Source of the DNA: Candidatus Nyctobacter psychrophilus
GTDB lineage: Bacteria > Vulcanimicrobiota > Vulcanimicrobiia > Vulcanimicrobiales > Vulcanimicrobiaceae
Length of the DNA: 64,000 nucleotides
Assembly: GCA_014305025.1 (NCBI GenBank)
Contig: JACRTY010000020.1
Span: 1-64,000 of the forward strand
Direction of reading: 5' to 3'
Position 1 is the stretch's first letter; the number at the start of each line of letters is the position of its first letter. The notes below the pieces were generated by a model. It was given only the letters and a program-made list of their open reading frames with translations, did not search any database and was not told the origin of the DNA. Of this stretch, positions 1 to 64,000 are shown in pieces. The translations under genes were made by a program, and so were the position numbers.

Positions 1-107
1 CTATGGGCCTCATGGCCACGAGGCCACTTCGGCCCTAGGCTCCCCGCCACGCGGAAAATCAAACCCTCTTTACCAGACGAAGGCCTCCGATCGATACGCA
101 CGGGCCA

Positions 108-125
108 AAAAGGGGCACCCCTTTT
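108..125 (-). terminator. Rho-independent terminator after the minus-strand ATP-grasp-like gene
   Basis: A perfect inverted repeat (AAAAGGGG, two bases, CCCCTTTT) overlaps the stop codon of the gene at 124-1557. Read on the minus strand, the stem is followed by a T run, the usual layout of an intrinsic terminator. The loop is only two bases if every pair forms, or four if the top pair opens. Confidence 0.7.
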
Positions 126-1557
126 AGTAGCCGTCTTCTCTGACGGTGCAAGGCGACATGATGGCGTCGGACATGCCGTGGATGAGGCGCTTGTCGGCGG
201 CCGCGATGGTGGCGAGGATGCCGCCCAGCCCGATATCGTCGCCGCTCACGAAGTAATACGGGCACAAACGCACCCGGCCGTCGAGCTGGCGCACGTCGTC
301 GCTCTTACGGTCGAAGTAAGCGACCTTGACACGCTTTCCTTTATGGAAGCGCTGCAGCACGTACGGGGTCGTATCATATCCTGCCAACGCGGACTCGAGC
401 GCGCGTTGCCATTCCTCTTTGGTCAGATCGTTGGCAACCTTGACGCCCCGTGAGCCCCAGGCGAGTTCCGAAAACCCCGATGGCTTCACGACGAAATCGC
501 GCTCGCTCTTGCCGAGCGGAATGAGCTGCGCCCAGTCGTGCACGGGCTCGCCGCCGGCGGTCAGCCCGAGGATCGCGGCCTGCGGTGGAAGCGGGCGCGG
601 ATCGAGGACCCACGTCTGGGGAAAGATCGTGAGCAGCCGCCCGAAGGCCTCACCGAGTTCGCTCTTCCAGGTCTTCGCGAGCAACGGATGGTGCAAAAGC
701 GCGAAGGCCAACTTTTCTTCGAGGTGCGCCTTCGGCGGCGGCGTGATCTTGACCCGATTGTGGCGCGCGGCGTAGAGCACGAGATCGTGCTTGGCGATGT
801 TGAGCAGATCGAACAGCTCAAAGTTGCGGTACAGAACGTCGAGCTTTTTCTCTTCGCCGCCGGGTAGTCGTACGAAGAGCGCCTCTTCGGTGAAAACGAT
901 GTCTTCGGGTTTGCAGACATACGTCTCGCCGAGCGCCCGCCGATTCATCGCGGCCGCGAGCCACTCCAGTTCGGCGCGGTAATCGCCGGATTCGACGGAG
1001 ACCACCGCCGCGGTGATCGGCTGCTCTTTGCCCGACGCCGCGCGAAGTGCCGCCGCAAGTCCCGCCGGCATGCCGTCGAGATCGCCGACGGTATCGTAAC
1101 CTAGTTCGCAATACGCTTGCGCCATCGCGCCGACGAAACCCATGCCCCCGGGAACGTTGTCGAGTTCCGAGGCGATGAAACCGCTTTCGGTGAGGATTAG
1201 ATCGGGCCGGATCACGCTTGGGATGTCGCCCCGCAAGCGGTTCTGACGGCCCAGTTTGATGATCGCCTCGGGCTTGCCGTGATCGAGATATTCCGCGATG
1301 AAGGCCGGTGCCGTTCCACGGACGCTGCGCTGGTAGAGGCTCGCGAGCGCCCGGTAGAAGCGCAGAAGGTCTGGTCCAAGGCGTTGGATCGCCGCCAAGG
1401 TTTGCGGCGAGATGGCAAAGGGCTCGGGAGAGAGGCGCCACGCGACGCGTTCGGCGTCGACTCCGACGCCGCCGAAGAGTCCGGCCGGCATGGCGTCGTT
1501 GAGGAAAAGCGCCCGATCTCGCGCGGTCATGGTGGGATCGAGCGCGACACAGCCCAT
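124..1557 (-). CDS. ATP-grasp-like protein of unknown function
   Basis: The product is 477 residues. It has no signal peptide or membrane segment, so it is probably cytoplasmic. Around residues 360-385 it carries a VVKPSGF...WGSRGVKV stretch resembling the ATP-binding lysine strand of ATP-grasp enzymes (circularly permuted or glutathionylspermidine-synthase-like folds), and an RFHKGKRVKVAYFD segment follows. A FIASELDNVPGGMGF segment lies near residue 130. The substrate cannot be read from the sequence. A second in-frame ATG ten codons in (MTARDR) is an alternative start. The gene is monocistronic as far as can be seen and ends in a clear intrinsic terminator. The fold assignment is inference; a peptide or amide ligase is only one possibility. 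Confidence 0.6.
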   Translation of the reverse strand: MGCVALDPTMTARDRALFLNDAMPAGLFGGVGVDAERVAWRLSPEPFAISPQTLAAIQRLGPDLLRFYRALASLYQRSVRGTAPAFIAEYLDHGKPEAIIKLGRQNRLRGDIPSVIRPDLILTESGFIASELDNVPGGMGFVGAMAQAYCELGYDTVGDLDGMPAGLAAALRAASGKEQPITAAVVSVESGDYRAELEWLAAAMNRRALGETYVCKPEDIVFTEEALFVRLPGGEEKKLDVLYRNFELFDLLNIAKHDLVLYAARHNRVKITPPPKAHLEEKLAFALLHHPLLAKTWKSELGEAFGRLLTIFPQTWVLDPRPLPPQAAILGLTAGGEPVHDWAQLIPLGKSERDFVVKPSGFSELAWGSRGVKVANDLTKEEWQRALESALAGYDTTPYVLQRFHKGKRVKVAYFDRKSDDVRQLDGRVRLCPYYFVSGDDIGLGGILATIAAADKRLIHGMSDAIMSPCTVREDGY

Positions 1558-1720
1558 CGACTGGTCCTACCCTTCGATTACCGGTAACGACGCATGGGCT
1601 GCATCGCCGCCGGCCGCATGGCGGCTTCGACAGTCCAGCAGTTTAGCGCTCGAGAACGCAATGTAGCGACGTCTCACGTTGTCCCGAAAAACCGCTGGGA
1701 CGCCTCGGGTTGCGCGGGCG

Positions 1721-2125
1721 CTACTTGAGGACGACGGCCCCGGGGACGAGCAACGCATGCTCGAGACGCGCGTTTCCGCCGCGCACGGCCAAGGTCATGT
1801 GCAGGGTCTTCGCGATGCCGAGCGACTGCAACGGGACATCGTCGATTGTCCGCGCGGTGGCGTCGCTCGAGAGGCGGCTGTACGCCGTCGTTCGGATCAG
1901 CGCTGCATGGCCTTTGAGGCTGATCGTCTCTTGGAGCGTCTCCGCATCACCGGAGGGTGCTTTGGCGCGCGTGGCTGGCCGGCGCTCGAGGGTGCAGATG
2001 CCGACCACCAGCGCCTTCCCGTCGATCGTGAAGGCGTCGGACGAGCAGTCCGCGAGAGCAGGCGAGCGTGAAGCGGCCCCTGCCGCGACGGCCATCGCCA
2101 GGGCCGCGTACCAACGCCGCACCAT
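1721..2125 (-). CDS. Small secreted protein, unknown function
   Basis: The product is 134 residues, starting at ATG 2125 (MVRRWYAALAMAVAAG...ALA), which gives a textbook Sec signal peptide with cleavage near residue 25. The longer open frame upstream is rejected because it overlaps the HAD gene and reads as low-complexity arginine. The mature part has two cysteines (about residues 27 and 44) that could form a disulfide and an otherwise beta-rich composition. It is transcribed divergently from the HAD phosphatase. No family is recognised. Confidence 0.6.
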   Translation of the reverse strand: MVRRWYAALAMAVAAGAASRSPALADCSSDAFTIDGKALVVGICTLERRPATRAKAPSGDAETLQETISLKGHAALIRTTAYSRLSSDATARTIDDVPLQSLGIAKTLHMTLAVRGGNARLEHALLVPGAVVLK

Positions 2126-2213
2126 CACGCCCGGATAACGACGTTGGGCGCCCCGCCGTTCCCAGCACCGTTCCAGGAGCCGCTTTACGGGAACGATAAG
2201 CCCAGGCTGCCAC

Positions 2214-3020
2214 ATGAGAATCGATCTCATCGCGCTCGATCTCGACGGAACGCTGCTCGATCGCAACGAACGCATTTCGCCCCGCAACCGCCGGGCCATC
2301 ACGCGCGCTCTCGATCTCGGCGTACGCGTCGTGCTGGTGACGGGCCGCGGTACCGACCTGCCCTTGCGCGTCTCCCGCGACCTCAACCTGAACCTGCCGG
2401 TCATCTGCTGCCACGGCGCGCTGACCAAAGACTTCGGCGCAAACCGCACCTTGGTGCATCTGCCCGTTCCGCTGGTTTACGCCAAACCGATGGTCGAATT
2501 CGCCGAAAACAACGGCTTGTCGCTGGCCCTCTACGCCGAAGAACATTTCTGGCGGCTGGAAGGCACGCGGCTGTACATGGAAGACATGAGCGGCCCCGCT
2601 TGGCGTGAAGCCAAAACGTTCGCCGACGTGCTCGACGCCGCGCCGACGTTTTTACGGTTTCTCGGGCCCGAGTCCGTCGCAGCCATGGACCGGCAGTTCG
2701 GCGATCTGCCCCTCTCGTTCCGGCACGAAACCTGGGGCGACTTCGTGGAGTGCGCGGTCCTCAATCGCGACGCGAGTAAGAAGAACGCGTTGCAGCGGCT
2801 GTGTGCCGATTTTCAAATCGTGCCCGAGCGCGTGCTCGCGATCGGGGATTCGCGCAACGACGTGCCGATGTTGCGCTGGGCTGGTCTCGGCGTCGCCATG
2901 GGGAACGCGCAACCCGACGTGAAGTCGAGCGTGCGATACGTGACGGCCGGCAACGATGATGACGGCGTGGCGCTGGCGATCGAGCGCTTCGTCATCGCCG
3001 CCGCCAAGCGGCCGGCGTGA
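2214..3020 (+). CDS. Cof-type HAD-superfamily phosphatase
   Basis: This 268-residue protein is a HAD hydrolase of the Cof/YidA (subfamily IIB) type, which dephosphorylates sugar phosphates or similar small phosphates in the cytoplasm. Motif I DLDGTLL holds the nucleophile D9 and the acid D11. Motif II is VTGR near residue 43. Motif III is the SKKNAL lysine near residue 190, and motif IV is GDSRNDVPML near residue 212. The long insert between motifs II and III is the type-IIB cap. The substrate is not predictable. It overlaps the next gene by GTGA and appears to head the operon that runs into the molybdenum-cofactor genes. Confidence 0.9.
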   Translation: MRIDLIALDLDGTLLDRNERISPRNRRAITRALDLGVRVVLVTGRGTDLPLRVSRDLNLNLPVICCHGALTKDFGANRTLVHLPVPLVYAKPMVEFAENNGLSLALYAEEHFWRLEGTRLYMEDMSGPAWREAKTFADVLDAAPTFLRFLGPESVAAMDRQFGDLPLSFRHETWGDFVECAVLNRDASKKNALQRLCADFQIVPERVLAIGDSRNDVPMLRWAGLGVAMGNAQPDVKSSVRYVTAGNDDDGVALAIERFVIAAAKRPA

Positions 3021-3292
3021 CCGCCGCGGACCGCTCGGCTTCTCCCGGGCCCGACGCCGATTACGACACGCGTCTGGGTTCCATTCTCGCGGCGCGCGAT
3101 TGGGCGGCGTTGCGCGAGTTCTCGCGCGAACGCAATGCCGTGCCCGATGACGTGTATGCGCAACCGCAACATTTTTGGGAGGTCATGCTGCACAAGTTGA
3201 CGTGCAGCCGCATCGACCTGCTGGCGCTGCACGAACAATCGCGCACGTGGCTCGCCGAGCATGGATATACGCCCGACCTCGGCGGCTACTGA
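3017..3292 (+). CDS. Conserved-looking small protein, unknown function
   Basis: The product is 91 residues. The GTG start shares four bases (GTGA) with the HAD stop, and its own stop overlaps the moaD ATG (TGATG), so it is translationally coupled on both sides. It is soluble with a charged helical N-terminal half, then a FWEVMLHKLTCSRIDLLALH segment and a C-terminal GY-rich end. No domain is recognised. Its position directly before moaD suggests, but does not show, a link with cofactor or sulfur transfer. Confidence 0.65.
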   Translation: MTAADRSASPGPDADYDTRLGSILAARDWAALREFSRERNAVPDDVYAQPQHFWEVMLHKLTCSRIDLLALHEQSRTWLAEHGYTPDLGGY

Positions 3293-3537
3293 TGACGGTT
3301 CGGATCGCCGCGTTTGCCCGTATCGGTGAAATTCTGCGATCCGGCACGCTGGAGCTGAGTTTGCCCGGTGGCGCCACGGCGGGCGCGGCGTGGCAGTCGC
3401 TGTGCGCCTCCTTCGCGCAGCTGGCGCCGCTGCGCGCGTCGACGCGCCTGGTGATCAACGGGGCGCTGGCCGACGACGGCACGCCTCTCCACGACGGCGA
3501 CGAACTGGCGTTACTGCCGCCCTTCGGCGGCGGATAA
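3292..3537 (+). CDS. moaD: Molybdopterin synthase small subunit (sulfur carrier)
   Basis: The product is 81 residues with the beta-grasp, ubiquitin-like pattern of MoaD and the required C-terminal di-glycine (...PPFGGG). MoaD receives sulfur as a C-terminal thiocarboxylate after adenylation by MoeB and passes it to precursor Z in the MoaD-MoaE complex. ATG 3292 overlaps the preceding stop and gives the expected family length; the longer upstream reading would add about 40 unrelated residues. moaE follows 12 bases later. Confidence 0.93.
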   Translation: MTVRIAAFARIGEILRSGTLELSLPGGATAGAAWQSLCASFAQLAPLRASTRLVINGALADDGTPLHDGDELALLPPFGGG

Positions 3538-3549
3538 ACGGCGTAGCCG

Positions 3550-3987
3550 ATGCACTACGCGATCGTCGATGCGCCGCTCGATCTCGCGGCGCTGATCGCG
3601 GCGGTGCGCACCGCTGCGAGCGGCGGCCTCGTCACCTTCGTCGGATATGTTCGCGAGACGAGCGACGATGGCCGGCCCGTCAGCGGCCTGGATTACGAGG
3701 CGCATGACGAGCTGGCGCTACGCGAACTGCGGGCCGTCGGCGCCGAAGCGTCGACCCGTTTCGGTCCGGCCCGCGTCGCGATCGCGCATCGCGTCGGTTC
3801 ACTCGAACTGGGCGAGGCGGCGGTCGCGATCGCCGTTGCGGCCGCGCATCGCGGCGTCGCTTTCGACGCGTGCGAATACGCGATCGACCAGCTGAAAGCG
3901 CGCGTTCCGATCTGGAAACGCGAGCGGTACCGCGACGGCGACGCGCGCTGGCGCGAGAACGCACCGGCGACGCCGCCCGCGTCGTGA
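3550..3987 (+). CDS. moaE: Molybdopterin synthase catalytic subunit
   Basis: The product is 145 residues, normal for MoaE. It converts cyclic pyranopterin monophosphate to molybdopterin using the MoaD thiocarboxylate. The conserved KARVPIWKRE segment contains the active-site lysines K116 and K123. The VGYVRE and GLDYEAH segments near residues 31-52 are also family hallmarks. It is coupled by a GTGA overlap to the downstream hydrolase, which is not a usual moaE neighbour. Confidence 0.95.
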   Translation: MHYAIVDAPLDLAALIAAVRTAASGGLVTFVGYVRETSDDGRPVSGLDYEAHDELALRELRAVGAEASTRFGPARVAIAHRVGSLELGEAAVAIAVAAAHRGVAFDACEYAIDQLKARVPIWKRERYRDGDARWRENAPATPPAS

Positions 3988-4703
3988 ATCTAGCGCTGCG
4001 CCGTCTGCGCACCGCTGCGGGAAAGACGATCGCCGCGCTCGACTACGAACCACGCCGTGCGCGCGGCGTGGCCCTTGCCGTTGGGCATGGGTATTCGAGT
4101 TCGAAGCACAATCTCGACGCACTCTGCGCGTTTACGGCCAGTCACGGCTTTCACACGATCAGCATCGATTTTCCGGGTCACAAACTCGGCGCCAGCGGCG
4201 GCCGCCTCGAAACCGTTGCCGACTTGACCGATGCGTTGGCGGCTGCCGTCAGTTTCGCGCGTGAAACGTACCGTGTGCCCGTGTATGCGATGGGACACAG
4301 CATGGGCGCGGCGACCGCGATTCGCACGTGCGCGGCCGACCCCGCGATCGCGGGCACGATCTCGATTGCAACGGGGTGGGACCGTCCGACCGCGCTCGGC
4401 GCGCTGTCGGCGCGCGGTGCGGTGGACTTGCGCTCGGCGTACGTGGACGGCTTGACCTTGCAAGAGGTCGTCGCCGCGACAGAGCCGCTGCTGGGACCGG
4501 CACTCGCCGCCCTGGCGGGTCGCCCTGCGCTGTACGTCGCGGCCGAGCACGACGGCATGGTCTCGCGGGCCAGCGCTGCGGAACTTTTCCGGCTGGCGCC
4601 CGAACCCAAGTCGTTCACGCTGATCCCAAGCGACCACACGTCGGCGGGTGAGCACGCCCGGGCCGCCGTCCTGGCGTGGCTGGGCGAACGTCACCCGCGG
4701 TAG
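3984..4703 (+). CDS. Alpha/beta hydrolase
   Basis: The product is 239 residues from the GTG at 3984, which overlaps the moaE stop. It has the alpha/beta-hydrolase pattern: GHGYSSSK near residue 33 (oxyanion region), the nucleophile elbow GHSMG near residue 97, an aspartate in AAEHDGM near residue 192, and a histidine in SDHTSAGEH close to the C-terminus. It is therefore a serine hydrolase (esterase, thioesterase or peptidase type) of unknown substrate. No signal peptide is seen. Its place between moaE and moeB is unexplained. Confidence 0.85.
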   Translation: MNLALRRLRTAAGKTIAALDYEPRRARGVALAVGHGYSSSKHNLDALCAFTASHGFHTISIDFPGHKLGASGGRLETVADLTDALAAAVSFARETYRVPVYAMGHSMGAATAIRTCAADPAIAGTISIATGWDRPTALGALSARGAVDLRSAYVDGLTLQEVVAATEPLLGPALAALAGRPALYVAAEHDGMVSRASAAELFRLAPEPKSFTLIPSDHTSAGEHARAAVLAWLGERHPR

Positions 4704-4801
4704 AATACCGTGGCGTGGGCAGGCCCGAATCGCTGGACGATTCGGATGCGCCCAGCATGCAACGGGTGGAAGTCGAGCAAATCCCGACAAACTCTACACC
4801 G

Positions 4802-5914
4802 ATGGTCGCCGATCTGCGGCGTTACAGTCGCCATTTGCTCATGCCCGAGGTGGGCCTGGATGGTCAGCGCCGCTTAGGCCGCGCGCGCGTGCTGGTCGTG
4901 GGCGCAGGCGGCTTGGGCTCTCCGGTGCTGCAGTACCTCGCCGCCGCGGGCGTCGGGCGTATCGGCATCGTGGACGACGATACGGTCGACGTGACGAACC
5001 TGCAACGCCAAGTGATCTACGCGCAGCCCGACGTCGGCCGTCCCAAGGCGGCCACGGCCGCCCGACGCGTCGTGGACCTCAATCCCCACGTCGCGGTCGA
5101 CGCCTACCCCGTGCGGCTGGATGCCGGCAACGCCCGCGACCTCGTGCGCGCGTACGACGTCGTGGTCGACGCGACCGACACGTTCGGAGCGCGCTATCTG
5201 ATCAACGACGCCTGCCGGCTCGAAGGCAAGCCGGACATCTACGGTTCGATCTTCCGCTTCGACGGACAAGTCAGCGTGTTCGGTCCGGACGGTCCGTGCT
5301 ATCGGTGCCTCTTCCCGCAGCCGCCGCCGGAGGGCACCGTGCCGACTTGTGCGGAGGGCGGCGTCCTCGGCGTGCTGGCCGGGCTCGTCGGCACGTGGCA
5401 AGCAAATGAAGCGCTCAAATTGATCCTCGGCATCGGAACGGCGCTGGTGGGACGGTTGCTGTTGATCGACGCGCTCTCTGGGCGCACGCGTGAAGTCGGC
5501 TTCGAAAGCGATCCGTCATGCGCGTTGCACGGAGCGCATGCGACGATCGATGCGGTCGTGCCGATGCCGGACGCGCCGACGGCACAGCCGCCGCGGGGCA
5601 TCGTCGAACTCGACGCGGCGCAGTTAGACGCATACTTGGCCGAGCACCCCGAATCGTACGTGCTCGACGTGCGCGAACCGCACGAGAGCGCCCTTGGGCC
5701 GGCGCCACGTGGGGTTGCGCTTCCGGCCAGCGTGCTGATGGCCCACGTGAAAGAACTCGACAGCGCGCGTGAATACGTCGTCGCTTGCCGCGTCGGCGTA
5801 AAATCGGCATGGGCACTTGGGCAGCTCGAGGACGCCGGCTTCCGGCGATTGAAACACTTGCGCGGCGGATTGCTCGCCTATGCCGTCGCGCGCCCCGAAT
5901 TCGAGTTCTTCTGA
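4802..5914 (+). CDS. moeB: MoaD-adenylating enzyme with C-terminal rhodanese domain
   Basis: This is a MoeB/ThiF-type E1-like protein of about 370 residues with a C-terminal rhodanese domain, the MOCS3-like layout that both adenylates the sulfur carrier and donates sulfur. It shows the nucleotide loop GAGGLGSP, the arginine motif NLQRQVIY, the CYRC pair, the conserved PTCAEGGVLG and a DVREPHE rhodanese entry with its active-site cysteine in CRVGVKS. The second zinc-binding pair is atypical: CALH in place of CxxC. I start at ATG 4802 just before DLRRYSRHL, the usual family N-terminus; ATG 4757 is an alternative. The stop overlaps queG (TGATG). Confidence 0.9.
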   Translation: MVADLRRYSRHLLMPEVGLDGQRRLGRARVLVVGAGGLGSPVLQYLAAAGVGRIGIVDDDTVDVTNLQRQVIYAQPDVGRPKAATAARRVVDLNPHVAVDAYPVRLDAGNARDLVRAYDVVVDATDTFGARYLINDACRLEGKPDIYGSIFRFDGQVSVFGPDGPCYRCLFPQPPPEGTVPTCAEGGVLGVLAGLVGTWQANEALKLILGIGTALVGRLLLIDALSGRTREVGFESDPSCALHGAHATIDAVVPMPDAPTAQPPRGIVELDAAQLDAYLAEHPESYVLDVREPHESALGPAPRGVALPASVLMAHVKELDSAREYVVACRVGVKSAWALGQLEDAGFRRLKHLRGGLLAYAVARPEFEFF

Positions 5915-7098
5915 TGACGAGCGAACCCGAGGAGTTGGCCGCGCGGGTGCGCACGGTCGCGCGCGAAGCAGGTGCAAGCGCCGTGGCGATCGCCGCTGCG
6001 CGGCGCGACGGCGTGACGGAGACGCGCCTGCGGGAGGCGTTTGCGCGCGGCGATTTCGCGACGTGGCACTACGACGACGCCTATGCCGCCCGGGCCACGT
6101 CGCCCCAGAGCATCTTGCCGGGCGCCCGCAGCGTCATCTGCGTTGCCGTCGCCTATGCGACGCGCGCGCGCTCGCGCGCGCTGCCATTGCAAGGGCGCGT
6201 TTCCAACTATGCGTGGTCGCACGATTACCACCGCCGCGTGCGGGGCATCCTCGAGCCCGTCGCCGCGGCGCTCGATGCGTTCGCCGGTGAACCGGCGACG
6301 CGCATCGTCTGCGACACGACGCCCTTCGCCGAGCGCGCCTTCGCCGCACGCGCGGGACTAGGCTGGATCGGAAAACACACCAATTTGATCGCACCGAAAA
6401 TCGGTTCGTTCGTCTTCTTGGGCGAGATCGTCACGACGCTGCTACTGACGCCCGATGCGCCGCTGACAAAGTCGTGCGGCAGTTGCCGTCGCTGCGTCGA
6501 CGTCTGCCCGACGGGCGCGCTGCGCGGCGATGCGACGATCGACGCACGGCGCTGCATCTCCGATCTCACGCAGCGCACCGATGCGGTTCCGATTAGCTTG
6601 CGGCCGCTAATGGGCACGTGGGTTTGGGGCTGCGATCTCTGCCAGGAAGCGTGTCCCCCCACCCAGCGCGCCGGCTTTGCCGCCGATGCCGCGTTCGCGC
6701 CGCAGGACGACGCGCGCGCCCAGCCCGATTTGCCAGCGTTGCTGCGCCTGCGCAGCTCCCGGTTTAAACGAGAGTTCCGCGCGACCGCAATGGGTTGGCG
6801 GGGCGCCGCCGTACTGCGCCGCAACGCCGCGGTGGCGCTCGGTAATACGCTCGACCGTGCCGCCGTGCCGGTGTTGGCCCAAGCGCTCGAGGATGATCCG
6901 CACCCCCTCGTCCGAGGTCATGCTGCCTGGGCGCTCGGCCGCATCGGCTCGCCTGCTGCCGTTGCCGCGCTGCGCGAACGGCACGCGCGTGAAGGCGACG
7001 CTCAGGTGCGCGACGAGATCGCCGCCGCACTCGGTGCCATGGAAACCTTCACCGGCGCGCAGGCGTTGGAACTCGGGAGGGCCTCATCCGCCGTATGA
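5914..7098 (+). CDS. queG: Epoxyqueuosine reductase
   Basis: The product is 394 residues. QueG reduces epoxyqueuosine in tRNA to queuosine, using cobalamin and two [4Fe-4S] clusters. The catalytic aspartate sits in CDTTP (D134). The cluster ligands are CGSCRRCVDVCP (C188, C191, C194, C198) and the downstream RRC and CDLCQEACP motifs. The C-terminal about 100 residues look like HEAT-type helical repeats (LEDDPHPLVRGHAAWALG), as in long QueG forms. ATG 5914 overlaps the moeB stop. It ends in an ATGA overlap with the next gene. The downstream pduO gene at 27 kb could supply adenosylated corrinoid, though QueG uses cob(II)alamin. Confidence 0.94.
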   Translation: MTSEPEELAARVRTVAREAGASAVAIAAARRDGVTETRLREAFARGDFATWHYDDAYAARATSPQSILPGARSVICVAVAYATRARSRALPLQGRVSNYAWSHDYHRRVRGILEPVAAALDAFAGEPATRIVCDTTPFAERAFAARAGLGWIGKHTNLIAPKIGSFVFLGEIVTTLLLTPDAPLTKSCGSCRRCVDVCPTGALRGDATIDARRCISDLTQRTDAVPISLRPLMGTWVWGCDLCQEACPPTQRAGFAADAAFAPQDDARAQPDLPALLRLRSSRFKREFRATAMGWRGAAVLRRNAAVALGNTLDRAAVPVLAQALEDDPHPLVRGHAAWALGRIGSPAAVAALRERHAREGDAQVRDEIAAALGAMETFTGAQALELGRASSAV

Positions 7099-7742
7099 AT
7101 CGTTTCGCTTGCTTATCTGCCTTGGCGCTGATCTTGTGCGCTACGGCACCCGCTTGGCCGGCTACGCCGACGGCGCTCGATCCTGGGAATAACGCGTTGT
7201 ACAAACGCATGGTCGCGCTCAACGGCAACGTCAATTCGTACGAAGCGGACGTCCATCTGGACGTGGCGCTGCGCACCTTTCCGTTCATCAGTCCGTCGCT
7301 CGACGGCAACGTCTACTATAAGCGCCCCAACAAAGAGGCGGTCGTCTTCAATACCGTTCCGGCATTGGCGTCGCAGTTCAAGAAGGTGTACCCCCGCATC
7401 GATCCGCCCGAGCAGTGGAGCGAACTGTACAACGTATCATCGCTCGGCGACGCAAATGGGCAAACCACATTTCGGTTGGTGCCCAAGAAAAACGGCCGGG
7501 TCCAACATCTCGACGTAAAGGTCGACGACGCGACCGCCACGCCGCGCACGTATACGTGGACGTACAAGGACGGCGGGTATGTAACGTTCGTTCAGTCCTA
7601 TACCATGCAGAACGGCGATTATCTCGTGCAAAAGCAGACCGGACACGTCGAGTTGCCTTCGTATAAAGCCGACGTCGTCTCCAACTTTTCGAACTATCGC
7701 CTCAACGTCGCCGTGGCCGACTCCGTGTTCGAAAATAAGTAG
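7095..7742 (+). CDS. Exported LolA-like protein
   Basis: The product is 215 residues with a clear signal peptide (MNRFACLSALALILCATAPAWPA), so it is exported to the periplasm or envelope. The mature region alternates short beta strands with a YNVSSLG/TFRLVPKK/VTFVQSYTMQNGDY pattern that resembles the LolA/LppX-type half-barrel fold used to carry lipid or lipoprotein. That likeness is by pattern only. It starts inside the queG stop (ATGA). The neighbour genes make cofactors, so the context does not explain its job. Confidence 0.6.
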   Translation: MNRFACLSALALILCATAPAWPATPTALDPGNNALYKRMVALNGNVNSYEADVHLDVALRTFPFISPSLDGNVYYKRPNKEAVVFNTVPALASQFKKVYPRIDPPEQWSELYNVSSLGDANGQTTFRLVPKKNGRVQHLDVKVDDATATPRTYTWTYKDGGYVTFVQSYTMQNGDYLVQKQTGHVELPSYKADVVSNFSNYRLNVAVADSVFENK

Positions 7743-7774
7743 CGGTACGCCGGACTCTCGATGAACCAAGCGAC

Positions 7775-8794
7775 GTGATCGATCTGATCGACGGGACTGC
7801 CGTCCAGAAGCCCCTGGCCGATACGTTTCGTCGGCCGATCACGTACTTGCGCATCTCGGTGACCGACCGCTGTAACCTGCGCTGCACGTATTGCATGCCC
7901 GAAGCCGGGCTGCCCTGGATTCCGAAAAGCGACATCCTCGCTTACGAAGAGATCGAGGCGATCGTCGCCGCGGCAGCGTCGGTGGGCGTGCGCAGCATCC
8001 GCCTGACCGGCGGTGAGCCGCTGGTGCGGCGCGATCTGCCCGAACTCGTCTGCCGCCTCGCGGCAATCCCGGGCATCGATGACATCGCTTTGTCGACCAA
8101 CGGCCTTTTGCTCGCCGATGCGGCGCGCGCGCTCGCTGCTGCCGGCTTGCGGCGGGTGAACGTCTCGCTCGATACGCTGCGCTCCGAGCGATTCGAGGCG
8201 ATCGCGCGGCGCCCCGGACTCGAACGCGTGCTCGCCGGCATCGACGCGGCGCTGGCTGCCGGTCTCGGGCCGCTCAAACTCAACTGCGTGCTGATGCGCG
8301 GCCAGAACGATGATGAACTGGCAGACTTCGCCGCCCTCGCGTACGACCGTGCGCTGTACGTGCGCTTCATCGAAGTCATGCCGGTGCACGAGAATGTGGG
8401 GATGCAGACCGACGCCTACGTTTCGAGCGACGAGATTCTGGAGCGGCTGGGAGCGGTTGCGCGGCTGGAAGCGGTAAGCGGCCCGGGTGGTAACGGGCCG
8501 GCCCGGTATTTTGCGGCCCCCGGTGCGCACGGTGCCGTCGGGGTCATCAGCCCGCTGTCGCACGACTACTGCGACCGCTGCAACCGGGTACGCCTGTCGG
8601 CCGATGGCCGGTTGCGGCTGTGCCTGTTCGGCGACTACGAGATCGACCTCCGCGGCCCGCTGCGCGCCGGCGCCTCGCAGGCCGACATCGCGCGGCTCTT
8701 CGGCGCCGGCATGCTGATCAAACCCGAACGCCACCACCTGGAATTAGGCATCCCCAGCAGCCGCATGCGCGCGTTTAGCGAAATCGGCGGCTGA
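7775..8794 (+). CDS. moaA: GTP 3',8-cyclase
   Basis: The product is 339 residues from GTG 7775. It is a radical-SAM enzyme that, with MoaC, begins molybdenum-cofactor synthesis from GTP. The SAM cluster motif CNLRCTYC supplies C33, C37 and C40. The C-terminal second cluster is CDRCNRVRLSADGRLRLC. The protein ends in the conserved di-glycine tail (SEIGG). TGGEPLVR is the SAM-binding GGE motif. No moaC or moeA is seen in the window, so the rest of the pathway must lie elsewhere. Confidence 0.96.
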   Translation: MIDLIDGTAVQKPLADTFRRPITYLRISVTDRCNLRCTYCMPEAGLPWIPKSDILAYEEIEAIVAAAASVGVRSIRLTGGEPLVRRDLPELVCRLAAIPGIDDIALSTNGLLLADAARALAAAGLRRVNVSLDTLRSERFEAIARRPGLERVLAGIDAALAAGLGPLKLNCVLMRGQNDDELADFAALAYDRALYVRFIEVMPVHENVGMQTDAYVSSDEILERLGAVARLEAVSGPGGNGPARYFAAPGAHGAVGVISPLSHDYCDRCNRVRLSADGRLRLCLFGDYEIDLRGPLRAGASQADIARLFGAGMLIKPERHHLELGIPSSRMRAFSEIGG

Positions 8795-8884
8795 TTTCTG
8801 GCGTGGACGGGCATTGCTTGCTGCGCGTCACGCTTTGCGGGTTGCTGGCGTTATAGTCAATACACGCTTGCTCGGAGATTGGCG

Positions 8885-9412
8885 ATGGAAAGCGTTTACG
8901 TTCTCGGGCTCGACCGCACGCTGGATGCCGACGCGCGCGTCGAGCGGCTGGTGTTCGAACATCAGGAGAAACTGGCGCGCTACGTTCGCCGCTTCGTGCC
9001 GCAGTCCGACGCGGCGCTCGACATCGTCCAAGACGTTTTCCTGTCGGCATACACGATGCTGCGCAGCGATCCGGCCCGGCCGCTGTCGGCGGGGTGGCTC
9101 TACAAATCGGCCACCAATCACGCCATCAGTTTTCTGCGCAAGAGCAAACGGCGCGGTGAGACCTTCGGACTCGAGGCCGCCGCGGCGGCCTTCGCGCCGG
9201 CGGAACGGTCCGACGCATCGCTCGATTTACAGGCCGCGCTGGCAGCGCTCGGCCGTGAACAACTGGAGTGCGTCATGCTGACGACGTACGCGGGTTATTC
9301 CTCCCAAGAAGCCGCGCTTATCCTCGGCATCAGTGCGGATGCGGTCCGCCAGCGCGTCTGCCGGGCCATGCGTGCGATGCGCAAAGCCCTCGAGGATCCG
9401 CGCCGTGCATGA
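8885..9412 (+). CDS. ECF-family RNA polymerase sigma factor
   Basis: The product is 175 residues, with GGAG seven bases upstream of ATG 8885. Region 2 is visible as HQEKLARYVRRFVPQSDAALDIVQDVF, and region 4 as a C-terminal helix-turn-helix (YSSQEAALILGISADAVRQRV). It directs transcription of a regulon in response to a signal sensed by the overlapping anti-sigma gene. The pair and the following cytochrome c lipoprotein suggest an envelope or redox signal, which is inference. Some ECF factors autoregulate, but I see no convincing ECF promoter upstream. Confidence 0.9.
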   Translation: MESVYVLGLDRTLDADARVERLVFEHQEKLARYVRRFVPQSDAALDIVQDVFLSAYTMLRSDPARPLSAGWLYKSATNHAISFLRKSKRRGETFGLEAAAAAFAPAERSDASLDLQAALAALGREQLECVMLTTYAGYSSQEAALILGISADAVRQRVCRAMRAMRKALEDPRRA

Positions 9413-9803
9413 CCACGATCGCTTTGAAGCGCTGGCGGGAGCAGTCGCGCTCGGTGAAGCCACACCACAGGAGCGAACGATCTTCGACAGGCACGCCCGC
9501 GCGTGCGCTGCATGTCACGACGATGCCGTCGGGATCACGCGCGTCACTGGAATCATGGCGGCGGCGCGCGATGACGAGTCGTGGCGGCCCGCGATCGGCG
9601 GTGTGCTGATGAACCGCATTCGCGACGAACGCTTGCGCCGCTCGCGTCTGACGTTGCGGGCACTGGGCTGGTCGGTGGCGTTTTCGATCGCGCTCGACGC
9701 CGCCTTCGTCAGCGGGGTCACCTCGTATGCCGGCCGGGTCTTGCACGATACCGGCGGGACCATGGCCAACGTCGTTGCTGCGTACCGCGCGGGGGCCCGG
9801 TAG
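9405..9803 (+). CDS. Anti-sigma factor with zinc-binding domain and one membrane span
   Basis: The product is 132 residues from GTG 9405, overlapping the sigma gene by eight bases. The N-terminal part has the ZAS signature (H...HARACAACHDD; HxxxCxxC) that holds zinc and binds sigma region 2. A hydrophobic stretch near residues 88-108 is the single transmembrane span, leaving a short C-terminal tail outside the cytoplasm. The partner is the ECF factor immediately upstream. The ATG reading further upstream lies in the sigma frame overlap and is not used. Confidence 0.85.
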   Translation: MHDHDRFEALAGAVALGEATPQERTIFDRHARACAACHDDAVGITRVTGIMAAARDDESWRPAIGGVLMNRIRDERLRRSRLTLRALGWSVAFSIALDAAFVSGVTSYAGRVLHDTGGTMANVVAAYRAGAR

Positions 9804-9898
9804 CGTTCGAACGGCGGCGCCGCTCGGGTCGAAGCGACGAAGAACGTGTGACGAAAGGTGGTAAGGGTACGTCGTCGCACATCTCGAGGGTGAACACG

Positions 9899-10306
9899 TT
9901 GAGAACCTTCGTCCCGTCTCTGGCGGCATGCGCCGTCGCCGCTCTTCTGTTAGCCGGTTGTGGAAAACATAACGCCGCACACGAGCATAATCCCAATGCG
10001 GCGGCATCGGGGCCGATCAGCGACAGCGGCGACACGGGCCTCCGTCCGAAGCCCGGCGCGACCGTTGCAATGGGCGACCCGCAGCACGGGGCGGCGATCT
10101 TTTCACAGAACTGCGCGAGCTGCCACGGTGCTCAAGGAGCCGGCGGTGGAATCGGTCCGCGGCTCAAGGCTGAAAAGAGCCGCAAGAATTACCAGCAGGC
10201 GATCGCCTGGATAAAAAATCCGCAGCCGCCCATGCCCAAACTGTATCCCGCCCCGCTATCCGAAAGCGACGTCAATGACGTCGCCGCCTACGTCGAGTCG
10301 TTGTAG
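9899..10306 (+). CDS. Mono-heme cytochrome c lipoprotein
   Basis: The product is about 135 residues. It has a lipoprotein signal ending in the lipobox LLLAGC, a low-complexity linker, then a class-I cytochrome c domain with CASCH near residue 74 and a probable methionine ligand in PPMPKLYP. The C-terminus SESDVNDVAAYVESL is the classic last helix. TTG 9899 has GAGG at a good distance; GTG 9890 is an alternative three codons upstream. It sits just after the sigma/anti-sigma pair and may be part of an envelope electron-transfer or redox-sensing unit. Confidence 0.88.
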   Translation: MRTFVPSLAACAVAALLLAGCGKHNAAHEHNPNAAASGPISDSGDTGLRPKPGATVAMGDPQHGAAIFSQNCASCHGAQGAGGGIGPRLKAEKSRKNYQQAIAWIKNPQPPMPKLYPAPLSESDVNDVAAYVESL

Positions 10307-10308
10307 CA

Positions 10309-11766
10309 GTAACCGGACCCGCGCGTAGCCTTTTCCTGTTCGACCGCGATCTGCGGCTCGACGACCACGCCGGTCTGGCGGCCGCGGCGCGTTACGGGGA
10401 GATCGTACCGGCGCTGATCCTCGATCCGGCGACCGCCGCACGCCTGCGCGCCAATCCCCGCCGCGCGGCGTATTTCTGCGCCGCCGTCGGCTCGCTCGCG
10501 GCGGATCTGGAACGTCGCGGTACCGGGCTCCTCTGCCGGCGCGGTCCGCTGCCCGCGACCGCGCTTCGGCTGGCACGTCAGAGCCGTGCTACGCGGGTCG
10601 CCTGGACGATCGCCTATGATGCCGGCACGCTGGACGTGCAGCGTCGCCTGCAAGCGGCCCTGGAAGAGGCCGGCATCGGGGTTCTCGCCGTGCACGACGC
10701 ATCGGCGGTCGCCCCGGACGAGACCGCCGCGGCGCGCACGGCCGATGAAGGCCGCGGCTATTCTTCGCGCGCGGCGTATCTGCTTGCCTGGGCGGAACAG
10801 CCGCGGCCGCCGGTCACGGCATCGCTTCGCTTGGCCGTGCCGATGGTGGAGTGCGACAGCGATCCCTTGCCCCAGGCGGCAGAGTTCGGCGGCGGCGGCG
10901 AATCGCCCGATGTCGGTGAGCGTCACGCCCGCGCTGCCTGCGACGCGTATCTCGCAGCGCCGGCGCTCCAATATGCAGCGGCGCGGGAAGTTCCGGCGGG
11001 TCCGCCGACGGCGCGACTCTCGGCGGCTTTGTCGTTTGGCACGATTGCCGCCCGCACGGTGCTCGCGGCGATCGACGAGCGCGCCGCGGACCGCTTTCTA
11101 CTCGTCGAAGAGCGGACGTCGCTCGACGCGCTGCGCCGGTCGCTGGCAGAGCGCGATTTCTTCTTGCAGTTGGCGTGGTTCTTCGAAGGTTCGCCCGATG
11201 CGCCGCTGCAGGCGCGCATGCGGCATTTTCCGTTCGCGCGAGAGCATCCGGCGCTGACCGCCTGGCGCGACGGCCGCACCGGTTATCCGCTGGTCGATGC
11301 AGGGATGCGCCAGTTGCATGCGACCGGCTGGATGCATCCGCGCGCCCGCGCCGTCGCGGCGTCGTTTCTGTGCTTCGATCTCGGCGTGGATTGGCGCGTC
11401 GGACGCGATGCGTGGGAGCGTGACCTCGAAGAAGACGATGCGGCGCTGGCGACCGGGAACTGGCAGTGGATCGCCGGCGTCGGTGCCGATCTCGCGCAGT
11501 TTCCGCGCGTCTACAATCCGCGCAAACAGGCTCGCGTCTACGATCCCGCAGGGGCGTATGCGCGCCGCTGGATTCCCGAACTCCGCGGCGTGCCGGTGCC
11601 CGGCTTAACCGGAATGCCGCGCGAAGGCAACGAGGGGCAACTGCGGCTGCCCCTGTTCGGCGCCGACCCATATCCGGGACCCGTCGTCGATCACGAACGC
11701 GCCGCGCGGGATTTCTTGCGTCGCTACGGTGAGTTCAGGCGCGGCGCCGGGAACGCCGCGCAGTGA
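10309..11766 (+). CDS. phr: Class I photolyase / cryptochrome-family protein without a canonical start codon
   Basis: The coding frame opens right after the cytochrome gene and gives about 485 residues, normal for DNA photolyase, which repairs UV dimers with FADH and blue light. The N-terminal Rossmann strand LFLFDRDLRLDDH begins within ten codons of the frame opening. The FAD domain is clear: VDAGMRQLHATGWMHPRAR, DWRVG, NWQWIAGVGAD and RVYNPRKQ. No ATG, GTG or TTG occurs in this frame before GTG 10636, which would delete the N-terminal domain. The start is therefore noncanonical or the sequence has an error near the 5' end; the given start is the first plausible codon (GTA) and is approximate. 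Confidence 0.85.
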   Translation, partial: VTGPARSLFLFDRDLRLDDHAGLAAAARYGEIVPALILDPATAARLRANPRRAAYFCAAVGSLAADLERRGTGLLCRRGPLPATALRLARQSRATRVAWTIAYDAGTLDVQRRLQAALEEAGIGVLAVHDASAVAPDETAAARTADEGRGYSSRAAYLLAWAEQPRPPVTASLRLAVPMVECDSDPLPQAAEFGGGGESPDVGERHARAACDAYLAAPALQYAAAREVPAGPPTARLSAALSFGTIAARTVLAAIDERAADRFLLVEERTSLDALRRSLAERDFFLQLAWFFEGSPDAPLQARMRHFPFAREHPALTAWRDGRTGYPLVDAGMRQLHATGWMHPRARAVAASFLCFDLGVDWRVGRDAWERDLEEDDAALATGNWQWIAGVGADLAQFPRVYNPRKQARVYDPAGAYARRWIPELRGVPVPGLTGMPREGNEGQLRLPLFGADPYPGPVVDHERAARDFLRRYGEFRRGAGNAAQ

Positions 11767-11768
11767 AG

Positions 11769-12374
11769 TCACGCCGCGACGGCGCGCTCATCATGGCGTG
11801 CTTCGCGCTCGTCGAGCCAGTCGCTGAGAAGGGGCACGCGCACGTCCTCGGCGTTCCACACCCGAAAACCGTAGATGAACGTTGCCACGATCCAGATCGG
11901 AAAGAGGGCGGCGAGCAATGGGAAAGCCGACCAACCCAGAAGCGGAATTTGCGCGACCGCTCCGAGGGCGACCCACAATCCAAAAAGGCCGAAGTTGAGC
12001 CCCAGCGCCTGCAGTGCTTGGCGGCGCACCGCGCGCGAGCGGGTCGGGTCGAGCAGCGCCAGCGCCGCGAGCGGCCACAACACGTAGCCCAGCGCCAGCA
12101 GGACGCGCGTCTCGCCCGAAACGTTCGCGAGCGTAGTCGTGGCCACGACGCGGGCGGGCACCGATGGCGGCGGAGGCGGCGCGTGGGGCGGCGGGTTGGC
12201 CGGTCCGACTCGGCCGCGTAGCCCGCGGCGCGTCCCGCTTGAGGCCTGCATGCGTCGCTCCAGCCGGCACCCCGGGCAGACGCCTTGCGCGTCGCGGCAC
12301 GTCGCGCAGATCGGGTTACGGCAGTCGTGACAAACGGCGACCGATGGAACGGCGTTGTGGAAGTAACAGTCCAC
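11769..12374 (-). CDS. Membrane protein with N-terminal B-box-like zinc finger
   Basis: The product is 201 residues from a GTG start. The first about 40 residues hold CYFH...CHDCRNPICATC...GVCPGC, a B-box/treble-clef-like zinc site. A proline-rich linker follows (near residues 55-70), then four hydrophobic stretches typical of DUF4870-like small membrane proteins. This zinc-finger plus membrane layout is common in bacteria, but its role is unknown. It is convergent with the photolyase, only two bases apart. Confidence 0.75.
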   Translation of the reverse strand: MDCYFHNAVPSVAVCHDCRNPICATCRDAQGVCPGCRLERRMQASSGTRRGLRGRVGPANPPPHAPPPPPSVPARVVATTTLANVSGETRVLLALGYVLWPLAALALLDPTRSRAVRRQALQALGLNFGLFGLWVALGAVAQIPLLGWSAFPLLAALFPIWIVATFIYGFRVWNAEDVRVPLLSDWLDEREARHDERAVAA

Positions 12375-12412
12375 GGCGAACCCTCCGGCAAACGATGGAA
12401 TCTGTGTAAGCT

Positions 12413-12480
12413 ACCGGGATCGGGTGCAAAGGTTTCGCACCGGGATCGGATGCAAAGGTTTCGACGAAACCTTTGCATCC
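12413..12480. repeat. 26-bp tandem repeat followed by a perfect palindrome
   Basis: Two adjacent 26-base units (12413-12438 and 12439-12464) differ at only two positions. The core GGATGCAAAGGTTTCG of the second unit (12448-12463) is repeated exactly as its reverse complement at 12465-12480, with one base between, so the region can form a 16-bp hairpin or bind a dimeric regulator. It lies between the divergent zinc-finger gene and the ABC exporter, overlapping the TTG start proposed for the latter. Confidence 0.85.
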
Positions 12481-14257
12481 GAAGAAAGGGAACCCAGAGC
12501 TGAAGAGCGCGGTCGATGCGAATGAACGCTGGGCCGTTACGCGCCGGCTGTTGCGCGAAGCGCGGCCGTACTATCCGCGGCTTATCCTAGCGCTTCTCTT
12601 GGGCCTGATCGCGGGGCTCGGGCCGCTGGCGTTGACCAAGGCTTTTCCGCTGGTCATCGACGGCGTGATCGAGAACCCCAAGCACCCCGTCGACTTGCTC
12701 GTGTGGGTGATCGTCGGCGTCTTCGGCGTCAATTTGATCTCAAACGCCGCGACCTACGGTCAGAGTTACCTCACCGCGTGGAGCGGCCAACGCTTGATTG
12801 CGAATTTTCGTGTGCGGCTGTTCGAACGCACGATGCGCATGCCGCTCTCGGAATTCGATGCGTGGCGCCCCGGTGAATTCATCGCGCGCTTCAACAACGA
12901 CTTGACGTTGATGACCGACGCCCTGTCGGTTTCGCTGCCGCAGTTTTTCGTGACCCTTGTAACGCTGGTCGCATCGCTCGCCTACATGCTCTACATCGAC
13001 TGGCTGCTCGCGCTGTTTCTGTTCGTGTTCGCGCCGATCGTCAACTTCGTCGTGGCCGGTTTCACGCGCACGATCTCCGCCAGCACCAAACGCGCGCAGG
13101 AACAGATCGCCGACCTCTCGGCCAATCTGACCGAAGTGCTGCACGGCCAGCGCATCGTCAAGGCCTTCGGGCGCGAAGGGTACGAAGTCGCGCGCTTCGG
13201 CCAGAGCAACGAGCGCTATTTCGGCGCCTTTATGAAAGTGCTGCAGCTGGGGCAGACGCAGACGCCGATCGTCGCGATGATCATCACGACGGCGCTGCTC
13301 GCGATCATGGCCTTCTCGGCGCGGGAGGCGATCGTCGGACGCATGGCGCCCGGTCAGATCTTTCAATTCTGGAGCTTGGTCGTGCTCGCGATCAATCCGC
13401 TCAATCGGCTCGCCTCGTTCATCGGCGACATCTCCAAAGGACTCGTGGGCGCGGCGCGTATTTATGAAGTGCTGGACCTTCCGGTCGAGGACGACCGCGG
13501 CGCGTCCACAATGCCGGCGACGCCGATAGCAGGCGAACTCGCCTTCGAGAGCGTGACGTTCGCCTACAAGCCCGATGCGCCAATCGTGCTGCACGCGTTT
13601 TCCGCACACATCGCCGCCGGCGACATCGTTGCACTGGTGGGGCCTTCCGGCGCGGGCAAGACGACCATCGTGAACCTCGTTCCGCGGTTCTACGAACCGC
13701 AGCGCGGCCGCATCACCCTCGACGGGCGCGACCTGTGCGATTTTTCGCTGTCTGCCTTGCGCGGCGCAATCGCGATCGTTCCTCAAGAACCGTTACTGTT
13801 CAGCGGTACCGTGGCCGCCAACATCCGCTACGGCCGGCTCGCTGCGAGCGATGACGAAGTCGAAGCCGCCGCGCGGGAAGCCAACGCTGAAGAGTTCATA
13901 CTCGACCTCCCGCTCGGCTATGAGACGACCGTCGGCGAACGCGGCATGCGCCTCTCGGGCGGTCAGCGTCAGCGCATCTCGATCGCGCGCGCGGTCTTGC
14001 GCGACCCGCGCATCTTGATCCTCGACGAGGCGACCAGCGCCCTCGACAGCCACTCGGAGCGCCTGATCGAAGCGGCCCTCGACCGGCTGCTGCCGGGACG
14101 CACGACCTTGATCGTCGCGCACCGCCTCTCGACGATCCGCCGTGCGCACACGATCCTGTACGTCGAAAACGGACGCGTCGTGGAAGCGGGGAGCCACGAT
14201 CAGCTGCTCGCCCGGGGCGGCCCTTACGCGCGCCTCTACGCGGCGCAGTTCGTCTAG
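12473..14257 (+). CDS. MsbA-like ABC exporter (fused membrane and ATPase domains)
   Basis: The product is about 590 residues: six transmembrane helices (residues about 30-320) followed by a nucleotide-binding domain. It has Walker A GPSGAGKTT near residue 390, the Q-loop PQEPLLFSG, signature LSGGQRQR, Walker B ILILDEATSALDS and the H-loop AHRLS. It works as a homodimer in the inner membrane; lipid A-core, lipid or peptide export is typical of the family, but the cargo is not readable. TTG 12473 lies inside a palindrome. CTG 12500, nine bases after AAAGGG, is a better-spaced start and would shorten the protein by nine residues. Confidence 0.9.
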   Translation: MHPKKGNPELKSAVDANERWAVTRRLLREARPYYPRLILALLLGLIAGLGPLALTKAFPLVIDGVIENPKHPVDLLVWVIVGVFGVNLISNAATYGQSYLTAWSGQRLIANFRVRLFERTMRMPLSEFDAWRPGEFIARFNNDLTLMTDALSVSLPQFFVTLVTLVASLAYMLYIDWLLALFLFVFAPIVNFVVAGFTRTISASTKRAQEQIADLSANLTEVLHGQRIVKAFGREGYEVARFGQSNERYFGAFMKVLQLGQTQTPIVAMIITTALLAIMAFSAREAIVGRMAPGQIFQFWSLVVLAINPLNRLASFIGDISKGLVGAARIYEVLDLPVEDDRGASTMPATPIAGELAFESVTFAYKPDAPIVLHAFSAHIAAGDIVALVGPSGAGKTTIVNLVPRFYEPQRGRITLDGRDLCDFSLSALRGAIAIVPQEPLLFSGTVAANIRYGRLAASDDEVEAAAREANAEEFILDLPLGYETTVGERGMRLSGGQRQRISIARAVLRDPRILILDEATSALDSHSERLIEAALDRLLPGRTTLIVAHRLSTIRRAHTILYVENGRVVEAGSHDQLLARGGPYARLYAAQFV

Positions 14258-14288
14258 TGCTTGGTTGATCTCCGCAACCAAACACTAG
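14254..14288. terminator. Hairpin between convergent genes, candidate bidirectional terminator
   Basis: A 14-base stem (CTAGTGCTTGGTTG / CAACCAAACACTAG, one G-T wobble) encloses a seven-base loop and includes the stop codon of the ABC exporter. It lies between two convergent genes. There is no T run, so intrinsic termination is plausible but not certain. Confidence 0.5.
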
Positions 14289-14323
14289 ACGCCTCGCCGG
14301 CGATGTGGACTAGCGCAGACCGA

Positions 14324-14779
14324 TTATGGTTCGGTCGGCGCATCCTTGGCTTCGCGCTGATGTTCTGCCAGCGCCGCTTCGATCGACGACGTGCTAAACG
14401 AAATAACGCGTTCGGCGCGCCCGCAAGCGCGCTCGGCGTCAGCGCGGGGAACGACCTCCGCCGGATCCGCGTCGCCTACGGCGTCCGGATAGCGCGATCC
14501 GAGATAGTACAGGTCAAGAGCAGCGGCGTCGGCTGCCAACTCGGCGGGAACGTCGAAGCCCTCGTCGCGCAAATTCCGCAAAAGCGTGCCGACGGAGTGC
14601 GTGAGCGGGTGATCATCGCTGTGCGCGATGAGCACGCCCTTCAGCGCCATCTCCGCAGCCTGCTGCGCATGGAACGTCGCACGGGCCGGATGGTCGGCCG
14701 CGAGCTTGCAGGCGATCGTGAGATCTTCGGCGGCGTTGCGCAACCAAGTCCGTGCGACCCCGATTCGGTCACGCTGCAT
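14324..14779 (-). CDS. HEPN-domain protein (MNT/HEPN module)
   Basis: The product is about 151 residues from ATG 14779 (MQRDRIGVARTWL). It has the alpha-helical HEPN pattern: AAEDLTIA, the HAQQAAEMALKGVLIAHSDDHPLTHSVGTLL core, and the YYLGSRYPDAV segment typical of HEPN partners of minimal nucleotidyltransferases. In such pairs HEPN acts as an RNase-like toxin or as the regulatory partner. The strict RxxxxH catalytic motif is not obvious, so activity is uncertain. Its start overlaps the nucleotidyltransferase stop by about 11 bases. An upstream ATG would add 12 residues. Confidence 0.8.
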   Translation of the reverse strand: MQRDRIGVARTWLRNAAEDLTIACKLAADHPARATFHAQQAAEMALKGVLIAHSDDHPLTHSVGTLLRNLRDEGFDVPAELAADAAALDLYYLGSRYPDAVGDADPAEVVPRADAERACGRAERVISFSTSSIEAALAEHQREAKDAPTEP

Positions 14780-15131
14780 ACGCCAGCTTGGCCGTTTCGA
14801 GAATCGTTCGCCCAAAGCTCGTCGTCGGAAGCCGGTCGCGATACTCGTCCGGAGTCACGACGATGAGGTCAAATTCAATTCCCAGATCTGCTGCACCCGC
14901 GAGATCCGCTCCTCGCTCGGGCCCGCGCAAGCTCGTCTCACGGACGACGAGCAAATCCAAGTCGCTCCGCGGCGCAATGCGGTCGCATCCCATCGAGCCG
15001 AAGACATAGACCGCGCGCACGTCGGGGTACGCGCGCGCAACCGCGATGAAACGTTTGAGCGCCGAAACCAGCTCGGCGCGCCGCTCGGCAGCGCGTTGAG
15101 CGTAGCTTGCCACGCAGCGGCGTTTCGCCAA
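14769..15131 (-). CDS. Minimal nucleotidyltransferase (MNT antitoxin type)
   Basis: The product is 120 residues with the polymerase-beta-like nucleotidyltransferase signature GSMGCDRIAPRSDLDLLVV (GS...DxD) near residues 50-68 and the third strand EFDLIVV. MNT proteins paired with HEPN proteins neutralise the partner by AMPylation. It is first in the two-gene minus-strand unit and overlaps the HEPN gene. The locus sits in the only clearly accessory-looking pocket of the window, next to decayed genes. Confidence 0.82.
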   Translation of the reverse strand: MAKRRCVASYAQRAAERRAELVSALKRFIAVARAYPDVRAVYVFGSMGCDRIAPRSDLDLLVVRETSLRGPERGADLAGAADLGIEFDLIVVTPDEYRDRLPTTSFGRTILETAKLAYAA

Positions 15132-15428
15132 ACGTCGACGCGACTCCCGGACAACGCAAACTCTTCACGTGGCGTGGACTATGGCTTCCTGCCGTACAAA
15201 GCGCCCGGGACGATCATGCTCGCGTGCTTGCCGCCCGCTCCGCTTTGCCGGCGAACGGGTGCGGGGTTACGAACCCTCGCAGTAGCGGGCTCCCGTGCGG
15301 CAAGCCGATCAATAAAACGGGAGCTATCGTACGCTTCATTACCGTCCCAGAAAGCTGCATGCGACGCTTGCTCTCAACGCACGTTCCGGCTCTCCGGCGC
15401 GACCGGTGTCGACAGCCCAAGCTGCAAT
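15132..15428. other. Non-coding stretch with no recognised feature
   Basis: Short open frames on both strands here have no start signal, domain or coherent composition. Together with the two decayed genes to its right, it looks like degraded accessory sequence between the MNT/HEPN module and csrA. I see no hairpin, promoter or repeat worth calling. Confidence 0.5.
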
Positions 15429-15665
15429 CTAACCTTGCTTCGGCCTCTTGCGACTCGGAGATGCCGGCCGCCGTGGTCTCGGAGCGCTCCGGCTCTTTGC
15501 GGTCGGCTCGTCGCCCGGCACGGGCGCGTTCCCGACACCGGCCCGATCCAGAATCGCGAGCGCCCTCCGAGTGTTCCCGCGCATTGCCCCGCTCGCGGAA
15601 GTAGTCTTCCGTGCGCAGTGCTGAGACTTTCTCGGCCACCGCAACGCAAAGTTACTTTTTCTCAT
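15429..15665 (-). pseudogene. Decayed ribbon-helix-helix-type antitoxin gene
   Basis: A strong Shine-Dalgarno (AAGGAGAG) precedes ATG 15665 and the start MRKSNFALR, which matches the N-terminus of a family of small RHH-like antitoxins. After nine codons the frame jumps: the next frame reads VAEKVSALRTEDYFRERGNARE, and the first frame then resumes with ALAILDRAGVGNAPVPGDE, both of which resemble later segments of the same family. This is best explained by an internal deletion of the central part plus a frameshift. The family match is from memory of the pattern. No intact toxin partner is seen. Confidence 0.5.
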
Positions 15666-15704
15666 GTCTCTCCTTTACGTAATCAAGTGCTTCCATGAGT
15701 GAAA

Positions 15705-15905
15705 TCACAGCGATCCCAAACCGGCGAGCCGCAGCGAAAGGTCGTATCGAAAGAGCCACGCCATCGACAGGTCGGCCAGCGGAGACAGCGTGAAGCTGTA
15801 GCTGAACATCGGGTTGAGCGTCGTGACGTCGTCGAGACCGGCATACCGCAGCACGTGCGGCCGCGTGAACGCGTTCTGTCGGTCTGCAGGCGAATGAAAG
15901 GCCCG
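15705..15905 (-). pseudogene. C-terminal fragment of an unidentified gene
   Basis: A stop-to-stop frame of 67 codons with no ATG at its head reads as ordinary protein (AFHSPADRQNAFTRPH, RYAGLDDVTTLNPMFSYSF, DLSMAWLFRYDLSLRLAGLG) and ends at a stop at 15705. The hydrophobic/aromatic alternation and lack of a start suggest the tail of a longer gene whose 5' part has been lost. I do not recognise the family. Confidence 0.4.
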
Positions 15906-15937
15906 CTAGGGTGGCTCGGACGAATCTGTGCCGCGCG

Positions 15938-16105
15938 ATGCTCATTCTACGGCGCAAAGTCGGCCAAGGCGTGACGATCGGTGATGACATCCGAGTCGTG
16001 GTGGTCGCCGTCGACGGCGACGGCGTGCGGCTGGGGATCGAAGCACCGCGCGACGTGCCCGTCCGGCGGGCGGAGCAGGACGAAAGTGAACCGTTCGTGA
16101 TATAA
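15938..16105 (+). CDS. csrA: Carbon storage regulator CsrA, RNA-binding
   Basis: The product is 55 residues starting [18 protein letters not shown], the canonical CsrA beginning, and continuing through [14 protein letters not shown], the second RNA-contact strand. CsrA dimers bind GGA motifs in mRNA leaders and block or promote translation. The in-frame GTG upstream would add nine non-homologous residues and is not used. No flagellar genes or fliW are nearby. The rpsB promoter -10 overlaps the csrA stop codon. Confidence 0.93.
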
Positions 16106-16106
16106 T
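16098..16106 (+). promoter_or_regulatory. Extended -10 promoter for the rpsB operon
   Basis: TGATATAAT (TGn plus a consensus TATAAT) straddles the csrA stop codon, about 100 bases before rpsB. A weak -35 (AGGACG) lies 18 bases upstream. The extended -10 can compensate for a poor -35. It would drive rpsB-tsf-pyrH-frr and probably genes beyond. Confidence 0.6.
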
Positions 16107-16148
16107 CGACCGGTTGATAACTTCGCCCGGCATGAGGCTGGGCGCGAT

Positions 16149-16191
16149 GGTCTCGAACGCACGAGCGCGACGGAACGAGCCGTGTGAGACC
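16149..16191 (+). promoter_or_regulatory. Leader hairpin abutting the rpsB ribosome-binding site
   Basis: GGTCTC (16149-16154) pairs with GAGACC (16186-16191), with further possible pairs inside (GCAC/GTGT). The 3' arm ends directly before the AGAAAGG Shine-Dalgarno of rpsB. It is a candidate site for autogenous control by S2 or for CsrA action, which is inference from position only. Confidence 0.4.
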
Positions 16192-16206
16192 AGAAAGGTC
16201 CTACCG

Positions 16207-17052
16207 ATGGCATCGGTCATTTCCATGAAAGCGCTCCTCGAAGCGGGGGTCCACTTCGGGCACCAGACCCGCCGCTGGAACCCCAAGATGAAACCGTTCA
16301 TCTTCCAGGAGCGCAACGGCATCTACATCATCGACCTTTCAAAGACGGTGATCATGATGCGCGAGGTCTACGCGGCCGTCAAAGAGATGGCGCGCGAGGG
16401 AAAAGTCGTGCTCTTCGTCGGCACCAAGAAGCAGGCCCAAGAGGTCGTCAAAGAAGAGGCCGACCGCGCCGGCACCTATTACGTCAACGAACGCTGGCTC
16501 GGCGGAACGCTGACGAATTTTGCGACGATTCAAAAGCGCATCTCGCGGCTGCGCGAACTCGAAGGCATGCGCAATCAGGGCAACTTCGACCTACTGCCTA
16601 AAAAAGAAGTGTCGCGTCTGAGCGACGAGCTGGAAAAGCTGGAGCGGTTCCTGGGCGGTATCAAAGACATGCACCGTCTGCCCGACGCGATCTTCATCGT
16701 CGATCCCAAGAAGGAGCGGATCGCGGTGCTCGAGGCGCGCAAACTGAAGATTCCGATCATCGCCGTCATCGACACCAACTGCGATCCCGACGAAATCGAT
16801 TACCCGATCCCCGGCAACGATGACGCGATCCGGGCCGTACGCCTGATGGTGTCGAAAATCGCGGATGCGATCATCGAAGGCCGCACCGAGGTCGAGTCCA
16901 GCCGCTTCGAAGACGAAGCCTACGCCGATCCGTACGGCGCATCGTCCATCCCCGCACCGCTCGCCGTGTCCGCGACGCCGGCACCCGAACTCGAACTCGA
17001 TCCCGAAGCGGAATCGATGGCCGCCGATCAGGAAGACGAGGCGGCATCCTGA
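16207..17052 (+). CDS. rpsB: 30S ribosomal protein S2
   Basis: The product is 281 residues. The core is canonical: [62 protein letters not shown] and [20 protein letters not shown]. The last about 45 residues are an acidic, alanine/proline-rich tail beyond the usual family end. ATG 16207 has AGAAAGG eight bases upstream. Its stop overlaps the tsf start as CTGA. Confidence 0.97.
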
Positions 17053-17657
17053 GCACCACCAACGCCCACAGACCCTCAGCCGACGAGATCAAGCGCCTGC
17101 GCGACGAGACCGGCGCCGGCATGATGGATTGCCGCGCGGCTCTGGTCAACGCCGACGGCCATTACGAGGCGGCCCTCAAGGGCCTGATCGAGCAAGGCGT
17201 CGCCAAGGCCGCGAAAAAAGCGGAGCGGGCTGCCAACGAAGGGCTGGTCAGCCAATACATCCATCCCGGCGGCAAGATCGGCGTGCTGATCGAGATCAAT
17301 TGCGAAACGGACTTCGTGGCGCGCAACGACTCGTTCCGCGAGCTGGTGCGCGATATCGCGATGCACATTGCCGCCATGCCAGCGCAGTACGTGTCGCGCG
17401 ACCAAGTTCCCGAAGCCGATGTCGCGGCGCTACGCGCCAAGTTTGCCGCCGATGCCGCCGGCAAGCCGGCGCAGGTCGTCGAGCGGATCGTCGAAGGGAA
17501 GCTCAACAAATGGTTCGAGGAGCACGTGTTGCTCGACCAGCCGTTCGTTAAGGATGACGATAAGAGCGTCGGTGAGTTGATCGCATCGCGGGTCGGCACC
17601 TTGGGTGAAAACATCCGCGTTCGCCGCTTCGCGAAGTTTGCGCTCGGCGAACCGTAG
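17049..17657 (+). CDS. tsf: Translation elongation factor Ts, apparent CTG start
   Basis: EF-Ts recycles EF-Tu-GDP. The frame gives about 202 residues, the short form without the large second subdomain. Conserved features are [18 protein letters not shown], then the TDFVARN element in the [11 protein letters not shown] core. The residues before ATG 17121 ([13 protein letters not shown]) are essential family sequence, so that ATG cannot be the start. No ATG, GTG or TTG lies upstream in frame. CTG 17049, overlapping the rpsB stop as CTGA with GAGG seven bases before it, is the best start; ATC 17046 is less likely. Confidence 0.93.
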
Positions 17658-17664
17658 AATCTCC

Positions 17665-18423
17665 GTGACGCCGGCCTACGAGCGCATCTTGCTCAAAATC
17701 TCCGGCGAGGCGTTCGCCGGTGCGGAGAATCCCATCGAAGCCGGCACGACGGCCTGGATGGCCGAACAGATCGCCGACGTCGCGCGCGCCGGCGTCTCGG
17801 TCGCCGTCGTCGTCGGGGGCGGAAACATCTGGCGCGGACAGGCGCACGAAGCCGTCGGCATGGACCGCCCGACCGCGGACTACATGGGCATGCTCGCGAC
17901 GGTGATCAACGCGCTTGCCTTGCAGGACGCGCTGGAACGGTTGGGCGTTCCATCGCGCGTGCAGACGGCGATTCAAATGCAGCAGATCGCCGAGCCCTAC
18001 ATTCGCCGCCGCGCGATTCGCCATCTGGAAAAGAAGCGCGTCGTCATCTTCGGCGCGGGAACGGGGAACCCGTACTTCACGACCGACACGACCGCCGCGC
18101 TACGCGCCGTCGAGATCGGCGCCCAGGCGATCCTCAAGGCGACCAAGGTCGACGGCATATACAGCGCGGATCCCAAGAAGGACCGCGGCGCCACCCGCTT
18201 CACGCAACTCGACTACCTCGAAGTGCTCCAGCGCGGCCTCGAGGTAATGGACAACACGGCATTGACGTTGTGCATGGACAACGACGTGCCCATTCTCGTG
18301 TTCGACATGCACGGCGCGGGCAACATTCGCAAAGCGGTGTTCGGTCAGCCCATCGGCACGCTGGTCGGCACGCCCGCGCGCGTCGCCGCGCACGAACGAC
18401 GGCTTGCAGAGGCACTCCTATGA
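17665..18423 (+). CDS. pyrH: Uridylate kinase
   Basis: The product is 252 residues from GTG 17665. It phosphorylates UMP to UDP in pyrimidine nucleotide synthesis. It belongs to the amino-acid-kinase fold, with [20 protein letters not shown], the [22 protein letters not shown] helix, [17 protein letters not shown] and [13 protein letters not shown]. It is seven bases after tsf and ends in an ATGA overlap with frr, as in the classic rpsB-tsf-pyrH-frr order. Confidence 0.96.
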
Positions 18424-18983
18424 GCGAACTCGATGATCTCTTCAAAGCGACCGAGCAACGCATGCAAAAGGCGGTCGATGCCACGCGCACCGACTTCGCC
18501 TCGGTGCGCACGGGCCGCGCCTCGCCCGCACTGCTGGACCGCCTGCACGTCGAAACATACGGAACGCACGTGCCCCTCAAGCAACTGGCCAGCGTCAGCA
18601 CGCCCGACGCGCGCTCGCTGCAAATTCAGGCGTACGACCGCAATGCGGTCGGCGCCATCCGCAAAGCGATCGAAACCAGCGACCTCGGGCTCTCGCCCAA
18701 CATCGACGGCTCGACGATCCGCCTCTCGATCCCGCCGCTGACCGAAGAGCGCCGCAAAGACCTCGTCAAGCTGATTCGTAAGAAGGCCGAGGACGGCAAG
18801 GTCGCCGTCCGCACGGTTCGGCACAAAACCGTCGACGAAGTGAAGGCGCTGCTCCGAGATGGGAAGATAACCGAAGACGACAACAAACGGGCCGGCGAAC
18901 GGGTGCAGAAGATGACCGACCGGTACGTGAAGGACGTCGATGGCCTCGTGGCGGCCAAGGAAAAGGAGATCATGGAGGTCTGA
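18420..18983 (+). CDS. frr: Ribosome-recycling factor
   Basis: The product is 187 residues, the usual size. It splits post-termination ribosomes with EF-G. Recognisable segments are [26 protein letters not shown], the L-hinge region, [30 protein letters not shown] and the C-terminal helix with [10 protein letters not shown]. Its start lies inside the pyrH stop (ATGA), and its stop overlaps the next gene (TGATG). Confidence 0.97.
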
Positions 18984-19204
18984 TGGACCCCTCGGCCCTC
19001 GTGCTGCTGCCCGAACCCGAAGCGCGAGCGCTCTTGCGCGAACGGCCGATCGTGTGGCGGCTGCTGCGGCCGCCGTATCCGGCGCTCGGCGAAGGGGTGC
19101 TGCGCGCGTTGCGCGTCAGCGAGCGCGAGGGTATCACGGAGCTGACGGTCGGTTACGAGCGCTACGCGCGGCTCGAGCACGACATGCCGGCCGGAGGTTC
19201 GTGA
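18983..19204 (+). CDS. 73-residue protein occupying the usual uppS position
   Basis: A 73-residue product lies between frr and cdsA with a TGATG overlap upstream and a GTGA overlap downstream, so it is translated as part of the operon. It contains a LLPEPEARALLRERP start, a VWRLLRPPYPALGEG middle and an ITELTVGYERYARLEHD end. No domain is recognised. UppS, normally encoded here, is about 250 residues, and this protein has none of its motifs. The leucine/arginine content hints at a small helical domain. Confidence 0.65.
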   Translation: MDPSALVLLPEPEARALLRERPIVWRLLRPPYPALGEGVLRALRVSEREGITELTVGYERYARLEHDMPAGGS

Positions 19205-20040
19205 CGGCTACCGCGTCGCGAACCGCGACGAGCAGTTACGATCTCGGTCGCCGCACCGCGAGCGGCCTCGCGCTCGCGCTCGTCGTGTTCGGCTCGCTCG
19301 TCAGCGTGCCGACCTTCACGCTGGTCCTGTTGCTGGTGACTTTGGGCTCGCTGTACGAATTGGCCGGGCTCTCGGCGCGAAAGGGGGGGGCCCTGGTCTT
19401 CCCGGTCGCGGCCGTCGCGGTCGCGGTCGACATCACCTTAGCCGCCTTCGGTCTGCAGCACGTGTACGAAAAACCGCTGCTGGCCGGGACGATTCTCGCG
19501 TCGCTCGGCTTTTCGCTCGGCGGTGAACGGCAGGGCTACTTCGCCCGTAGCGCATTTACGGTGTTCGGCGTCCTCTATCTCGGCTGGCTCGGCTCGTACT
19601 TTCTTGCGCTGCGCAACCTGCCGCAGGTCGGCGCCGGCTATACCGCGGCCTGCATCATCGCCATCGCCCTCACCGATATCTTCGCGATGCTCGTCGGGAG
19701 CGTGGCGGGGCGCACGCGGCTTAGCTCGATTTCGCCGAACAAAACGTGGGAAGGGGCGGTCGGCGGCTTTGCGGCGACGGTGACGGCCTGCGCGGCTGCG
19801 TTCGGACCCGTGTTCGGCTTGCCGTGGTGGCACGGCGCACTCGTCGGCGCGATTACCAGCATTGCCGCGCAGGCCGGCGACCTCGTCGAATCGGCCCTCA
19901 AGCGCGACGCGCGCGTCAAGGACGCGGGGACGTTTCTGGGCGGGCACGGCGGCATTCTCGACCGCTACGATTCCTATTTGTTCGGCGGCATAGCATTTTA
20001 TTTCGCACTGTACGTCAGCGGACATATCGCGCACCCATGA
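19201..20040 (+). CDS. cdsA: Phosphatidate cytidylyltransferase
   Basis: The product is 279 residues from GTG 19201, with about eight hydrophobic segments. It makes CDP-diacylglycerol from phosphatidate and CTP in the inner membrane. The family signature is clear near the C-terminus: SISPNKTWEGAVGG, then AGDLVESALKRDARVKDAG, ending HGGILDRYDS (S-x-x-K-R-x4-KD-x5-GHGG-x2-DR-x-D). It overlaps dxr by ATGA. Confidence 0.95.
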   Translation: MTATASRTATSSYDLGRRTASGLALALVVFGSLVSVPTFTLVLLLVTLGSLYELAGLSARKGGALVFPVAAVAVAVDITLAAFGLQHVYEKPLLAGTILASLGFSLGGERQGYFARSAFTVFGVLYLGWLGSYFLALRNLPQVGAGYTAACIIAIALTDIFAMLVGSVAGRTRLSSISPNKTWEGAVGGFAATVTACAAAFGPVFGLPWWHGALVGAITSIAAQAGDLVESALKRDARVKDAGTFLGGHGGILDRYDSYLFGGIAFYFALYVSGHIAHP

Positions 20041-21263
20041 AGGCGTCCGGCGTGCGGTCGCCCGGCCTGCGGAAGATCGCGATCCTCGGCGCGACGGGGT
20101 CGATCGGGACGCAAGCGCTCGAGGTCGTCGCGCGCCATCCCGACCGTTTTACGGTCGTGGGGCTGGCCGCCGGCTCGCGCGTTGCCGACCTGCTGCAGCA
20201 GGCGCAGCGCTTCGGCCCGCGCGTCGTGTCCTGCGCCAACGTCGCCGACGCAGCCCCGTTGCGCGCGGCCCTTCCGGCCGAGGTTCGCGTGACCAGCGGC
20301 GCGACGGGGTTGCTCGCCGTCGCTGCCGAGAGCGGAGCGGACATCGTGGTCGCCGCGACCGACGGGGCCGTTGCCTTCGATGCGGTGTTCGGCGCGGTCG
20401 AGCGCGGCCTTCGCATCGCGGTCGCCAACAAAGAGCTGATCGTCGCGGCGGGCGAACTCCTGATGGCCGCCGCGGCGCGCTCCGGGGCCGAAATCGTGCC
20501 GGTCGACTCCGAACACAGCGCGCTCTTTCAGTGCCTTGTCGGCGAACCGCCCGGCCGCGTGGCGAGCCTCGTGCTCACGGCATCGGGCGGCCCTTTCTGG
20601 GAGTGGGAGCGCAGCGCGATCGCCGGCGCCGCCGTCGCCGACGCCTTGCGCCATCCGACCTGGCAGATGGGCACCAAAAACACGGTCGATTCCGCCTCCC
20701 TCATGAACAAAGGCCTCGAGGTGATCGAAGCGAGCCGCCTCTTCGGCGTCCCGGCCGACCGCATCGATGTCCTCGTTCATCGCACCTCGGTGGCGCACGG
20801 CTTCGTGGTGTTCTCCGACGGCAACGTGAAGGCGCAACTCGCGCCGCCCGACATGCGGCTGCCGATCGGCTACGCGCTGGCCTATCCCGATCGGCTGCCC
20901 GACCAGGACCGCATCGAGCCGCTGGTGGCGCTGGGAGCGAGAGGCGACGCGGCAATGGCGCGCTTGGACTTCGTGCGTCCCGATTTCGCCCGCTTCCCCT
21001 GCCTGGGACTGGCCTATGCGGCGCTGCGGCGCGGGGGCGTCGCGCCAGCCGTGCTGTCGGCCGCAAACGAAATCGCCGTCGACGCGTTCGTACAAGGGAA
21101 CATTCCGTTCGGTGCGATCGCCGACATCGTCGCCGCCGCGCTCGAAGCCGTCCCCGCTCAACCGCTCAGTCTGGCATCGGTCCGCACGGCCGACGCTCGC
21201 GCTCGCGAGGCCGCTCACGCCGCCGTCGAGGCTCGTTTGGCGCTTACGCCGAACCGACCATAA
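20037..21263 (+). CDS. dxr: 1-deoxy-D-xylulose 5-phosphate reductoisomerase
   Basis: The product is 408 residues. It catalyses the NADPH-dependent second step of the MEP isoprenoid pathway. The N-terminal NADPH loop is GATGSIGTQ, followed by NKELIVAAGE, the metal/substrate motif VDSEHSALFQCL, the flexible loop TASGGPFWE, HPTWQMGTKNTVDSA, MNKGLEVIEA and SANEIAVDAF. ATG 20037 overlaps the cdsA stop. ispG, a later step of the same pathway, is two genes downstream. Confidence 0.97.
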   Translation: MKASGVRSPGLRKIAILGATGSIGTQALEVVARHPDRFTVVGLAAGSRVADLLQQAQRFGPRVVSCANVADAAPLRAALPAEVRVTSGATGLLAVAAESGADIVVAATDGAVAFDAVFGAVERGLRIAVANKELIVAAGELLMAAAARSGAEIVPVDSEHSALFQCLVGEPPGRVASLVLTASGGPFWEWERSAIAGAAVADALRHPTWQMGTKNTVDSASLMNKGLEVIEASRLFGVPADRIDVLVHRTSVAHGFVVFSDGNVKAQLAPPDMRLPIGYALAYPDRLPDQDRIEPLVALGARGDAAMARLDFVRPDFARFPCLGLAYAALRRGGVAPAVLSAANEIAVDAFVQGNIPFGAIADIVAAALEAVPAQPLSLASVRTADARAREAAHAAVEARLALTPNRP

Positions 21264-21271
21264 GGTACACC

Positions 21272-22492
21272 ATGACCGTCAGCGTTCCGCTCGCTTTTCT
21301 GCTTGCCCCTTCGGCCCTCGACGGGCTCTGGAAGGTCGTCGTCTTTCTGCTGATGCTGTCGGTGCTGGTCGTCTTGCACGAAGCCGGACACTTCGTGCTC
21401 GCCCGGCGCAACGGGGTGCGCGTCAACGACTTCGCAGTCGGTTTCGGCCCTACGCTCCTGAAGTGGACGTCGCCCCGCAGCGGAACGAACTACCGGCTCA
21501 ACCTGCTGCCGATCGGCGGGTACTGCGCCATGCAGGGCGAGGACGGCGGCAAGAACGAGGCCGAGCAACAGCGCGAGTTTCGCCAGAACAGCGCTTCCGC
21601 CGCAGCCGGTGAGGCGAGCGCGAGGCCGAGCAAGCCGCAGGGCCTCGTTCGCGAAGCGGCGGCCGGAACCGACGACAACTTCCAAGCTAAGCCCGCGTGG
21701 CGCCGGCTGTCGATCATCGTGGCGGGGCCGCTCTCCAACTTTCTGCTGGCCTACGTCATCATGTTCGCCGCCGCCGTCAGCGTCGGCATCGCCTCGTCAA
21801 ACATCAGCCCGCAGATCGGCATCTTGATGCCGAACTCACCCGCGGTCAAGGCCGGCTTCCAGACCGGCGATCACATCATTGCGATCGACGGCAAGCGCTA
21901 TGCGCGCGGCGATGATGTGGTCGCGAAGATCCATGCGTCGGCGGGACGGCGGCTGCACATCACGATCGCGCGCCACGGCGTGCAGCAGACGATCGCGGTG
22001 ACGCCCATGAGCGCGCAGGTGGGCGGCAAACGCGAAGGACGCATCGGGTTTACGGCGATTCCCACCTTCGAGCGCGTGGGGGTCATCGCCGCATTCCCGA
22101 TCGCGGCCATCGAATTCAAGAACCTCTTGGTCGGCCAGGTCGGCGGGTACGTTGCGCTGTTCTCGCACTTCAAGGAGAACGCCGGCGCGCTGCAGGGACC
22201 GATCGGGATGGAACGCGCGGCGTCGACCCTGCAAGACCTGGGGTGGGGACCGTATCTCGATCTTGCCGCCACGATCTCGATCGCGCTCGGACTGATCAAC
22301 TTGTTGCCCTTCCCCGCGCTCGACGGCGGCCGCGGCGTGTTCATCGTCGCCGAGATGCTGCGCGGACGTCCCGTCGAGCCTGAAAAAGAAGCGCTCGTGC
22401 ACTTTACGGGGTTTGCGGTTCTGATGGCGTTGATGGTCTTCGTCGCCTTCCACGACATCAGTAACATCGTTTCCGGCAAGGGAGTCCTGTAG
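21272..22492 (+). CDS. rseP: Site-2 membrane metalloprotease RseP
   Basis: The product is 406 residues. It is an intramembrane zinc protease that cleaves anti-sigma factors and signal-peptide remnants. The zinc motif HEAGH holds H36, E37 and H40. A PDZ domain lies near residues 180-250 (MPNSPAVKAGFQTGDHIIAIDG), and the second active-site motif is NLLPFPALDGGR near residue 350. Four hydrophobic segments are visible. An extra hydrophilic insert at residues about 85-140 is longer than usual. AAGG lies six bases before ATG 21272. The ECF anti-sigma at 9.4 kb is a possible client. Confidence 0.94.
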   Translation: MTVSVPLAFLLAPSALDGLWKVVVFLLMLSVLVVLHEAGHFVLARRNGVRVNDFAVGFGPTLLKWTSPRSGTNYRLNLLPIGGYCAMQGEDGGKNEAEQQREFRQNSASAAAGEASARPSKPQGLVREAAAGTDDNFQAKPAWRRLSIIVAGPLSNFLLAYVIMFAAAVSVGIASSNISPQIGILMPNSPAVKAGFQTGDHIIAIDGKRYARGDDVVAKIHASAGRRLHITIARHGVQQTIAVTPMSAQVGGKREGRIGFTAIPTFERVGVIAAFPIAAIEFKNLLVGQVGGYVALFSHFKENAGALQGPIGMERAASTLQDLGWGPYLDLAATISIALGLINLLPFPALDGGRGVFIVAEMLRGRPVEPEKEALVHFTGFAVLMALMVFVAFHDISNIVSGKGVL

Positions 22493-23658
22493 TGGTACGC
22501 CTCCGACGTGAATCCAAGCCCGTGCTGCTCGCCAACAAATCGAAGTGGTCGAGCGGCGCGAAGAAAGTGTGGCTGGGCGGTAGTCATCCCGTCGTCGTGC
22601 AATCGATGACGACGACCGACACGGCCGATGCGGACAAGACGCTGGAGCAGATTTATGGGCTTGCCGCGGCGGGCTGCGAGGTCGTGCGCGTGACGGTCAA
22701 GGATCCGCCCGACGCTGCGGGCATGCCGGCCATCGTGGCGCGCTCGCCGGTTCCGATCGTGGCCGACATTCACTTCGATCACAAGATGGCGCTGGCGGCG
22801 CTCGAAGCGGGCGTGGCGAAACTGCGCCTCAATCCGGGCAACATCACCGATCGCACCAAGACGCGCGAAGTCGTGCAGCTCGCCAAGGACATGGGAACGC
22901 CGATCCGCATCGGCGTCAACATGGGCTCGCTCGCCCACGATCTCGAGAAGCAGTACGGGCACACGCCCGAAGCGATGGTGCGCAGCGCCTTGCGTCACGT
23001 CGAGATCCTGGAAGAGATGGGCCACACCGACATCGTCATCTCGCTCAAGGCGCACGACGTGCCGACGACGGTGTACGCCTACCGGCTCGCCGACAAGATG
23101 CTGGCCGAACGCAACACGCCGTACGCGCTGCACCTGGGCATCACGGAAGCCGGACTGCCGCGCGAAGGCACGATCAAATCCTCGATCGGCCTCGGCATTC
23201 TTTTGTGGGAAGGCATCGGCGATACGCTGCGCTGTTCGCTGGCCGCCGATCCGGTGGAAGAAGTGCCGGTCTGTTGGGGCATCCTCAAAGCGCTGCAAAT
23301 TCGGGAAAAAGGGTTCGACATCACGGCGTGTCCGTCGTGCGGCCGCGCGGAAATTGAAGTCGTCGACTTGGCGCGCTCGGTCGAAGCGATCGCCAAAGAA
23401 TACGAGGCGCCGGTCAAGGTGGCCGTCATGGGCTGCGTCGTCAACGGTCCGGGCGAAAGCAAAATGGCCGACGTCGGCGTGGCGGGCGGTAAGGGCAAAG
23501 GCGCGATCTACCGTAAGGGCGCGCTCGTCGGCACGTTTCCCGAAGCAGAACTACTCGGAGCGCTGCGGATCGAGATCGAGAAGGTGATCGCCGACGTGTA
23601 TCCCGACTTCATCGGGGAGACGGCGCATGGCAGAGCGCTCGCGGCATCCGTTTCGTAA
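22492..23658 (+). CDS. ispG: (E)-4-hydroxy-3-methylbut-2-enyl-diphosphate synthase
   Basis: The product is 388 residues from GTG 22492 (TAGTG overlap with rseP). It converts MEcPP to HMBPP in the MEP pathway using a [4Fe-4S] cluster. The cluster ligands are CPSCGR and the GCVVNGPGE cysteine. Further hallmarks are VQSMTTTDT, KLRLNPGNI, GVNMGSL and HLGITEAG. It lacks the long insert of plant and Thermus forms. It overlaps the following stalk-domain gene by 32 bases. Confidence 0.97.
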   Translation: MVRLRRESKPVLLANKSKWSSGAKKVWLGGSHPVVVQSMTTTDTADADKTLEQIYGLAAAGCEVVRVTVKDPPDAAGMPAIVARSPVPIVADIHFDHKMALAALEAGVAKLRLNPGNITDRTKTREVVQLAKDMGTPIRIGVNMGSLAHDLEKQYGHTPEAMVRSALRHVEILEEMGHTDIVISLKAHDVPTTVYAYRLADKMLAERNTPYALHLGITEAGLPREGTIKSSIGLGILLWEGIGDTLRCSLAADPVEEVPVCWGILKALQIREKGFDITACPSCGRAEIEVVDLARSVEAIAKEYEAPVKVAVMGCVVNGPGESKMADVGVAGGKGKGAIYRKGALVGTFPEAELLGALRIEIEKVIADVYPDFIGETAHGRALAASVS

Positions 23659-24121
23659 CGCGCGGCGTCCCGGCGCACGTAGCACCGCGCTGACGACCGC
23701 CGCTGCGCTCGTAGCCGCGGCGGTCTTGTCGCTTTCCAAGCCGGCGGCGTTACGCATCGACGGGCGCCGCATGGCCTCCGACGTTCCGCCGGTGACCACA
23801 GCCAAAGGCGCGTACGTTCCGCTGCGCGTCGTCGCCGAGTCGCTCGGTGCCGAGACCAACTACGATGCGAAAACCGGGGTCATCGAACTGATCCGCAACA
23901 ACGATACGATGCGCTTGCGCAGCGGCGACCGCATCGCGACGTTCGACGGGAAGAAAATGCTGCTGCGCACGCCGCCGTTTTCGGTGCGCGGCCGCACGAT
24001 GGTGCCGCTCGTCACGATCGCCCGCGCGTTCGGGACACACGTCAGCTACGATCGCGCCCGCGCCAACATCGATGTCATGGAACCCGGCGCCGACGTCCCG
24101 GAGACGGATCAAGGCCCGTAA
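23627..24121 (+). CDS. Exported copper-amine-oxidase N-terminal (stalk) domain protein
   Basis: The product is 164 residues. A basic N-terminus and hydrophobic segment (residues about 20-40) form a signal peptide or anchor. The rest is one stalk domain: APPVTTAKGAYVPLRVVAESLGAETNYDAKTGVIEL is followed by GRTMVPLVTIARAFGTHVSYD, the repeated YVPLR...LGA pattern of this family. Such domains bind cell-wall or envelope components. ATG 23627 lies inside ispG; a later start is possible but would lose the basic signal region. Confidence 0.8.
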   Translation: MAERSRHPFRNARRPGARSTALTTAAALVAAAVLSLSKPAALRIDGRRMASDVPPVTTAKGAYVPLRVVAESLGAETNYDAKTGVIELIRNNDTMRLRSGDRIATFDGKKMLLRTPPFSVRGRTMVPLVTIARAFGTHVSYDRARANIDVMEPGADVPETDQGP

Positions 24122-24129
24122 CGCGTACG

Positions 24130-24696
24130 GTGGAAGCGCCCGCTGCCGGTCCGCTTACGCTTGCTGAATTCGAAGCCGAATTGGCGGCTTCGGAGTGGAG
24201 ACTCGAACTGATCGACGGGTACGTCTATGCGTTCGCTGGTGGCACGGTCGCGCACGACGTCTTAACGCTCCATATTACCCGGGCGCTCCAAGATGCGGTC
24301 CGGCCACCGTGTCGTGTATACAGCTCCAACATGCCGATACGACGCGCCGCTGCGCCCACGTATGTTTTCCCGGATGCGTCGGTCTCGTGCGAACCCGTTG
24401 AACCGGCAACGACAAAGCTCGTGGAACCGCTCGCGGTCGTCGAAGTGATCTCAACCGACAGCGTACGGCGCGACCGCATCGACAAGCTCGACACATATCA
24501 GGCCATCCCGTCTCTTTCCGAGTACGTCATGCTCGATTCACGCCGCATCTGGACCTGCGTGTATCGCCGTGCCGGCGATGCCTGGAGCGAGCATGTCCGC
24601 GGCAGCGGCGAGACGTTGACGGTAACGAGTGTTGGGAGCCTCAGCGTCAATATCGACCGGTTATACGAGGGTACCGGCCTCCCGCGGTTGGGGTAG
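24130..24696 (+). CDS. Uma2-family (DUF820) restriction-endonuclease-fold protein
   Basis: The product is 188 residues. It shows the Uma2 pattern: the ELIDGYVYAFAGGTVAHDVLT opening, YVFPDASVSCEP (the catalytic PD aspartate), LVEPLAVVEVIS (the ExK-like strand, E then VVE) and DKLDTYQAIPSLSEYVMLD. The fold is PD-(D/E)XK nuclease-like. Its cellular role is unclear; members are abundant in cyanobacteria and other genome-flexible lineages. It lies eight bases after the stalk-domain gene. Confidence 0.85.
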   Translation: MEAPAAGPLTLAEFEAELAASEWRLELIDGYVYAFAGGTVAHDVLTLHITRALQDAVRPPCRVYSSNMPIRRAAAPTYVFPDASVSCEPVEPATTKLVEPLAVVEVISTDSVRRDRIDKLDTYQAIPSLSEYVMLDSRRIWTCVYRRAGDAWSEHVRGSGETLTVTSVGSLSVNIDRLYEGTGLPRLG

Positions 24697-24704
24697 CGTC
24701 GTCC

Positions 24705-24893
24705 CTATGGCTCCTCGCGCCGTCCGAACCGTCCTTCGACGTTGCGCACGCCGCCTTCGACGGCGCGTTCGGTCCTTCGGAACGCATTGACGATCCAAGC
24801 GAGCACCGCGAAGAAGCCGATCACCGCGAACAAGAAGATGATCGCAAAGAGCCAGGCTCCGACGTGCAATAGCGTAATGACGAAGTGTGACAA
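24705..24893 (-). CDS. Small single- or double-span membrane protein
   Basis: The product is 62 residues: a hydrophobic segment at residues about 5-37 (VITLLHVGAWLFAIIFLFAVIGFFAVLAWIV), enough for one long or two short spans, then a basic/acidic cytoplasmic tail. No family is recognised. It is convergent with the Uma2 gene. Its small size but non-shadow composition support it as a real gene. Confidence 0.5.
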   Translation of the reverse strand: MSHFVITLLHVGAWLFAIIFLFAVIGFFAVLAWIVNAFRRTERAVEGGVRNVEGRFGRREEP

Positions 24894-24923
24894 CGAAATT
24901 GCTCCTTTACGGCTGACAGCGCA

Positions 24924-25343
24924 TTAGCGCAGCGTGCGATGAGGGGCTGTACTGGTAGCCTGTGCGTTACGACCGGACCATGTGCCGACGAGCGTGCCGT
25001 AATATTGGCCGTTGCGCTGATCGAGCACCGTGATCGTGCGCGACGGGCCCGCGTCCGCGTAGGTGGTCAACGGGCCGTAACAGGCTGCGACCCGATCGCC
25101 CGCATGCATTGCCGAAACCCGGTACATGTCGGCGCTTTTGAGCGGCCCGGAAAGTTCGAGCACCGCTCCGTTTTCCAAGGTGAGGCGGCCGCCTTGATAG
25201 CGTGCCGGACCGCTCGGCATGGCGATTTTGGCGATGCGCGTCGCGACGCAGGGCAGCGACGGTCGCAGAGCGGCGGGAGCGCCTGGTACCGGCACGGCGG
25301 CAAGCGCCGCTAACGCCACGAGCGGAAAAGCGACAGACCTCAT
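24924..25343 (-). CDS. Secreted protein of unknown function
   Basis: The product is 139 residues with a signal peptide (MRSVAFPLVALAALAAVPVPGAPA). The mature part is beta-rich, with two cysteines that could pair and an OB-like run (GGRLTLENGAVLELSG, MHAGDRVAACYGP, TITVLDQRNGQYYGTLVGTWSG). No family is recognised. It overlaps the permease gene by four bases and is probably cotranscribed with it. Confidence 0.6.
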   Translation of the reverse strand: MRSVAFPLVALAALAAVPVPGAPAALRPSLPCVATRIAKIAMPSGPARYQGGRLTLENGAVLELSGPLKSADMYRVSAMHAGDRVAACYGPLTTYADAGPSRTITVLDQRNGQYYGTLVGTWSGRNAQATSTAPHRTLR

Positions 25344-26902
25344 GTCGGCGCGTTAGCCGGATTCGTAAGCTCACCCTCCGTCGCGACGGATAACCGGTCG
25401 GGGCGCGATTTGCGGAAGCCGTAAGCGAAATAGATGATGAGTCCCACGGTCAGCGACCCGGCGAACCAAATGAGCGTGTCGCGGCTGAGTCCGAAGACGA
25501 CGAGCGTCAGCGAGAGCACGATGCCGATCGCGGGAAAGACCGGCACGAACGGCGAGCGGAAAGGACGCGGAATGTCGGGCCGTTTGTAGCGCAAGAAGAT
25601 GACCCCGGAACAGACGACGATGAACGCAGCGAGCGTGCCGATGTTTACGAGATTGAGCAATTGATTGAGCGGCACGATCAAGGTCAGGACGGCAACCCCG
25701 AAGCCGGTGATCATGGTCATCAGCGCGGGCGTCTTGAAGCGCGGATGGATGCGGGAAACGAACGGCGGCAGCATCTGGTCGCGTGACATCACGTAGAAGA
25801 TGCGTGTCTGCCCGAGCAGCGAGGCCAGCGCCACACTGGTCGTGCCGGCGATGACGCCCATCGTGATCGTCCAGGAGACGAAGGGATTGTGCAGCGGCGC
25901 GATCGCGCTCGCCAGGGCGGCGTTTTCATCGACTTTCTGCCACGGCACGATGCCGACCAGCATGACGGCGACGACGCAATAGATGATCGTTCCGATGCCG
26001 AGGGCACCCATGACGCCGACGGGCACGTCGCGCTGCGGGTTGCGGCACTCTTCGGCGGTCGTGGTCGCCGTGTCGAACCCGATGTACGAGAAGAAGACGA
26101 GCGCCGCGGCCGGGATCACGCCTTTGCCGCCGCCCCCGGAAAACGGCCGCAGCGAACCCCAGCCTTGCGGAACGAACGGCGAGAGGTTGGCGGGATGAAA
26201 CAGGCTGATGCCGGCGATGACGAACACGACCAGCGCCGAGATTTTCAGCACGACGAAGACGTTGTTGGTCGAGGCGGTTTCGCGGATGCCGATGCAGAGT
26301 AGGACCGAAAGCAGCAGTACGAAGGAACCACCGATCACGTCGTACTGAGAATGCGCGAAGTCCCACTGCCAAAAGGCCCACCACGGGCCGTGTAACGTGA
26401 AGTTGGACGTCTGCGCCCAATGCGGTAACGCGATGCCGGCGCTCGTCAGCGCGCCTTGGAATGCGGACGAGAACTGCTGCGCGACGGGCGCGGCGCTGAT
26501 GCCGTATTCGAAGAGCAGCGCGAAGCCGATGATCCAGGCGATGAGCTGTCCGAGCGTCGCGTAGGCGTACGTGTAAGCGCTCCCGGCGATCGGGACCATC
26601 GCGCCGAGCTCGGCGTACGACAGGGCGGCGAAGAACGAGGCCAGACCGGCCAACAGAAAGGCGATGATGATCGCCGGACCGGCGAGCCGCACGCCGGGTC
26701 CGATCGTCGTGAAGATGCCCCCGCCGATCATCGTCCCAAGGCCCACCGCGATCAGATCGCGCGCCCGCAGCGCGCGCCGCAGTTTCGAGTCGCGGCCCTG
26801 CGCGCGCATCGCGTCGATCGAGGTCGTCGCAAAGAGACGCCGCACGAACGGCGTCCTTTCCATCCCGGGAGCCAGTGGCGTCGGCTTTGTCGTCGCAGCC
26901 AT
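25340..26902 (-). CDS. APC-family amino acid permease
   Basis: The product is about 520 residues with twelve or more hydrophobic helices. It belongs to the cationic/neutral amino-acid transporter branch of the APC superfamily. The first helix carries LGTMIGGGIF, followed by GPAIIIAFLLAGLASFFAALSYAELGAM, FFSYIGFDTATTTAEECRNPQRDVP and FVCSGVI-like helices. It is predicted to import amino acids by proton or cation coupling; the substrate is unknown. The track start at 27040 runs into the pduO gene, so ATG 26902 is chosen; ATG 26863 is also possible. Confidence 0.88.
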   Translation of the reverse strand: MAATTKPTPLAPGMERTPFVRRLFATTSIDAMRAQGRDSKLRRALRARDLIAVGLGTMIGGGIFTTIGPGVRLAGPAIIIAFLLAGLASFFAALSYAELGAMVPIAGSAYTYAYATLGQLIAWIIGFALLFEYGISAAPVAQQFSSAFQGALTSAGIALPHWAQTSNFTLHGPWWAFWQWDFAHSQYDVIGGSFVLLLSVLLCIGIRETASTNNVFVVLKISALVVFVIAGISLFHPANLSPFVPQGWGSLRPFSGGGGKGVIPAAALVFFSYIGFDTATTTAEECRNPQRDVPVGVMGALGIGTIIYCVVAVMLVGIVPWQKVDENAALASAIAPLHNPFVSWTITMGVIAGTTSVALASLLGQTRIFYVMSRDQMLPPFVSRIHPRFKTPALMTMITGFGVAVLTLIVPLNQLLNLVNIGTLAAFIVVCSGVIFLRYKRPDIPRPFRSPFVPVFPAIGIVLSLTLVVFGLSRDTLIWFAGSLTVGLIIYFAYGFRKSRPDRLSVATEGELTNPANAPT

Positions 26903-26951
26903 TCCAGGGCGGCTTCGCGGCCCGCAGTCGTCGGCCTCCGGATACAGTACG

Positions 26952-27572
26952 CTAGGGCGGAGGGGTGGTTTTCGGATTCCAGCGGTGTTCAGGTATCCCG
27001 AGGGCGTGGTTGATCCAGCGCGCCCACACGAACAGGGCATCGGAGAGACGGTTGACGTAGCGCATCACGTCGCCGGAGATCGCTTCCTGGTCGCGCAAAT
27101 CCACGAGCAGCCGTTCCGCGCGGCGCGCAATGGTCCGCGCCAGGTGCAGGAATGCCCCGGCTTGCGAACCGCCGGGATTGATAAAGGTGTTCAGCGGTTC
27201 GAGGTCGTTTTGAGCGCGGTCGATGGCGCGCTCGAGCGCGCGGGCGTCGTCCGCCGAGACCAGCGGCATCCCTTCCCAGCGATCCTGCGGCAACGTCGCA
27301 AGATCGCTGCCGAGGTTGAACAGCACATCCTGCGTCCATGCGAGCCAAGCGTCCAGTTCGCGAACCGTGCCGATCGCGGCCTGCCCGGTCGCCCGTTGGT
27401 CCGCCGATACCGTCGCGAGAGTGCTGCGGGCCAGCCCGACGGCACTCGAGAGTTCGTCGATCGTTCCGTACGCCGCGATACGTAGCGCATTTTTCTTGAT
27501 GCGCTGACCGCCGACGAGCCCCGTGGTACCGTCGTCACCGGTGCGAGTGTAAATGCGCGTCAACTTCGGCAT
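26952..27572 (-). CDS. PduO-type ATP:cob(I)alamin adenosyltransferase
   Basis: The product is 206 residues from ATG 27572. It transfers the adenosyl group of ATP to cob(I)alamin to make coenzyme B12. The ATP-binding N-terminus TRTGDDGTTGL and the YGTIDELSSAVGLAR helix are diagnostic, as is the C-terminal RLSDALFVWAR motif. The longer open frame upstream runs into the divergent proS gene and is not used. It precedes the permease gene by about 50 bases. QueG in this window is a cobamide-dependent enzyme. Confidence 0.93.
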   Translation of the reverse strand: MPKLTRIYTRTGDDGTTGLVGGQRIKKNALRIAAYGTIDELSSAVGLARSTLATVSADQRATGQAAIGTVRELDAWLAWTQDVLFNLGSDLATLPQDRWEGMPLVSADDARALERAIDRAQNDLEPLNTFINPGGSQAGAFLHLARTIARRAERLLVDLRDQEAISGDVMRYVNRLSDALFVWARWINHALGIPEHRWNPKTTPPP

Positions 27573-27680
27573 CACGCGCGGTTCGATGCATACCTGACCG
27601 ATGACTGCGCCCGACGGAGACGTTTGCCGAAGAAGGCGGGTTGCAGGCGCGCGTGCGAAGCGTGCGAACCTACACCGTTC

Positions 27681-29141
27681 ATGTCCGACGTCCCGGCGAC
27701 GCCGCTCGTTAAAGAGATCCCGCCCAAGGCCGCGGATCTCTCCGAATGGTATCAAGCGGTCTGCTACAAAGCGGAGCTGGTTTCCCTTGCGCCGGTGCGC
27801 GGCTGCGTCGTGCTGCGGCCGTACGGATTTGCGATGTGGGAGCGGCTGCAAAGCGCGCTCGATGCGCGCTTCAAAGAAACCGGACACGAAAATGCCTACT
27901 TTCCGCTGCTAATCCCAAAAACTTTGTTGGCGCGCGAAGAGCAACACGTCGCGGGCTTCGCGCCCGAAGTGGCGTGGGTGACGCAGGGCGGCGGCGAAAC
28001 GCTGACGGAGCCGCTCGCGATTCGTCCGACGTCGGAAGTCGTGATCGGGACGATGTACGCGCAGTGGATTCAGTCGTATCGCGACCTTCCCGTGCTCATC
28101 AACCAGTGGGTCAACATCGTGCGTTGGGAAAAACGGACGCGCCCGTTTCTGCGCACGCTGGAGTTCCTCTGGCAGGAAGGCCACACCGCCCACGCGACCG
28201 AGGATGAAGCGGCGCGCGAAGTTCAACAGATGCTCGACATCTATCGGGAATTTTCCGAAACGTACGCCGCCGTGCCCGTGTATGCCGGAGAAAAATCAGC
28301 TGCCGAACGCTTCGCGGGGGCGACCCACACTTACTCGATCGAAGCGCTCATGCCCGACGGACGGGCGCTGCAGGCCGGCACCTCGCACGAGTTAGGGCAG
28401 AACTTTGCGAAAGCGTACGACATCACGTTCGCGACGGAAGACCAGAGCGTCGAGCACGCCTGGACGACATCGTGGGGCATGTCGTGGCGCATGCTGGGCG
28501 CCCTGATCATGGTGCATGGCGACGATCGGGGTTTGGTCCTACCGCCGAAGATGGCTCCGCTCGAAGCCGTTATCGTGCCGATCGTGCGCGGCGAGGGTGA
28601 CGACGTCCTCGCCGCCGCGCGACGCGTGTACGATACGCTGCGCGCCGCGGGGTTGCGCGTCAAACTCGACGACCGCAATCTGCGGCCCGGCAACAAGTTT
28701 GCCGACTGGGAGATGCGCGGCGTTCCGCTGCGCCTTGAACTCGGTGCGAAAGATCTCGCGGCCGAGGTCGTCACCTTCGTGCGGCGCGACAAAGAGAAAG
28801 GTGCAGACGGCGCCAAGTTCGCCGTGCCCTTCGCCGATGTGGCGAGTCGCATCCCACACACGCTGAGCGAAATCCAGTCCGCCCTCTTCGCGAAAGCGCG
28901 CGCCTTTCTGCACGAGCGCACCTCGCGGGTCGAGGACCGGAGCGAGTTCATGCGCTTGTGCAGCGAGCGCGCGGGCATGCTCGATATCGCCTGGTGTGGG
29001 CTCGCCGCCTGCGAAGCGGCGATCAAGGCGCAAACCAGCGCCACGACGCGCAACACGCGCCCGCTCGAAGGCGGCGAAACGGTCTGCACGGCGTGCGGTG
29101 AACCGGCGCGGCTGCGCGCCTATTTCGCCCAGAGCTACTGA
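27681..29141 (+). CDS. proS: Prolyl-tRNA synthetase, type 3 (archaeal/eukaryotic-like)
   Basis: The product is 486 residues from ATG 27681. It lacks the editing insertion of the usual bacterial form and matches the shorter type-3 layout. Class II motifs are visible: LAIRPTSEVVI, RWEKRTRPFLRTLEFLWQEGHTAH (motif 2) and GLVLPPKMAPLEAVIVP. The anticodon-binding domain follows. The C-terminal zinc-like end carries CTACGEP. It is divergent from pduO across 108 bases. Confidence 0.95.
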   Translation: MSDVPATPLVKEIPPKAADLSEWYQAVCYKAELVSLAPVRGCVVLRPYGFAMWERLQSALDARFKETGHENAYFPLLIPKTLLAREEQHVAGFAPEVAWVTQGGGETLTEPLAIRPTSEVVIGTMYAQWIQSYRDLPVLINQWVNIVRWEKRTRPFLRTLEFLWQEGHTAHATEDEAAREVQQMLDIYREFSETYAAVPVYAGEKSAAERFAGATHTYSIEALMPDGRALQAGTSHELGQNFAKAYDITFATEDQSVEHAWTTSWGMSWRMLGALIMVHGDDRGLVLPPKMAPLEAVIVPIVRGEGDDVLAAARRVYDTLRAAGLRVKLDDRNLRPGNKFADWEMRGVPLRLELGAKDLAAEVVTFVRRDKEKGADGAKFAVPFADVASRIPHTLSEIQSALFAKARAFLHERTSRVEDRSEFMRLCSERAGMLDIAWCGLAACEAAIKAQTSATTRNTRPLEGGETVCTACGEPARLRAYFAQSY

Positions 29142-29142
29142 G

Positions 29143-29790
29143 GTGCGCACGGCACGGCGAGGACTGGCCGTCGCGGCGTTCATCATGGCTGCGGCCCTCG
29201 CGCAAGCGCGTTCCCCCCTGCCGGCGGCGGCCGAAACGCGGCCACCGTCGCTGGCGCTGGTCGACGCTAACGCCCGTGCCGCCGGTAATCGGAGAGCCGT
29301 GGCCGTTGCTCTGGGCAAGCGTCTGTTCTCGAACGTGTGGCCCGTCCAAATCCTCAAAGTGCGCGTTGACGGCATCGGCCGGCATGAAGTCGCGGGCCTC
29401 GTGCTTTCGGGCGTCAAGTTTCATGGCCGCGTCGATGAGGCCGGCTTCCTCGATGAAGTAGCGGCGCTCGTCGCGACGAGCCTCGCCGCCGTGCCTATCG
29501 AAGAAGTGGACGTATGGGCGATTACGCCGCTCGATGTCGCCAAGGGCACGGTCGTGGCGGGCGATAACGCGCAGCCGACGGCCCGCATCGTGTTCGCCGC
29601 GACGGTGCGCCGCGGCGACGCGCCGACCTTCGCCCGGCGGTTGGCCAGCGGGACCGGCGTCTATTGGAACCCCTGGTGGAAACGCTCGCTGGCCGCGACG
29701 GCGCCAGCGCAGCGACAAGGCACGACGCGACGGTTGGGCGTAGCGGGGCACGTGGTCGTTCACTCACTGCCGGGGGCGCGTATTGTATAG
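29143..29790 (+). CDS. Exported protein of unknown function before the M16 protease
   Basis: The product is 215 residues from GTG 29143, one base after the proS stop. The N-terminus is a signal peptide (RRGLAVAAFIMAAALAQA). The mature protein has a central domain with KRLFSNVWPVQILKVRVDG and a VAALVATSLAAVPIEEVDVWAI helix/strand pair. No family is recognised. Its end overlaps the TTG start of the protease gene by eight bases, suggesting joint expression with it. Confidence 0.6.
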   Translation: MRTARRGLAVAAFIMAAALAQARSPLPAAAETRPPSLALVDANARAAGNRRAVAVALGKRLFSNVWPVQILKVRVDGIGRHEVAGLVLSGVKFHGRVDEAGFLDEVAALVATSLAAVPIEEVDVWAITPLDVAKGTVVAGDNAQPTARIVFAATVRRGDAPTFARRLASGTGVYWNPWWKRSLAATAPAQRQGTTRRLGVAGHVVVHSLPGARIV

Positions 29791-31039
29791 GAAGTCAACC
29801 TTGTCGGGGGGCGTTCGCGTCCTGACCGAATCGATGCCCTACGTGCGGTCGGCGACGCTCGGCATTTGGGCCGATGTGGGAAGTGCAGCCGAACGGCGCG
29901 AGCAACGTGGCATCTCGCACTTGTTGGAGCACATGCTCTTCAAAGGCACCTCACGCCGCAGCGCGCGCGAGATCGCCGAGACGATGGACGGAGTCGGCGG
30001 TAATCTGAACGCCTTCACCGATAAAGAGGCGACCTGTTACTACGCCAAGGTGATCGATCGCCACATTCCCCTGGCGATCGACGTGCTCGCCGACATGTTC
30101 TTGCACTCAACCTTGGCCGCCGAGGAGCTGATCAAAGAGCAGAACGTCGTGCTCGAAGAGATCCGCATGTACGACGACTCGCCCGACGACACGCTGCACG
30201 ATCTGTTCGTGCGCACGATGTGGCAGAGTTCCAGCCTCGGGGAACCGACGATCGGCTACCCCGACACGGTGCCGGCTCTCTGTAGCGACGATCTGCGGGC
30301 GCACTTGCGCGAGCGCTATGCTCCGAACCGGATCGTTTTCGCTGCGGCGGGCAACGTCGACCATGAGGCGGTCGTCAGCCTCGTGGAGCAGGCCTTCGCC
30401 GGCTTTGCGGGTGAGACGGCGGCACCCGTTCCCGAGCGCCCGGCCCTCACGCCGGCCACCCTCGTCCGGCGCAAGGATACCGAACAAGCGTACATCATGC
30501 TGGGGACCGAGGGGCTCGCGTCGCGCGATGAACGGCGCTACCCGCTCTCGGTACTCGATACGGTGCTCGGCGGCGGCATGTCGAGCCGGCTGTTTCAGGA
30601 AGTGCGCGAGAAGCGCGGGCTAGCCTACAGCGTCTACTCGTTCGGACAGGCCTACCGCGATGCTGGCCTCTTCGGCGTGTCGGCGGGAACGTCGCCGGAA
30701 AGCGCGCAGGAGTGCATCGACGTCATCACCGCGGAGTTGGCGGACTTTGCCGCCTGCGGCCCGACCGAGGCGGAAGCATCGCTCGCGCGCGAGCACATCA
30801 AGGGCAGCTTGACCCTTTCGCTCGAGAGCAGTTCGAGCCGCATGCTCCGCTTGGGCCGCAACGAGCTCGACCTGGGGCGCTACGTGCCCATCGAGGAGGT
30901 TGAAGCGCGGATCGATGCGGTGACGGTCGACGACGTCGCTGCGCTCGCCCGCGAGCTGTTCGTGCCGTCGTCACTCGGCCTGTGCGTGCTGGGTCCGCTC
31001 GACGACGTGGGGATACGCTGGCGCCGTAACGCTGCGTGA
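29783..31039 (+). CDS. M16-family zinc peptidase (PqqL/YmxG-like)
   Basis: The product is 418 residues from TTG 29783. The inverted zinc motif HLLEH provides H46, E49 and H50, and the third ligand lies in EQNVVLEEIRMYDDSPDD near residue 123. The C-terminal half is the second M16 domain with the R/Y substrate site (GGMSSRLFQEVREKRGLAYSVYSF). It is a cytoplasmic or processing peptidase similar to B. subtilis YmxG/MlpA. It couples by GTGA to amj. Confidence 0.94.
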   Translation: MYRKSTLSGGVRVLTESMPYVRSATLGIWADVGSAAERREQRGISHLLEHMLFKGTSRRSAREIAETMDGVGGNLNAFTDKEATCYYAKVIDRHIPLAIDVLADMFLHSTLAAEELIKEQNVVLEEIRMYDDSPDDTLHDLFVRTMWQSSSLGEPTIGYPDTVPALCSDDLRAHLRERYAPNRIVFAAAGNVDHEAVVSLVEQAFAGFAGETAAPVPERPALTPATLVRRKDTEQAYIMLGTEGLASRDERRYPLSVLDTVLGGGMSSRLFQEVREKRGLAYSVYSFGQAYRDAGLFGVSAGTSPESAQECIDVITAELADFAACGPTEAEASLAREHIKGSLTLSLESSSSRMLRLGRNELDLGRYVPIEEVEARIDAVTVDDVAALARELFVPSSLGLCVLGPLDDVGIRWRRNAA

Positions 31040-31935
31040 ACCTGCGGCCGCACGTTCCGAGTTGCGACGCACGTGAACTGGCATACCTAGGACACTACGG
31101 ATTTTGGTCTTCGTCGCTCGAAGTCGCACTGGCGCTCAACGTCGTCGTGACGGCGCTGCAGATCGGTGCGTACGCAGGCCGCATCGCGGGCGTGCGCACG
31201 GGCCGCATCGGGACGTCGATCTCGCTGTTCAATTTCTTCACGCTCGCGAGCCGGCTCGCGACCTTGGTGGTTACCCCGGCGCTCGGCAGCCTGGCCGATA
31301 CGGCGGCCCGCTACGCGACGTGCAACGGCACGATCCCCGGCGTCTTTGCGCTGCAGTTGCGTGCGATCGTCGCGGCCGGAACGTTCGGTGCCGTCGTCGG
31401 CACCTTGCTGATGCCGACCTTCATCATGCTGTTCATGCGCGGCGTTTATTCATTCGAGCGCCGCCACTCGATGTTGCGAGCCGTGCTGCGCCTGGCCGAT
31501 CCGCACGTGATCTTCGCTATCGTGCGCAGCGTACGCTGGCCGCCGCTCGGCGAGTTGCGCACGTTTTCACCGCGCTCATTGCCGCTGAAACTATTGGTCG
31601 GCAACGTCGTCGTCACGGGCGTCTACGCGATCGGCGTCGTCTCGTCGTTTTATGCAAGCGTGATCGATCTCGATGCGCGCACGACCGCAACCGCGCTTTC
31701 GGGCCTCGTCAACGGCATCGGCACGGTAGCCTTTTCGTTCTTCGTCGATCCGACGACGGCGTATATTACCGATCAAGCCGTCAAAGGCGAACGTTCGCCC
31801 GACGAAGTGCGTACGATGGTCTTTTGGCTTTCGGCGACCGCAATCGTCGGCTGGATCCTGTCCCAGATCATCCTGCTCCCCGGTGCGTACCTGATCGCCG
31901 CCGGCGCGCACGTGTTCCATCGCCCACATTCATAA
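31036..31935 (+). CDS. amj: Amj-type lipid II flippase (DUF2837)
   Basis: The product is 299 residues with about six transmembrane segments. The signature VVVTALQIGAYAGRIAGVRTGRIGTSISLFNFF and the later TLLMPTFIMLFMRGVYSFERRHS match the Amj/YdaH family, which flips lipid II across the inner membrane in parallel to MurJ. GTG 31036 overlaps the protease stop. No murJ is seen in this window. Confidence 0.88.
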   Translation: MNLRPHVPSCDARELAYLGHYGFWSSSLEVALALNVVVTALQIGAYAGRIAGVRTGRIGTSISLFNFFTLASRLATLVVTPALGSLADTAARYATCNGTIPGVFALQLRAIVAAGTFGAVVGTLLMPTFIMLFMRGVYSFERRHSMLRAVLRLADPHVIFAIVRSVRWPPLGELRTFSPRSLPLKLLVGNVVVTGVYAIGVVSSFYASVIDLDARTTATALSGLVNGIGTVAFSFFVDPTTAYITDQAVKGERSPDEVRTMVFWLSATAIVGWILSQIILLPGAYLIAAGAHVFHRPHS

Positions 31936-31981
31936 TGGCCGCACGCCTCACCGCAGCTCCCTTGCACGATCCGGAGAGTTC

Positions 31982-32641
31982 ATGAAAGCCCGCCTCGCTC
32001 TCGTCGCCTTCGCGCTGGCCGTAACCGTCGGGACGACGGGGTGTGCCGGTTCGCTGACCCGCTTCATCGTGCAGCAGCGTAACCATCAAGGCGACCTGGC
32101 CTTCCAAAATGGGAATCCCGGTGATGCGGCGCTCGCGTACAAACTCGCTCTGCGCGTCGCGCCTAAGAACGAACACGCGCGCGAAGGCTTGGTGGCCGTG
32201 CAATTGCAACTTGCCGCCCAGCTCTTCACCGAATCGAAATTCGATGACGCGCTCGCGGCGCTCGACATCGCGGCGAAATATGATTCGCAGAGCGTTCGGC
32301 TTGCCCAGCTTCGCTCCGAGATCGAAGAGGCGCGCGTACGGCGTGAGATCGTGCTCTCGAACTATCCGACCTATCGCGAGACGGGGCTTGGATTGCGCCG
32401 CTCGTACGCGCAACTGCGGCCCCAGAGCAATGCGATCGTCGCGACCTTGCAGCGCTTCGACTACAGCTTCGATGCCAGGCAGCTCAGCCGGGCGATAAAG
32501 CAGTCGACGCAGTTAGGAGCCGAGGTCGCGCGTCTTACGGCACGCCTAAAGAACTACCGTCAGTTAGTCGAATCGGGTGCGCCTGAGCGGAGCGCAAGCG
32601 CTCCGCTCGCACCGCCCGCTTCACTTTTGCCGCTGCCCTAG
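31982..32641 (+). CDS. TPR-containing lipoprotein
   Basis: The product is 219 residues. A lipoprotein signal ends in VGTTGC near residue 21. Two or three TPR-like helix pairs follow (GDLAFQNGNPGDAALAYKLALRVAP, QLFTESKFDDALAALDIAAKYD). A coiled-coil-like region runs to about residue 190, then a low-complexity proline/alanine tail. The function is unknown. GAG-rich DNA before ATG 31982 gives a good ribosome-binding site (GGAG). It is convergent with, and overlaps by 21 bases, the glycosyltransferase gene. Confidence 0.8.
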   Translation: MKARLALVAFALAVTVGTTGCAGSLTRFIVQQRNHQGDLAFQNGNPGDAALAYKLALRVAPKNEHAREGLVAVQLQLAAQLFTESKFDDALAALDIAAKYDSQSVRLAQLRSEIEEARVRREIVLSNYPTYRETGLGLRRSYAQLRPQSNAIVATLQRFDYSFDARQLSRAIKQSTQLGAEVARLTARLKNYRQLVESGAPERSASAPLAPPASLLPLP

Positions 32642-34201
32642 CTTCAAGCGCCCGCTCTTTTCGAGTTCGCGGAAGCGACGCCAGCGGGCTTCGGCGCCTG
32701 GAAGCTCGTGGCGCGGGTCGGTTACATAGACCGGCCATTGCGCACCCGCATGCAGCAATGGAAAGCGCTGCAGCCACGCGTAGAGTTCGACGTTGCGCGC
32801 CAGGCGGCCGGGCTCGACGGCGATGAAGTAGCGGGCGCCTTTGCGAATCGCGCTCTGTTCGTCGAAGGGTGTCCAAAGGTACGGATCTTCCTCCCAGCCC
32901 TTACGGCCGATATAGTACAGGATTGAAGGATCGTAATGCCCCATTACGACAAGCGTCCCGGGCGCGAGCGTCGCATCCAGGGCTTTGGCCGTACGGTAGA
33001 CGCTTTTTGAGTAGCGATAGTACGGCGTAGCGGTGACCGAGCCGCGGGCCGCGGCGAACGCCGCGAGCAACACACCGCCGGCGAGCATGACGCTGCGCGC
33101 AGCCGGCCGGCGCACGGAGCTCTCGAGGAAGGCAGCCAGGCCGCCGGTGTACAGCGCGGCGAGCGGCAGGAACGGATAGAGGTAATAGTCGACGCGCTCG
33201 ACCGTTACGACGACGAACGCGTACGCCAGCGCGGCGCCAAGCCAGCCCCATAGGAGCGCTCGTCGCACCGCATCGGCCGGACGCACGACGACGAGCGCCA
33301 CGACCGCGACGCCGAAGGCAACATCCCCGAGCATCGTTGCACGTAACATGCCGAGCGCGGTTCCCAGCAGGCTGAATGTATGCGCCAGCGCATGCGACGA
33401 CGTAAACGCGGCGTGCAACGCCGGCACGACGTGCAGCCGGGTGATGCCGCTCGCCCAGTGCCACTCCGCGATGCCGCGCACGTACGAGTCGTAGGCCGCA
33501 TACGGCGCGATTGCCAGCGCGAAGAAGGCGTACGCCGCCGGTTCCCGCAGCGCGCGCAGGGGTTTGCGTTGCGCCAGGAGCATGGCGGCAATCGGGACGA
33601 GGCCGAGTGCCGCGACGGGCTTGGCCAATAACGCTACGGCCGTTAGAACGACGGCGGCCATGAAGCGCCGTCCGAAGCGGCCGTCATCGGTGGCGATCCA
33701 CTGCCAACTCGCGAACACGGCGGCGGTCAAGAAGAACGTCATCGCCGTATCGGGCATGAACGTCCGGCCGTAATACACGCTGCCGGGATAAATGGCAAAG
33801 GCAAGCGCTGCGAAAACGAATGCGGCATTGCTCGCAAACAGACGGCGCGCGAAGAACCCGGCGACGACGACGGTACCGAGGCTGAACGCAATTGAGATCA
33901 GCCGTCCGAACACTTCATGAATGCCCCAGCCCTTGTACAGGATGGCGGCGAGGTACGGCACGATCTGCAGCTCCAGCTCGACGTAGTTGGGCGGTGGTCC
34001 ATCGTAGTCGGCCTGGGGGTGCAGCGGGTTGAAATCGAGGGTTGCAAAGTTACGCGCGATGGCCGCCGTATCGCCCTGCCGCCACCCCGGATGATCGAGG
34101 ATCGGATCGTGGATGCCGCGCAGCCGCAACCCGAGCGCAAGCAGCAGCACGGCGCCGAGCGCGACATACCATATCGCGCGGCCCGAGCTAACCCGAAGCA
34201 A
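32621..34201 (-). CDS. ArnT/PMT-like membrane glycosyltransferase
   Basis: The product is 526 residues from a TTG start just after the GtrA stop. About twelve hydrophobic segments and a first periplasmic loop with RGIHDPILDHPGWRQGDTAA fit the GT39/GT83-type (PMT_2, ArnT-like) fold, in which aspartates of that loop take part in catalysis using a polyprenyl-phosphate sugar. The C-terminal about 110 residues form a soluble domain. It is the last gene of a three-gene operon with a GtrA-like flippase and a PIG-V-like protein. Confidence 0.82.
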   Translation of the reverse strand: MLRVSSGRAIWYVALGAVLLLALGLRLRGIHDPILDHPGWRQGDTAAIARNFATLDFNPLHPQADYDGPPPNYVELELQIVPYLAAILYKGWGIHEVFGRLISIAFSLGTVVVAGFFARRLFASNAAFVFAALAFAIYPGSVYYGRTFMPDTAMTFFLTAAVFASWQWIATDDGRFGRRFMAAVVLTAVALLAKPVAALGLVPIAAMLLAQRKPLRALREPAAYAFFALAIAPYAAYDSYVRGIAEWHWASGITRLHVVPALHAAFTSSHALAHTFSLLGTALGMLRATMLGDVAFGVAVVALVVVRPADAVRRALLWGWLGAALAYAFVVVTVERVDYYLYPFLPLAALYTGGLAAFLESSVRRPAARSVMLAGGVLLAAFAAARGSVTATPYYRYSKSVYRTAKALDATLAPGTLVVMGHYDPSILYYIGRKGWEEDPYLWTPFDEQSAIRKGARYFIAVEPGRLARNVELYAWLQRFPLLHAGAQWPVYVTDPRHELPGAEARWRRFRELEKSGRLKLGQRQK

Positions 34202-34657
34202 TCACGCCGGTTCGCGAAACGTCCAATATTTGTTGACGAAGAAGTTGACGACGATACCGGAGAGCGTCGCAACGAACCATGTCTTATGCCCGGGACCGAG
34301 GTACGGCACGACGACGTGGGAGACGCCTAAACCGACCAGCAGCGCGACGAACGACACTGCAAGAAACTGCATGCCCTGCCTGACGGGATGGGCGCTGGAG
34401 CGGAACGTCCAGGCTCGGTTGAGGAAGTAATTCGAAACGCCTCCGGCCAGAAATGAGATGGAGTAATTGAGCGTGTAGTGCGCGGCCTGTACGTCGCGCG
34501 GCGTCGTCGTCTGGAGCACGGTAAAGACGATCAGGTTCACGACGAACCCCGATGCTCCGACGATGCCGAATTTGACGAACTGCCGGACGCCGCGCCGCTG
34601 GGCCAGCCGTCGCGCGATGTGCGGCCGCGCCGCGGGAGGAGCGATGTCGCGTTCCAT
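34202..34657 (-). CDS. GtrA-family membrane protein
   Basis: The product is 151 residues with four membrane segments. The family pattern is QFVKFGIVGASGFVVNLIVFTVL at the start, YFLNRAWTFR in the middle and NFFVNKYWTF at the end. GtrA-like proteins are thought to flip or position polyprenyl-phosphate-linked sugars. ATG 34657 overlaps the upstream stop (TGATG), so the longer upstream reading is not used. Both its neighbours are multi-span glycosyltransferases. Confidence 0.9.
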   Translation of the reverse strand: MERDIAPPAARPHIARRLAQRRGVRQFVKFGIVGASGFVVNLIVFTVLQTTTPRDVQAAHYTLNYSISFLAGGVSNYFLNRAWTFRSSAHPVRQGMQFLAVSFVALLVGLGVSHVVVPYLGPGHKTWFVATLSGIVVNFFVNKYWTFREPA

Positions 34658-36219
34658 CAAGCGACCCAATACCAATCGCTGAAGAACACGGTAAAGAGCC
34701 CCAGGAGCGGAAGGGAAAAGGCGACGACGACGTTGTTGACCCACGGCCGGGCACCCCACAACGCGAGGATGACGAACATCGGAAACAGCACGAGCGCGAA
34801 GCGCGGCATGCTCATCAGGCTCGAGGTCGACATCGGCACGATGATCGAAAGGGTCATGTATGCCGAGAATGACACGGGGAGCCGTTTGAAGCCGGCGATG
34901 AGGATGGCGACCATCAAGAACGTAAAGGCAAGCTCGATCGTCTGTCCCGCAATGAGCGCGGGAGCGTGGCCATGCACGCCATGCGCAATCGTGCGGTACG
35001 CGTGTCCCAGGCTCGCCCACGGTGGCGCAAGACGGCGATCCCAATGCGTCTGCACGTGCGAGAAGTAGAGCGGATCGCCGCGCAGGACCCATAAGGTCGC
35101 CATGTACGCGGCGAGACCAAGCGGGATCAGGAGTCCCCCCGTCAGTAGGCGCGCCGCGCGCGCCGGCGTCGCGACCAGCGGCTTCCAGGCTCGGCCGTTG
35201 CCGGCGCTGGCTAACGCTTCGATGAGGAAGGGAACGAAGAGCAGCACGCCTTCCACCCGCGTCAAGGACGCGAAGGCGCCGATGATGCCCGCCGTCAGCC
35301 AGCGGTGTTCACGAATGTAGTAAAACGAGGCCACCGTCAGAGCGAAGAACAGCGCTTCGGTGTAGACGGCCGAGAAAAAGACGGCGGTCGGGAAAATCGA
35401 CACGTAGAAGATCGCGCGCCGCGCCACCGAGCGTGTGTACTGGTGCTCCACGAGTTTGTAGAAGAACAGCAGGCCGAAGAAGAGCGCTCCGTTGGAAACC
35501 AGCAGCCCGCCGATCAGATCATTGCCGAGTGCACCACCCACCAGCCGGATGAGCGCCGGATACAGCGGAAAAAACGCCATGTCGGTGCCGTAATAGCCGC
35601 GCCGCGCGACGTCGAGATAGTGGACCGCATCCCAGCGTCCCCAGACGGCCAGTAACGGATTGGTCGATTCGGCGACGTGCTGCCCTGGCCGCTGCGCGAT
35701 GACGATGGCGGCCAGTTCGGCGACGATGATGATCGCGACGCGGGTCACGACGAACGCGACCAGCACGTCGCGCACCGTCGGCACGAAGCGCGCCGCCACG
35801 CCGATCTTGCCGAGTGCGAACAAGCCGAGCGCGATCGCTGCCAGGCGCGCCGGGCTGCCCAGCGCGATCGGCGAGACGAGCCCGAGGGCCGCGACCGCGA
35901 AGGCGGCCCAGGTTGGTGCATCGGCGCGCAGCGCCGTGATGAGCCCGACGTCGGCGCGCCGCGCGAAGTACGCGGCATACCCGTACCACAGCGCAAAGAC
36001 GGCCGCGAGCCCGAGCGCAAGGGCCACGATCAAGGCGGCGTCGGTCGCTGCCGGTCCCAACGCCGCATGGGTGACGGCGGCATACCAGAGGAACGCCCCG
36101 CCGGCCAGGCCGCCGATCGTTACCCACGACACCGCCAGGGGTCCGCAGGCGGCGATGTTCTCGAGGGAGCGTAAGCGGCGACCCGTGCGCTCGACGGAGA
36201 ACGTGGCCTGTGCGGACAT
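34657..36219 (-). CDS. PIG-V-like membrane mannosyltransferase family protein
   Basis: The product is 520 residues with about twelve hydrophobic segments. After three N-terminal spans comes WGRWDAVHYLDVARRGYYGTDMAFFPLYPALIRLVGG, the GPI-mannosyltransferase-2 (PIG-V)-like signature with its catalytic WD. The first gene of a minus-strand operon, it is divergent from the flavoprotein gene. With GtrA and the ArnT-like enzyme it probably decorates an envelope polymer or lipid; the acceptor is not evident. Confidence 0.8.
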   Translation of the reverse strand: MSAQATFSVERTGRRLRSLENIAACGPLAVSWVTIGGLAGGAFLWYAAVTHAALGPAATDAALIVALALGLAAVFALWYGYAAYFARRADVGLITALRADAPTWAAFAVAALGLVSPIALGSPARLAAIALGLFALGKIGVAARFVPTVRDVLVAFVVTRVAIIIVAELAAIVIAQRPGQHVAESTNPLLAVWGRWDAVHYLDVARRGYYGTDMAFFPLYPALIRLVGGALGNDLIGGLLVSNGALFFGLLFFYKLVEHQYTRSVARRAIFYVSIFPTAVFFSAVYTEALFFALTVASFYYIREHRWLTAGIIGAFASLTRVEGVLLFVPFLIEALASAGNGRAWKPLVATPARAARLLTGGLLIPLGLAAYMATLWVLRGDPLYFSHVQTHWDRRLAPPWASLGHAYRTIAHGVHGHAPALIAGQTIELAFTFLMVAILIAGFKRLPVSFSAYMTLSIIVPMSTSSLMSMPRFALVLFPMFVILALWGARPWVNNVVVAFSLPLLGLFTVFFSDWYWVA

Positions 36220-36301
36220 GCGAGAGCCCCATTTCGGTGAAAGGGCAGTGGCACCCCCGGCGTTCCGGGACCGCCGTGGGGCCCGCGCGAAACGGAACGG
36301 C

Positions 36302-37714
36302 GTGAAGCGATTACAATACGACGTCGTCGTGATCGGCGCGGGCAGCGGCGGCTACGCGGCGGCCCGGACGGCGCGTGACCTCGGCGCCCGGGTGGCATTG
36401 GTCGATCGCGGCCCGCTCGGCGGGCTGTGCATCCTGCGCGGCTGCATGCCTTCCAAGACGCTGCTGGCGTCGAGCGATCGCGTGCACGATGTCCGTGAAG
36501 GTGCCCGACTCGGCATTCGGTCGGCCGAACCGCACATCGACCTGCACGCCATGTTCGCGCGCAAGCGCGAGATCATTCGCAGCTTCGCCGACTACCGCAT
36601 CGAAGCGCTGCATTCGTTCCCGCTGTATGAGGGCCAGGCCAGTTTCATTTCGCCGCATGAAGTTCGCGTCGGCGACGATGTCGTGCTCGCCGCCCAAAGC
36701 ATCATCATCGCAACGGGCAGCAGCATCGCGCCGCCGCCGGTGGCGGGCCTCGAAGAAGCAGGCTACATCGACAGCGATGCCGTGCTCGACCGGGAGCGGT
36801 TGCCGAAATCGCTCATCGTGCTCGGCGGCGGTTACGTCGGTTGTGAACTCGGTCAGTTCTTGGCCCGCATGGGGGTGCAGACGACGTTTCTGATCCGCGC
36901 GAAGCAACTGCTTTCAGCGGAGGACAAGGACGTCGGCGAGGCGGTGACCTTGTACTTTCGCGACGAAGGCATCGACGTGCGCGCGAGCGTCGTCCTTTCG
37001 CACGTCGAAACGCGCGGTGAGCGCAAAGTGGTGCATTATCTCCAGGAGGGCGAGCGCCGCAGCATCGAAGCCGACGAGATCTTTCATGCACTGGGTCGCG
37101 TGCCGGATTTCGCGGCTTTGGAGCTGGAAAACGCAGGCGTCGAATGCCATGCCATCACCGGTATCCGGACGGGGCCTGATCTGCGCACCTGCGTACCGCA
37201 CATCTTTGCCGTCGGCGACGTGACGGGCGATCATCCGCTGGTGCACGTCGCCATCTATCAGGGCGAACTCGCGGCGCGCAATGCCGTGACGGGCGCCGCC
37301 GACGCGGCCGACTATGCGTTACAGAAGGCCCACACGATCTTCACCGATCCACAGGTCGCGATCGCCGGACGCACGGAGAAAGAACTGCAGGCCGCGGGAA
37401 CGCCGTATCTGTCGAGTTCGTACCTCTTCAGCGACCACGGTAAAGCGATTGCCATCGATAAGACCAAGGGCTTCGTAAAGATGATGGCCTCGCCGCAGAA
37501 CGGCCGCATCCTCGGCGCGGCGATCGTCGGCGCCGAAGCGTCGGACCTGATTCATGAAATGATCGTTGCACTGCATTACGGCGCGACCGCCGCGGAGTTT
37601 GCGCGCATTCCACATTTGCATCCGACTTTGGCGGAGATACTGACGTACCCGGCGGAGGACATCGCAGCGCAGCTGGTGTCGGCCCAGACCCCCGTCATTG
37701 CGGCCGCAGTGTGA
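36302..37714 (+). CDS. Dihydrolipoamide-dehydrogenase-like flavin disulfide reductase
   Basis: The product is 470 residues from GTG 36302. It is a class-I pyridine-nucleotide disulfide oxidoreductase: FAD loop GAGSGGYAAA, redox pair C43 and C48 in GLCILRGCMPSK, second nucleotide loop GGGYVGCELGQ, FAD motif IFAVGDVTGD and the C-terminal HPTLAEIL with the catalytic histidine. It may be lipoamide dehydrogenase, mercuric reductase-like or a thiol reductase; the redox pair is spaced as in Lpd. It is coupled (GTGA) to the nitrilase-like gene rather than to 2-oxoacid dehydrogenase genes. Confidence 0.88.
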   Translation: MKRLQYDVVVIGAGSGGYAAARTARDLGARVALVDRGPLGGLCILRGCMPSKTLLASSDRVHDVREGARLGIRSAEPHIDLHAMFARKREIIRSFADYRIEALHSFPLYEGQASFISPHEVRVGDDVVLAAQSIIIATGSSIAPPPVAGLEEAGYIDSDAVLDRERLPKSLIVLGGGYVGCELGQFLARMGVQTTFLIRAKQLLSAEDKDVGEAVTLYFRDEGIDVRASVVLSHVETRGERKVVHYLQEGERRSIEADEIFHALGRVPDFAALELENAGVECHAITGIRTGPDLRTCVPHIFAVGDVTGDHPLVHVAIYQGELAARNAVTGAADAADYALQKAHTIFTDPQVAIAGRTEKELQAAGTPYLSSSYLFSDHGKAIAIDKTKGFVKMMASPQNGRILGAAIVGAEASDLIHEMIVALHYGATAAEFARIPHLHPTLAEILTYPAEDIAAQLVSAQTPVIAAAV

Positions 37715-38640
37715 AGGTCGCAATCGTCCAGAGCAAACCGCGCAAAGGGCAGGTCGAGGAGAACATCGCGCAGCTCGGCGCCATCTTCGCGCAACTCGCC
37801 GGCGAAGAACCGGCCTATGACCTCATCGTGCTACCCGAAGCCGCGCTGACGGGGTATTTTCTCGAAGGCGCCGTGTATGACTTGGCCTTCGAGTCCGAGG
37901 CGCTCGCGGAGCGCCTCGGCGGCTTGTGGCGCGCAGCATCGCCGCCGCGAGCGGTGCGGCCGGTCGCGATCGTGCTCGGCTTTTACGAAAATGCGGGCGG
38001 TACCTATTACAACTCGGCGTTCTACGTCGAGATCGGTTCCGCATCACAGCGCATCGTGCACGTGCACCGCAAAATGTTTTTGCCGACCTACGGCGTGTTC
38101 GACGAAGAGCGCTTCGTCTCGCGGGGACGCCGGCTCGAAGCGTTCGAATCGCGCTTGGGCCGCATGGCACTGTTGATCTGCGAAGATGCGTGGCACGCGA
38201 TCATGCCGACGCTCGCGGCGATCAAGGGTGCCCGCGTGCTGATCGTGCCCAGTGCTTCACCGGGACGCGGTTTTGCGGCGCCGGGTGAACTCGAAAGCGT
38301 GCGCTACTGGCGCGACGTGCTGCGTTCGTACGCAGCCGAGCACGGCGTCTTCGTCCTCTACGCGGGTCTGGCGGGATTCGAAGGCGGCAAGGGCATGGCG
38401 GGCTCGTCGTGCGCGATCGATCCTTTCGGCGACGTCGTGGGAACGTTGCCGGCGCTCGGCGAGCACGTTCTCAAAGTGCAACTGGATCTCGATGACGTTG
38501 AAATTGCGCGGGCTCGGCTGCCGCTGCTGGGCGATTTGGCGGCGGTGCTTCCCGATTTGTTGGGATCGGTGTCATCCGGTTCGGCAGCGCAGCGCGCGGA
38601 ACTGTCCGGTTCGCCAGCGCTGCAGCGCGGCGAACCGTGA
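37711..38640 (+). CDS. Nitrilase-family amidohydrolase, probable glutaminase partner of NadE
   Basis: The product is 309 residues of the carbon-nitrogen hydrolase fold with the E-K-C triad: E43 (LPEAALTGY), K121 (HRKMFLPTYG) and C157 (LICEDAWH). It overlaps the NAD synthetase gene by GTGA. In glutamine-dependent NAD synthetases a domain like this is fused upstream of NadE and delivers ammonia, so a split enzyme is likely; that pairing is inference. The last about 25 residues are a repeat-derived tail (SSGSAAQRAELSGSPALQRGEP). Confidence 0.85.
   Translation: MKVAIVQSKPRKGQVEENIAQLGAIFAQLAGEEPAYDLIVLPEAALTGYFLEGAVYDLAFESEALAERLGGLWRAASPPRAVRPVAIVLGFYENAGGTYYNSAFYVEIGSASQRIVHVHRKMFLPTYGVFDEERFVSRGRRLEAFESRLGRMALLICEDAWHAIMPTLAAIKGARVLIVPSASPGRGFAAPGELESVRYWRDVLRSYAAEHGVFVLYAGLAGFEGGKGMAGSSCAIDPFGDVVGTLPALGEHVLKVQLDLDDVEIARARLPLLGDLAAVLPDLLGSVSSGSAAQRAELSGSPALQRGEP
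38575..38634 (+). repeat. Imperfect 30-base tandem repeat at the 3' end of the nitrilase gene
   Basis: Two adjacent copies beginning TCCGGTTCGSCAGCGC (38575-38604 and 38605-38634) differ at a few positions. They encode the variable C-terminal tail of the nitrilase-like protein. A slipped-strand duplication is the simplest origin. Confidence 0.6.
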
Positions 38641-39497
38641 GCGGCGGGATGCTCGACGTCGTCGACGCGACGGAACCGCGGATACCGGCGCTCGGCGTCG
38701 ATGGGCCGCTGCTGGCGCAGTGGCTTGAAGCCTTTTTGCACGATGAAATCGTCGTGCGGCGCAACACGTACCGCGCGGTTCTGGGCCTTTCCGGCGGCGT
38801 CGATTCGGCCGTGGTCGCCTTTCTCTGCACGCGGGCGCTGGGGGCCGAAAACGTGCACGCCCTGCGCCTGCCGTATCGTACGTCGAGTCCCGACAGTTTG
38901 GTCGACGCGCAAGCCGTGGTCGATGCGCTGGGCTGCCGCTGCCGCGACATCGACATCACGGCGGCGGTCGACGGGTACCTGAGCATGGAGCCCGAGGCCG
39001 ACCAGCGGCGCCGCGGTAACGTCATGGCCCGGGTGCGCATGCTCGTGCTGTTCGATCAGTCGGCGAAGCTTGGCGCCTTGCCGGTGGGGACGGGAAACAA
39101 AACGGAACGGTTGATGGGATATTTTACCTGGCACGCAGACGATTCGCCGCCGCTCAATCCGCTCGGCGATCTCTTCAAAACGCAAGTATGGGAACTGGCG
39201 CGGTATTTGGGCGTACCGGAGCGTCTGGTCGCGAAGGCTCCCAGCGCCGATCTGCAAGCCGATCAAACCGACGAAGGCGATCTCGGCATCACGTATGCGC
39301 AGGCCGATCGGATTCTGGCGCTGATGCTGGCCGGCTACAACGATGCGAAGATCGCCGCGCGTGGTTTCGAGCCGCGCGAGGTCGCGCTTGTGCGGGAGCG
39401 GCTCGACGGAACGCATTGGAAGCGTCATCTGCCGACGACGGCGATGCTGAGCAACACCGCGATCAACGAATTTTATCTGCGCCCGGTGGACTTTTGA
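38637..39497 (+). CDS. nadE: NAD synthetase (ammonia-ligase domain)
   Basis: The product is 286 residues from GTG 38637. It amidates nicotinic acid adenine dinucleotide to NAD. The PP-loop SGGVDSAVVAF near residue 53 and the GTGNKTERLMGYFTWHADD motif identify it. It lacks a glutaminase domain, which the overlapping upstream gene may supply. It ends in a TTGA overlap with the next gene. Confidence 0.94.
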   Translation: MSGGMLDVVDATEPRIPALGVDGPLLAQWLEAFLHDEIVVRRNTYRAVLGLSGGVDSAVVAFLCTRALGAENVHALRLPYRTSSPDSLVDAQAVVDALGCRCRDIDITAAVDGYLSMEPEADQRRRGNVMARVRMLVLFDQSAKLGALPVGTGNKTERLMGYFTWHADDSPPLNPLGDLFKTQVWELARYLGVPERLVAKAPSADLQADQTDEGDLGITYAQADRILALMLAGYNDAKIAARGFEPREVALVRERLDGTHWKRHLPTTAMLSNTAINEFYLRPVDF

Positions 39498-40138
39498 ACG
39501 CGCCGCGCAGCGATGCGCCCGACCTGCCGCGCGATGTGACGGAATACCCGTTTATCTTTTTTCCGGTCGGCCTGAATCTGCGCGGGCGGAAATGCGTGCT
39601 GATCGGTCGAGCCGATGATCGTGAAGCGATCGAGAAGCACACGGCGCTTTGTGAGGTCGGCGCGGACGTCCGTTGGCTCGTCGATCCGACGGCAGTCTGT
39701 GATGAGAATGTCATCGATGCGTTCCTCGTCATCTCGACACCGATGGACGCAGCGCTCTCCGCGCGCCTGCGCTCACTAGCCGATCAGCACCGGTTTCTGT
39801 TCTGCGCGATAGACCAACCGACGTACGGGTTCGTCGCGATGCAGGCCATCGCCAAAGCCGGACCGGTGCGCATCGCGATCTCCACGGGCGGCATCGCGCC
39901 GCGGGTCGGCAAGGCGCTGCGTGCCGCTCTGCAGCGGGCGCTCGACCGCAGCTTTGTGCGCTTCATCGACTGCCACAACGCCGTGCGGGAGCGCAACCGC
40001 TTTCGGCTGCGCTCGTCGGCGGAGCGCCGTGCCGCGATGCTTGCGCTCGCCGAGGGTCTTGAGATCGACGTGACGATCCGCTACCCGCAGTGGTTTCAAG
40101 AAGAACTGCGGGACCTCCGTCCGCGCACGGAGCCGTGA
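39494..40138 (+). CDS. Siroheme-synthase-like (precorrin-2 dehydrogenase fold) protein
   Basis: The product is 214 residues from TTG 39494. It resembles the N-terminal Met8/CysG dehydrogenase-ferrochelatase unit: the TEYPFIFFPVGLNLRGRKCVLIG opening, DAFLVISTP, and AGPVRIAISTGGIAPRVGKALRAALQRAL. The usual glycine-rich NAD loop (GGG.VA) is replaced by GRADDREAIE, so the dehydrogenase function is doubtful. Neighbours are nadE and cinA, not tetrapyrrole genes. A repurposed role is possible. Confidence 0.7.
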   Translation: MNAPRSDAPDLPRDVTEYPFIFFPVGLNLRGRKCVLIGRADDREAIEKHTALCEVGADVRWLVDPTAVCDENVIDAFLVISTPMDAALSARLRSLADQHRFLFCAIDQPTYGFVAMQAIAKAGPVRIAISTGGIAPRVGKALRAALQRALDRSFVRFIDCHNAVRERNRFRLRSSAERRAAMLALAEGLEIDVTIRYPQWFQEELRDLRPRTEP

Positions 40139-41433
40139 TGAAGCCTGCGGCCGCGTCGCGTCGACGCGCTCCGAGCGTAGAAATCGTCACGATTGGAACC
40201 GAGCTGCTCTTGGGCCAGCTTGTCGATACGAACAGCGCGACCATCGCGCGCGCAATGGCCGACAGCGGCGTCGACGTCTATGCAAAACACTCGGTCGGCG
40301 ACAATGCGGCCCGGTTGGAAGCGATGCTGCGCGGCGTACTCGACCGAGCCGACGGCGCGATCACGACAGGCGGCCTCGGGCCGACGGTCGACGATCTCAC
40401 CAAAGAGGCGATCTCCGCCGCCGTAGATGGGCCGCTGCGCGAACACGGACCGTCGGTGCTTGCGATCGAAGCGCGCATGGCGTCGTTTGGACGAAGTGGG
40501 CCGCTGTCGCCCAACAATCGCCGTCAGGCATTTCTGCCGCAGGACGCCGTCGTGCTGGACAATCCGCACGGCACCGCACCCGGCTTCGTCGCCGTGCGCG
40601 CCGATGGAAAGTTCATCGCCGCCATGCCGGGCGTACCGCGCGAGATGGCTCCGATGCTGGCCGAAAAACTCGTCCCGTGGCTCGTCGCCCGCTACGGCTT
40701 GCGCGACGCAATCTTCACGCGCACGTTGCACACCGCCGGCATCGGCGAGTCGGATCTCGACGCTCGTATCGAGCCGCTCTTCCGAACGCTCGAAAATCCG
40801 AAGATCGCCGTCCTCGCGCACGACTTTCGCGTCGATGTCAAAATTATGGCGAAAGCTGCCGACGCCGACGCCGCGGCGAAGCTGACCGCGCCGGTCGAGG
40901 CCGAACTGCGCGAGCGCCTCGGCCCAAGCATCTTTGGAACCGACGATGACACGCTCGCAAGCGTCGTACTGGCGCGCTGCCGCGAACGTGGGCTAACGTT
41001 GGCAACGGCCGAATCGATCACCGGCGGCGCGGTCGCCGACGCCCTCGTGCGGGTCCCTGGCGCATCCCGCGTCTTTCGCGGCGCCATTGTGGCCTACGAC
41101 GACGAGGTCAAACGCGCGCTGCTCGACGTCGACGAGGCGCTGCTGCGCCAACACGGCGCCGTTAGCGAAGCCGTCGCCGGCGCGATGGCGAGCGGGGCCT
41201 GCGCGCGTCTCGACGCCGACGTCGCCGTCGCCACGACCGGCATCGCGGGTCCCGGCGGCGCTACGCCATCCAAACCCGTAGGCCTGGTCTATCTTGCCGT
41301 CGTCGTGTCGGGACGCGAACCTGCCGTGCGTCGCTTGACGTCCCCGGGCAACCGCGACGACATCCGCCGCCGTGCAATGGTCGCCGCACTCGCTCTTTTG
41401 TTGCGCGAGTTGACCATCGAAGCGGCGCACTGA
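40138..41433 (+). CDS. cinA: CinA-family protein with NMN deamidase domain
   Basis: The product is 431 residues. The N-terminal molybdopterin-binding-like domain has VTIGTELLLGQLVDTNS and TTGGLGPTVDDLT. The C-terminal domain (from about residue 275) has LATAESITGGAVADAL and TTGIAGPGGATPSKPVGLVYLA, the PncC-type nicotinamide mononucleotide deamidase. It fits with the NAD synthesis genes two places upstream: the deamidase recycles NMN to nicotinate mononucleotide. The start overlaps the previous stop (TGATG). Confidence 0.94.
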   Translation: MKPAAASRRRAPSVEIVTIGTELLLGQLVDTNSATIARAMADSGVDVYAKHSVGDNAARLEAMLRGVLDRADGAITTGGLGPTVDDLTKEAISAAVDGPLREHGPSVLAIEARMASFGRSGPLSPNNRRQAFLPQDAVVLDNPHGTAPGFVAVRADGKFIAAMPGVPREMAPMLAEKLVPWLVARYGLRDAIFTRTLHTAGIGESDLDARIEPLFRTLENPKIAVLAHDFRVDVKIMAKAADADAAAKLTAPVEAELRERLGPSIFGTDDDTLASVVLARCRERGLTLATAESITGGAVADALVRVPGASRVFRGAIVAYDDEVKRALLDVDEALLRQHGAVSEAVAGAMASGACARLDADVAVATTGIAGPGGATPSKPVGLVYLAVVVSGREPAVRRLTSPGNRDDIRRRAMVAALALLLRELTIEAAH

Positions 41434-41435
41434 AC

Positions 41436-41654
41436 TCAGCCCGCGTTTTCCCGCAGCCACGCTTGCCATGCAGCGATGGTCTGCGTCTGTCCCAAATCTT
41501 CGCAGAGCTTCAAGAAGCGCCCGACGTCGGCGCTGCGCAGCCACGGTTCCAGGGACAGACGCGTGGTTGAGGAGAGGCCCATGGTTGCGCTTGCGGCGGA
41601 TGCACCGGCGCACCACAACCCTACAAGAACCGCTAGGCAAACCACCGGACTCAA
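41436..41654 (-). CDS. Small exported protein, unknown function
   Basis: The product is 72 residues from a TTG start. A signal peptide (SPVVCLAVLVGLWCAGASA) is followed by a short mature part with RSADVGRFLKLCEDLGQTQTIAAWQAWLREN, which reads as an amphipathic helix bundle. It lies between cinA (convergent) and the Gfo/Idh gene. No family is recognised; it could be spurious. Confidence 0.45.
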   Translation of the reverse strand: MSPVVCLAVLVGLWCAGASAASATMGLSSTTRLSLEPWLRSADVGRFLKLCEDLGQTQTIAAWQAWLRENAG

Positions 41655-41663
41655 AAAAACTCG

Positions 41664-42698
41664 CTACACTCGGTAACCGATTGCCGCCAAAACGCGTTGC
41701 GTGGCGAGGCCGTCGTCGAAGGTTGGCAAGGAGGCCGGATTTCCGTCCAGATTCGCGGCGAAGGCGTCGAGCAGCGTGACGAAGGGCGGCAGGTTCGGGT
41801 GCGCGGCGGCGAGATTGGCGTGCGGTTGCGGAGTGAGTTCGAGCTCCGACGTTTCATCGCCGTCGACGACGAACGTGCGCAAGTCGAGGGCGTCGGGGCC
41901 GCTCGCTACCGCCGTGCGCGTTTCACCGTGCACGGCGACGGTCACCGATTCCACGGCGCGGGTCGCGTCCACCGCCACGCTCGCCACCAGGCCGTCGCCG
42001 TAATCGAGCGTGGCGAACGCGCCATCGGCGACGTCGCTCGTAAACGTCTCGCCGTCGTTATGACGTGCGACGTTCGCGGTGCGTTCCAACCCCGCGACGC
42101 GCACGGGGGCTCGGCCGGCGAACCAGTTCGCTTGATCGACGACGTGCGAGAGCGCGGCTCCGGTCATTCCGCCGCCGTGGCGACGCTCGAACCACCACGA
42201 GTTCGGGCGCTCGCTATCCGCGCGTAACGTCGTGCTGTTCTGCGTGATTTCGATCCCACGCAGTGTTCCGAGGTGACCGTTGCGCGCGAGTTCGTGCAGC
42301 GCCTGACGCGGCGGCGTGTAGCGAAATTCGTGCGCGAGCGCGCAAACGGTACCCGCGCGCTCGGCCGCGGCGACGAGTTCCTCCGCTTGGGCGACATCGA
42401 GGGTGAACGGTTTCTCGCACAAGACGTGCAAACCGCGCTTCAGTGCGGCGGAGACGGCCGCGTGGTGTGCGAACGGCGGCGAAGCGACCGACACGACGTC
42501 GAGTTCAACGCCGTCGAGCATCTCGTCGACGGATGCGAAGGCATGTGCAACGTTGCGTTTTGCGGCGATCTCGGCGGCATGCCGCGGCGAAGCGAGCGCA
42601 ACGACCTCGAAGCGTCCCTGCGCCGCGAATGCCGGCACGTGCACCGAGCCGCCGAAACTCGAGCCGACCACCCCGACGCGGTAGCACCGCTCCTTCAC
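41664..42698 (-). CDS. Gfo/Idh/MocA-family NAD(P)-dependent oxidoreductase
   Basis: The product is 344 residues from GTG 42698, overlapping the aminotransferase stop. The Rossmann start is GVVGSSFGGSVHVPAF, followed by SPPFAHHAAVSAAL and the family hallmark CEKPFTLD (catalytic lysine). The C-terminal alpha/beta domain has GGGMTGAALSHVVDQANWFAG. Family members oxidise or reduce sugars, inositols or related alcohols and imines. It is last in the operon with LuxE- and LuxC-like enzymes. Confidence 0.88.
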   Translation of the reverse strand: MKERCYRVGVVGSSFGGSVHVPAFAAQGRFEVVALASPRHAAEIAAKRNVAHAFASVDEMLDGVELDVVSVASPPFAHHAAVSAALKRGLHVLCEKPFTLDVAQAEELVAAAERAGTVCALAHEFRYTPPRQALHELARNGHLGTLRGIEITQNSTTLRADSERPNSWWFERRHGGGMTGAALSHVVDQANWFAGRAPVRVAGLERTANVARHNDGETFTSDVADGAFATLDYGDGLVASVAVDATRAVESVTVAVHGETRTAVASGPDALDLRTFVVDGDETSELELTPQPHANLAAAHPNLPPFVTLLDAFAANLDGNPASLPTFDDGLATQRVLAAIGYRV

Positions 42699-44002
42699 GC
42701 CGGCACCGGATCGCACACGACTTCGCCGAGGAGGTCGAGCGCACGCGCGAGCTGCGCGTCGGTGATCACCGGCGGCGGTGCGAAGGTGACCGCTTCGCCG
42801 CCGAGCCCTGACTGGAGAAGCATCAATCCGCGCGCGAGCGACTGCACGACGCAAGCCGTTGCGTAGCTCGCCTCGGCAAACTCGATGGCCCACAACATGC
42901 CGCGGCCGCGTACATCCACGATGGCGGGATGTTGCCGTACAAGTGCCTGGAATGCTGCGGCGATGGCCGGTTCCCGAGCGCGAGCCACGCGTGCGATGTC
43001 GCAGCGTTCGATTTCGTCGAGGTTCGCGAGCGCTGCCGCGCAACCCATCGGGTTACCGAGATAGGTCGAGGTGTGCAACGCTTCGCCCGTCGACGGCTGC
43101 CAGGCGCTCGCGACCTCGCCACAAAGAACCGTTGCGGAGATCGGAAACCCCCCGCCGAGCGCTTTCCCGAGGCACAAAATGTCGGGCCGAACCGCTTCGC
43201 GCTCGCACGCGAACAGCGTACCGGTTCGCCCCAGACCCGTATAGATCTCGTCGAGGATCAGCAGCACGCCGTAACGCGTGCACAGCTCGCGTAACCCGCG
43301 CAGAAAGCCGTCGGGCGGAACGATGACGCCGGCGCGGCCTTGGATGGGTTCGACGATGACGGCACCGATGGCCGAGTCTTTCTTCAACGCTTTGCCGACG
43401 GCATCGAGCGAACGGTCGAGCGCCTTCGGATGTCGCGCATCCGGAAACGGCGCGAACGTCGTCGTACCGCGCAATTGTGCGCGCCACGGATCGCGGAATT
43501 TCGCGATCCCGCACACCTCAAGCGCTCCGTAACCCAGGCCATGGTAACCGCCCGCGAATGCAAGGGCCTTGGGCTCGCCGACCGCGAGAGACGCGCTTTT
43601 CAGGGCGAAGTCGATCGTTTCGCTTCCGCTCGAACAGAGGAAGATCTTCGGTTCGTCGACCGGCGCAAGGGCAGCCAGGCGGGAGAGCAGCCGCGTCCGC
43701 ACGCCGGTCGGGTGCACGTCGCCCATGCCGTGCGGCAGCCGTGCCGCCTGTTCGGCAATCGCCCGGGCGACGGCCGCATTCGCGTGCCCCGTCGTTGCAA
43801 CGCCGAACGCGGCAGTGCAGTCGAGGTAGCGGTTGCCGTCGACGTCGGTGACGAGCGCGCCCGACGCCGACTCCCAGAAGACCGGAAAGTCGCGCCCAAG
43901 ATAGGTGACGCCGCGCGTTTCCGTGCGCGCCAGCGCTGCGGCGAGTTCGAGCGAACGCGGACCGGGAATCGGCGTCACGATCGCTTCGAGTGCGTCGCTC
44001 AT
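42695..44002 (-). CDS. Class III PLP-dependent aminotransferase
   Basis: The product is 435 residues. It has the class-III fold: DVDGNRYLDCTAAFGVATTGHA, LCSSGSETIDFALKSA, the EPIQGRAGVIVPP and LILDEIYTGLGRTGT strands, and the PLP lysine in LCLGKALGGGFPI. It moves an amino group to or from an aldehyde or keto acid. Right after a LuxC-like aldehyde-forming reductase, amination of that aldehyde is a natural hypothesis. It overlaps both neighbours (ATGA upstream, GTGA downstream). Confidence 0.9.
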   Translation of the reverse strand: MSDALEAIVTPIPGPRSLELAAALARTETRGVTYLGRDFPVFWESASGALVTDVDGNRYLDCTAAFGVATTGHANAAVARAIAEQAARLPHGMGDVHPTGVRTRLLSRLAALAPVDEPKIFLCSSGSETIDFALKSASLAVGEPKALAFAGGYHGLGYGALEVCGIAKFRDPWRAQLRGTTTFAPFPDARHPKALDRSLDAVGKALKKDSAIGAVIVEPIQGRAGVIVPPDGFLRGLRELCTRYGVLLILDEIYTGLGRTGTLFACEREAVRPDILCLGKALGGGFPISATVLCGEVASAWQPSTGEALHTSTYLGNPMGCAAALANLDEIERCDIARVARAREPAIAAAFQALVRQHPAIVDVRGRGMLWAIEFAEASYATACVVQSLARGLMLLQSGLGGEAVTFAPPPVITDAQLARALDLLGEVVCDPVPA

Positions 44003-45225
44003 TGCCGATAGATAGCCCGCACGAAGGGAAGAATCCGCCCCTCGCCACCGTGCTCGCCACCGAGCGGCGGCGCTTGCAGCCGCCCGAGCAAGGCGATCCG
44101 CGATGCGCCGCTTTGCCGGGCGACGGCCTCAACGTCCGGGCGCTTGCCGGCGACCACCCCGAAGGCTTCCAGCGGCAGCGCGTGGCGCTGCACGTACGCA
44201 AGCGCCTCCTGCGGCCCGTCGACGGGATAGACGGCCAAGGTCCGAGGCAGCAGCGGAGGCGGTTCATCGACCGGCGGATCGTACGCGACGAGGTGCGGCG
44301 AAACGATGCCGTCGTAAACGGCGCCGCGACCGGCGGCCGCGCGAAAAAGTGCCGCCCGGCGATAGGCGGCGACGGCCGCCGGCGCCCGGCGGAATCCAGC
44401 CGGAAACTCGATCGCAACGTGATCGCACGCCCGCGCCACCGTAGGCGCGAACTCGCGCGGCGCGATCGCTCCGCCGCGCTCGACAAAGAGCGCGTGCAGC
44501 GAAAGACATCCGTCGCCATCGTAGAGCAGTGCGTCGCGCGCTGCGTCGCGCGCCACGCTGATTGCCGCCATCTCGTCGCACAACGCTTCTCGGGCGACAT
44601 AAGCGATGCTCGTACGATGACCGAAAGCAACGAAGCGCGTTTGCGCTGCAAGCTGCGCGCGAATCGCCCTGAGCGCGGCGTCACTTCCATACGCGAGGAC
44701 AACCTGGGCATCGCTGAGGTGCGCGCGCGATTGCGCGGGGTCACCGCCCTCCCAGACTTCGACGGTGACGCGTTGCGCCAACGCCGGTTCTTCCTCGGCC
44801 AGCGTCTCCACGAATGCCGCCGCGAGCCGATCATCGCGGTCCTTCACCGTCACCTGCGCCTTGGCGCACAACGCGAAGACGAGCGCCGGCAGGGCGACGC
44901 CGATCGTCGTGTCGCTCGCCACGATGACGGCCGGGGAAGCGCCGCGGAAAGACACGGGCGGGCGCCCCGCCCGCTCGACGAAGCCGTCCAGCGCTGCGAC
45001 GGACCCAAGTTCGCCCGCGATCGTTGCTTCAATGGCGCTGCGATCGATTGACTCGAAAAGCCGATCCAGAGCAAAATCGACGACCGGCTCGGTGTAGCCC
45101 GTCCGCTCCATGACGGCGCGCGTGGCACGAATGCGTGGCGGAAAGTCTGCGTTGCACCACCGTTCCGCTGCAGCGGCGAGCGCGGCAACGATTCGGCCGG
45201 CCGCGAGTTCTCCGTGCCCTTGCAC
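43999..45225 (-). CDS. LuxC-like acyl-CoA/acyl-protein reductase
   Basis: The product is 408 residues from GTG 45225. It has the LuxC-family (aldehyde-dehydrogenase-like) layout: VIVASDTTIGVALPALVFALCAKA, AYGSDAALRAIRAQL, FGHRTSIAYV and the catalytic cysteine C240 in YDGDGCLSLHALFVE. LuxC reduces an acyl thioester to a fatty aldehyde with NADPH. It is directly preceded by a LuxE-like gene, as in the fatty-acid-reductase pair of luminous bacteria, but no luxA, luxB or luxD is present. Confidence 0.85.
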   Translation of the reverse strand: MQGHGELAAGRIVAALAAAAERWCNADFPPRIRATRAVMERTGYTEPVVDFALDRLFESIDRSAIEATIAGELGSVAALDGFVERAGRPPVSFRGASPAVIVASDTTIGVALPALVFALCAKAQVTVKDRDDRLAAAFVETLAEEEPALAQRVTVEVWEGGDPAQSRAHLSDAQVVLAYGSDAALRAIRAQLAAQTRFVAFGHRTSIAYVAREALCDEMAAISVARDAARDALLYDGDGCLSLHALFVERGGAIAPREFAPTVARACDHVAIEFPAGFRRAPAAVAAYRRAALFRAAAGRGAVYDGIVSPHLVAYDPPVDEPPPLLPRTLAVYPVDGPQEALAYVQRHALPLEAFGVVAGKRPDVEAVARQSGASRIALLGRLQAPPLGGEHGGEGRILPFVRAIYRQ

Positions 45226-45226
45226 G

Positions 45227-46333
45227 TCAGCGTACGCGGGCGATCAGATCTTCGGCAACGAGCGAACATCCCCGCGGAGCCGCATCGAGTTCGCGCTCGA
45301 GCAGAACGATGCCGCCGCCGCTTGCGTAGCCGCGATCCTCGGTATCGATGGCGACGACCGACGAGCGGTTGCCCAGATCGACGTGCCGTAGAAATCCGGC
45401 CTCTCCATCGTTGACCTGCCGCCCTTCAGCGTCGACGACCAGGGTGCGCAGCCACGGCGGTGAGCGCTTGACCCGTATCGTGGAGTCACGGCTCTCGACC
45501 CCGTCGTAATACTGGCTGACCAATTCGGTCATGCCATACTCGCCCACGATCGAGGCGGCGGTAATTCCGAATGCGGTCTCGAGCCGAGCGTAGAGTTCGG
45601 TCCGTTCGACGACGCGCGCTCGTCCTTTGAAGCCGCCGGTCTCCATAATGCGTGAGCCGGCCGGAGCGGCGAAACGCTGCGCGTTCGCTTCGAGCGCATC
45701 GAGCAGCGCGACCAAAGCGAAGGCGGTCCCGGCGAGGCACACCGGCTGCGCATCGGCAACCGCCGACTCCCACGCGTGCACGAACCCTGCAGCGTCGACG
45801 CCGCGGTCCTCGTCGAAAAGATACTCCGCGTGACCGTCGCCTCGCAAGACGGATACCGTCCCCATCATGTAGCCTAGCGACGAATGCCGCCGCAGGCGCG
45901 GGTTGGGAACGACGTTCAAGTACCGAAGTTTCGCCCGGTCCGGAAGGATGAACCGATCGAACCCCGCCAGCAACGCGGCATCGTACAAGCGCGCACGTGC
46001 GATGCAGTGCCGGCCCGCTACGTCCGCCGTCGTGCCGCTCGTATGAAAGATCAGCTCCGCTTCGCGCGGATCGCACGTCGCTAGGACGGCGTCTTTGAAG
46101 GCGCTCGCGGGTGCAGCCGGAATCTCGCGCCAAGTTCGCGGCCGATGCGCGGGGTCGATTCCGAACGTTGCGGCGTAGCGCGCATACGGAGCGTTTCGTT
46201 CGAGCTGATACCCGCACGTTGCGCGCGCCAGTTCATCGAAGCGCGCCTCATCACAGCCCGGGCCACCGGCCGCCCAATTCGCGACGATGCCCAGGAATGC
46301 GTCGTCCAACTCGCGCGCCCGCGCGTCGTTCAC
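45227..46333 (-). CDS. LuxE-like acyl-protein synthetase
   Basis: The product is 368 residues from GTG 46333 (GTGA overlap upstream). The adenylation motif FHTSGTTADVAGRH near residue 100 and ETGGFKGRARVV plus GEYGMTELVSQYYDG are typical of LuxE/PaaK-like enzymes. A cysteine about 12 residues from the C-terminus (RGCSLVAEDL) matches the acyl-acceptor cysteine of LuxE. It would activate a carboxylate as acyl-AMP and hold it as a thioester for the LuxC-like reductase encoded next. The chain length or type of acid is unknown. Confidence 0.85.
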   Translation of the reverse strand: MNDARARELDDAFLGIVANWAAGGPGCDEARFDELARATCGYQLERNAPYARYAATFGIDPAHRPRTWREIPAAPASAFKDAVLATCDPREAELIFHTSGTTADVAGRHCIARARLYDAALLAGFDRFILPDRAKLRYLNVVPNPRLRRHSSLGYMMGTVSVLRGDGHAEYLFDEDRGVDAAGFVHAWESAVADAQPVCLAGTAFALVALLDALEANAQRFAAPAGSRIMETGGFKGRARVVERTELYARLETAFGITAASIVGEYGMTELVSQYYDGVESRDSTIRVKRSPPWLRTLVVDAEGRQVNDGEAGFLRHVDLGNRSSVVAIDTEDRGYASGGGIVLLERELDAAPRGCSLVAEDLIARVR

Positions 46334-46752
46334 CGCTCGAGCCGAATCGCTTCGATCTTCAGGCAGCGGTCGACGACGACGTCCAGTCCCGCAGCGTCGG
46401 CCAACGCAATTGCCTCTGCGTTGACGACGCCGTACTGAAACCAAATCGCCTTGGCGCCGGCGGCAATGGCCTCACGCGCGACCGCAACTGCCTCGGACGC
46501 GCGACGGAAGACGTCGACGATGTCAGGCGAGCCTCGCTCGGCGGCATAGGCCTCGAGCGAACCGTACGCCGAAACGCCGTCGATCGCTGCGGCGCCGGGG
46601 TTGATCGGCGTGACATCGAAGCGTTCCATCCGGCGCAACCGCGTGAAGACGTCGTGGCTCGGTCGCGCGGGGTTGGGTGAAGCGCCCACGACCGCGATGG
46701 TGTGCGAACGCCGCAGCAGGTCGTCGATTGCGGTGCTGCTCTCGATGATCAC
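46330..46752 (-). CDS. CoA-binding domain protein (YccU-like)
   Basis: The product is 140 residues from GTG 46752, overlapping the upstream stop. It has the CoA-binding Rossmann pattern: [59 protein letters not shown] and the end [12 protein letters not shown]. Such stand-alone domains bind CoA or acyl-CoA; their function is not established. It overlaps the LuxE-like gene, which handles acyl groups. Confidence 0.92.
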
Positions 46753-47423
46753 TTCTTCCGGCGAGGAGCGGGCGATGGACGCGGCGTGCCGCGGTGTTCG
46801 GCCGTGAACGCCGTCTGATTGGCCGCCGATTTATCCTCATAATTGGTCAGGCCCACCATGTCCGACGCGCCCTCGACGTAACCGTTGAAAGCAACGTTGC
46901 TTGCGCCTTGGGTGACGGTAAGATGGATCAAGCGCCCGTCGTAGGTGCCGGTCAGCGGGTACGGCTTTCCCTTGACGCGCCACGAGCCGGTCAATTCCCC
47001 GCCCGCGCCATTCTGACGAAGATCGAAATACGAATAGTCGGTGTGGTCGATATACTGGAGTTGCACTTCCCACGTGCCGTCGAGCGTGGCAAACGCGGGC
47101 GAGGTCGGCGTCGCGGTCGGTTCGGGCGCCGACGGCGCGGCGGAGGGAGCCGGGGAAGCGTTTGCGTTCGTGCGACCGCGCCGCCGCCCGCGCGGCGCAG
47201 CGGTCGGGGTGACCGTCGGCACCGGAACACCGCTGGGCAACGCGGTCGGCAAGGTCGTGGGCGCCACGGTCGCATTGAGGGACGGCCCGGGAACCGGCGG
47301 AGCCGGAGGAGCGGCCTGCGCCCCGACCCGCGTTCCGCTCGCCGGACCGAATCCGATCCCCAGAGCCACGCCGACGGTGAGTGCGAGCGTCCAGAGAGAA
47401 CGCGGGTGACCTGCCTGCTTCAA
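46749..47423 (-). CDS. Exported protein with proline-rich linker and beta domain
   Basis: The product is 224 residues from TTG 47423, which has GGAG eight bases upstream and places a signal peptide at the N-terminus ([21 protein letters not shown]). Residues about 35-105 are a proline/alanine/threonine-rich linker with a basic RGRRRGRTN patch. The C-terminal about 100 residues form a beta-strand domain ([49 protein letters not shown]) like lipocalin-type or DUF-type carriers. It heads the operon with the LuxE/LuxC-like genes, and its stop overlaps the next start. Confidence 0.7.
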
Positions 47424-47519
47424 AAAGACGTCTCCACTCCTGCGGGCGCACCACACGACGGTCGCTCGCCGAAAAACCAACGCAGCGGGTTCGCGCCACG
47501 TTCCCGAGACTCATCTGTA

Positions 47520-47528
47520 TGCTATAAT
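47520..47528 (+). promoter_or_regulatory. Extended -10 promoter immediately before rpmE
   Basis: TGCTATAAT (TGn plus consensus TATAAT) ends ten bases before the rpmE GTG. No good -35 is visible. A transcription start about seven bases downstream would fall within three or so bases of the start codon, giving an almost leaderless mRNA. Confidence 0.65.
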
Positions 47529-47537
47529 CGGAGGGTT

Positions 47538-47807
47538 GTGAAAGCGAAGATTCATCCCACCTGGTATCCCGAAGCTCGCGTGCACTGCGCGTGCGGCAAC
47601 GTCTTTACGACTGGCTCGACGCTCAAAGAGATCGGCGTCGAGGTGTGCTCGGCATGCCACCCGCTCTTTACGGGCCAACAGAAATTCCTCGACACCGCCG
47701 GCCGCGTCGATAAGTTCAACCAGCGCCTGGCCGCCGCGGACAAGAAGCGCGCCGAAGCCTCCGAACGCAAGCGTCAGAAGGCGCAGGCCGCCGCCGCGGA
47801 GGCGTAA
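47538..47807 (+). CDS. rpmE: 50S ribosomal protein L31 (zinc form)
   Basis: The product is 89 residues from GTG 47538: [23 protein letters not shown]...[30 protein letters not shown], the full L31 pattern with the cysteine zinc ligands of the C+ type. About 20 lysine/alanine-rich residues extend the C-terminus. A GGAGGG sequence ends only three bases before the start codon, too close for a normal Shine-Dalgarno. It is followed by prfA, as in many bacteria. Confidence 0.95.
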
Positions 47808-47822
47808 GCGCCCGGTCGACCG

Positions 47823-48908
47823 ATGTTCAATTTCGAGCGCCTGGAGTCGCTCTCGCGGCGCTTTGACGAGATCGAAGCGGCCCTGGCCAACCCCGGCGAC
47901 ACCTTCGATCAGGCGCGCTTCACCGCGCTCGTTCGGGAGCGCTCGGCGCTCGAGGAGACGGTCGCAGCGTACCGCGCGCATGCGAAACTTCTGGCCGAAC
48001 TGCGCGACAATGAGGCATTGCTGTCCGACAAGAGCGATCCCGAACTTCACGCTCTCGCCGAAGAAGAGGCGCATGCGTTGAGCGAGCGGCGCACCGGGCT
48101 CGAAGCCGAGCTGACCGAGCTGATGGTACCGCGGGATCCCGACGACGACAAGGACGTCTTTGTGGAGATTCGCGCCGGTGCTGGTGGTGATGAAGCGGGC
48201 CTCTTTGCCGCCGAGCTTGCGCGGCTGTACGTGCGGTACGCCGAGTCCCTCGGCATGCACACCGAAATCCTGTCGCAAAGCGACAACGACGCGGGCGGCG
48301 TCAAGGAAATCGTCCTCGGCATCCGCGGCGGAGAACCGTACCGCTTTTTCAAGTACGAGAGCGGCGTGCATCGCGTGCAGCGCGTGCCGGCGACCGAATC
48401 GCAGGGCCGGGTGCACACGAGCACCGCGACGGTCGCCGTGCTGCTGGAAGTCGATGATGACGCCGCGGTGGAGATCAACCCCAAAGATTTGCAGATCGAC
48501 ACGTTCAAGTCGTCGGGCGCCGGCGGCCAGCACGTCAACAAGACCGAATCGGCCATTCGCATCACGCACGTTCCCTCCGGCGTGGTCGTCTCGTGCAGCG
48601 AGGAGCGTTCGCAGCTGCAAAACCGCGAACGCGCGATGACGATGCTGCGCAGCGTGCTGGCCGACCGCAAACGGCGGGAAGCTGAAGAAGCCGTCGGCAG
48701 TTTACGGCGCAGTCAGGTGGGCACGGGCGATCGGAGCGAAAAGATTCGCACCTATAACTTCCCGCAGGATCGCATCACGGATCACCGCATCAACGAAAAT
48801 TTCGGCAATGCCCGCGACATCATGGACGGCAATCTCGGGCGTATCGTCGCGCGGTTGCAGCAGGACGAGAAGTCGCGGCGGCTCGCCGGCGACGACGCAG
48901 CGGCTTAA
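47823..48908 (+). CDS. prfA: Peptide chain release factor 1
   Basis: The product is 361 residues. It terminates translation at UAA and UAG. Domain 3 has [15 protein letters not shown], whose GGQ hydrolyses peptidyl-tRNA; the [15 protein letters not shown] and [35 protein letters not shown]-type segments are typical of RF1. Its partner methyltransferase gene prmC follows 800 bases downstream, after an opposite-strand gene. The stop overlaps the convergent stop by three bases (TTAA). Confidence 0.97.
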   Translation: [361 protein letters not shown]

Positions 48909-49636
48909 CGCGTTGCGGCGGCGCGCTCGTGGGCACGGCGTTTTGGGCCGGAGATCGACCGAAATGCGGCCATACCGAACGTGATGCAGACGGGGTACGC
49001 GAGGCCGCCGGCATACGCCGCAGAAGTGTAGGCTCCCGTGCTCGACAGAACCGCGACCGTTCCAAGCGATATGCCGGCCACGCCGATTTGGAAAACGGAC
49101 CGCCATATCGAAACTTTTGTGTCAAACGTTTCCAGCGGGGTGAGCTCAAGGGCGTTTCGCTTGCGCAACGCGCGGCCGTACAGCATCGCGAAAATGAAGA
49201 AGACAGCCGCATAGCCGGAATCGTAGATGCCGTACAGCGGTAAGACGTCGCTCGAGTTCAGGGTTGTTGCGTGCGAAAATGTCATCCGAGCCATAAACTT
49301 CAGTGGATACGTGAAGAAGACGACGACGAAGAGCAGATACATGTTGAGCCAGATGGTGGTGGGGTCTTCCATGCCGTAGCGGCGAAAGAAGCGGTACTGC
49401 AAAAACCAAATGTACGCAAGCATTGCAAAGCTCAGTGCAAAGCCCGGAAACGCCTCCATCGTTCGCATAAGCTCGGCGAACGACTGCGGTACTTGCAGCG
49501 ATACGACGAGTAAGGTCAGCGAAAAGCCGAAGACGGCATCGCTGAAGCTTTCGATGCGGGACACGTGGTGGTGACCGCGGTGCCGGAAGCCGCGCACGAC
49601 GGCCGGGGAGCGTTCGTCGATCGCTTCGCGCAGCAT
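48905..49636 (-). CDS. TMEM175-family potassium-channel-like membrane protein
   Basis: The product is 243 residues with six hydrophobic helices. The first helix carries RIESFSDAVFGFSLTLL, the FSDAV signature of TMEM175 (DUF1211) proteins, which form leak-type potassium channels. The next helices include FALSFAMLAYIWFLQYRFFRRY. ATG 49636 is used; the 250-residue upstream extension runs over prmC on the other strand and is rejected. It sits between prfA and prmC but in opposite orientation. Confidence 0.85.
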   Translation of the reverse strand: MLREAIDERSPAVVRGFRHRGHHHVSRIESFSDAVFGFSLTLLVVSLQVPQSFAELMRTMEAFPGFALSFAMLAYIWFLQYRFFRRYGMEDPTTIWLNMYLLFVVVFFTYPLKFMARMTFSHATTLNSSDVLPLYGIYDSGYAAVFFIFAMLYGRALRKRNALELTPLETFDTKVSIWRSVFQIGVAGISLGTVAVLSSTGAYTSAAYAGGLAYPVCITFGMAAFRSISGPKRRAHERAAATR

Positions 49637-49696
49637 CCCGCGGGGCAGTTCGCGGACGCCCGGCGTCCAACCCGCGCGGCGGTCCGCGAGTAGCCC

Positions 49697-53064
<3,368 letters not shown>

Positions 53065-53068
<4 letters not shown>

Positions 53069-54099
53069 GCGACGCCGGCGAGGCGCGGCCTGACGTCGTG
53101 CTTGATCTGCCGCGGACGCGCCAGCTGTCGGTCGGCATGCGGGCCTACGCCGAAGAATTGTCAACGCGGCTGCCCCGCGTCGCGCCGGACCTGCGCTGCA
53201 CGACCGTTGCCCGCACGAGCGCGCTCGACCGGCACGAGCAAATCGACTTGGCGCTGCGCTTACGGCGCCTGCGTCCGCGCCTCGTCCATCATCTGTCGGT
53301 GTACGCACCGCTCGCCGGGCCACGGCCCTACATCGTCACGATCCACGACCTCATCCATCTGCGCTTTCCCGCCTACTTCAAGCGCAGCGTCGGCCCGTAT
53401 TATCGCACGGTCGTCCGGTTCGTGGCGAGGCGCGCAGCGCGCATCATCACCGACGACGAACGCACCGTCGGCGACCTCGAGCGGTTTCTCGGCGTGCAAC
53501 CACGCCACGTCCGCATCGTGCCGCTCGGAACCGACGATGCATACCATGTCGACACCGAGGGCCCCGCTGCCGCGCAAAGGCCGTACTTCATCTACTCCGG
53601 CAACCGGCGAGAGCACAAGAACCTCGTCGCGCTGTTGCGCGCGTGGGAAGGACTCGACCCGAGCCTCGCAGTCGACCTTGCGCTGACCGGCAACGATGAC
53701 GGCGACTTTGGCGGCGCGCCGCGGCCACAGCGCGCGCACGGCGAATTACGCTTTCTCGGCGAATTGAGCGCCCCCGACCTCGCGCAGCGCTATCGCGGCG
53801 CGGTCGCACTCGTGTATCCGTCGCTGTGCGAGGGATTCGGCCTGCCGATGCTCGAGGCGGCCGCCGTCGGCACGCCCGTCATCGCCAGCAGCGAAGCGGT
53901 TCCCGGCGTCTTGCGACCGTACGTGCAGACGTTTGCACCACACGACGTCGCCGCGCTGGTGCGAACGATGGAGCGGGCGCTCGCGCAGCGCATCGACTGC
54001 GCGGACGCGCGCCGCATCGCCCGAGCGCTGACCTGGGACCGCTGCGCGGAGCGAACGGCCGAGGTGTACCGCGAACTCTTGGCGGAAGAGCGGCGCTGA
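53065..54099 (+). CDS. Family 4 glycosyltransferase
   Basis: The product is 344 residues from GTG 53065. It has the GT-B fold: N-terminal GMRAYAEEL, HHLSVYAPLAGPRPYIVTIHDLIHLRFP, then the C-terminal FIYSGNRREHKNLVALLRAWEGL, LGELSAPDLAQRYRGAVALVYPSLCEGFGLPMLEAAAVGTPVIAS, which includes the EGFGLPMLE nucleotide-sugar motif. It probably adds hexose to an envelope glycan together with the GT2 gene before it. Its stop overlaps the next start (TGATG). Confidence 0.92.
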
Positions 54100-55733
54100 T
54101 GAGTTCTCACCGCATCGCCGCATTCGTGGTTGCGTGCCTGTTCTGCGCTGCGCCCGTTGCTGCCGCTCGCCACGAAAAGGTTCCTACCCGTGCTGCACGG
54201 GCAGCGTCGGCCCGCAAACCCGGCCCCGCCGGAGGCAAAGCGCATCCCGTCGCGGCAGAGAAGCCGACGCGCACGATCGCCGTGGCCGTCAACGGCGAAC
54301 CGTTACCGGGCGGCGTGTCGGCGGAAGTGCAAGACGGTCGCGTGCTCGTTCCGCTGCGCGAGGTGTTCGCCGCACTGGGTCTGGACATCGAGCGGTCGGG
54401 GAATCAGATTCGTTCGCGCTTACCGACGGGAACGGTCCGCTTTACCCTCGGGTCGGCGCAGGCCAGCGTCGACGAACGTTCCATTGCGCTCGACGCCGAC
54501 GTGCAAACGCTCCACGGGACGACCTACGTTCCGCTGCGTCTGCTCAGCGCGGCGCTCGGCGCGCAAGCGACTTACGATCAGCGCGGCGCGCAAGTCGAGA
54601 TCGTTTCGTCGTTGTTCGGACGCATGAGCGGCACCGAGCGGCAACGCGCCGATGGCGGCGTCGACGTGCAAGGGGTGATCTCGGCGATCGATCGGGATTC
54701 GGTGCCGCCGTCGCTCACCGTCGTGCGCGGCGGCACGGCGCGGACGATTGCGGTCACGTCCAATGCTAAGATTTGGACCGAAGACGTGACGATCCACACG
54801 CAGCTTCCGGGCGCCTTTACCGATCTGCGCGTCGGCGATGCGCTGCACGCTATCTTGGCGCGCGACGGCCGCGTCGTTTCACTCTTCGATTATTTTCGTT
54901 CGACCAGCGGCACGATTGCGGCCACCGCGCCGAATGCGCTCGTGCTGGCCGACGGCCGTGTCGTCGACCCCAGCAGCGCGACGACGATCACCCTGGGCGC
55001 GGCACCTGCCCAGCTCGGCGATCTGCGCATCGGCGACTACGTGACCGTGCGCAGCAACCCCGAAAGCGGCGAACTGCGTTCGATCGTCGCATCGCGCAAA
55101 GGCGGCGTTACGGCGCCCGGGGGAGTCGCGAGCGCAACGCCTGGCGCGCCCTCGAACGTGACAATCAGCAGCGTTGCCTTGTCGGCGCAGCGTCCGCTGC
55201 GCGCCGGTGAACATTTCGACGTTACCCTCAAGGGCACGCCGGGCGGCCGGGCCGCCTTCGACATCGGCGACTATCTGACGAATCTACCGATGCGCGAAAC
55301 GACGCCGGGAGATTATGCCGGACGGTTCACGATCCCCGAACGCTTCAACCTGACCGACGTCCCCGTGTATGGAACGCTCAGCGTCGGCGGCGTGCCGGCG
55401 CAGCGCGTGCAGGCGCCGCAAACGCTTTCGGCCACGACGACGCCCCCGACGATCGCCGAAGTGGCGCCGACGCCGGGACAGACGGTGAATAATCCGCGCC
55501 CGAGCATCTTCGCGACGTACGAAGCGCCGACGTCGATTGCGATCAATACCGGCACGGTGCGCTTGGTCGTCAACGGCCACGACGTGACCTCATCGGCGAC
55601 GCGCATGGGGGGATTCATCGTCTACAGTCCCGGCGTCGATCTCGGAAACGGGCCCGTCAGCGTGGTGGTCAGAGTCTCCGATGCCGCGGGGAACACGGCT
55701 GCTAAGACGTGGACCTTTACGGTGAGGAGTTAA
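54099..55733 (+). CDS. Exported stalk-domain protein with Ig-like C-terminus
   Basis: The product is 544 residues. A signal peptide (HRIAAFVVACLFCAAPVAA) is followed by a copper-amine-oxidase stalk domain at residues about 60-175 (RVLVPLREVFAALGLDIE, TYVPLRLLSAALGAQATYDQRG). The middle part (about 185-350) is a beta-rich region with VQGVISAIDRDSVPPSLTV and LRIGDYVTVRSNP. The C-terminal about 180 residues look like one or two Ig-like folds ending VVRVSDAAGNTAAKTWTF. It is an envelope protein of unknown function, coupled to the glycosyltransferases. Confidence 0.82.
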   Translation: MSSHRIAAFVVACLFCAAPVAAARHEKVPTRAARAASARKPGPAGGKAHPVAAEKPTRTIAVAVNGEPLPGGVSAEVQDGRVLVPLREVFAALGLDIERSGNQIRSRLPTGTVRFTLGSAQASVDERSIALDADVQTLHGTTYVPLRLLSAALGAQATYDQRGAQVEIVSSLFGRMSGTERQRADGGVDVQGVISAIDRDSVPPSLTVVRGGTARTIAVTSNAKIWTEDVTIHTQLPGAFTDLRVGDALHAILARDGRVVSLFDYFRSTSGTIAATAPNALVLADGRVVDPSSATTITLGAAPAQLGDLRIGDYVTVRSNPESGELRSIVASRKGGVTAPGGVASATPGAPSNVTISSVALSAQRPLRAGEHFDVTLKGTPGGRAAFDIGDYLTNLPMRETTPGDYAGRFTIPERFNLTDVPVYGTLSVGGVPAQRVQAPQTLSATTTPPTIAEVAPTPGQTVNNPRPSIFATYEAPTSIAINTGTVRLVVNGHDVTSSATRMGGFIVYSPGVDLGNGPVSVVVRVSDAAGNTAAKTWTFTVRS

Positions 55734-55739
55734 GCCGCA

Positions 55740-56087
55740 GTGGCCGATCCCGATTGCCCGTTCTGCAAGATATTTGCCCGCGAGATCCCGGCGCAGGAGG
55801 TGACGCGTACGCAAAACGTGCTGGTTTTTCGCGACCTCAACCCGCAGGCGCCCACCCACCTGCTCGCGATCCCGCAGCGGCACGTGGCGGACCTGGGCGA
55901 GTTCGTGCGCAGCGCGGATGCCGCGGAAGTCGGCGCCTTGTTCACCGCCGCGTCGCATGCGGGCAGGGAAGCGTCGGTCTCGGGCTATCGCATCGTGGTG
56001 AACGAAGGCCCCGATGCCGGCCAGAGCGTCGCACACCTGCACCTCCACGTGCTGGCCGGCCGATCGCTCCGCTGGCCGCCCGGCTAG
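55740..56087 (+). CDS. HIT-family nucleotide hydrolase
   Basis: The product is 115 residues. It has the zinc/dinucleotide pattern CPFCKIFAREIPAQEV at the start and the histidine triad HLHLHVLAGR near residue 100, as in Hint/PKCI-like purine nucleoside phosphoramidases. It starts at GTG 55740, five bases after the stalk-domain gene. It precedes rpsU and yqeY, an arrangement seen in several phyla. Confidence 0.93.
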   Translation: MADPDCPFCKIFAREIPAQEVTRTQNVLVFRDLNPQAPTHLLAIPQRHVADLGEFVRSADAAEVGALFTAASHAGREASVSGYRIVVNEGPDAGQSVAHLHLHVLAGRSLRWPPG

Positions 56088-56165
56088 AAATCCTCAGCGC
56101 AGGCCGTGCAGCCGATACGCATCGATCCCGGTTCCGTGACGGTGTTCAGGCCGCCGCCCGGCCGC

Positions 56166-56194
56166 TGGACGCCGGCAGAATCGTATGCTACATT
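56166..56194 (+). promoter_or_regulatory. Promoter for rpsU with extended -10
   Basis: TGGACG (-35 like, four of six consensus bases) lies 17 bases before TACATT, which is preceded by TGC (extended -10, 56186-56194). Initiation would leave a leader of about 60 bases before rpsU. Confidence 0.5.
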
Positions 56195-56210
56195 CTGCAA
56201 GTTGTTCCGG

Positions 56211-56238
56211 CGGCCGTTTTCATGCGGCCCAAAGCCGC
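56211..56238 (+). promoter_or_regulatory. Two overlapping hairpins in the rpsU leader
   Basis: GGCCG (56211-56215) can pair with CGGCC (56225-56229), while GCGGC (56224-56228) can instead pair with GCCGC (56234-56238). The two stems are mutually exclusive. They end shortly before the GAAGGGAGG Shine-Dalgarno. A regulatory switch is possible; chance in GC-rich DNA is also possible. Confidence 0.3.
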
Positions 56239-56259
56239 TATAGAAGGGAGGTTGTTCTT

Positions 56260-56430
56260 ATGGAAGTTCGCGTTGCACCGGGCGAAACGATCGAGAGTGC
56301 GCTGCGGCGCTTCAAGAAAGCCACCCAGAAAGCTGGCGTTCTCGCCGAGGCTCGCAAGCACGAGCACTATGAGAAGCCTAGCGTCCGTCGCAAGAAGAAG
56401 TCGGCGGCGGCTCGCAAGCGCCGTACCTGA
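56260..56430 (+). CDS. rpsU: 30S ribosomal protein S21
   Basis: The product is 56 residues: [45 protein letters not shown], the full S21 pattern. The basic C-terminus binds rRNA. ATG 56260 has GAAGGGAGG eight bases upstream, the best Shine-Dalgarno in the window; the longer frame is not used. yqeY follows 12 bases later. Confidence 0.96.
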
Positions 56431-56442
56431 GCCCCGGCGCTC

Positions 56443-56892
56443 ATGGCTCTCAAGGACACCATTTCCGCGCAGCTGAAGGAAGCGATGAAGGCCCGCGATC
56501 AGGTGCGGCTCGATACGCTGCGCTCGGCGCTTTCGGCGTTTTCCTATCGCAAAATCGAAGCCGGGCGCGAGCTGGACGAAAGCGATCAGGTCGACGTCGT
56601 CCGTAAACTGGTTAAGCAGCGTACCGATTCCATCGGCGAGTTTGAACGCGGCAAGCGGCCCGAGCTAGCCGCCAAAGAGCAGCGCGAACGGGACATTCTC
56701 TCGGCCCTGCTGCCCGCTCAGAAGTCGGCCGACGACATCCGGCCCGCCGTGCGGGCCGCCTTGGAAGCGCTGCCCCCCGCGCAGCGTAATCAAGGCGCCG
56801 CCATGAAAGCCGTCATGCCGCAATTGCGGGCCGAGGCCGACGGCGCGACGATACGGGACGTCGTCCTCGAGGAGCTGCGAGCGCTGACCTAG
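56443..56892 (+). CDS. YqeY/GatB-tail-domain protein
   Basis: The product is 149 residues of the YqeY family (GatB/Yqey domain). Family segments are LKEAMKARDQVRLDTLRSALSAF and KSADDIRPAVRAAL, with the helical C-terminal domain from about residue 90. It is related to the tail of GatB and may bind tRNA, but its function is not settled. The rpsU-yqeY pair is widespread. Confidence 0.92.
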   Translation: MALKDTISAQLKEAMKARDQVRLDTLRSALSAFSYRKIEAGRELDESDQVDVVRKLVKQRTDSIGEFERGKRPELAAKEQRERDILSALLPAQKSADDIRPAVRAALEALPPAQRNQGAAMKAVMPQLRAEADGATIRDVVLEELRALT

Positions 56893-56929
56893 CCGCAACT
56901 TTTCCGGATGCGGCGAGGTAGCAAGCGCT

Positions 56930-58258
56930 GTGATCGTGCGCGTGCTGCGGCTGCTGCTCTCGGCTTTCGCCGTTTCGTTCGGCGCCGTCGGTCTGGTCGT
57001 GGCCGCACCGCTCCAAGGCAGCAGCGACAGCCCCGTGTACGTCGTCCCGATCCAGGGCGTCGTGGACGAGGGAATGGCGCATTTCGTCGCGCGCGCCGTC
57101 GCGGACGCCCGCAGCGCCCACGCGGCGGCGATCGTGCTCGACGTCGACACGGCGGGGGGTCTTGTCGCCCCCGCCTTCGAGATCCGCGACAGCGTGCTCG
57201 ATTCGCCGGTTCCGACCGTTGCCTACGTTTCCCGGCGCGCGTATTCCGCCGGTGCGCTGATTGCGCTTGCCGCCCGCACGCTCGTCGTTGCTCCCGGCGC
57301 GGGCATCGGTGCGGCCGAGCCCGTCCCGAACGATGCCCACCACGTTTCCGCGCTACGCGCGGAGTTTGCGGCGACGGCGGAGCGCAACGGGCGCAATCCG
57401 ACTCTGGCCGCCGCGATGGTCGATAAGAGCGTCGATGCTGCGGCGTACAAGCGATCCGGCGCCATTTTGACGCTTGCGGCCAACGAAGCCGTTCGCGCCC
57501 ACATCGCCGATGCGATCGCTCCCAGCGTGCCGCAGGCTTTGGCCGACGCGCACCTCCCGACGCAGCCGCGCGTCGTCGCCCAGTATACGCTGGGCGAACG
57601 GTTGGCGCGCTTCGCGACGAGCCCCATCCCCAGCGGCTTGCTGCTCTGCCTGGGCGTGCTCGGATTGCTGATCGAGATGCAGACCCTGCATGGAATCGCC
57701 GGGGCGGTCGGCATCGGCGCACTGGCTCTTTTCTTTGGGGCGCACGTCTACGCGGGTTTCTCGGACGGCTTCGTCATCGTGCTCGCGCTCGCGGGCTTGG
57801 CCGGCATCCTCTTCGAGTTGCACGTCGTTCCCGGACATGGCCTCGCCGGCGGCCTCGGGTTGCTCGCGCTCGCCGCCGCAGTCGTGCTCGCCTTCGGCGT
57901 GCCGTTCATCGTCGTCGCAGTGCAAGCCATTGCGCTCGCGCTCGTGCTGTCCGCGCTCCTGTATGCCGTCGTTTTGCGCATGGTGCCGGAGAATGCGTTT
58001 TTCCGGCGGATTGCCTTCACCGCGGCGCAAGGTCCCGATTACGTCGCGAGCGGCGACCGCGGAGCGCTGGTCGGGCGACGTGGCGTCGCTGCATCGTACC
58101 TGCGACCGGCGGGCGTCGCCGAGGTCGACGGCAAGCGCGTGGACGTCCTTACGGAAGGCGAGTTCGTGCCGGCGGGCGCAACCGTCATGGTCAGTCGCGT
58201 TGAAGGCGCGCGCGTTTTCGTGCGTCCCGTCGTCGCGGCGTCGGAGGAACACGCCTAG
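56930..58258 (+). CDS. NfeD-family long-form protein (ClpP-like protease, membrane, OB fold)
   Basis: The product is 442 residues from GTG 56930. A signal peptide precedes a ClpP-like domain (residues about 35-215) with the catalytic serine in RRAYSAGALIAL and a DVDTAGG oxyanion loop. Four or five membrane spans follow (about 225-345), and the C-terminal OB fold (about 370-435) has GALVGRRGVAASYLRPAGVAEVDGKRVDV. Members cleave stomatin-like proteins. It directly precedes floA, its usual partner. Confidence 0.94.
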   Translation: MIVRVLRLLLSAFAVSFGAVGLVVAAPLQGSSDSPVYVVPIQGVVDEGMAHFVARAVADARSAHAAAIVLDVDTAGGLVAPAFEIRDSVLDSPVPTVAYVSRRAYSAGALIALAARTLVVAPGAGIGAAEPVPNDAHHVSALRAEFAATAERNGRNPTLAAAMVDKSVDAAAYKRSGAILTLAANEAVRAHIADAIAPSVPQALADAHLPTQPRVVAQYTLGERLARFATSPIPSGLLLCLGVLGLLIEMQTLHGIAGAVGIGALALFFGAHVYAGFSDGFVIVLALAGLAGILFELHVVPGHGLAGGLGLLALAAAVVLAFGVPFIVVAVQAIALALVLSALLYAVVLRMVPENAFFRRIAFTAAQGPDYVASGDRGALVGRRGVAASYLRPAGVAEVDGKRVDVLTEGEFVPAGATVMVSRVEGARVFVRPVVAASEEHA

Positions 58259-59272
58259 ATGGCCGTCGCCGGTTTCGGACTCACACTCATCATTCTCGCG
58301 AGCATCATCGCGCTGATCGTCTTCTTGTACTATTTTCCGCTCGGCTTGTGGATTCGCACGATCGCCGCGGGCGTGCCGCTGTCGATCGCGTCGCTGGTCC
58401 GCATGCGGCTGATCGGCATTCAACCCGGCGTCATCGTCACCAATCTGGTCCGCGCCCGCAAAGCCGGTCTGCCGCTGACGATCGATCAGATGCAGTCGCA
58501 TTATCTCGCCGGCGGCAACGTCGAAGCGGTGACCTTAGCGATGATCGCGGCGCAACGCGCCCAGATTCCGCTCGAATGGCAGCGCGCCGCCGCCATCGAC
58601 CTCGCCGGACGCAACGTCGTCGAAGCGCTTCAACAGTCGGTGAACCCCAAGGTGATCGAGACGCCGACCTTTCAGGGGGTGGCGCAAAACGGCATCCAAC
58701 TCAACGTCAAAGCGCGCGTCACCGTGCGCACGAACCTCGACACGTATGTCGGCGGCGCGGGCGAGCCGACGATCATCGCGCGCGTCGGCGAGGGCGTCGT
58801 TTCCGCGGTCGGCGCTGCGGTCGATCATAAAGAAGTGCTCGAATATCCCGACCGTATTTCGCGCGCCGTGCTTTCAAAGGGACTCGACGCCGGCACGGCC
58901 TTCCAAATCGTCTCGATCGACATCGCCGACGTCGACGTCGGCAAGAACATCGGCGCCGAATTACAGACGTCGCAAGCCGAGGCCGACCGCCGCATCGCTC
59001 AAGCCAAGGCCGCCGAACGGCAGTACAGCGCGCTCGCGGCCGAACAGGAGCAGAAGGCCGAAACGCAGGCGATGCGCGCGCGCGTCGTCGAGGCCGAAGC
59101 GCAAATTCCGCAGGCCATCGCCCAGGCGTTCAACAGCGGCCACCTCGGCGTGATGGACTACTACCGGCTCAACAACATCAAAGCCGATACCGACATGCGC
59201 TCGTCGATTTCGAGCGGCGTCGCACCCGGCGATTCCGCGGCGGCACCGCAGACCAAGCCGCTCGGTCAATAG
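58259..59272 (+). CDS. floA: Flotillin-like protein FloA
   Basis: The product is 337 residues. An N-terminal membrane hairpin (about residues 5-50) is followed by the SPFH-like domain with [52 protein letters not shown] and the coiled-coil [31 protein letters not shown] region (about 240-295). FloA organises membrane microdomains. Its ATG is directly after the nfeD stop, the usual nfeD-floA pair. Confidence 0.95.
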
Positions 59273-59476
59273 ATGAAGACGTCCGCGCCCGTTGCGTCCG
59301 TGGAGGCATCCAATCCATTCGCCGCATTGGTCGGCACTCGGCAGGGCGGCACGGGGCCGCCGCCGGCGCCGGACCCGCCGACGCTGCTGACGGCGTTTGC
59401 CGGCGGGGCCGGATTGCTCGCGGCCTTTGTGCTGTCCGAGGCGCTCGCGCCCCCGCTCGCCTTGCGCGAACGGTGA
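59273..59476 (+). CDS. Small membrane-anchored protein
   Basis: The product is 67 residues, directly abutting the floA stop. A proline/glycine-rich hydrophilic half precedes one hydrophobic segment (TLLTAFAGGAGLLAAFVLSEALA). No family is recognised. The phoH frame is a continuation of the same reading frame after this stop, so a fusion or readthrough origin is conceivable. Confidence 0.55.
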   Translation: MKTSAPVASVEASNPFAALVGTRQGGTGPPPAPDPPTLLTAFAGGAGLLAAFVLSEALAPPLALRER

Positions 59477-59527
59477 ATCCGCCCGGCGCCGCGAACGTCA
59501 TCAGGACGGATATGCGGAGTTTGCGCG

Positions 59528-60477
<950 letters not shown>

Positions 60478-60481
<4 letters not shown>

Positions 60482-60942
60482 TCTACGTGCGCAACACGAC
60501 GCGCAAGCATGCGCTGCCGTTGCGCCGCATCGAGCGTATGACGCGTGCACTGCTCGCGGCAACCGGCCATCCGCAGGCATCGCTTTCCCTTAGCTTTGTG
60601 GGCGACGCCGCGATGCGCCGCCTCAACCGCGAACACCGCGGCTACGACTGCAGCACCGACGTCCTGAGTTTTCCGCTCTACGAGCCGTTCGCCGTGCCGG
60701 CCAAAGCACTCGACCGAGAAGCCGAGTTACTGCTCGGGGACATCATCATCAGCGTCGACGTCGCCGCGCGCCAAGCGCACGCGTACGAAGCCACGCTGGA
60801 AGCCGAAATAACGCGCCTCCTCGTGCACGGCGTTGCGCATCTCTTGGGATACGATCACGAAGAACCGCGCGAGCGCGCGCGCATGCGCCAAAAAGAGAGG
60901 ACGTTGGCCGCCGCCGTCGGTCTCGCGTGGCCTTACGAATGA
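60478..60942 (+). CDS. ybeY: Endoribonuclease YbeY
   Basis: The product is 154 residues from GTG 60478. It is a zinc-dependent endonuclease for 16S rRNA maturation and ribosome quality control. The signature is RLLVHGVAHLLGYDHEE near residue 115 (HGxxHLxGYDH), with STDVLSFPLYEP upstream. Its end overlaps the convergent oxidoreductase gene by ten bases. It follows phoH, its usual neighbour. Confidence 0.96.
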
Positions 60943-62402
60943 TCGGTCCGGACTGCCACGCCGCCCGTTGCGATTTCGTTGTCGCGCAAGGCGAGCCGGC
61001 TGAGCATCATCAGGCGACGCGGCTGTGCCGCGAACTCGATGAAGTTTAAGCCACTGGCCCGGGCGAGCACGCTTGCGACGCCGTCAGCTTCGCCCTCTTC
61101 GATCGTCGTCGGGATCGTGCGGGCGCTGCCGGATGCGACGTGCGAAGCGCAGATCGCCGGCCCCGCGAGCAGCATGTTCGTAAAGCCGCTCGGGATCAGG
61201 GCACCGAACGGAATGCCGTACATGTGACGTCGCGTGGCAAAGGCCGGTTCGTCGCTGGGATCGACCGGGTGAAGATCGATCGGATATGATGCAAGCCCAA
61301 TGCTGTCGGCGGGGATGCGCCCTGCCAAAATGTCTTGCGTCGTCAAACGTTCGAGCCCGGCAAAGTGGCGCGTTTCGCGAACGTACACCTCCGGCGCGAA
61401 ACTACCGACGCGCGCATCCGCGAATCCCGGGACACGCGCGCGCAAAAAGTTCAACAGGCGCGGTGCTTCGCGCTCCGTCTGACGCTTCGCGATTTTAAGC
61501 TCCCGCGGGTCGAGCCCCTCGATGCCGCACACGTCAACGGCATTGACGCTCACGCTGCCGTCGGGCCTCAAGCCCAAATTCAGGTCGCGTACGACGATAT
61601 TGCCCGCACCGGGACGGTATCGTGCCAACAAGCGTGAGTATCCCCAGGCCCTATTCCCCACCACGCCGCCGTAGCCGAACCGCGCAGGATCGTACGACGC
61701 GCCCAGCGTCGCCCAATCGACGCCCGCGACGGTAAACATCTCCGTCACGGCCTGTTCGCGCTCGTCGATGCCCGTGTCTTGACGGCCGACATCGTAACGC
61801 GCGCCGGCGAGCGCAGCGACGTCGCCTGCATCCGTCGCGTCGATGATCGCGGGCGCCTGTAGGGAGGTGAACTTGCCCGTAAGCGCGTTGCGAAAGGTCA
61901 CATCGTCGACGCGCCGTTCCGCTCCAACGACGCTCGCGGTGCTCGAGACGGGAACTTCATCGTAGAGGACCCGCACCCGCCGCTGCGCCGCCAGCATCCC
62001 GGCAAAGGTGCGCTCCGCAACCGGCGGCGTGAACACGTCGCCGAGCCGCGCGTGGATTTCCGCGAAAATACCACCTTGCAGCGGGGTGCCGTCCGGCCTA
62101 ACGTTGAGATCCCACTGATCCATCATCGCGTCGGTCAAGGTGCCGCCCAAATCGCCCGTGGCGCTCGTGAGAATGACGCTCTCGCCGTCGCGCGCTGCCG
62201 TCAGGGCAGCCGCAATTCCGGCCGGGGTCGCGCCGACGACCAGCAGATCGGGCGAAATGGGCTCACCCTGCTGCGCACCGGCAGCATATGGGGCGAGCGA
62301 AAGAACGACGGCGCCTAAGACGGCGGTCGCTCGACGGCGAAGAGCGTTCACGGTGCTAAGGAAACGAAGCGTCGAGCCACGCCGTTTCAGCCGGCGCATC
62401 AC
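60933..62402 (-). CDS. Exported FAD-dependent oxidoreductase
   Basis: The product is 489 residues from a GTG followed by ATG. A basic N-terminus and hydrophobic stretch (RRRATAVLGAVVLSLAPYAAGAQQ) form a signal peptide, so it acts outside the cytoplasm. The mature protein has the FAD loop DLLVVGATPAGIAAALTAARDG, then ATGDLGGTLTDAMMDQWDLN, IIDATDAGDVAALAGARYDVG and the C-terminal FTNMLLAGPAICASHVASGSARTIPTT nucleotide region, matching the FAD_oxidored (PF12831) family. The substrate is unknown. It lies 28 bases after the ROK gene remnant on the same strand. Confidence 0.85.
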   Translation of the reverse strand: MMRRLKRRGSTLRFLSTVNALRRRATAVLGAVVLSLAPYAAGAQQGEPISPDLLVVGATPAGIAAALTAARDGESVILTSATGDLGGTLTDAMMDQWDLNVRPDGTPLQGGIFAEIHARLGDVFTPPVAERTFAGMLAAQRRVRVLYDEVPVSSTASVVGAERRVDDVTFRNALTGKFTSLQAPAIIDATDAGDVAALAGARYDVGRQDTGIDEREQAVTEMFTVAGVDWATLGASYDPARFGYGGVVGNRAWGYSRLLARYRPGAGNIVVRDLNLGLRPDGSVSVNAVDVCGIEGLDPRELKIAKRQTEREAPRLLNFLRARVPGFADARVGSFAPEVYVRETRHFAGLERLTTQDILAGRIPADSIGLASYPIDLHPVDPSDEPAFATRRHMYGIPFGALIPSGFTNMLLAGPAICASHVASGSARTIPTTIEEGEADGVASVLARASGLNFIEFAAQPRRLMMLSRLALRDNEIATGGVAVRTDHS

Positions 62403-62430
62403 ACGGTGCCGTCGGCGGCCGATGGCGGTT

Positions 62431-63332
62431 TTAAGGGCGGTTGCCGTACAGCGCGGCGGCGAGTCCGCTGAGGTCCTGGATGGTTGGAAGGGACGGGGCG
62501 CGTAGCGTGCACGCCGCGGCGTGCCGTGGAAGGGCTTCGCGTTCGAACGTCGTGTGCACGCGCTCGATCCAGGCGTCGCCGAGATAGGTCGCGAGACTGC
62601 CGAGAACGATGACGTCGAGGACCAGCAGATCGGCGAGTAGCGCGCAGGCCGAACCGACCGCAGCAGCGTTCTCTTCGAGTGCTGCGCGCGCTACCGTGTC
62701 GCCCGCTGCGGCGCGCTGAGCGACGTCCGCGCCATCCGCGGCGTGGAATGAGGCTTGGCGCCGGCGCGCGAGGGCCGGTAACGCACTCGCCGCGGCGTAC
62801 GATTCGAAACATCCCGGTTTTCCAAACACGCCGGGCCCATCCATCACGGTAACGCACGTGTCCCGAGTTCGGGTGATAACCCGCTCGAGCCGTAGCGGAC
62901 GCGGCCATCGATCACGACGCCGGCGCCGAAGCCCGTTCCGCAAGTCAAATAGGCAAGGCCGCGTACATCGCGGTCCGCGCCCCAACGCACTTCGGCGAGC
63001 GCGCACGCCGCGGCGTCATGGTGTACGCTGACGTGACCTGGGAAGTCCGCGCGCAGGCGTTCGGCGAGCGGGAAGCCGTGCATCCCAGGCAGGTGTGGTG
63101 GTGCAAGGACGATACCGTGCCGCGCATCCAGTGGGCCGCCGATCGCGACGCCCATGGCGGATGCGTCCTTAGCAATCAGCCGTAGTGCGGTGACGATCGC
63201 GCCGTAGAGCGCTTCTCCATCGGCCGCCTGCGTCGACCATGCGCGGCGCTCCAAAATCTGCCCCTGCTCATTTCCGACGACCACGCTGGTCGTCGTTCCA
63301 CCGACGTTCACGCCGGCGAGCAGTTGCGCCAT
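62431..63332 (-). pseudogene. ROK-family sugar kinase, disrupted by a one-base frameshift
   Basis: Two overlapping frames together form one ROK kinase of about 300 residues. The first frame starts at ATG 63332 (AAGGGG upstream): LLAGVNVGGTTTSVVV (ATP loop), GVAIGGPLDARHGIV, VHHDAAACALAEVRWG, LTCGTGFGAGVVIDGRV, then stops early after SPELGTRALP. The second frame resumes with TCVTVMDGPGVFGKPGCFESYAAASAL, the zinc-site region, and continues to 62431. Restoring one C between 62861 and 62862 gives ELGHT, the expected zinc-binding histidine. It is a recent pseudogene or a sequencing error. Confidence 0.8.
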
Positions 63333-63339
63333 ATTCCCC

Positions 63340-63942
63340 TTACAACCAGCCGCGCTCGCGCGCGATGCGGGCGGCTTCGACGCGATTGCCGGCCCCGAGC
63401 TTGCCGATCGCTTCGGACAGATAGTTTCGTACCGTACCTTCGCCCAGGGCGAGGCGTTCACCGATGGAAGCGGCGGACAGGCCGTCCCCGGCGAGCCGCA
63501 GGACCGAACGTTCGCGCTCGGTCAGCGGATCGGGTTCTGACCAGGACTCGAGCGCGAGTTGCGGATCGATCGCGCGCCCGCCGGCGGCGACGCGGCGAAT
63601 GCCCTCCGCAAGCTGCGCGGCCGGCGCGTCCTTGAGGAGATAACCCGCGACGCCCGCGTCGAGCGCGCGCCGTAGGTAGCCGCCTCGCGCGAAGGTCGTG
63701 ACGATCACGACGCGAGTCCCTAGCTTTTCATCACGTATCGCCGCAGCTACGTGGAGCCCCGAGCGGCCGGGCATTTCGATATCCGTGACGAGCACGTTGG
63801 GCCGGTGCGTTCGGACGAACTCGAGGGCCTCGTCGCCATCCTTGGCTTGGGCAACGATCTCGAGATCGCGTTCGAGCCCGAGCAGCGCCGCAAGCGCGCC
63901 CCGCACGAGCGCCTGATCTTCAGCAAGAACCAGACGGATCAG
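63340..63942 (-). CDS. NarL/LuxR-family response regulator, apparent CTG start
   Basis: The product is 200 residues from CTG 63942, overlapping the histidine-kinase stop as CTGA. The receiver needs LIRLVLAEDQALVRGALA (acidic pair) upstream of the first canonical start (GTG 63906). The phosphoacceptor is D54 in LVTDIEMPGRSG. The C-terminal LuxR-type helix-turn-helix is LTERERSVLRLAGDGLSAASIGERLALGEGTVRNYLSEAIGKLGA. It resembles DesR-like regulators. Its cognate kinase lies immediately upstream, mostly outside the window. Confidence 0.9.
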   Translation of the reverse strand: MIRLVLAEDQALVRGALAALLGLERDLEIVAQAKDGDEALEFVRTHRPNVLVTDIEMPGRSGLHVAAAIRDEKLGTRVVIVTTFARGGYLRRALDAGVAGYLLKDAPAAQLAEGIRRVAAGGRAIDPQLALESWSEPDPLTERERSVLRLAGDGLSAASIGERLALGEGTVRNYLSEAIGKLGAGNRVEAARIARERGWL

Positions 63943-64000
63943 CGTGTGCGCGCCACGGGAACAGTGAGCACAAGTTGCGTGCCGTTGGTGACTTCGCGCG
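63939..64000 (-). CDS. C-terminal tail of a sensor histidine kinase (partial)
   Basis: The last 19 residues before the stop read REVTNGTQLVLTVPVARTR, the typical end of an HATPase_c domain (GTQLVLTVPV). The rest of the gene lies beyond the right edge. It pairs with the overlapping response regulator. Confidence 0.65.
   Translation of the reverse strand, partial: REVTNGTQLVLTVPVARTR

Follow-up and report, generated by a model that had tools for sequence, protein, structure and literature searches.

Queuosine is a widespread tRNA modification with preQ1 as its building block, and 7-carboxy-7-deazaguanine (CDG) is the product of QueE. A single bacterial path leading from CDG to preQ1 has been described, in which QueC converts CDG to preQ0 and QueF converts preQ0 to preQ1 (PMC11130926, PMC13329287). 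LuxE is not mentioned in these publications on QueC diversity and Q transport, and a full-text search, judged on titles and abstracts, revealed no link between LuxE and queuosine. LuxE and LuxC themselves are known as the fatty acid reductase of luminous bacteria (PDB 7xc6). A LuxE-type domain outside luminescence has been described in RfbN of Vibrio cholerae (PMC4772473), and class-III aminotransferases are coupled to an aldehyde-forming activity in PigE-type reductase-aminotransferases of prodigiosin synthesis. Another type of LuxE-LuxC operon, present in Azospirillum, Pantoea, Bacillales and Lactiplantibacillus, ends in a short-chain dehydrogenase (SDR), with an alcohol as presumed product, and also encodes an importer of the ABC or NCS2 kind; a TPP riboswitch is frequently present as well.

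The window analyzed here is a stretch of 64,000 nt from Candidatus Nyctobacter psychrophilus (contig JACRTY010000020.1, positions 1 to 64,000). It carries six open reading frames end to end on the minus strand at positions 41664-47423:

46749..47423, minus strand: exported Pro/Thr-rich protein with a C-terminal beta domain, start codon uncertain
46330..46752, minus strand: CoA_binding_2 protein, 140 aa (PF13380)
45227..46333, minus strand: LuxE-like adenylating enzyme, 368 aa, GTG start (NCBIfam LuxE, 7xc6, AF2 model)
43999..45225, minus strand: LuxC-like acyl reductase, 408 aa, GTG start, catalytic Cys240 (PF05893, 7xc6)
42695..44002, minus strand: class-III aminotransferase (AMT), 435 aa, PLP Lys280, YHGL/QGR subfamily (PF00202)
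41664..42698, minus strand: Gfo/Idh/MocA oxidoreductase, 344 aa (PF01408)

An earlier note on this DNA had described six minus-strand genes joined almost end to end. Every junction was checked against the sequence and all five agree with that description, being in order GTGA, GTGA, a one-base gap (TGA-C-GTG), ATGA and GTGA. The LuxE-like adenylase, the LuxC-like reductase and AMT are referred to below as the trio.

The LuxE-like protein did not match the Pfam LuxE family (PF04443) at all and scored 49.5 bits with NCBIfam LuxE, for which the equivalog cutoff is 550. When the profile of its family was compared with the PDB, the LuxE of 7xc6 was the single match (E=2e-32). Conserved residues comprise the SGTT and EYGMTE motifs, Asp333 and Gly355-Cys356-Ser357; Cys356 is invariant among 38 aligned homologues, and the GCS cysteine aligns with that of 7xc6. 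The AF2 model (pLDDT 91) has a PaaK-like fold, and the closest among the structural matches listed were PaaK, ClxA, a putative Bacteroides acyl-CoA ligase and a phenazine biosynthesis protein. These listed matches are mostly aromatic-acid enzymes, the substrate of ClxA being 3-amino-4-hydroxybenzoate, and the LuxE of 7xc6, though the sole sequence match, was not among the best 50 structural matches. The LuxC-like protein belongs to PF05893 (148.6 bits, cutoff 21) and reached 25 bits with the NCBIfam LuxC equivalog, whose cutoff is 750; its family profile matched the LuxC of 7xc6 in the PDB (E=5e-28). Cys240, correctly given in the earlier note, is invariant in 38 aligned homologues and aligns with the catalytic cysteine of 7xc6. 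Thus both proteins are homologous to those of the luminous system and both cysteines align, whereas the trio scores far below the NCBIfam cutoffs, has an aminotransferase partner and, as had been noted, is not accompanied by luxA, luxB or luxD among the annotated ORFs and families at the locus or in relatives. RfbN, compared by description alone, differs in that it belongs to an O-antigen pathway with 3-deoxy-glycero-tetronic acid.

AMT is a class-III aminotransferase (PF00202, 309 bits) with the PLP lysine Lys280 invariant in 37 sequences. Compared with paralogues from the same genome that resemble GabT, OAT and putrescine transaminase, trio-type AMTs form a distinct subfamily, marked by YHGL, by QGR (always or nearly always) and by loss of the C-terminal arginine. 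The carboxylate-binding arginines of GABA-type class-III aminotransferases (R141 and R398 in GabT numbering) and E211 were not found in trio AMTs, and the R398 position is lost. Such a change would be expected if the substrate has no such carboxylate, and a GABA-type substrate was rejected because the carboxylate-binding arginines are lost. With NCBIfam PigE, AMT scored 258 bits, far below the cutoff of 850, in a comparison that covers the aminotransferase part of PigE. Flagellin-glycan islands with LuxC and LuxE were also considered as equivalents and rejected, since their aminotransferases are of the DegT/PseC type.

Named homologues place the window and its kin in the Eremiobacterota. LuxC was present in 36/36 relatives of the same family and in 4/4 of the same order, and a divergent LuxC in 10/14 genomes of another family of the class. 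The window's family, its order-mate f2 and f3, another family of the same class, all preserve the order LuxE-LuxC-AMT. Given the family and order counts and the kept gene order, the operon is far beyond chance; two other Eremiobacterota loci (L143 and L151) have the same five-gene order as the window. The earlier note had suggested a search for the LuxE-LuxC-aminotransferase neighbourhood in other genomes, and the neighbourhood does recur in several phyla: among the GTDB genomes scanned with LuxE, those of Myxococcota, Deltaproteobacteria, Verrucomicrobia and Omnitrophota include carriers of the trio, in which the AMT gene stands upstream of the LuxE gene. One genome (G021, locus L039) encodes a LuxC-AMT fusion in a single frame of 892 residues, which may be compared with the PigE arrangement. 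In 13 genomes of Gemmatimonadota, Verrucomicrobiota and others, LuxE-LuxC has no adjoining AMT and a trio-type AMT is encoded elsewhere (45-56% identity). In ten SDR-type genomes searched for a trio-type AMT, the best identity was at most 40%. None of the observations that would have spoken against such a system was made: LuxC did not fall outside the acyl-reductases, the catalytic cysteines were not lost and the gene order was conserved. The chemistry proposed earlier, with LuxE and LuxC converting an acid to an aldehyde and AMT converting the aldehyde to an amine, is accordingly well supported as a prediction, given the conserved trio, the kept catalytic residues, the LuxC-AMT fusion and the co-occurrence of the genes even when unlinked.

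The SDR-type operons contain the nearest non-trio LuxE proteins, about 31-44% identical to an f3 LuxE, which form a separate clade (98% support) and whose genes sit with LuxC, SDR and importer. TPP riboswitches were found in 7/9 proteobacterial SDR-type loci and in several of the Bacillota loci that were searched, in most cases immediately upstream of the operon, which suggests that SDR-type operons may reduce a thiamine-pyrimidine carboxylate to the alcohol.

If the trio replaces QueC and QueF, trio genomes should keep QueD, QueE and QueA and be without QueC and QueF. Gene presence was compared between 72 genomes with the LuxE/LuxC type and 8 others; the 72 comprise 44 Eremiobacterota of families f1-f3 (LuxC detected in 42) and 28 other genomes with LuxE-LuxC, of which 27 have a trio-type AMT. 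Hits of at least 70 bits were counted as true QueF, and those of at least 160 bits as canonical-level QueC. QueF was found in 0/44 of the f1-f3 genomes and 0/28 of the others (0/72), and canonical-level QueC likewise in 0/72, the 44 f1-f3 genomes included. Among the 80 genomes, true QueF hits were confined to the 5/5 SDR-type controls and G057, and canonical-level QueC to the same controls, G057 and G058; the five SDR-type genomes tested thus keep both genes, unlike trio genomes. Fisher tests of 72 versus 8 genomes, uncorrected for shared ancestry, gave p=9e-8 for QueF and 2.5e-9 for QueC. G057, of Eremiobacterota family f6, has no LuxC and possesses QueC, QueF, QueE and QueA, and is thus a complementary case inside the phylum. 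QueA was detected in 77/80 genomes (43/44 of f1-f3) and QueE at 86-114 bits in 44/44 f1-f3 genomes. In the window's own genome, QueD (97.8 bits, cutoff 89) adjoins QueE (113 bits), and QueA scores 415 bits (cutoff 324).

Some genomes deviate from this pattern. QueF hits of 24-31 bits, all of them limited to profile positions 1-61, probably reflect the GTP cyclohydrolase fold, which is related to QueF. Seven genomes of the set encode QueC-like proteins of 80-123 bits; the two that were tested reached 74 and 83, where the cutoff is 150. QueE is weak (34-47 bits) in some Myxococcota trio genomes, with a profile that is also weak on the control G101, and was missed in G061 and G074, probably incomplete MAGs. 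Full-strength QueF is also missing from the trio-free G058 and G056. The f3 genomes G051 and G052 are without QueC and QueF, yet LuxC was undetected there with the window protein as query. Incompleteness of MAGs may hide genes, but hardly the same two in so many genomes.

In some lineages, que genes are found beside the trio. Locus L119 has the order QueE-AMT-LuxE-LuxC (QueE 303.7 bits, cutoff 300), and at two loci of one genome QueE precedes AMT (L245) and LuxE-LuxC is followed by QueD (L141; 102 bits, cutoff 89). LuxE-LuxC-QueD was also seen at L144, with QueD recognized by motif. QueE beside the trio or a trio AMT was observed in Verrucomicrobiota. A systematic motif scan detected QueD or QueE in 5/39 trio or LuxE-LuxC loci versus 0/41 SDR-type loci; a sixth case is L160, where the scan missed a QueE adjoining LuxE that NCBIfam detected. 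In seven f3 genomes, which are related and not independent events, a single contig carries both QueE and the trio, 13-25 kb apart. No que gene stands next to the trio in the window's own order.

We consider it likely that, across several phyla, the trio replaces QueC and QueF and converts CDG via 7-formyl-7-deazaguanine to preQ1, with no preQ0 or other nitrile. CDG is suggested as substrate by the QueE and QueD neighbours together with the loss of QueC and QueF. We infer from sequence comparisons both substrate and product as well as the individual chemical steps. QueD and QueE, encoded elsewhere in the genome, would make CDG, whose carboxylate the LuxE-like enzyme would adenylate with ATP before binding the acyl group at Cys356. 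From there the acyl group would pass to Cys240 of LuxC and be reduced with NAD(P)H to 7-formyl-7-deazaguanine, and the PLP enzyme AMT (Lys280) would convert this aldehyde, using some amine donor, to 7-aminomethyl-7-deazaguanine, i.e. preQ1, to be used by TGT and QueA as usual. Start and end would be the same as in the canonical route (CDG from QueD/QueE, preQ1 for QueA), whereas the proteins are unrelated and an activated carboxylate, an aldehyde and a transamination would take the place of amide, nitrile and nitrile reduction. The logic would be that of the SDR-type operons, with an aminotransferase as last step. Taken as a whole, with AMT as a dedicated aminotransferase subfamily and with enzymes derived from the LuxE/LuxC family, this reading has good odds in our estimate, and the trio is probably a second, previously unrecognized enzymatic route to the known intermediate preQ1. 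If so, the QueC/QueF gap in these phyla would be filled, the prediction that these bacteria depend on imported queuosine precursors would be corrected, and a function would be gained for homologues of LuxE and LuxC whose genes are at present labelled as belonging to bioluminescence or to long-chain fatty acids. A three-enzyme cascade from a carboxylic acid to a primary amine on a heteroaromatic ring would be of interest for biocatalysis, and the related TPP-riboswitch operons suggest that cofactor metabolism may make general use of this enzyme family to reduce heteroaromatic acids.

Other products were weighed against preQ1. The earlier note had proposed that a fatty aldehyde is turned into a fatty amine, as an amino-lipid or alkyl amine. 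This would agree with the reduction of fatty acids by LuxE and LuxC of luminous bacteria, with PlsX near AMT in L241, with the polar lipids of Vulcanimicrobium alpinum, given as unidentified (PMC9758169), and with FabI directly before AMT in three Gemmatimonadota, an arrangement that a queuosine function would not explain. However, the LuxE model resembles aromatic-acid adenylases, the nearest LuxE relatives belong to thiamine-riboswitch operons, i.e. to small heterocycles, and both the QueC/QueF gap and the adjacency of QueD and QueE would be left unexplained. The substrate is therefore probably not a fatty acid, and we regard a fatty amine product as very unlikely; on this point the earlier note is not supported. 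The same TPP-riboswitch relatives (LuxE-LuxC-SDR with importer) could point to thiamine-pyrimidine chemistry, in which a pyrimidine carboxylate would become an aminomethyl pyrimidine in parallel to the SDR-type operons. Yet no preQ1 or other riboswitch was matched with Rfam in 10 trio or LuxE-LuxC loci or in the part of the window that was searched, the trio has no importer, the SDR-type LuxE stands apart in its supported clade and the QueC/QueF pattern would again have no explanation, which makes this role highly improbable.

Replacement of the aspartate decarboxylase PanD in CoA synthesis, by conversion of malonate via malonic semialdehyde to beta-alanine, would fit the lack of PanD in 59/60 Eremiobacterota, 58/60 of which have PanC. 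On the other hand, trio-free Eremiobacterota are also without PanD, 5/14 other trio genomes possess it, no pan gene was seen adjoining the trio and AMT lacks the GabT arginine responsible for binding the omega-carboxylate, so that we give beta-alanine hardly any credence. The linkage with QueD and QueE would fit any product of CDG, and other bacteria are known to salvage Q precursors (PMC11130926); the trio might thus make a different 7-deazaguanine or a pterin while preQ1 itself is imported. This we consider unlikely, as the trio chemistry would end exactly at preQ1 and as QueA is retained across the clade alongside QueD, QueE and the trio, which fits de novo synthesis of preQ1 better.

Genes of the homoaconitase family were seen near trio loci; lysine or ornithine synthesis, to which they had drawn attention, was set aside in favour of the que evidence. 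Myxococcota trio neighbours include folK and SUF genes, which alone indicate no pathway.

The three remaining genes of the window's operon are lineage-specific companions and not core components. The Gfo/Idh protein (PF01408, 98 bits) and the CoA-binding protein (PF13380, CoA_binding_2, 121 bits) are kept with the trio only in the window's order and are missing from the trio of other lineages; the Gfo/Idh gene, which follows AMT in the window's order, is absent from f3 and other phyla. The exported protein matched no Pfam or NCBIfam family, and its homologues are found close to the operon within the window's order, in either orientation. In relatives, the CoA_binding_2 gene often stands after an O-acetylhomoserine sulfhydrylase gene.

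TPP riboswitches precede the LuxE-LuxC-SDR operons, the closest LuxE relatives outside the LuxE-LuxC-aminotransferase trio, at the following loci of the compared genomes:
L084 1390-1497, TPP riboswitch
L135 5226-5336, TPP riboswitch
L132 6298-6405, TPP riboswitch
L129 6801-6913, TPP riboswitch
L131 6788-6917, TPP riboswitch
L115 6710-6837, TPP riboswitch
L089 6825-6927, TPP riboswitch
L091 6801-6892, TPP riboswitch
L106 6644-6737, TPP riboswitch
These operons probably serve salvage of a thiamine-pyrimidine carboxylate, with the acid converted via the aldehyde to the alcohol. Their importers are of the SsuABC type or NCS2.

As an 885-residue fusion with a PaaK-like AMP-binding domain, LuxC also occurs in other Eremiobacterota families:
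L041 4265-6928, LuxC fusion
L042 9104-11761, LuxC fusion
At both loci a true LuxE comes before the fusion, and a PALP enzyme is encoded upstream. In Gemmatimonadota, an enoyl-ACP reductase gene (in L247 of the PRK06300 type, 478 bits) lies immediately upstream of the trio-type aminotransferase in L243, L246 and L247.

Within the six-gene operon, the CoA_binding_2 protein (window 46330-46752) may belong with O-acetylhomoserine sulfhydrylase and not with LuxE, since in relatives a sulfhydrylase gene on the same strand often precedes the CoA_binding_2 gene. The neighbouring gene encodes an exported protein:
window 46749-47423, Pro/Thr-rich exported protein with conserved C-terminal beta domain
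Throughout the order to which the window belongs, this gene is found near the operon, in either orientation.

Aspartate decarboxylase PanD was not found in 59 of the 60 Eremiobacterota genomes searched (G000-G059), although pantothenate synthetase PanC was present in 58 of the 60.

What the first reader, a model, noticed from the sequence alone, without database searches (positions are those of the whole stretch)
62431..63332. ROK kinase frameshift at the zinc-binding histidine codon
The two frames fit together if one C is added between 62861 and 62862, turning GGGACACG into GGGCACACG (minus strand) and restoring ELGHT and the downstream DGP...GKPGC zinc motif. The deletion hits a catalytic-site codon while the rest of the gene is well preserved, indicating very recent loss, programmed frameshifting or an assembly error.
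Basis: seen in the sequence. Interest (0 to 1): 0.5.

Follow-up and report, generated by a model that had tools for sequence, protein, structure and literature searches.

The report
Sugar-kinase gene broken twice, ordinary
In this draft genome of a bacterium a sugar-kinase gene carries two stray single bases about 20 bases apart that break its reading frame; this looks like a sequence error or a very recent gene loss, and nothing points to a new mechanism.

Summary
The lesion is not the one described. Aligned with 14 orthologues from the same family, the window carries two extra single bases, placed at 62864 and 62842. Between them a third frame keeps HVRYRD intact, with the motif histidine. 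A frame-aware alignment to the 13 frame-intact orthologues gains 37-47 score units from a second shift, so the histidine codon was not hit. The 'zinc motif' is absent from the clade: none of 15 sequences has the first two cysteines, and 9 of 15 have serine for the third. Since 13 of 14 orthologues have one frame across this place, programmed frameshifting is very unlikely. Both open parts show constraint like that between intact orthologues. Cause: somewhat more likely a sequence or assembly error in this 58-contig draft than a very recent loss; the survey of split genes does not separate the two, and reads would decide. One curiosity: another genome of the family (G118) has its own one-base lesion 3 alignment columns away. 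Low interest.

The parts
62847..63332 (-). 5' part of the ROK kinase gene, open frame of 162 aa from the ATG at 63332-63330 (NVGGT motif, HHDAAACALAE with the presumed catalytic Asp, SPEL of the ExGH motif)
   Evidence: PF00480 E 1.6e-27, profile positions 2-156; 71-79% identical to the eight nearest frame-intact orthologues
62844..62846 (-). TGA stop reached by the first frame; overlaps an ATG (62844-62842) of the last frame as TGATG
   Evidence: read in sequence
62861..62864 (-). first lesion: this GGGA stretch holds one base more than the corresponding stretch of all 14 orthologues; the alignment puts the window-only base at 62864, the exact base within the stretch is ambiguous
62843..62860 (-). 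HVRYRD loop, intact in the third frame; begins with the intact histidine codon (CAC, 62860-62858)
   Evidence: HVRYR, HIRYR or HVRFR found in 15 of 15 sequences
62841..62842 (-). second lesion: one base more than in all 14 orthologues (window-only base placed at 62842; 62841 is the same letter)
62431..62841 (-). 3' part of the ROK gene up to its stop codon, DGPGVFGKPGCFE onward
   Evidence: PF00480 E 2.2e-08, profile positions 170-270, for 62434-62844; 71-79% identical to the eight nearest frame-intact orthologues
63340..63999 (-). upstream neighbour: LuxR-type response regulator (start codon not fixed here); its stop lies 7 bases before the ROK start
   Evidence: PF00072 and PF00196; coordinates

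Best explanation
This is an ordinary ROK-family sugar kinase gene of a Candidatus Eremiobacterota bacterium, shown here with two one-base excesses about 20 bases apart that put its two halves in different frames. Most likely the two excesses are consensus (sequencing or assembly) errors in one short bad patch of a draft assembly, and the living cell has an intact gene. If the sequence is right, the gene was lost so recently that I see no other decay in it. Shown: the two excesses, the intact loop between them, ordinary constraint on both sides, intact orthologues. Inferred: that the cause is an error and not a mutation, and the phylum (from relatives' record titles).
For: Two window-only bases against 14 orthologues, preferred over a single shift by 37-47 units with 13 of 13 frame-intact orthologues. 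They sit 22 bases apart as placed, in a 0.9 kb gene that otherwise has its start, stop and motifs and ordinary constraint: pN/pS 0.26-0.33 for the 5' part and 0.17-0.37 for the 3' part against the eight nearest frame-intact orthologues, in the range seen between intact orthologues. A tight pair of indels with no other decay fits one bad patch better than slow decay. The genome is a draft of 58 contigs, 93.15% complete. The same bin holds a 6 kb contig (C15) with a second rpoB end, 90% identical to the open rpoB on C53, that has one-base gaps against it and a TAA in the frame, so at least one contig of this bin is dubious. Indels in base runs that cause frameshifts are described for nanopore assemblies (PMC9262707, abstract and passages seen), but I do not know the platform used here, and the runs here are short.
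Against: The window lies on a 100,617-base contig on which this was the only split gene seen, among 43 homology stretches of at least 100 aa, so C20 is not generally poor. Split genes were not clearly commoner in this genome's sample (2 of 184) than in the one-contig relative G008 (5 of 247, four of which look to me like duplicated ABC-transporter domains). The first excess need not be in a G run: four orthologues (L115, L118, L119, L120) have GGG themselves there, so the extra letter may be the A. The C15 contig may be foreign or a true pseudogene copy. G118 has its own lesion 3 columns away, which would fit a gene that is easily lost. No reads were available.
Confidence: 0.53

Rival explanations
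1. The sequence is right and the kinase gene was lost very recently. The product ends after 162 aa and lacks the rest of the protein, so it is presumably inactive; two other ROK genes in the genome may cover for it.
For: 14 of 98 other genomes of the family have this orthologue at E <= 1e-25 (many of these genomes are incomplete), which suggests the gene is dispensable. G118 has an independent one-base lesion in the same gene. Two further ROK matches with open frames exist in the own genome (C32, C48). Other split genes exist in this genome's sample (L174, L165).
Against: No further decay seen in the gene, and constraint is in the range of intact orthologues. Two separate indels about 20 bases apart and none elsewhere is a tight cluster for random decay, unless one complex mutation made both.
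Confidence: 0.41
2. Programmed ribosomal frameshifting joins the frames and makes the full kinase.
For: Both halves are conserved and close together.
Against: It would need two forward shifts about 20 bases apart. 13 of 14 orthologues have a single frame here, so no shift signal is conserved. Folding of the window strand, done with DNA parameters, is not better than shuffles (z 0.30); RNA folding was run without shuffles only.
Confidence: 0.02
3. Two-piece protein: the first frame's TGA overlaps an ATG (TGATG), so ribosomes could restart and make the 3' part as its own 137 aa chain that pairs with the 162 aa N-terminal chain.
For: The overlap is in the sequence and the 3' chain alone still matches PF00480 (E 2.2e-08).
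Against: The HVRYRD loop with the motif histidine would be lost from both chains. None of the 13 frame-intact orthologues is built this way, and in G118 the lesion is different. One such overlap can easily arise by chance.
Confidence: 0.04

Closest known systems
ROK family (PF00480) sugar kinases, nearest NCBIfam model TIGR00744 (ROK family glucokinase)
   Same: The intact orthologue L119 matches PF00480 (E 1.1e-40) and, best of the NCBIfam models, TIGR00744 (E 9.1e-32) but below its cut-off (110.6 against 260.35 bits). Its closest solved chains by sequence are glucokinases 3vgk and 3vov. HHDAAACALAE and the E-x-G-H motif are kept.
   Different: The clade lacks the CxCGxxGC zinc cysteines; the window copy is frame-broken.
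Fusobacterium nucleatum NanK, a ROK kinase without the zinc site (PMC5458393, abstract and passages seen)
   Same: Lacks the zinc cysteines and keeps the other ROK motifs, so a ROK kinase without the site is nothing new.
   Different: Not compared as a pair here; 5nck_A, an N-acetylmannosamine kinase, is only a distant match to L119 (E 3.9e-09), and that it is this protein is my recall.
Frameshifts from indels in draft assemblies (PMC9262707, abstract and passages seen)
   Same: Single-base indels that split an otherwise normal gene.
   Different: That paper concerns nanopore base runs; the runs here are 2-3 bases and the sequencing platform of this assembly is unknown to me.

Membership tests
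ROK family kinase (PF00480) | whole-length match to the family profile | tested here: met
   Both parts match in order (profile 2-156 and 169-270); intact orthologue L119 matches 2-278 of 294
ROK family kinase (PF00480) | N-terminal nucleotide-binding motif DxGxT (motif as given in PMC5458393) | tested here: not met
   Window and the 14 orthologues read N-[VI]-G-G-T (window GVNVGGTTT): Asn in place of the Asp, the rest kept. Only this letter differs; the profile match is clear.
ROK family kinase (PF00480) | catalytic Asp in the active-site loop | tested here: met
   HHDAAACALAE in 15 of 15 sequences; that this Asp is the catalytic one is read from the alignment to solved glucokinases and recall
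ROK family kinase (PF00480) | ExGH sugar-contact motif | tested here: met
   E-[IL]-G-H in 13 of 13 frame-intact orthologues; in the window both pieces are present but in different frames
ROK family kinase (PF00480) | cysteine-rich zinc motif CxCGxxGCx(E/D) | tested here: not met
   None of 15 has the first two Cys; the third is Cys in 6 and Ser in 9 of 15. A zinc-free ROK kinase is known.
programmed frameshift gene | shift site and split frames conserved in orthologues | tested here: not met
   13 of 14 orthologues have one frame here; the fourteenth has a different lesion
assembly or sequencing error | extra bases absent from reads | not testable with these tools
   No reads are held

The most novel reading that the evidence does not exclude
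The ExGH codons of this kinase clade are a spot that breaks repeatedly: two genomes of 15 broke independently within 3-6 bases of each other, so the enzyme may be switched off and on by small indels there (phase variation), with the TGATG overlap letting the halves be made as two chains.
Probability: 0.03. Interest if true: 0.45.

Novelty: already known. Interest (0 to 1): 0.08.

Why it matters
It matters little beyond annotation. The gene should be annotated as a frame-broken ROK kinase with intact orthologues, not as a kinase with a lost zinc histidine. It also shows that a one-base reading made by eye can hide two lesions that a comparison with relatives reveals. If the paired lesion with G118 proved real in reads, it would mark a spot of repeated loss.

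Tried and rejected
Single deletion at the histidine codon: rejected, because the two-shift alignment is better with 13 of 13 frame-intact orthologues and the loop is intact in a third frame.

Programmed frameshift: rejected on the orthologues; window folding with DNA parameters was no better than shuffles.

Conserved neighbourhood to name the substrate: frames of at least 100 aa from bases 50,000-76,000 of the contig were compared with 17 loci round orthologues; only frames on or overlapping the ROK gene matched, so the substrate is not named.

Codon-usage frameshift scan: dropped. It gave 49 calls in own and 193 in G008, many at places that I take for gene overlaps and opposite-strand frames, and it did not call the gene in question.

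First homology scan for split genes: several of its calls come from queries that are themselves frame-broken (G118's own ROK frame) or that I take for non-genes. One search replaced it, but the rpoB-fragment and hipA-like cases come and are not among one search's 2 of 184. In one search, four of the five G008 splits and two of the three G111 splits look like duplicated domains matched twice; I judge so from overlapping query ranges. The G005 split row was counted but not printed, so I did not look at it.

One search's motif listing and one search's alignment were made before the loci on the minus strand were turned; one search replaces them. In one search the L116 fold row took a wrong stretch and is ignored.

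Papers: the search for the zinc motif string found 0 papers. Searches were seen as listings only;'s three papers and's listed papers one each was opened. Passages were read of PMC5458393 and PMC9262707.

I moved 0.02 from error to loss for that, and corrected the histidine codon to 62860-62858 and the distance to G118's lesion to 3 columns.

Full report
What is there. On the minus strand at 63332-62431 lies a gene of the ROK family in two open parts. The 5' part runs from the ATG at 63332 to a TGA at 62846-62844 (162 aa, PF00480 E 1.6e-27); the 3' part lies in another frame and ends at 62431 (PF00480 E 4.5e-08). The window is bases 1-64000 of contig C20 of a 58-contig, 3.22 Mb draft genome, 93.15% complete. 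The four nearest relatives of the gene in the named collection (75-79% identical) lie in records titled Candidatus Eremiobacterota; the window's own record is not named, so its phylum is inferred from kinship.

Orthologues. A search with the 5' part found matches at E <= 1e-25 in 15 of 99 genomes of the same family, the own genome included, hence 14 other genomes. These are loci L112-L122 and L003-L005. In 13 of the 14 the gene has one frame across the place in question; L113 is cut by its contig's end further down. The fourteenth (L117, genome G118) lacks one base, 3 alignment columns upstream of the window's first excess (3-6 allowing for placement).

The lesion. In the DNA alignment with these 14, the window has one window-only base placed at 62864 and one at 62842, and no column where the window alone has a gap. 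That gap test sees only columns where all 14 have a base, so not those beyond L113's end. Three further window-only bases at 63326-63328, one codon, lie at the very start, where I had cut the orthologues. The first excess lies in GGGA: four orthologues (L115, L118, L119, L120) have GGG before the histidine codon and others GG plus another base, so which letter is extra is not settled. Between the two lesions the third frame reads HVRYRD, as the orthologues do (HVRYR, HIRYR or HVRFR in 15 of 15). A frame-aware local alignment of 330 bases round the break to about 110 residues of each of the 13 frame-intact orthologues (the window itself and L117 left out) gave for one and two shifts, for example, 390 and 437 (L112), 372 and 419 (L119), 254 and 291 (L005). 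The second shift gains 37-47 in all 13 and a third 0-11. The two sites are the same in 12 of 13; L120 puts the second three bases away. No shift penalty was charged, so any penalty below 37 per shift keeps the second one.

Zinc. ROK kinases are described as having DxGxT, a catalytic Asp, ExGH and CxCGxxGCx(E/D), with three Cys and one His binding zinc (PMC5458393, passages). In this clade none of 15 has the first two Cys, and the third is Ser in 9 of 15. The first motif reads NxGGT. A zinc-free ROK kinase is in print (same paper). So 'zinc-binding histidine' does not apply, although the same His may still touch the sugar.

Constraint. The 5' part (152-153 codons) and 3' part (131-135 codons; 34 for L113) compared with the eight nearest frame-intact orthologues give pN/pS 0.26-0.33 and 0.17-0.37, in the range of pairs of intact orthologues. 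A short gap to the upstream response-regulator gene (stop at 63340-63342) suggests one operon with it and, further up, a histidine kinase and an ABC-2 transporter. The orthologue loci that I compared do not share these neighbours.

Error or loss. Among homology-supported genes of at least 300 bases in the sampled stretches, split frames were counted in 2 of 184 in the own genome (this gene and L174 at about 11846), 5 of 247 in G008 (four look like duplicated domains), 1 of 38 in G120, 3 of 31 in G111 (two look like duplicated domains), 1 of 9 in G118 (the ROK gene) and 1 of 14 in G005 (row not printed), and in none of the other six Eremiobacterota samples of 5-27 genes. An earlier scan showed two more in the own sample: a hipA-like gene in L165 (name recalled from the letters) and a second rpoB end on the 6 kb contig C15. 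The latter is 90% identical to the open rpoB on C53 but has one-base gaps against it and a TAA in the frame. That contig is either poor sequence, a foreign strain or a pseudogene copy; it weakens trust in the bin but does not settle C20. On C20 this was the only split gene, among 43 homology stretches of at least 100 aa. The rate alone does not separate error from loss. The tight pair of one-base excesses in an otherwise preserved gene tips me to error (0.53) over recent loss (0.41).

The G118 coincidence. Lesions in two genomes within 3-6 bases is striking, but the gene is 900 bases, I noticed it after looking, and the window's own two lesions give two chances. Folding shows no special structure in the window. 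I leave it as a lead.

Verdict. Ordinary: a frame-broken sugar kinase gene with intact orthologues, the description of the lesion corrected, cause open until reads are seen.

Noticed in passing
L117; L149 about 5688 (genome G118): The ROK orthologue of another genome of the family has its own one-base lesion, 3 alignment columns upstream of the window's first one.
   Followed up: partly
L175 (own contig C15, 1-1250): A second rpoB end, 90% identical to the open rpoB on C53, with several one-base gaps and a TAA in frame: dubious or foreign contig in the bin.
   Followed up: partly
L174 about 11846 and L165 about 18317 (own genome): Two further split genes, by their letters an aldo-keto reductase and a hipA-like gene (names recalled).
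   Followed up: no
58259-60942: FloA (PF12127) and PhoH (PF02562) genes side by side, followed by a frame that looks like ybeY (recalled).
   Followed up: no
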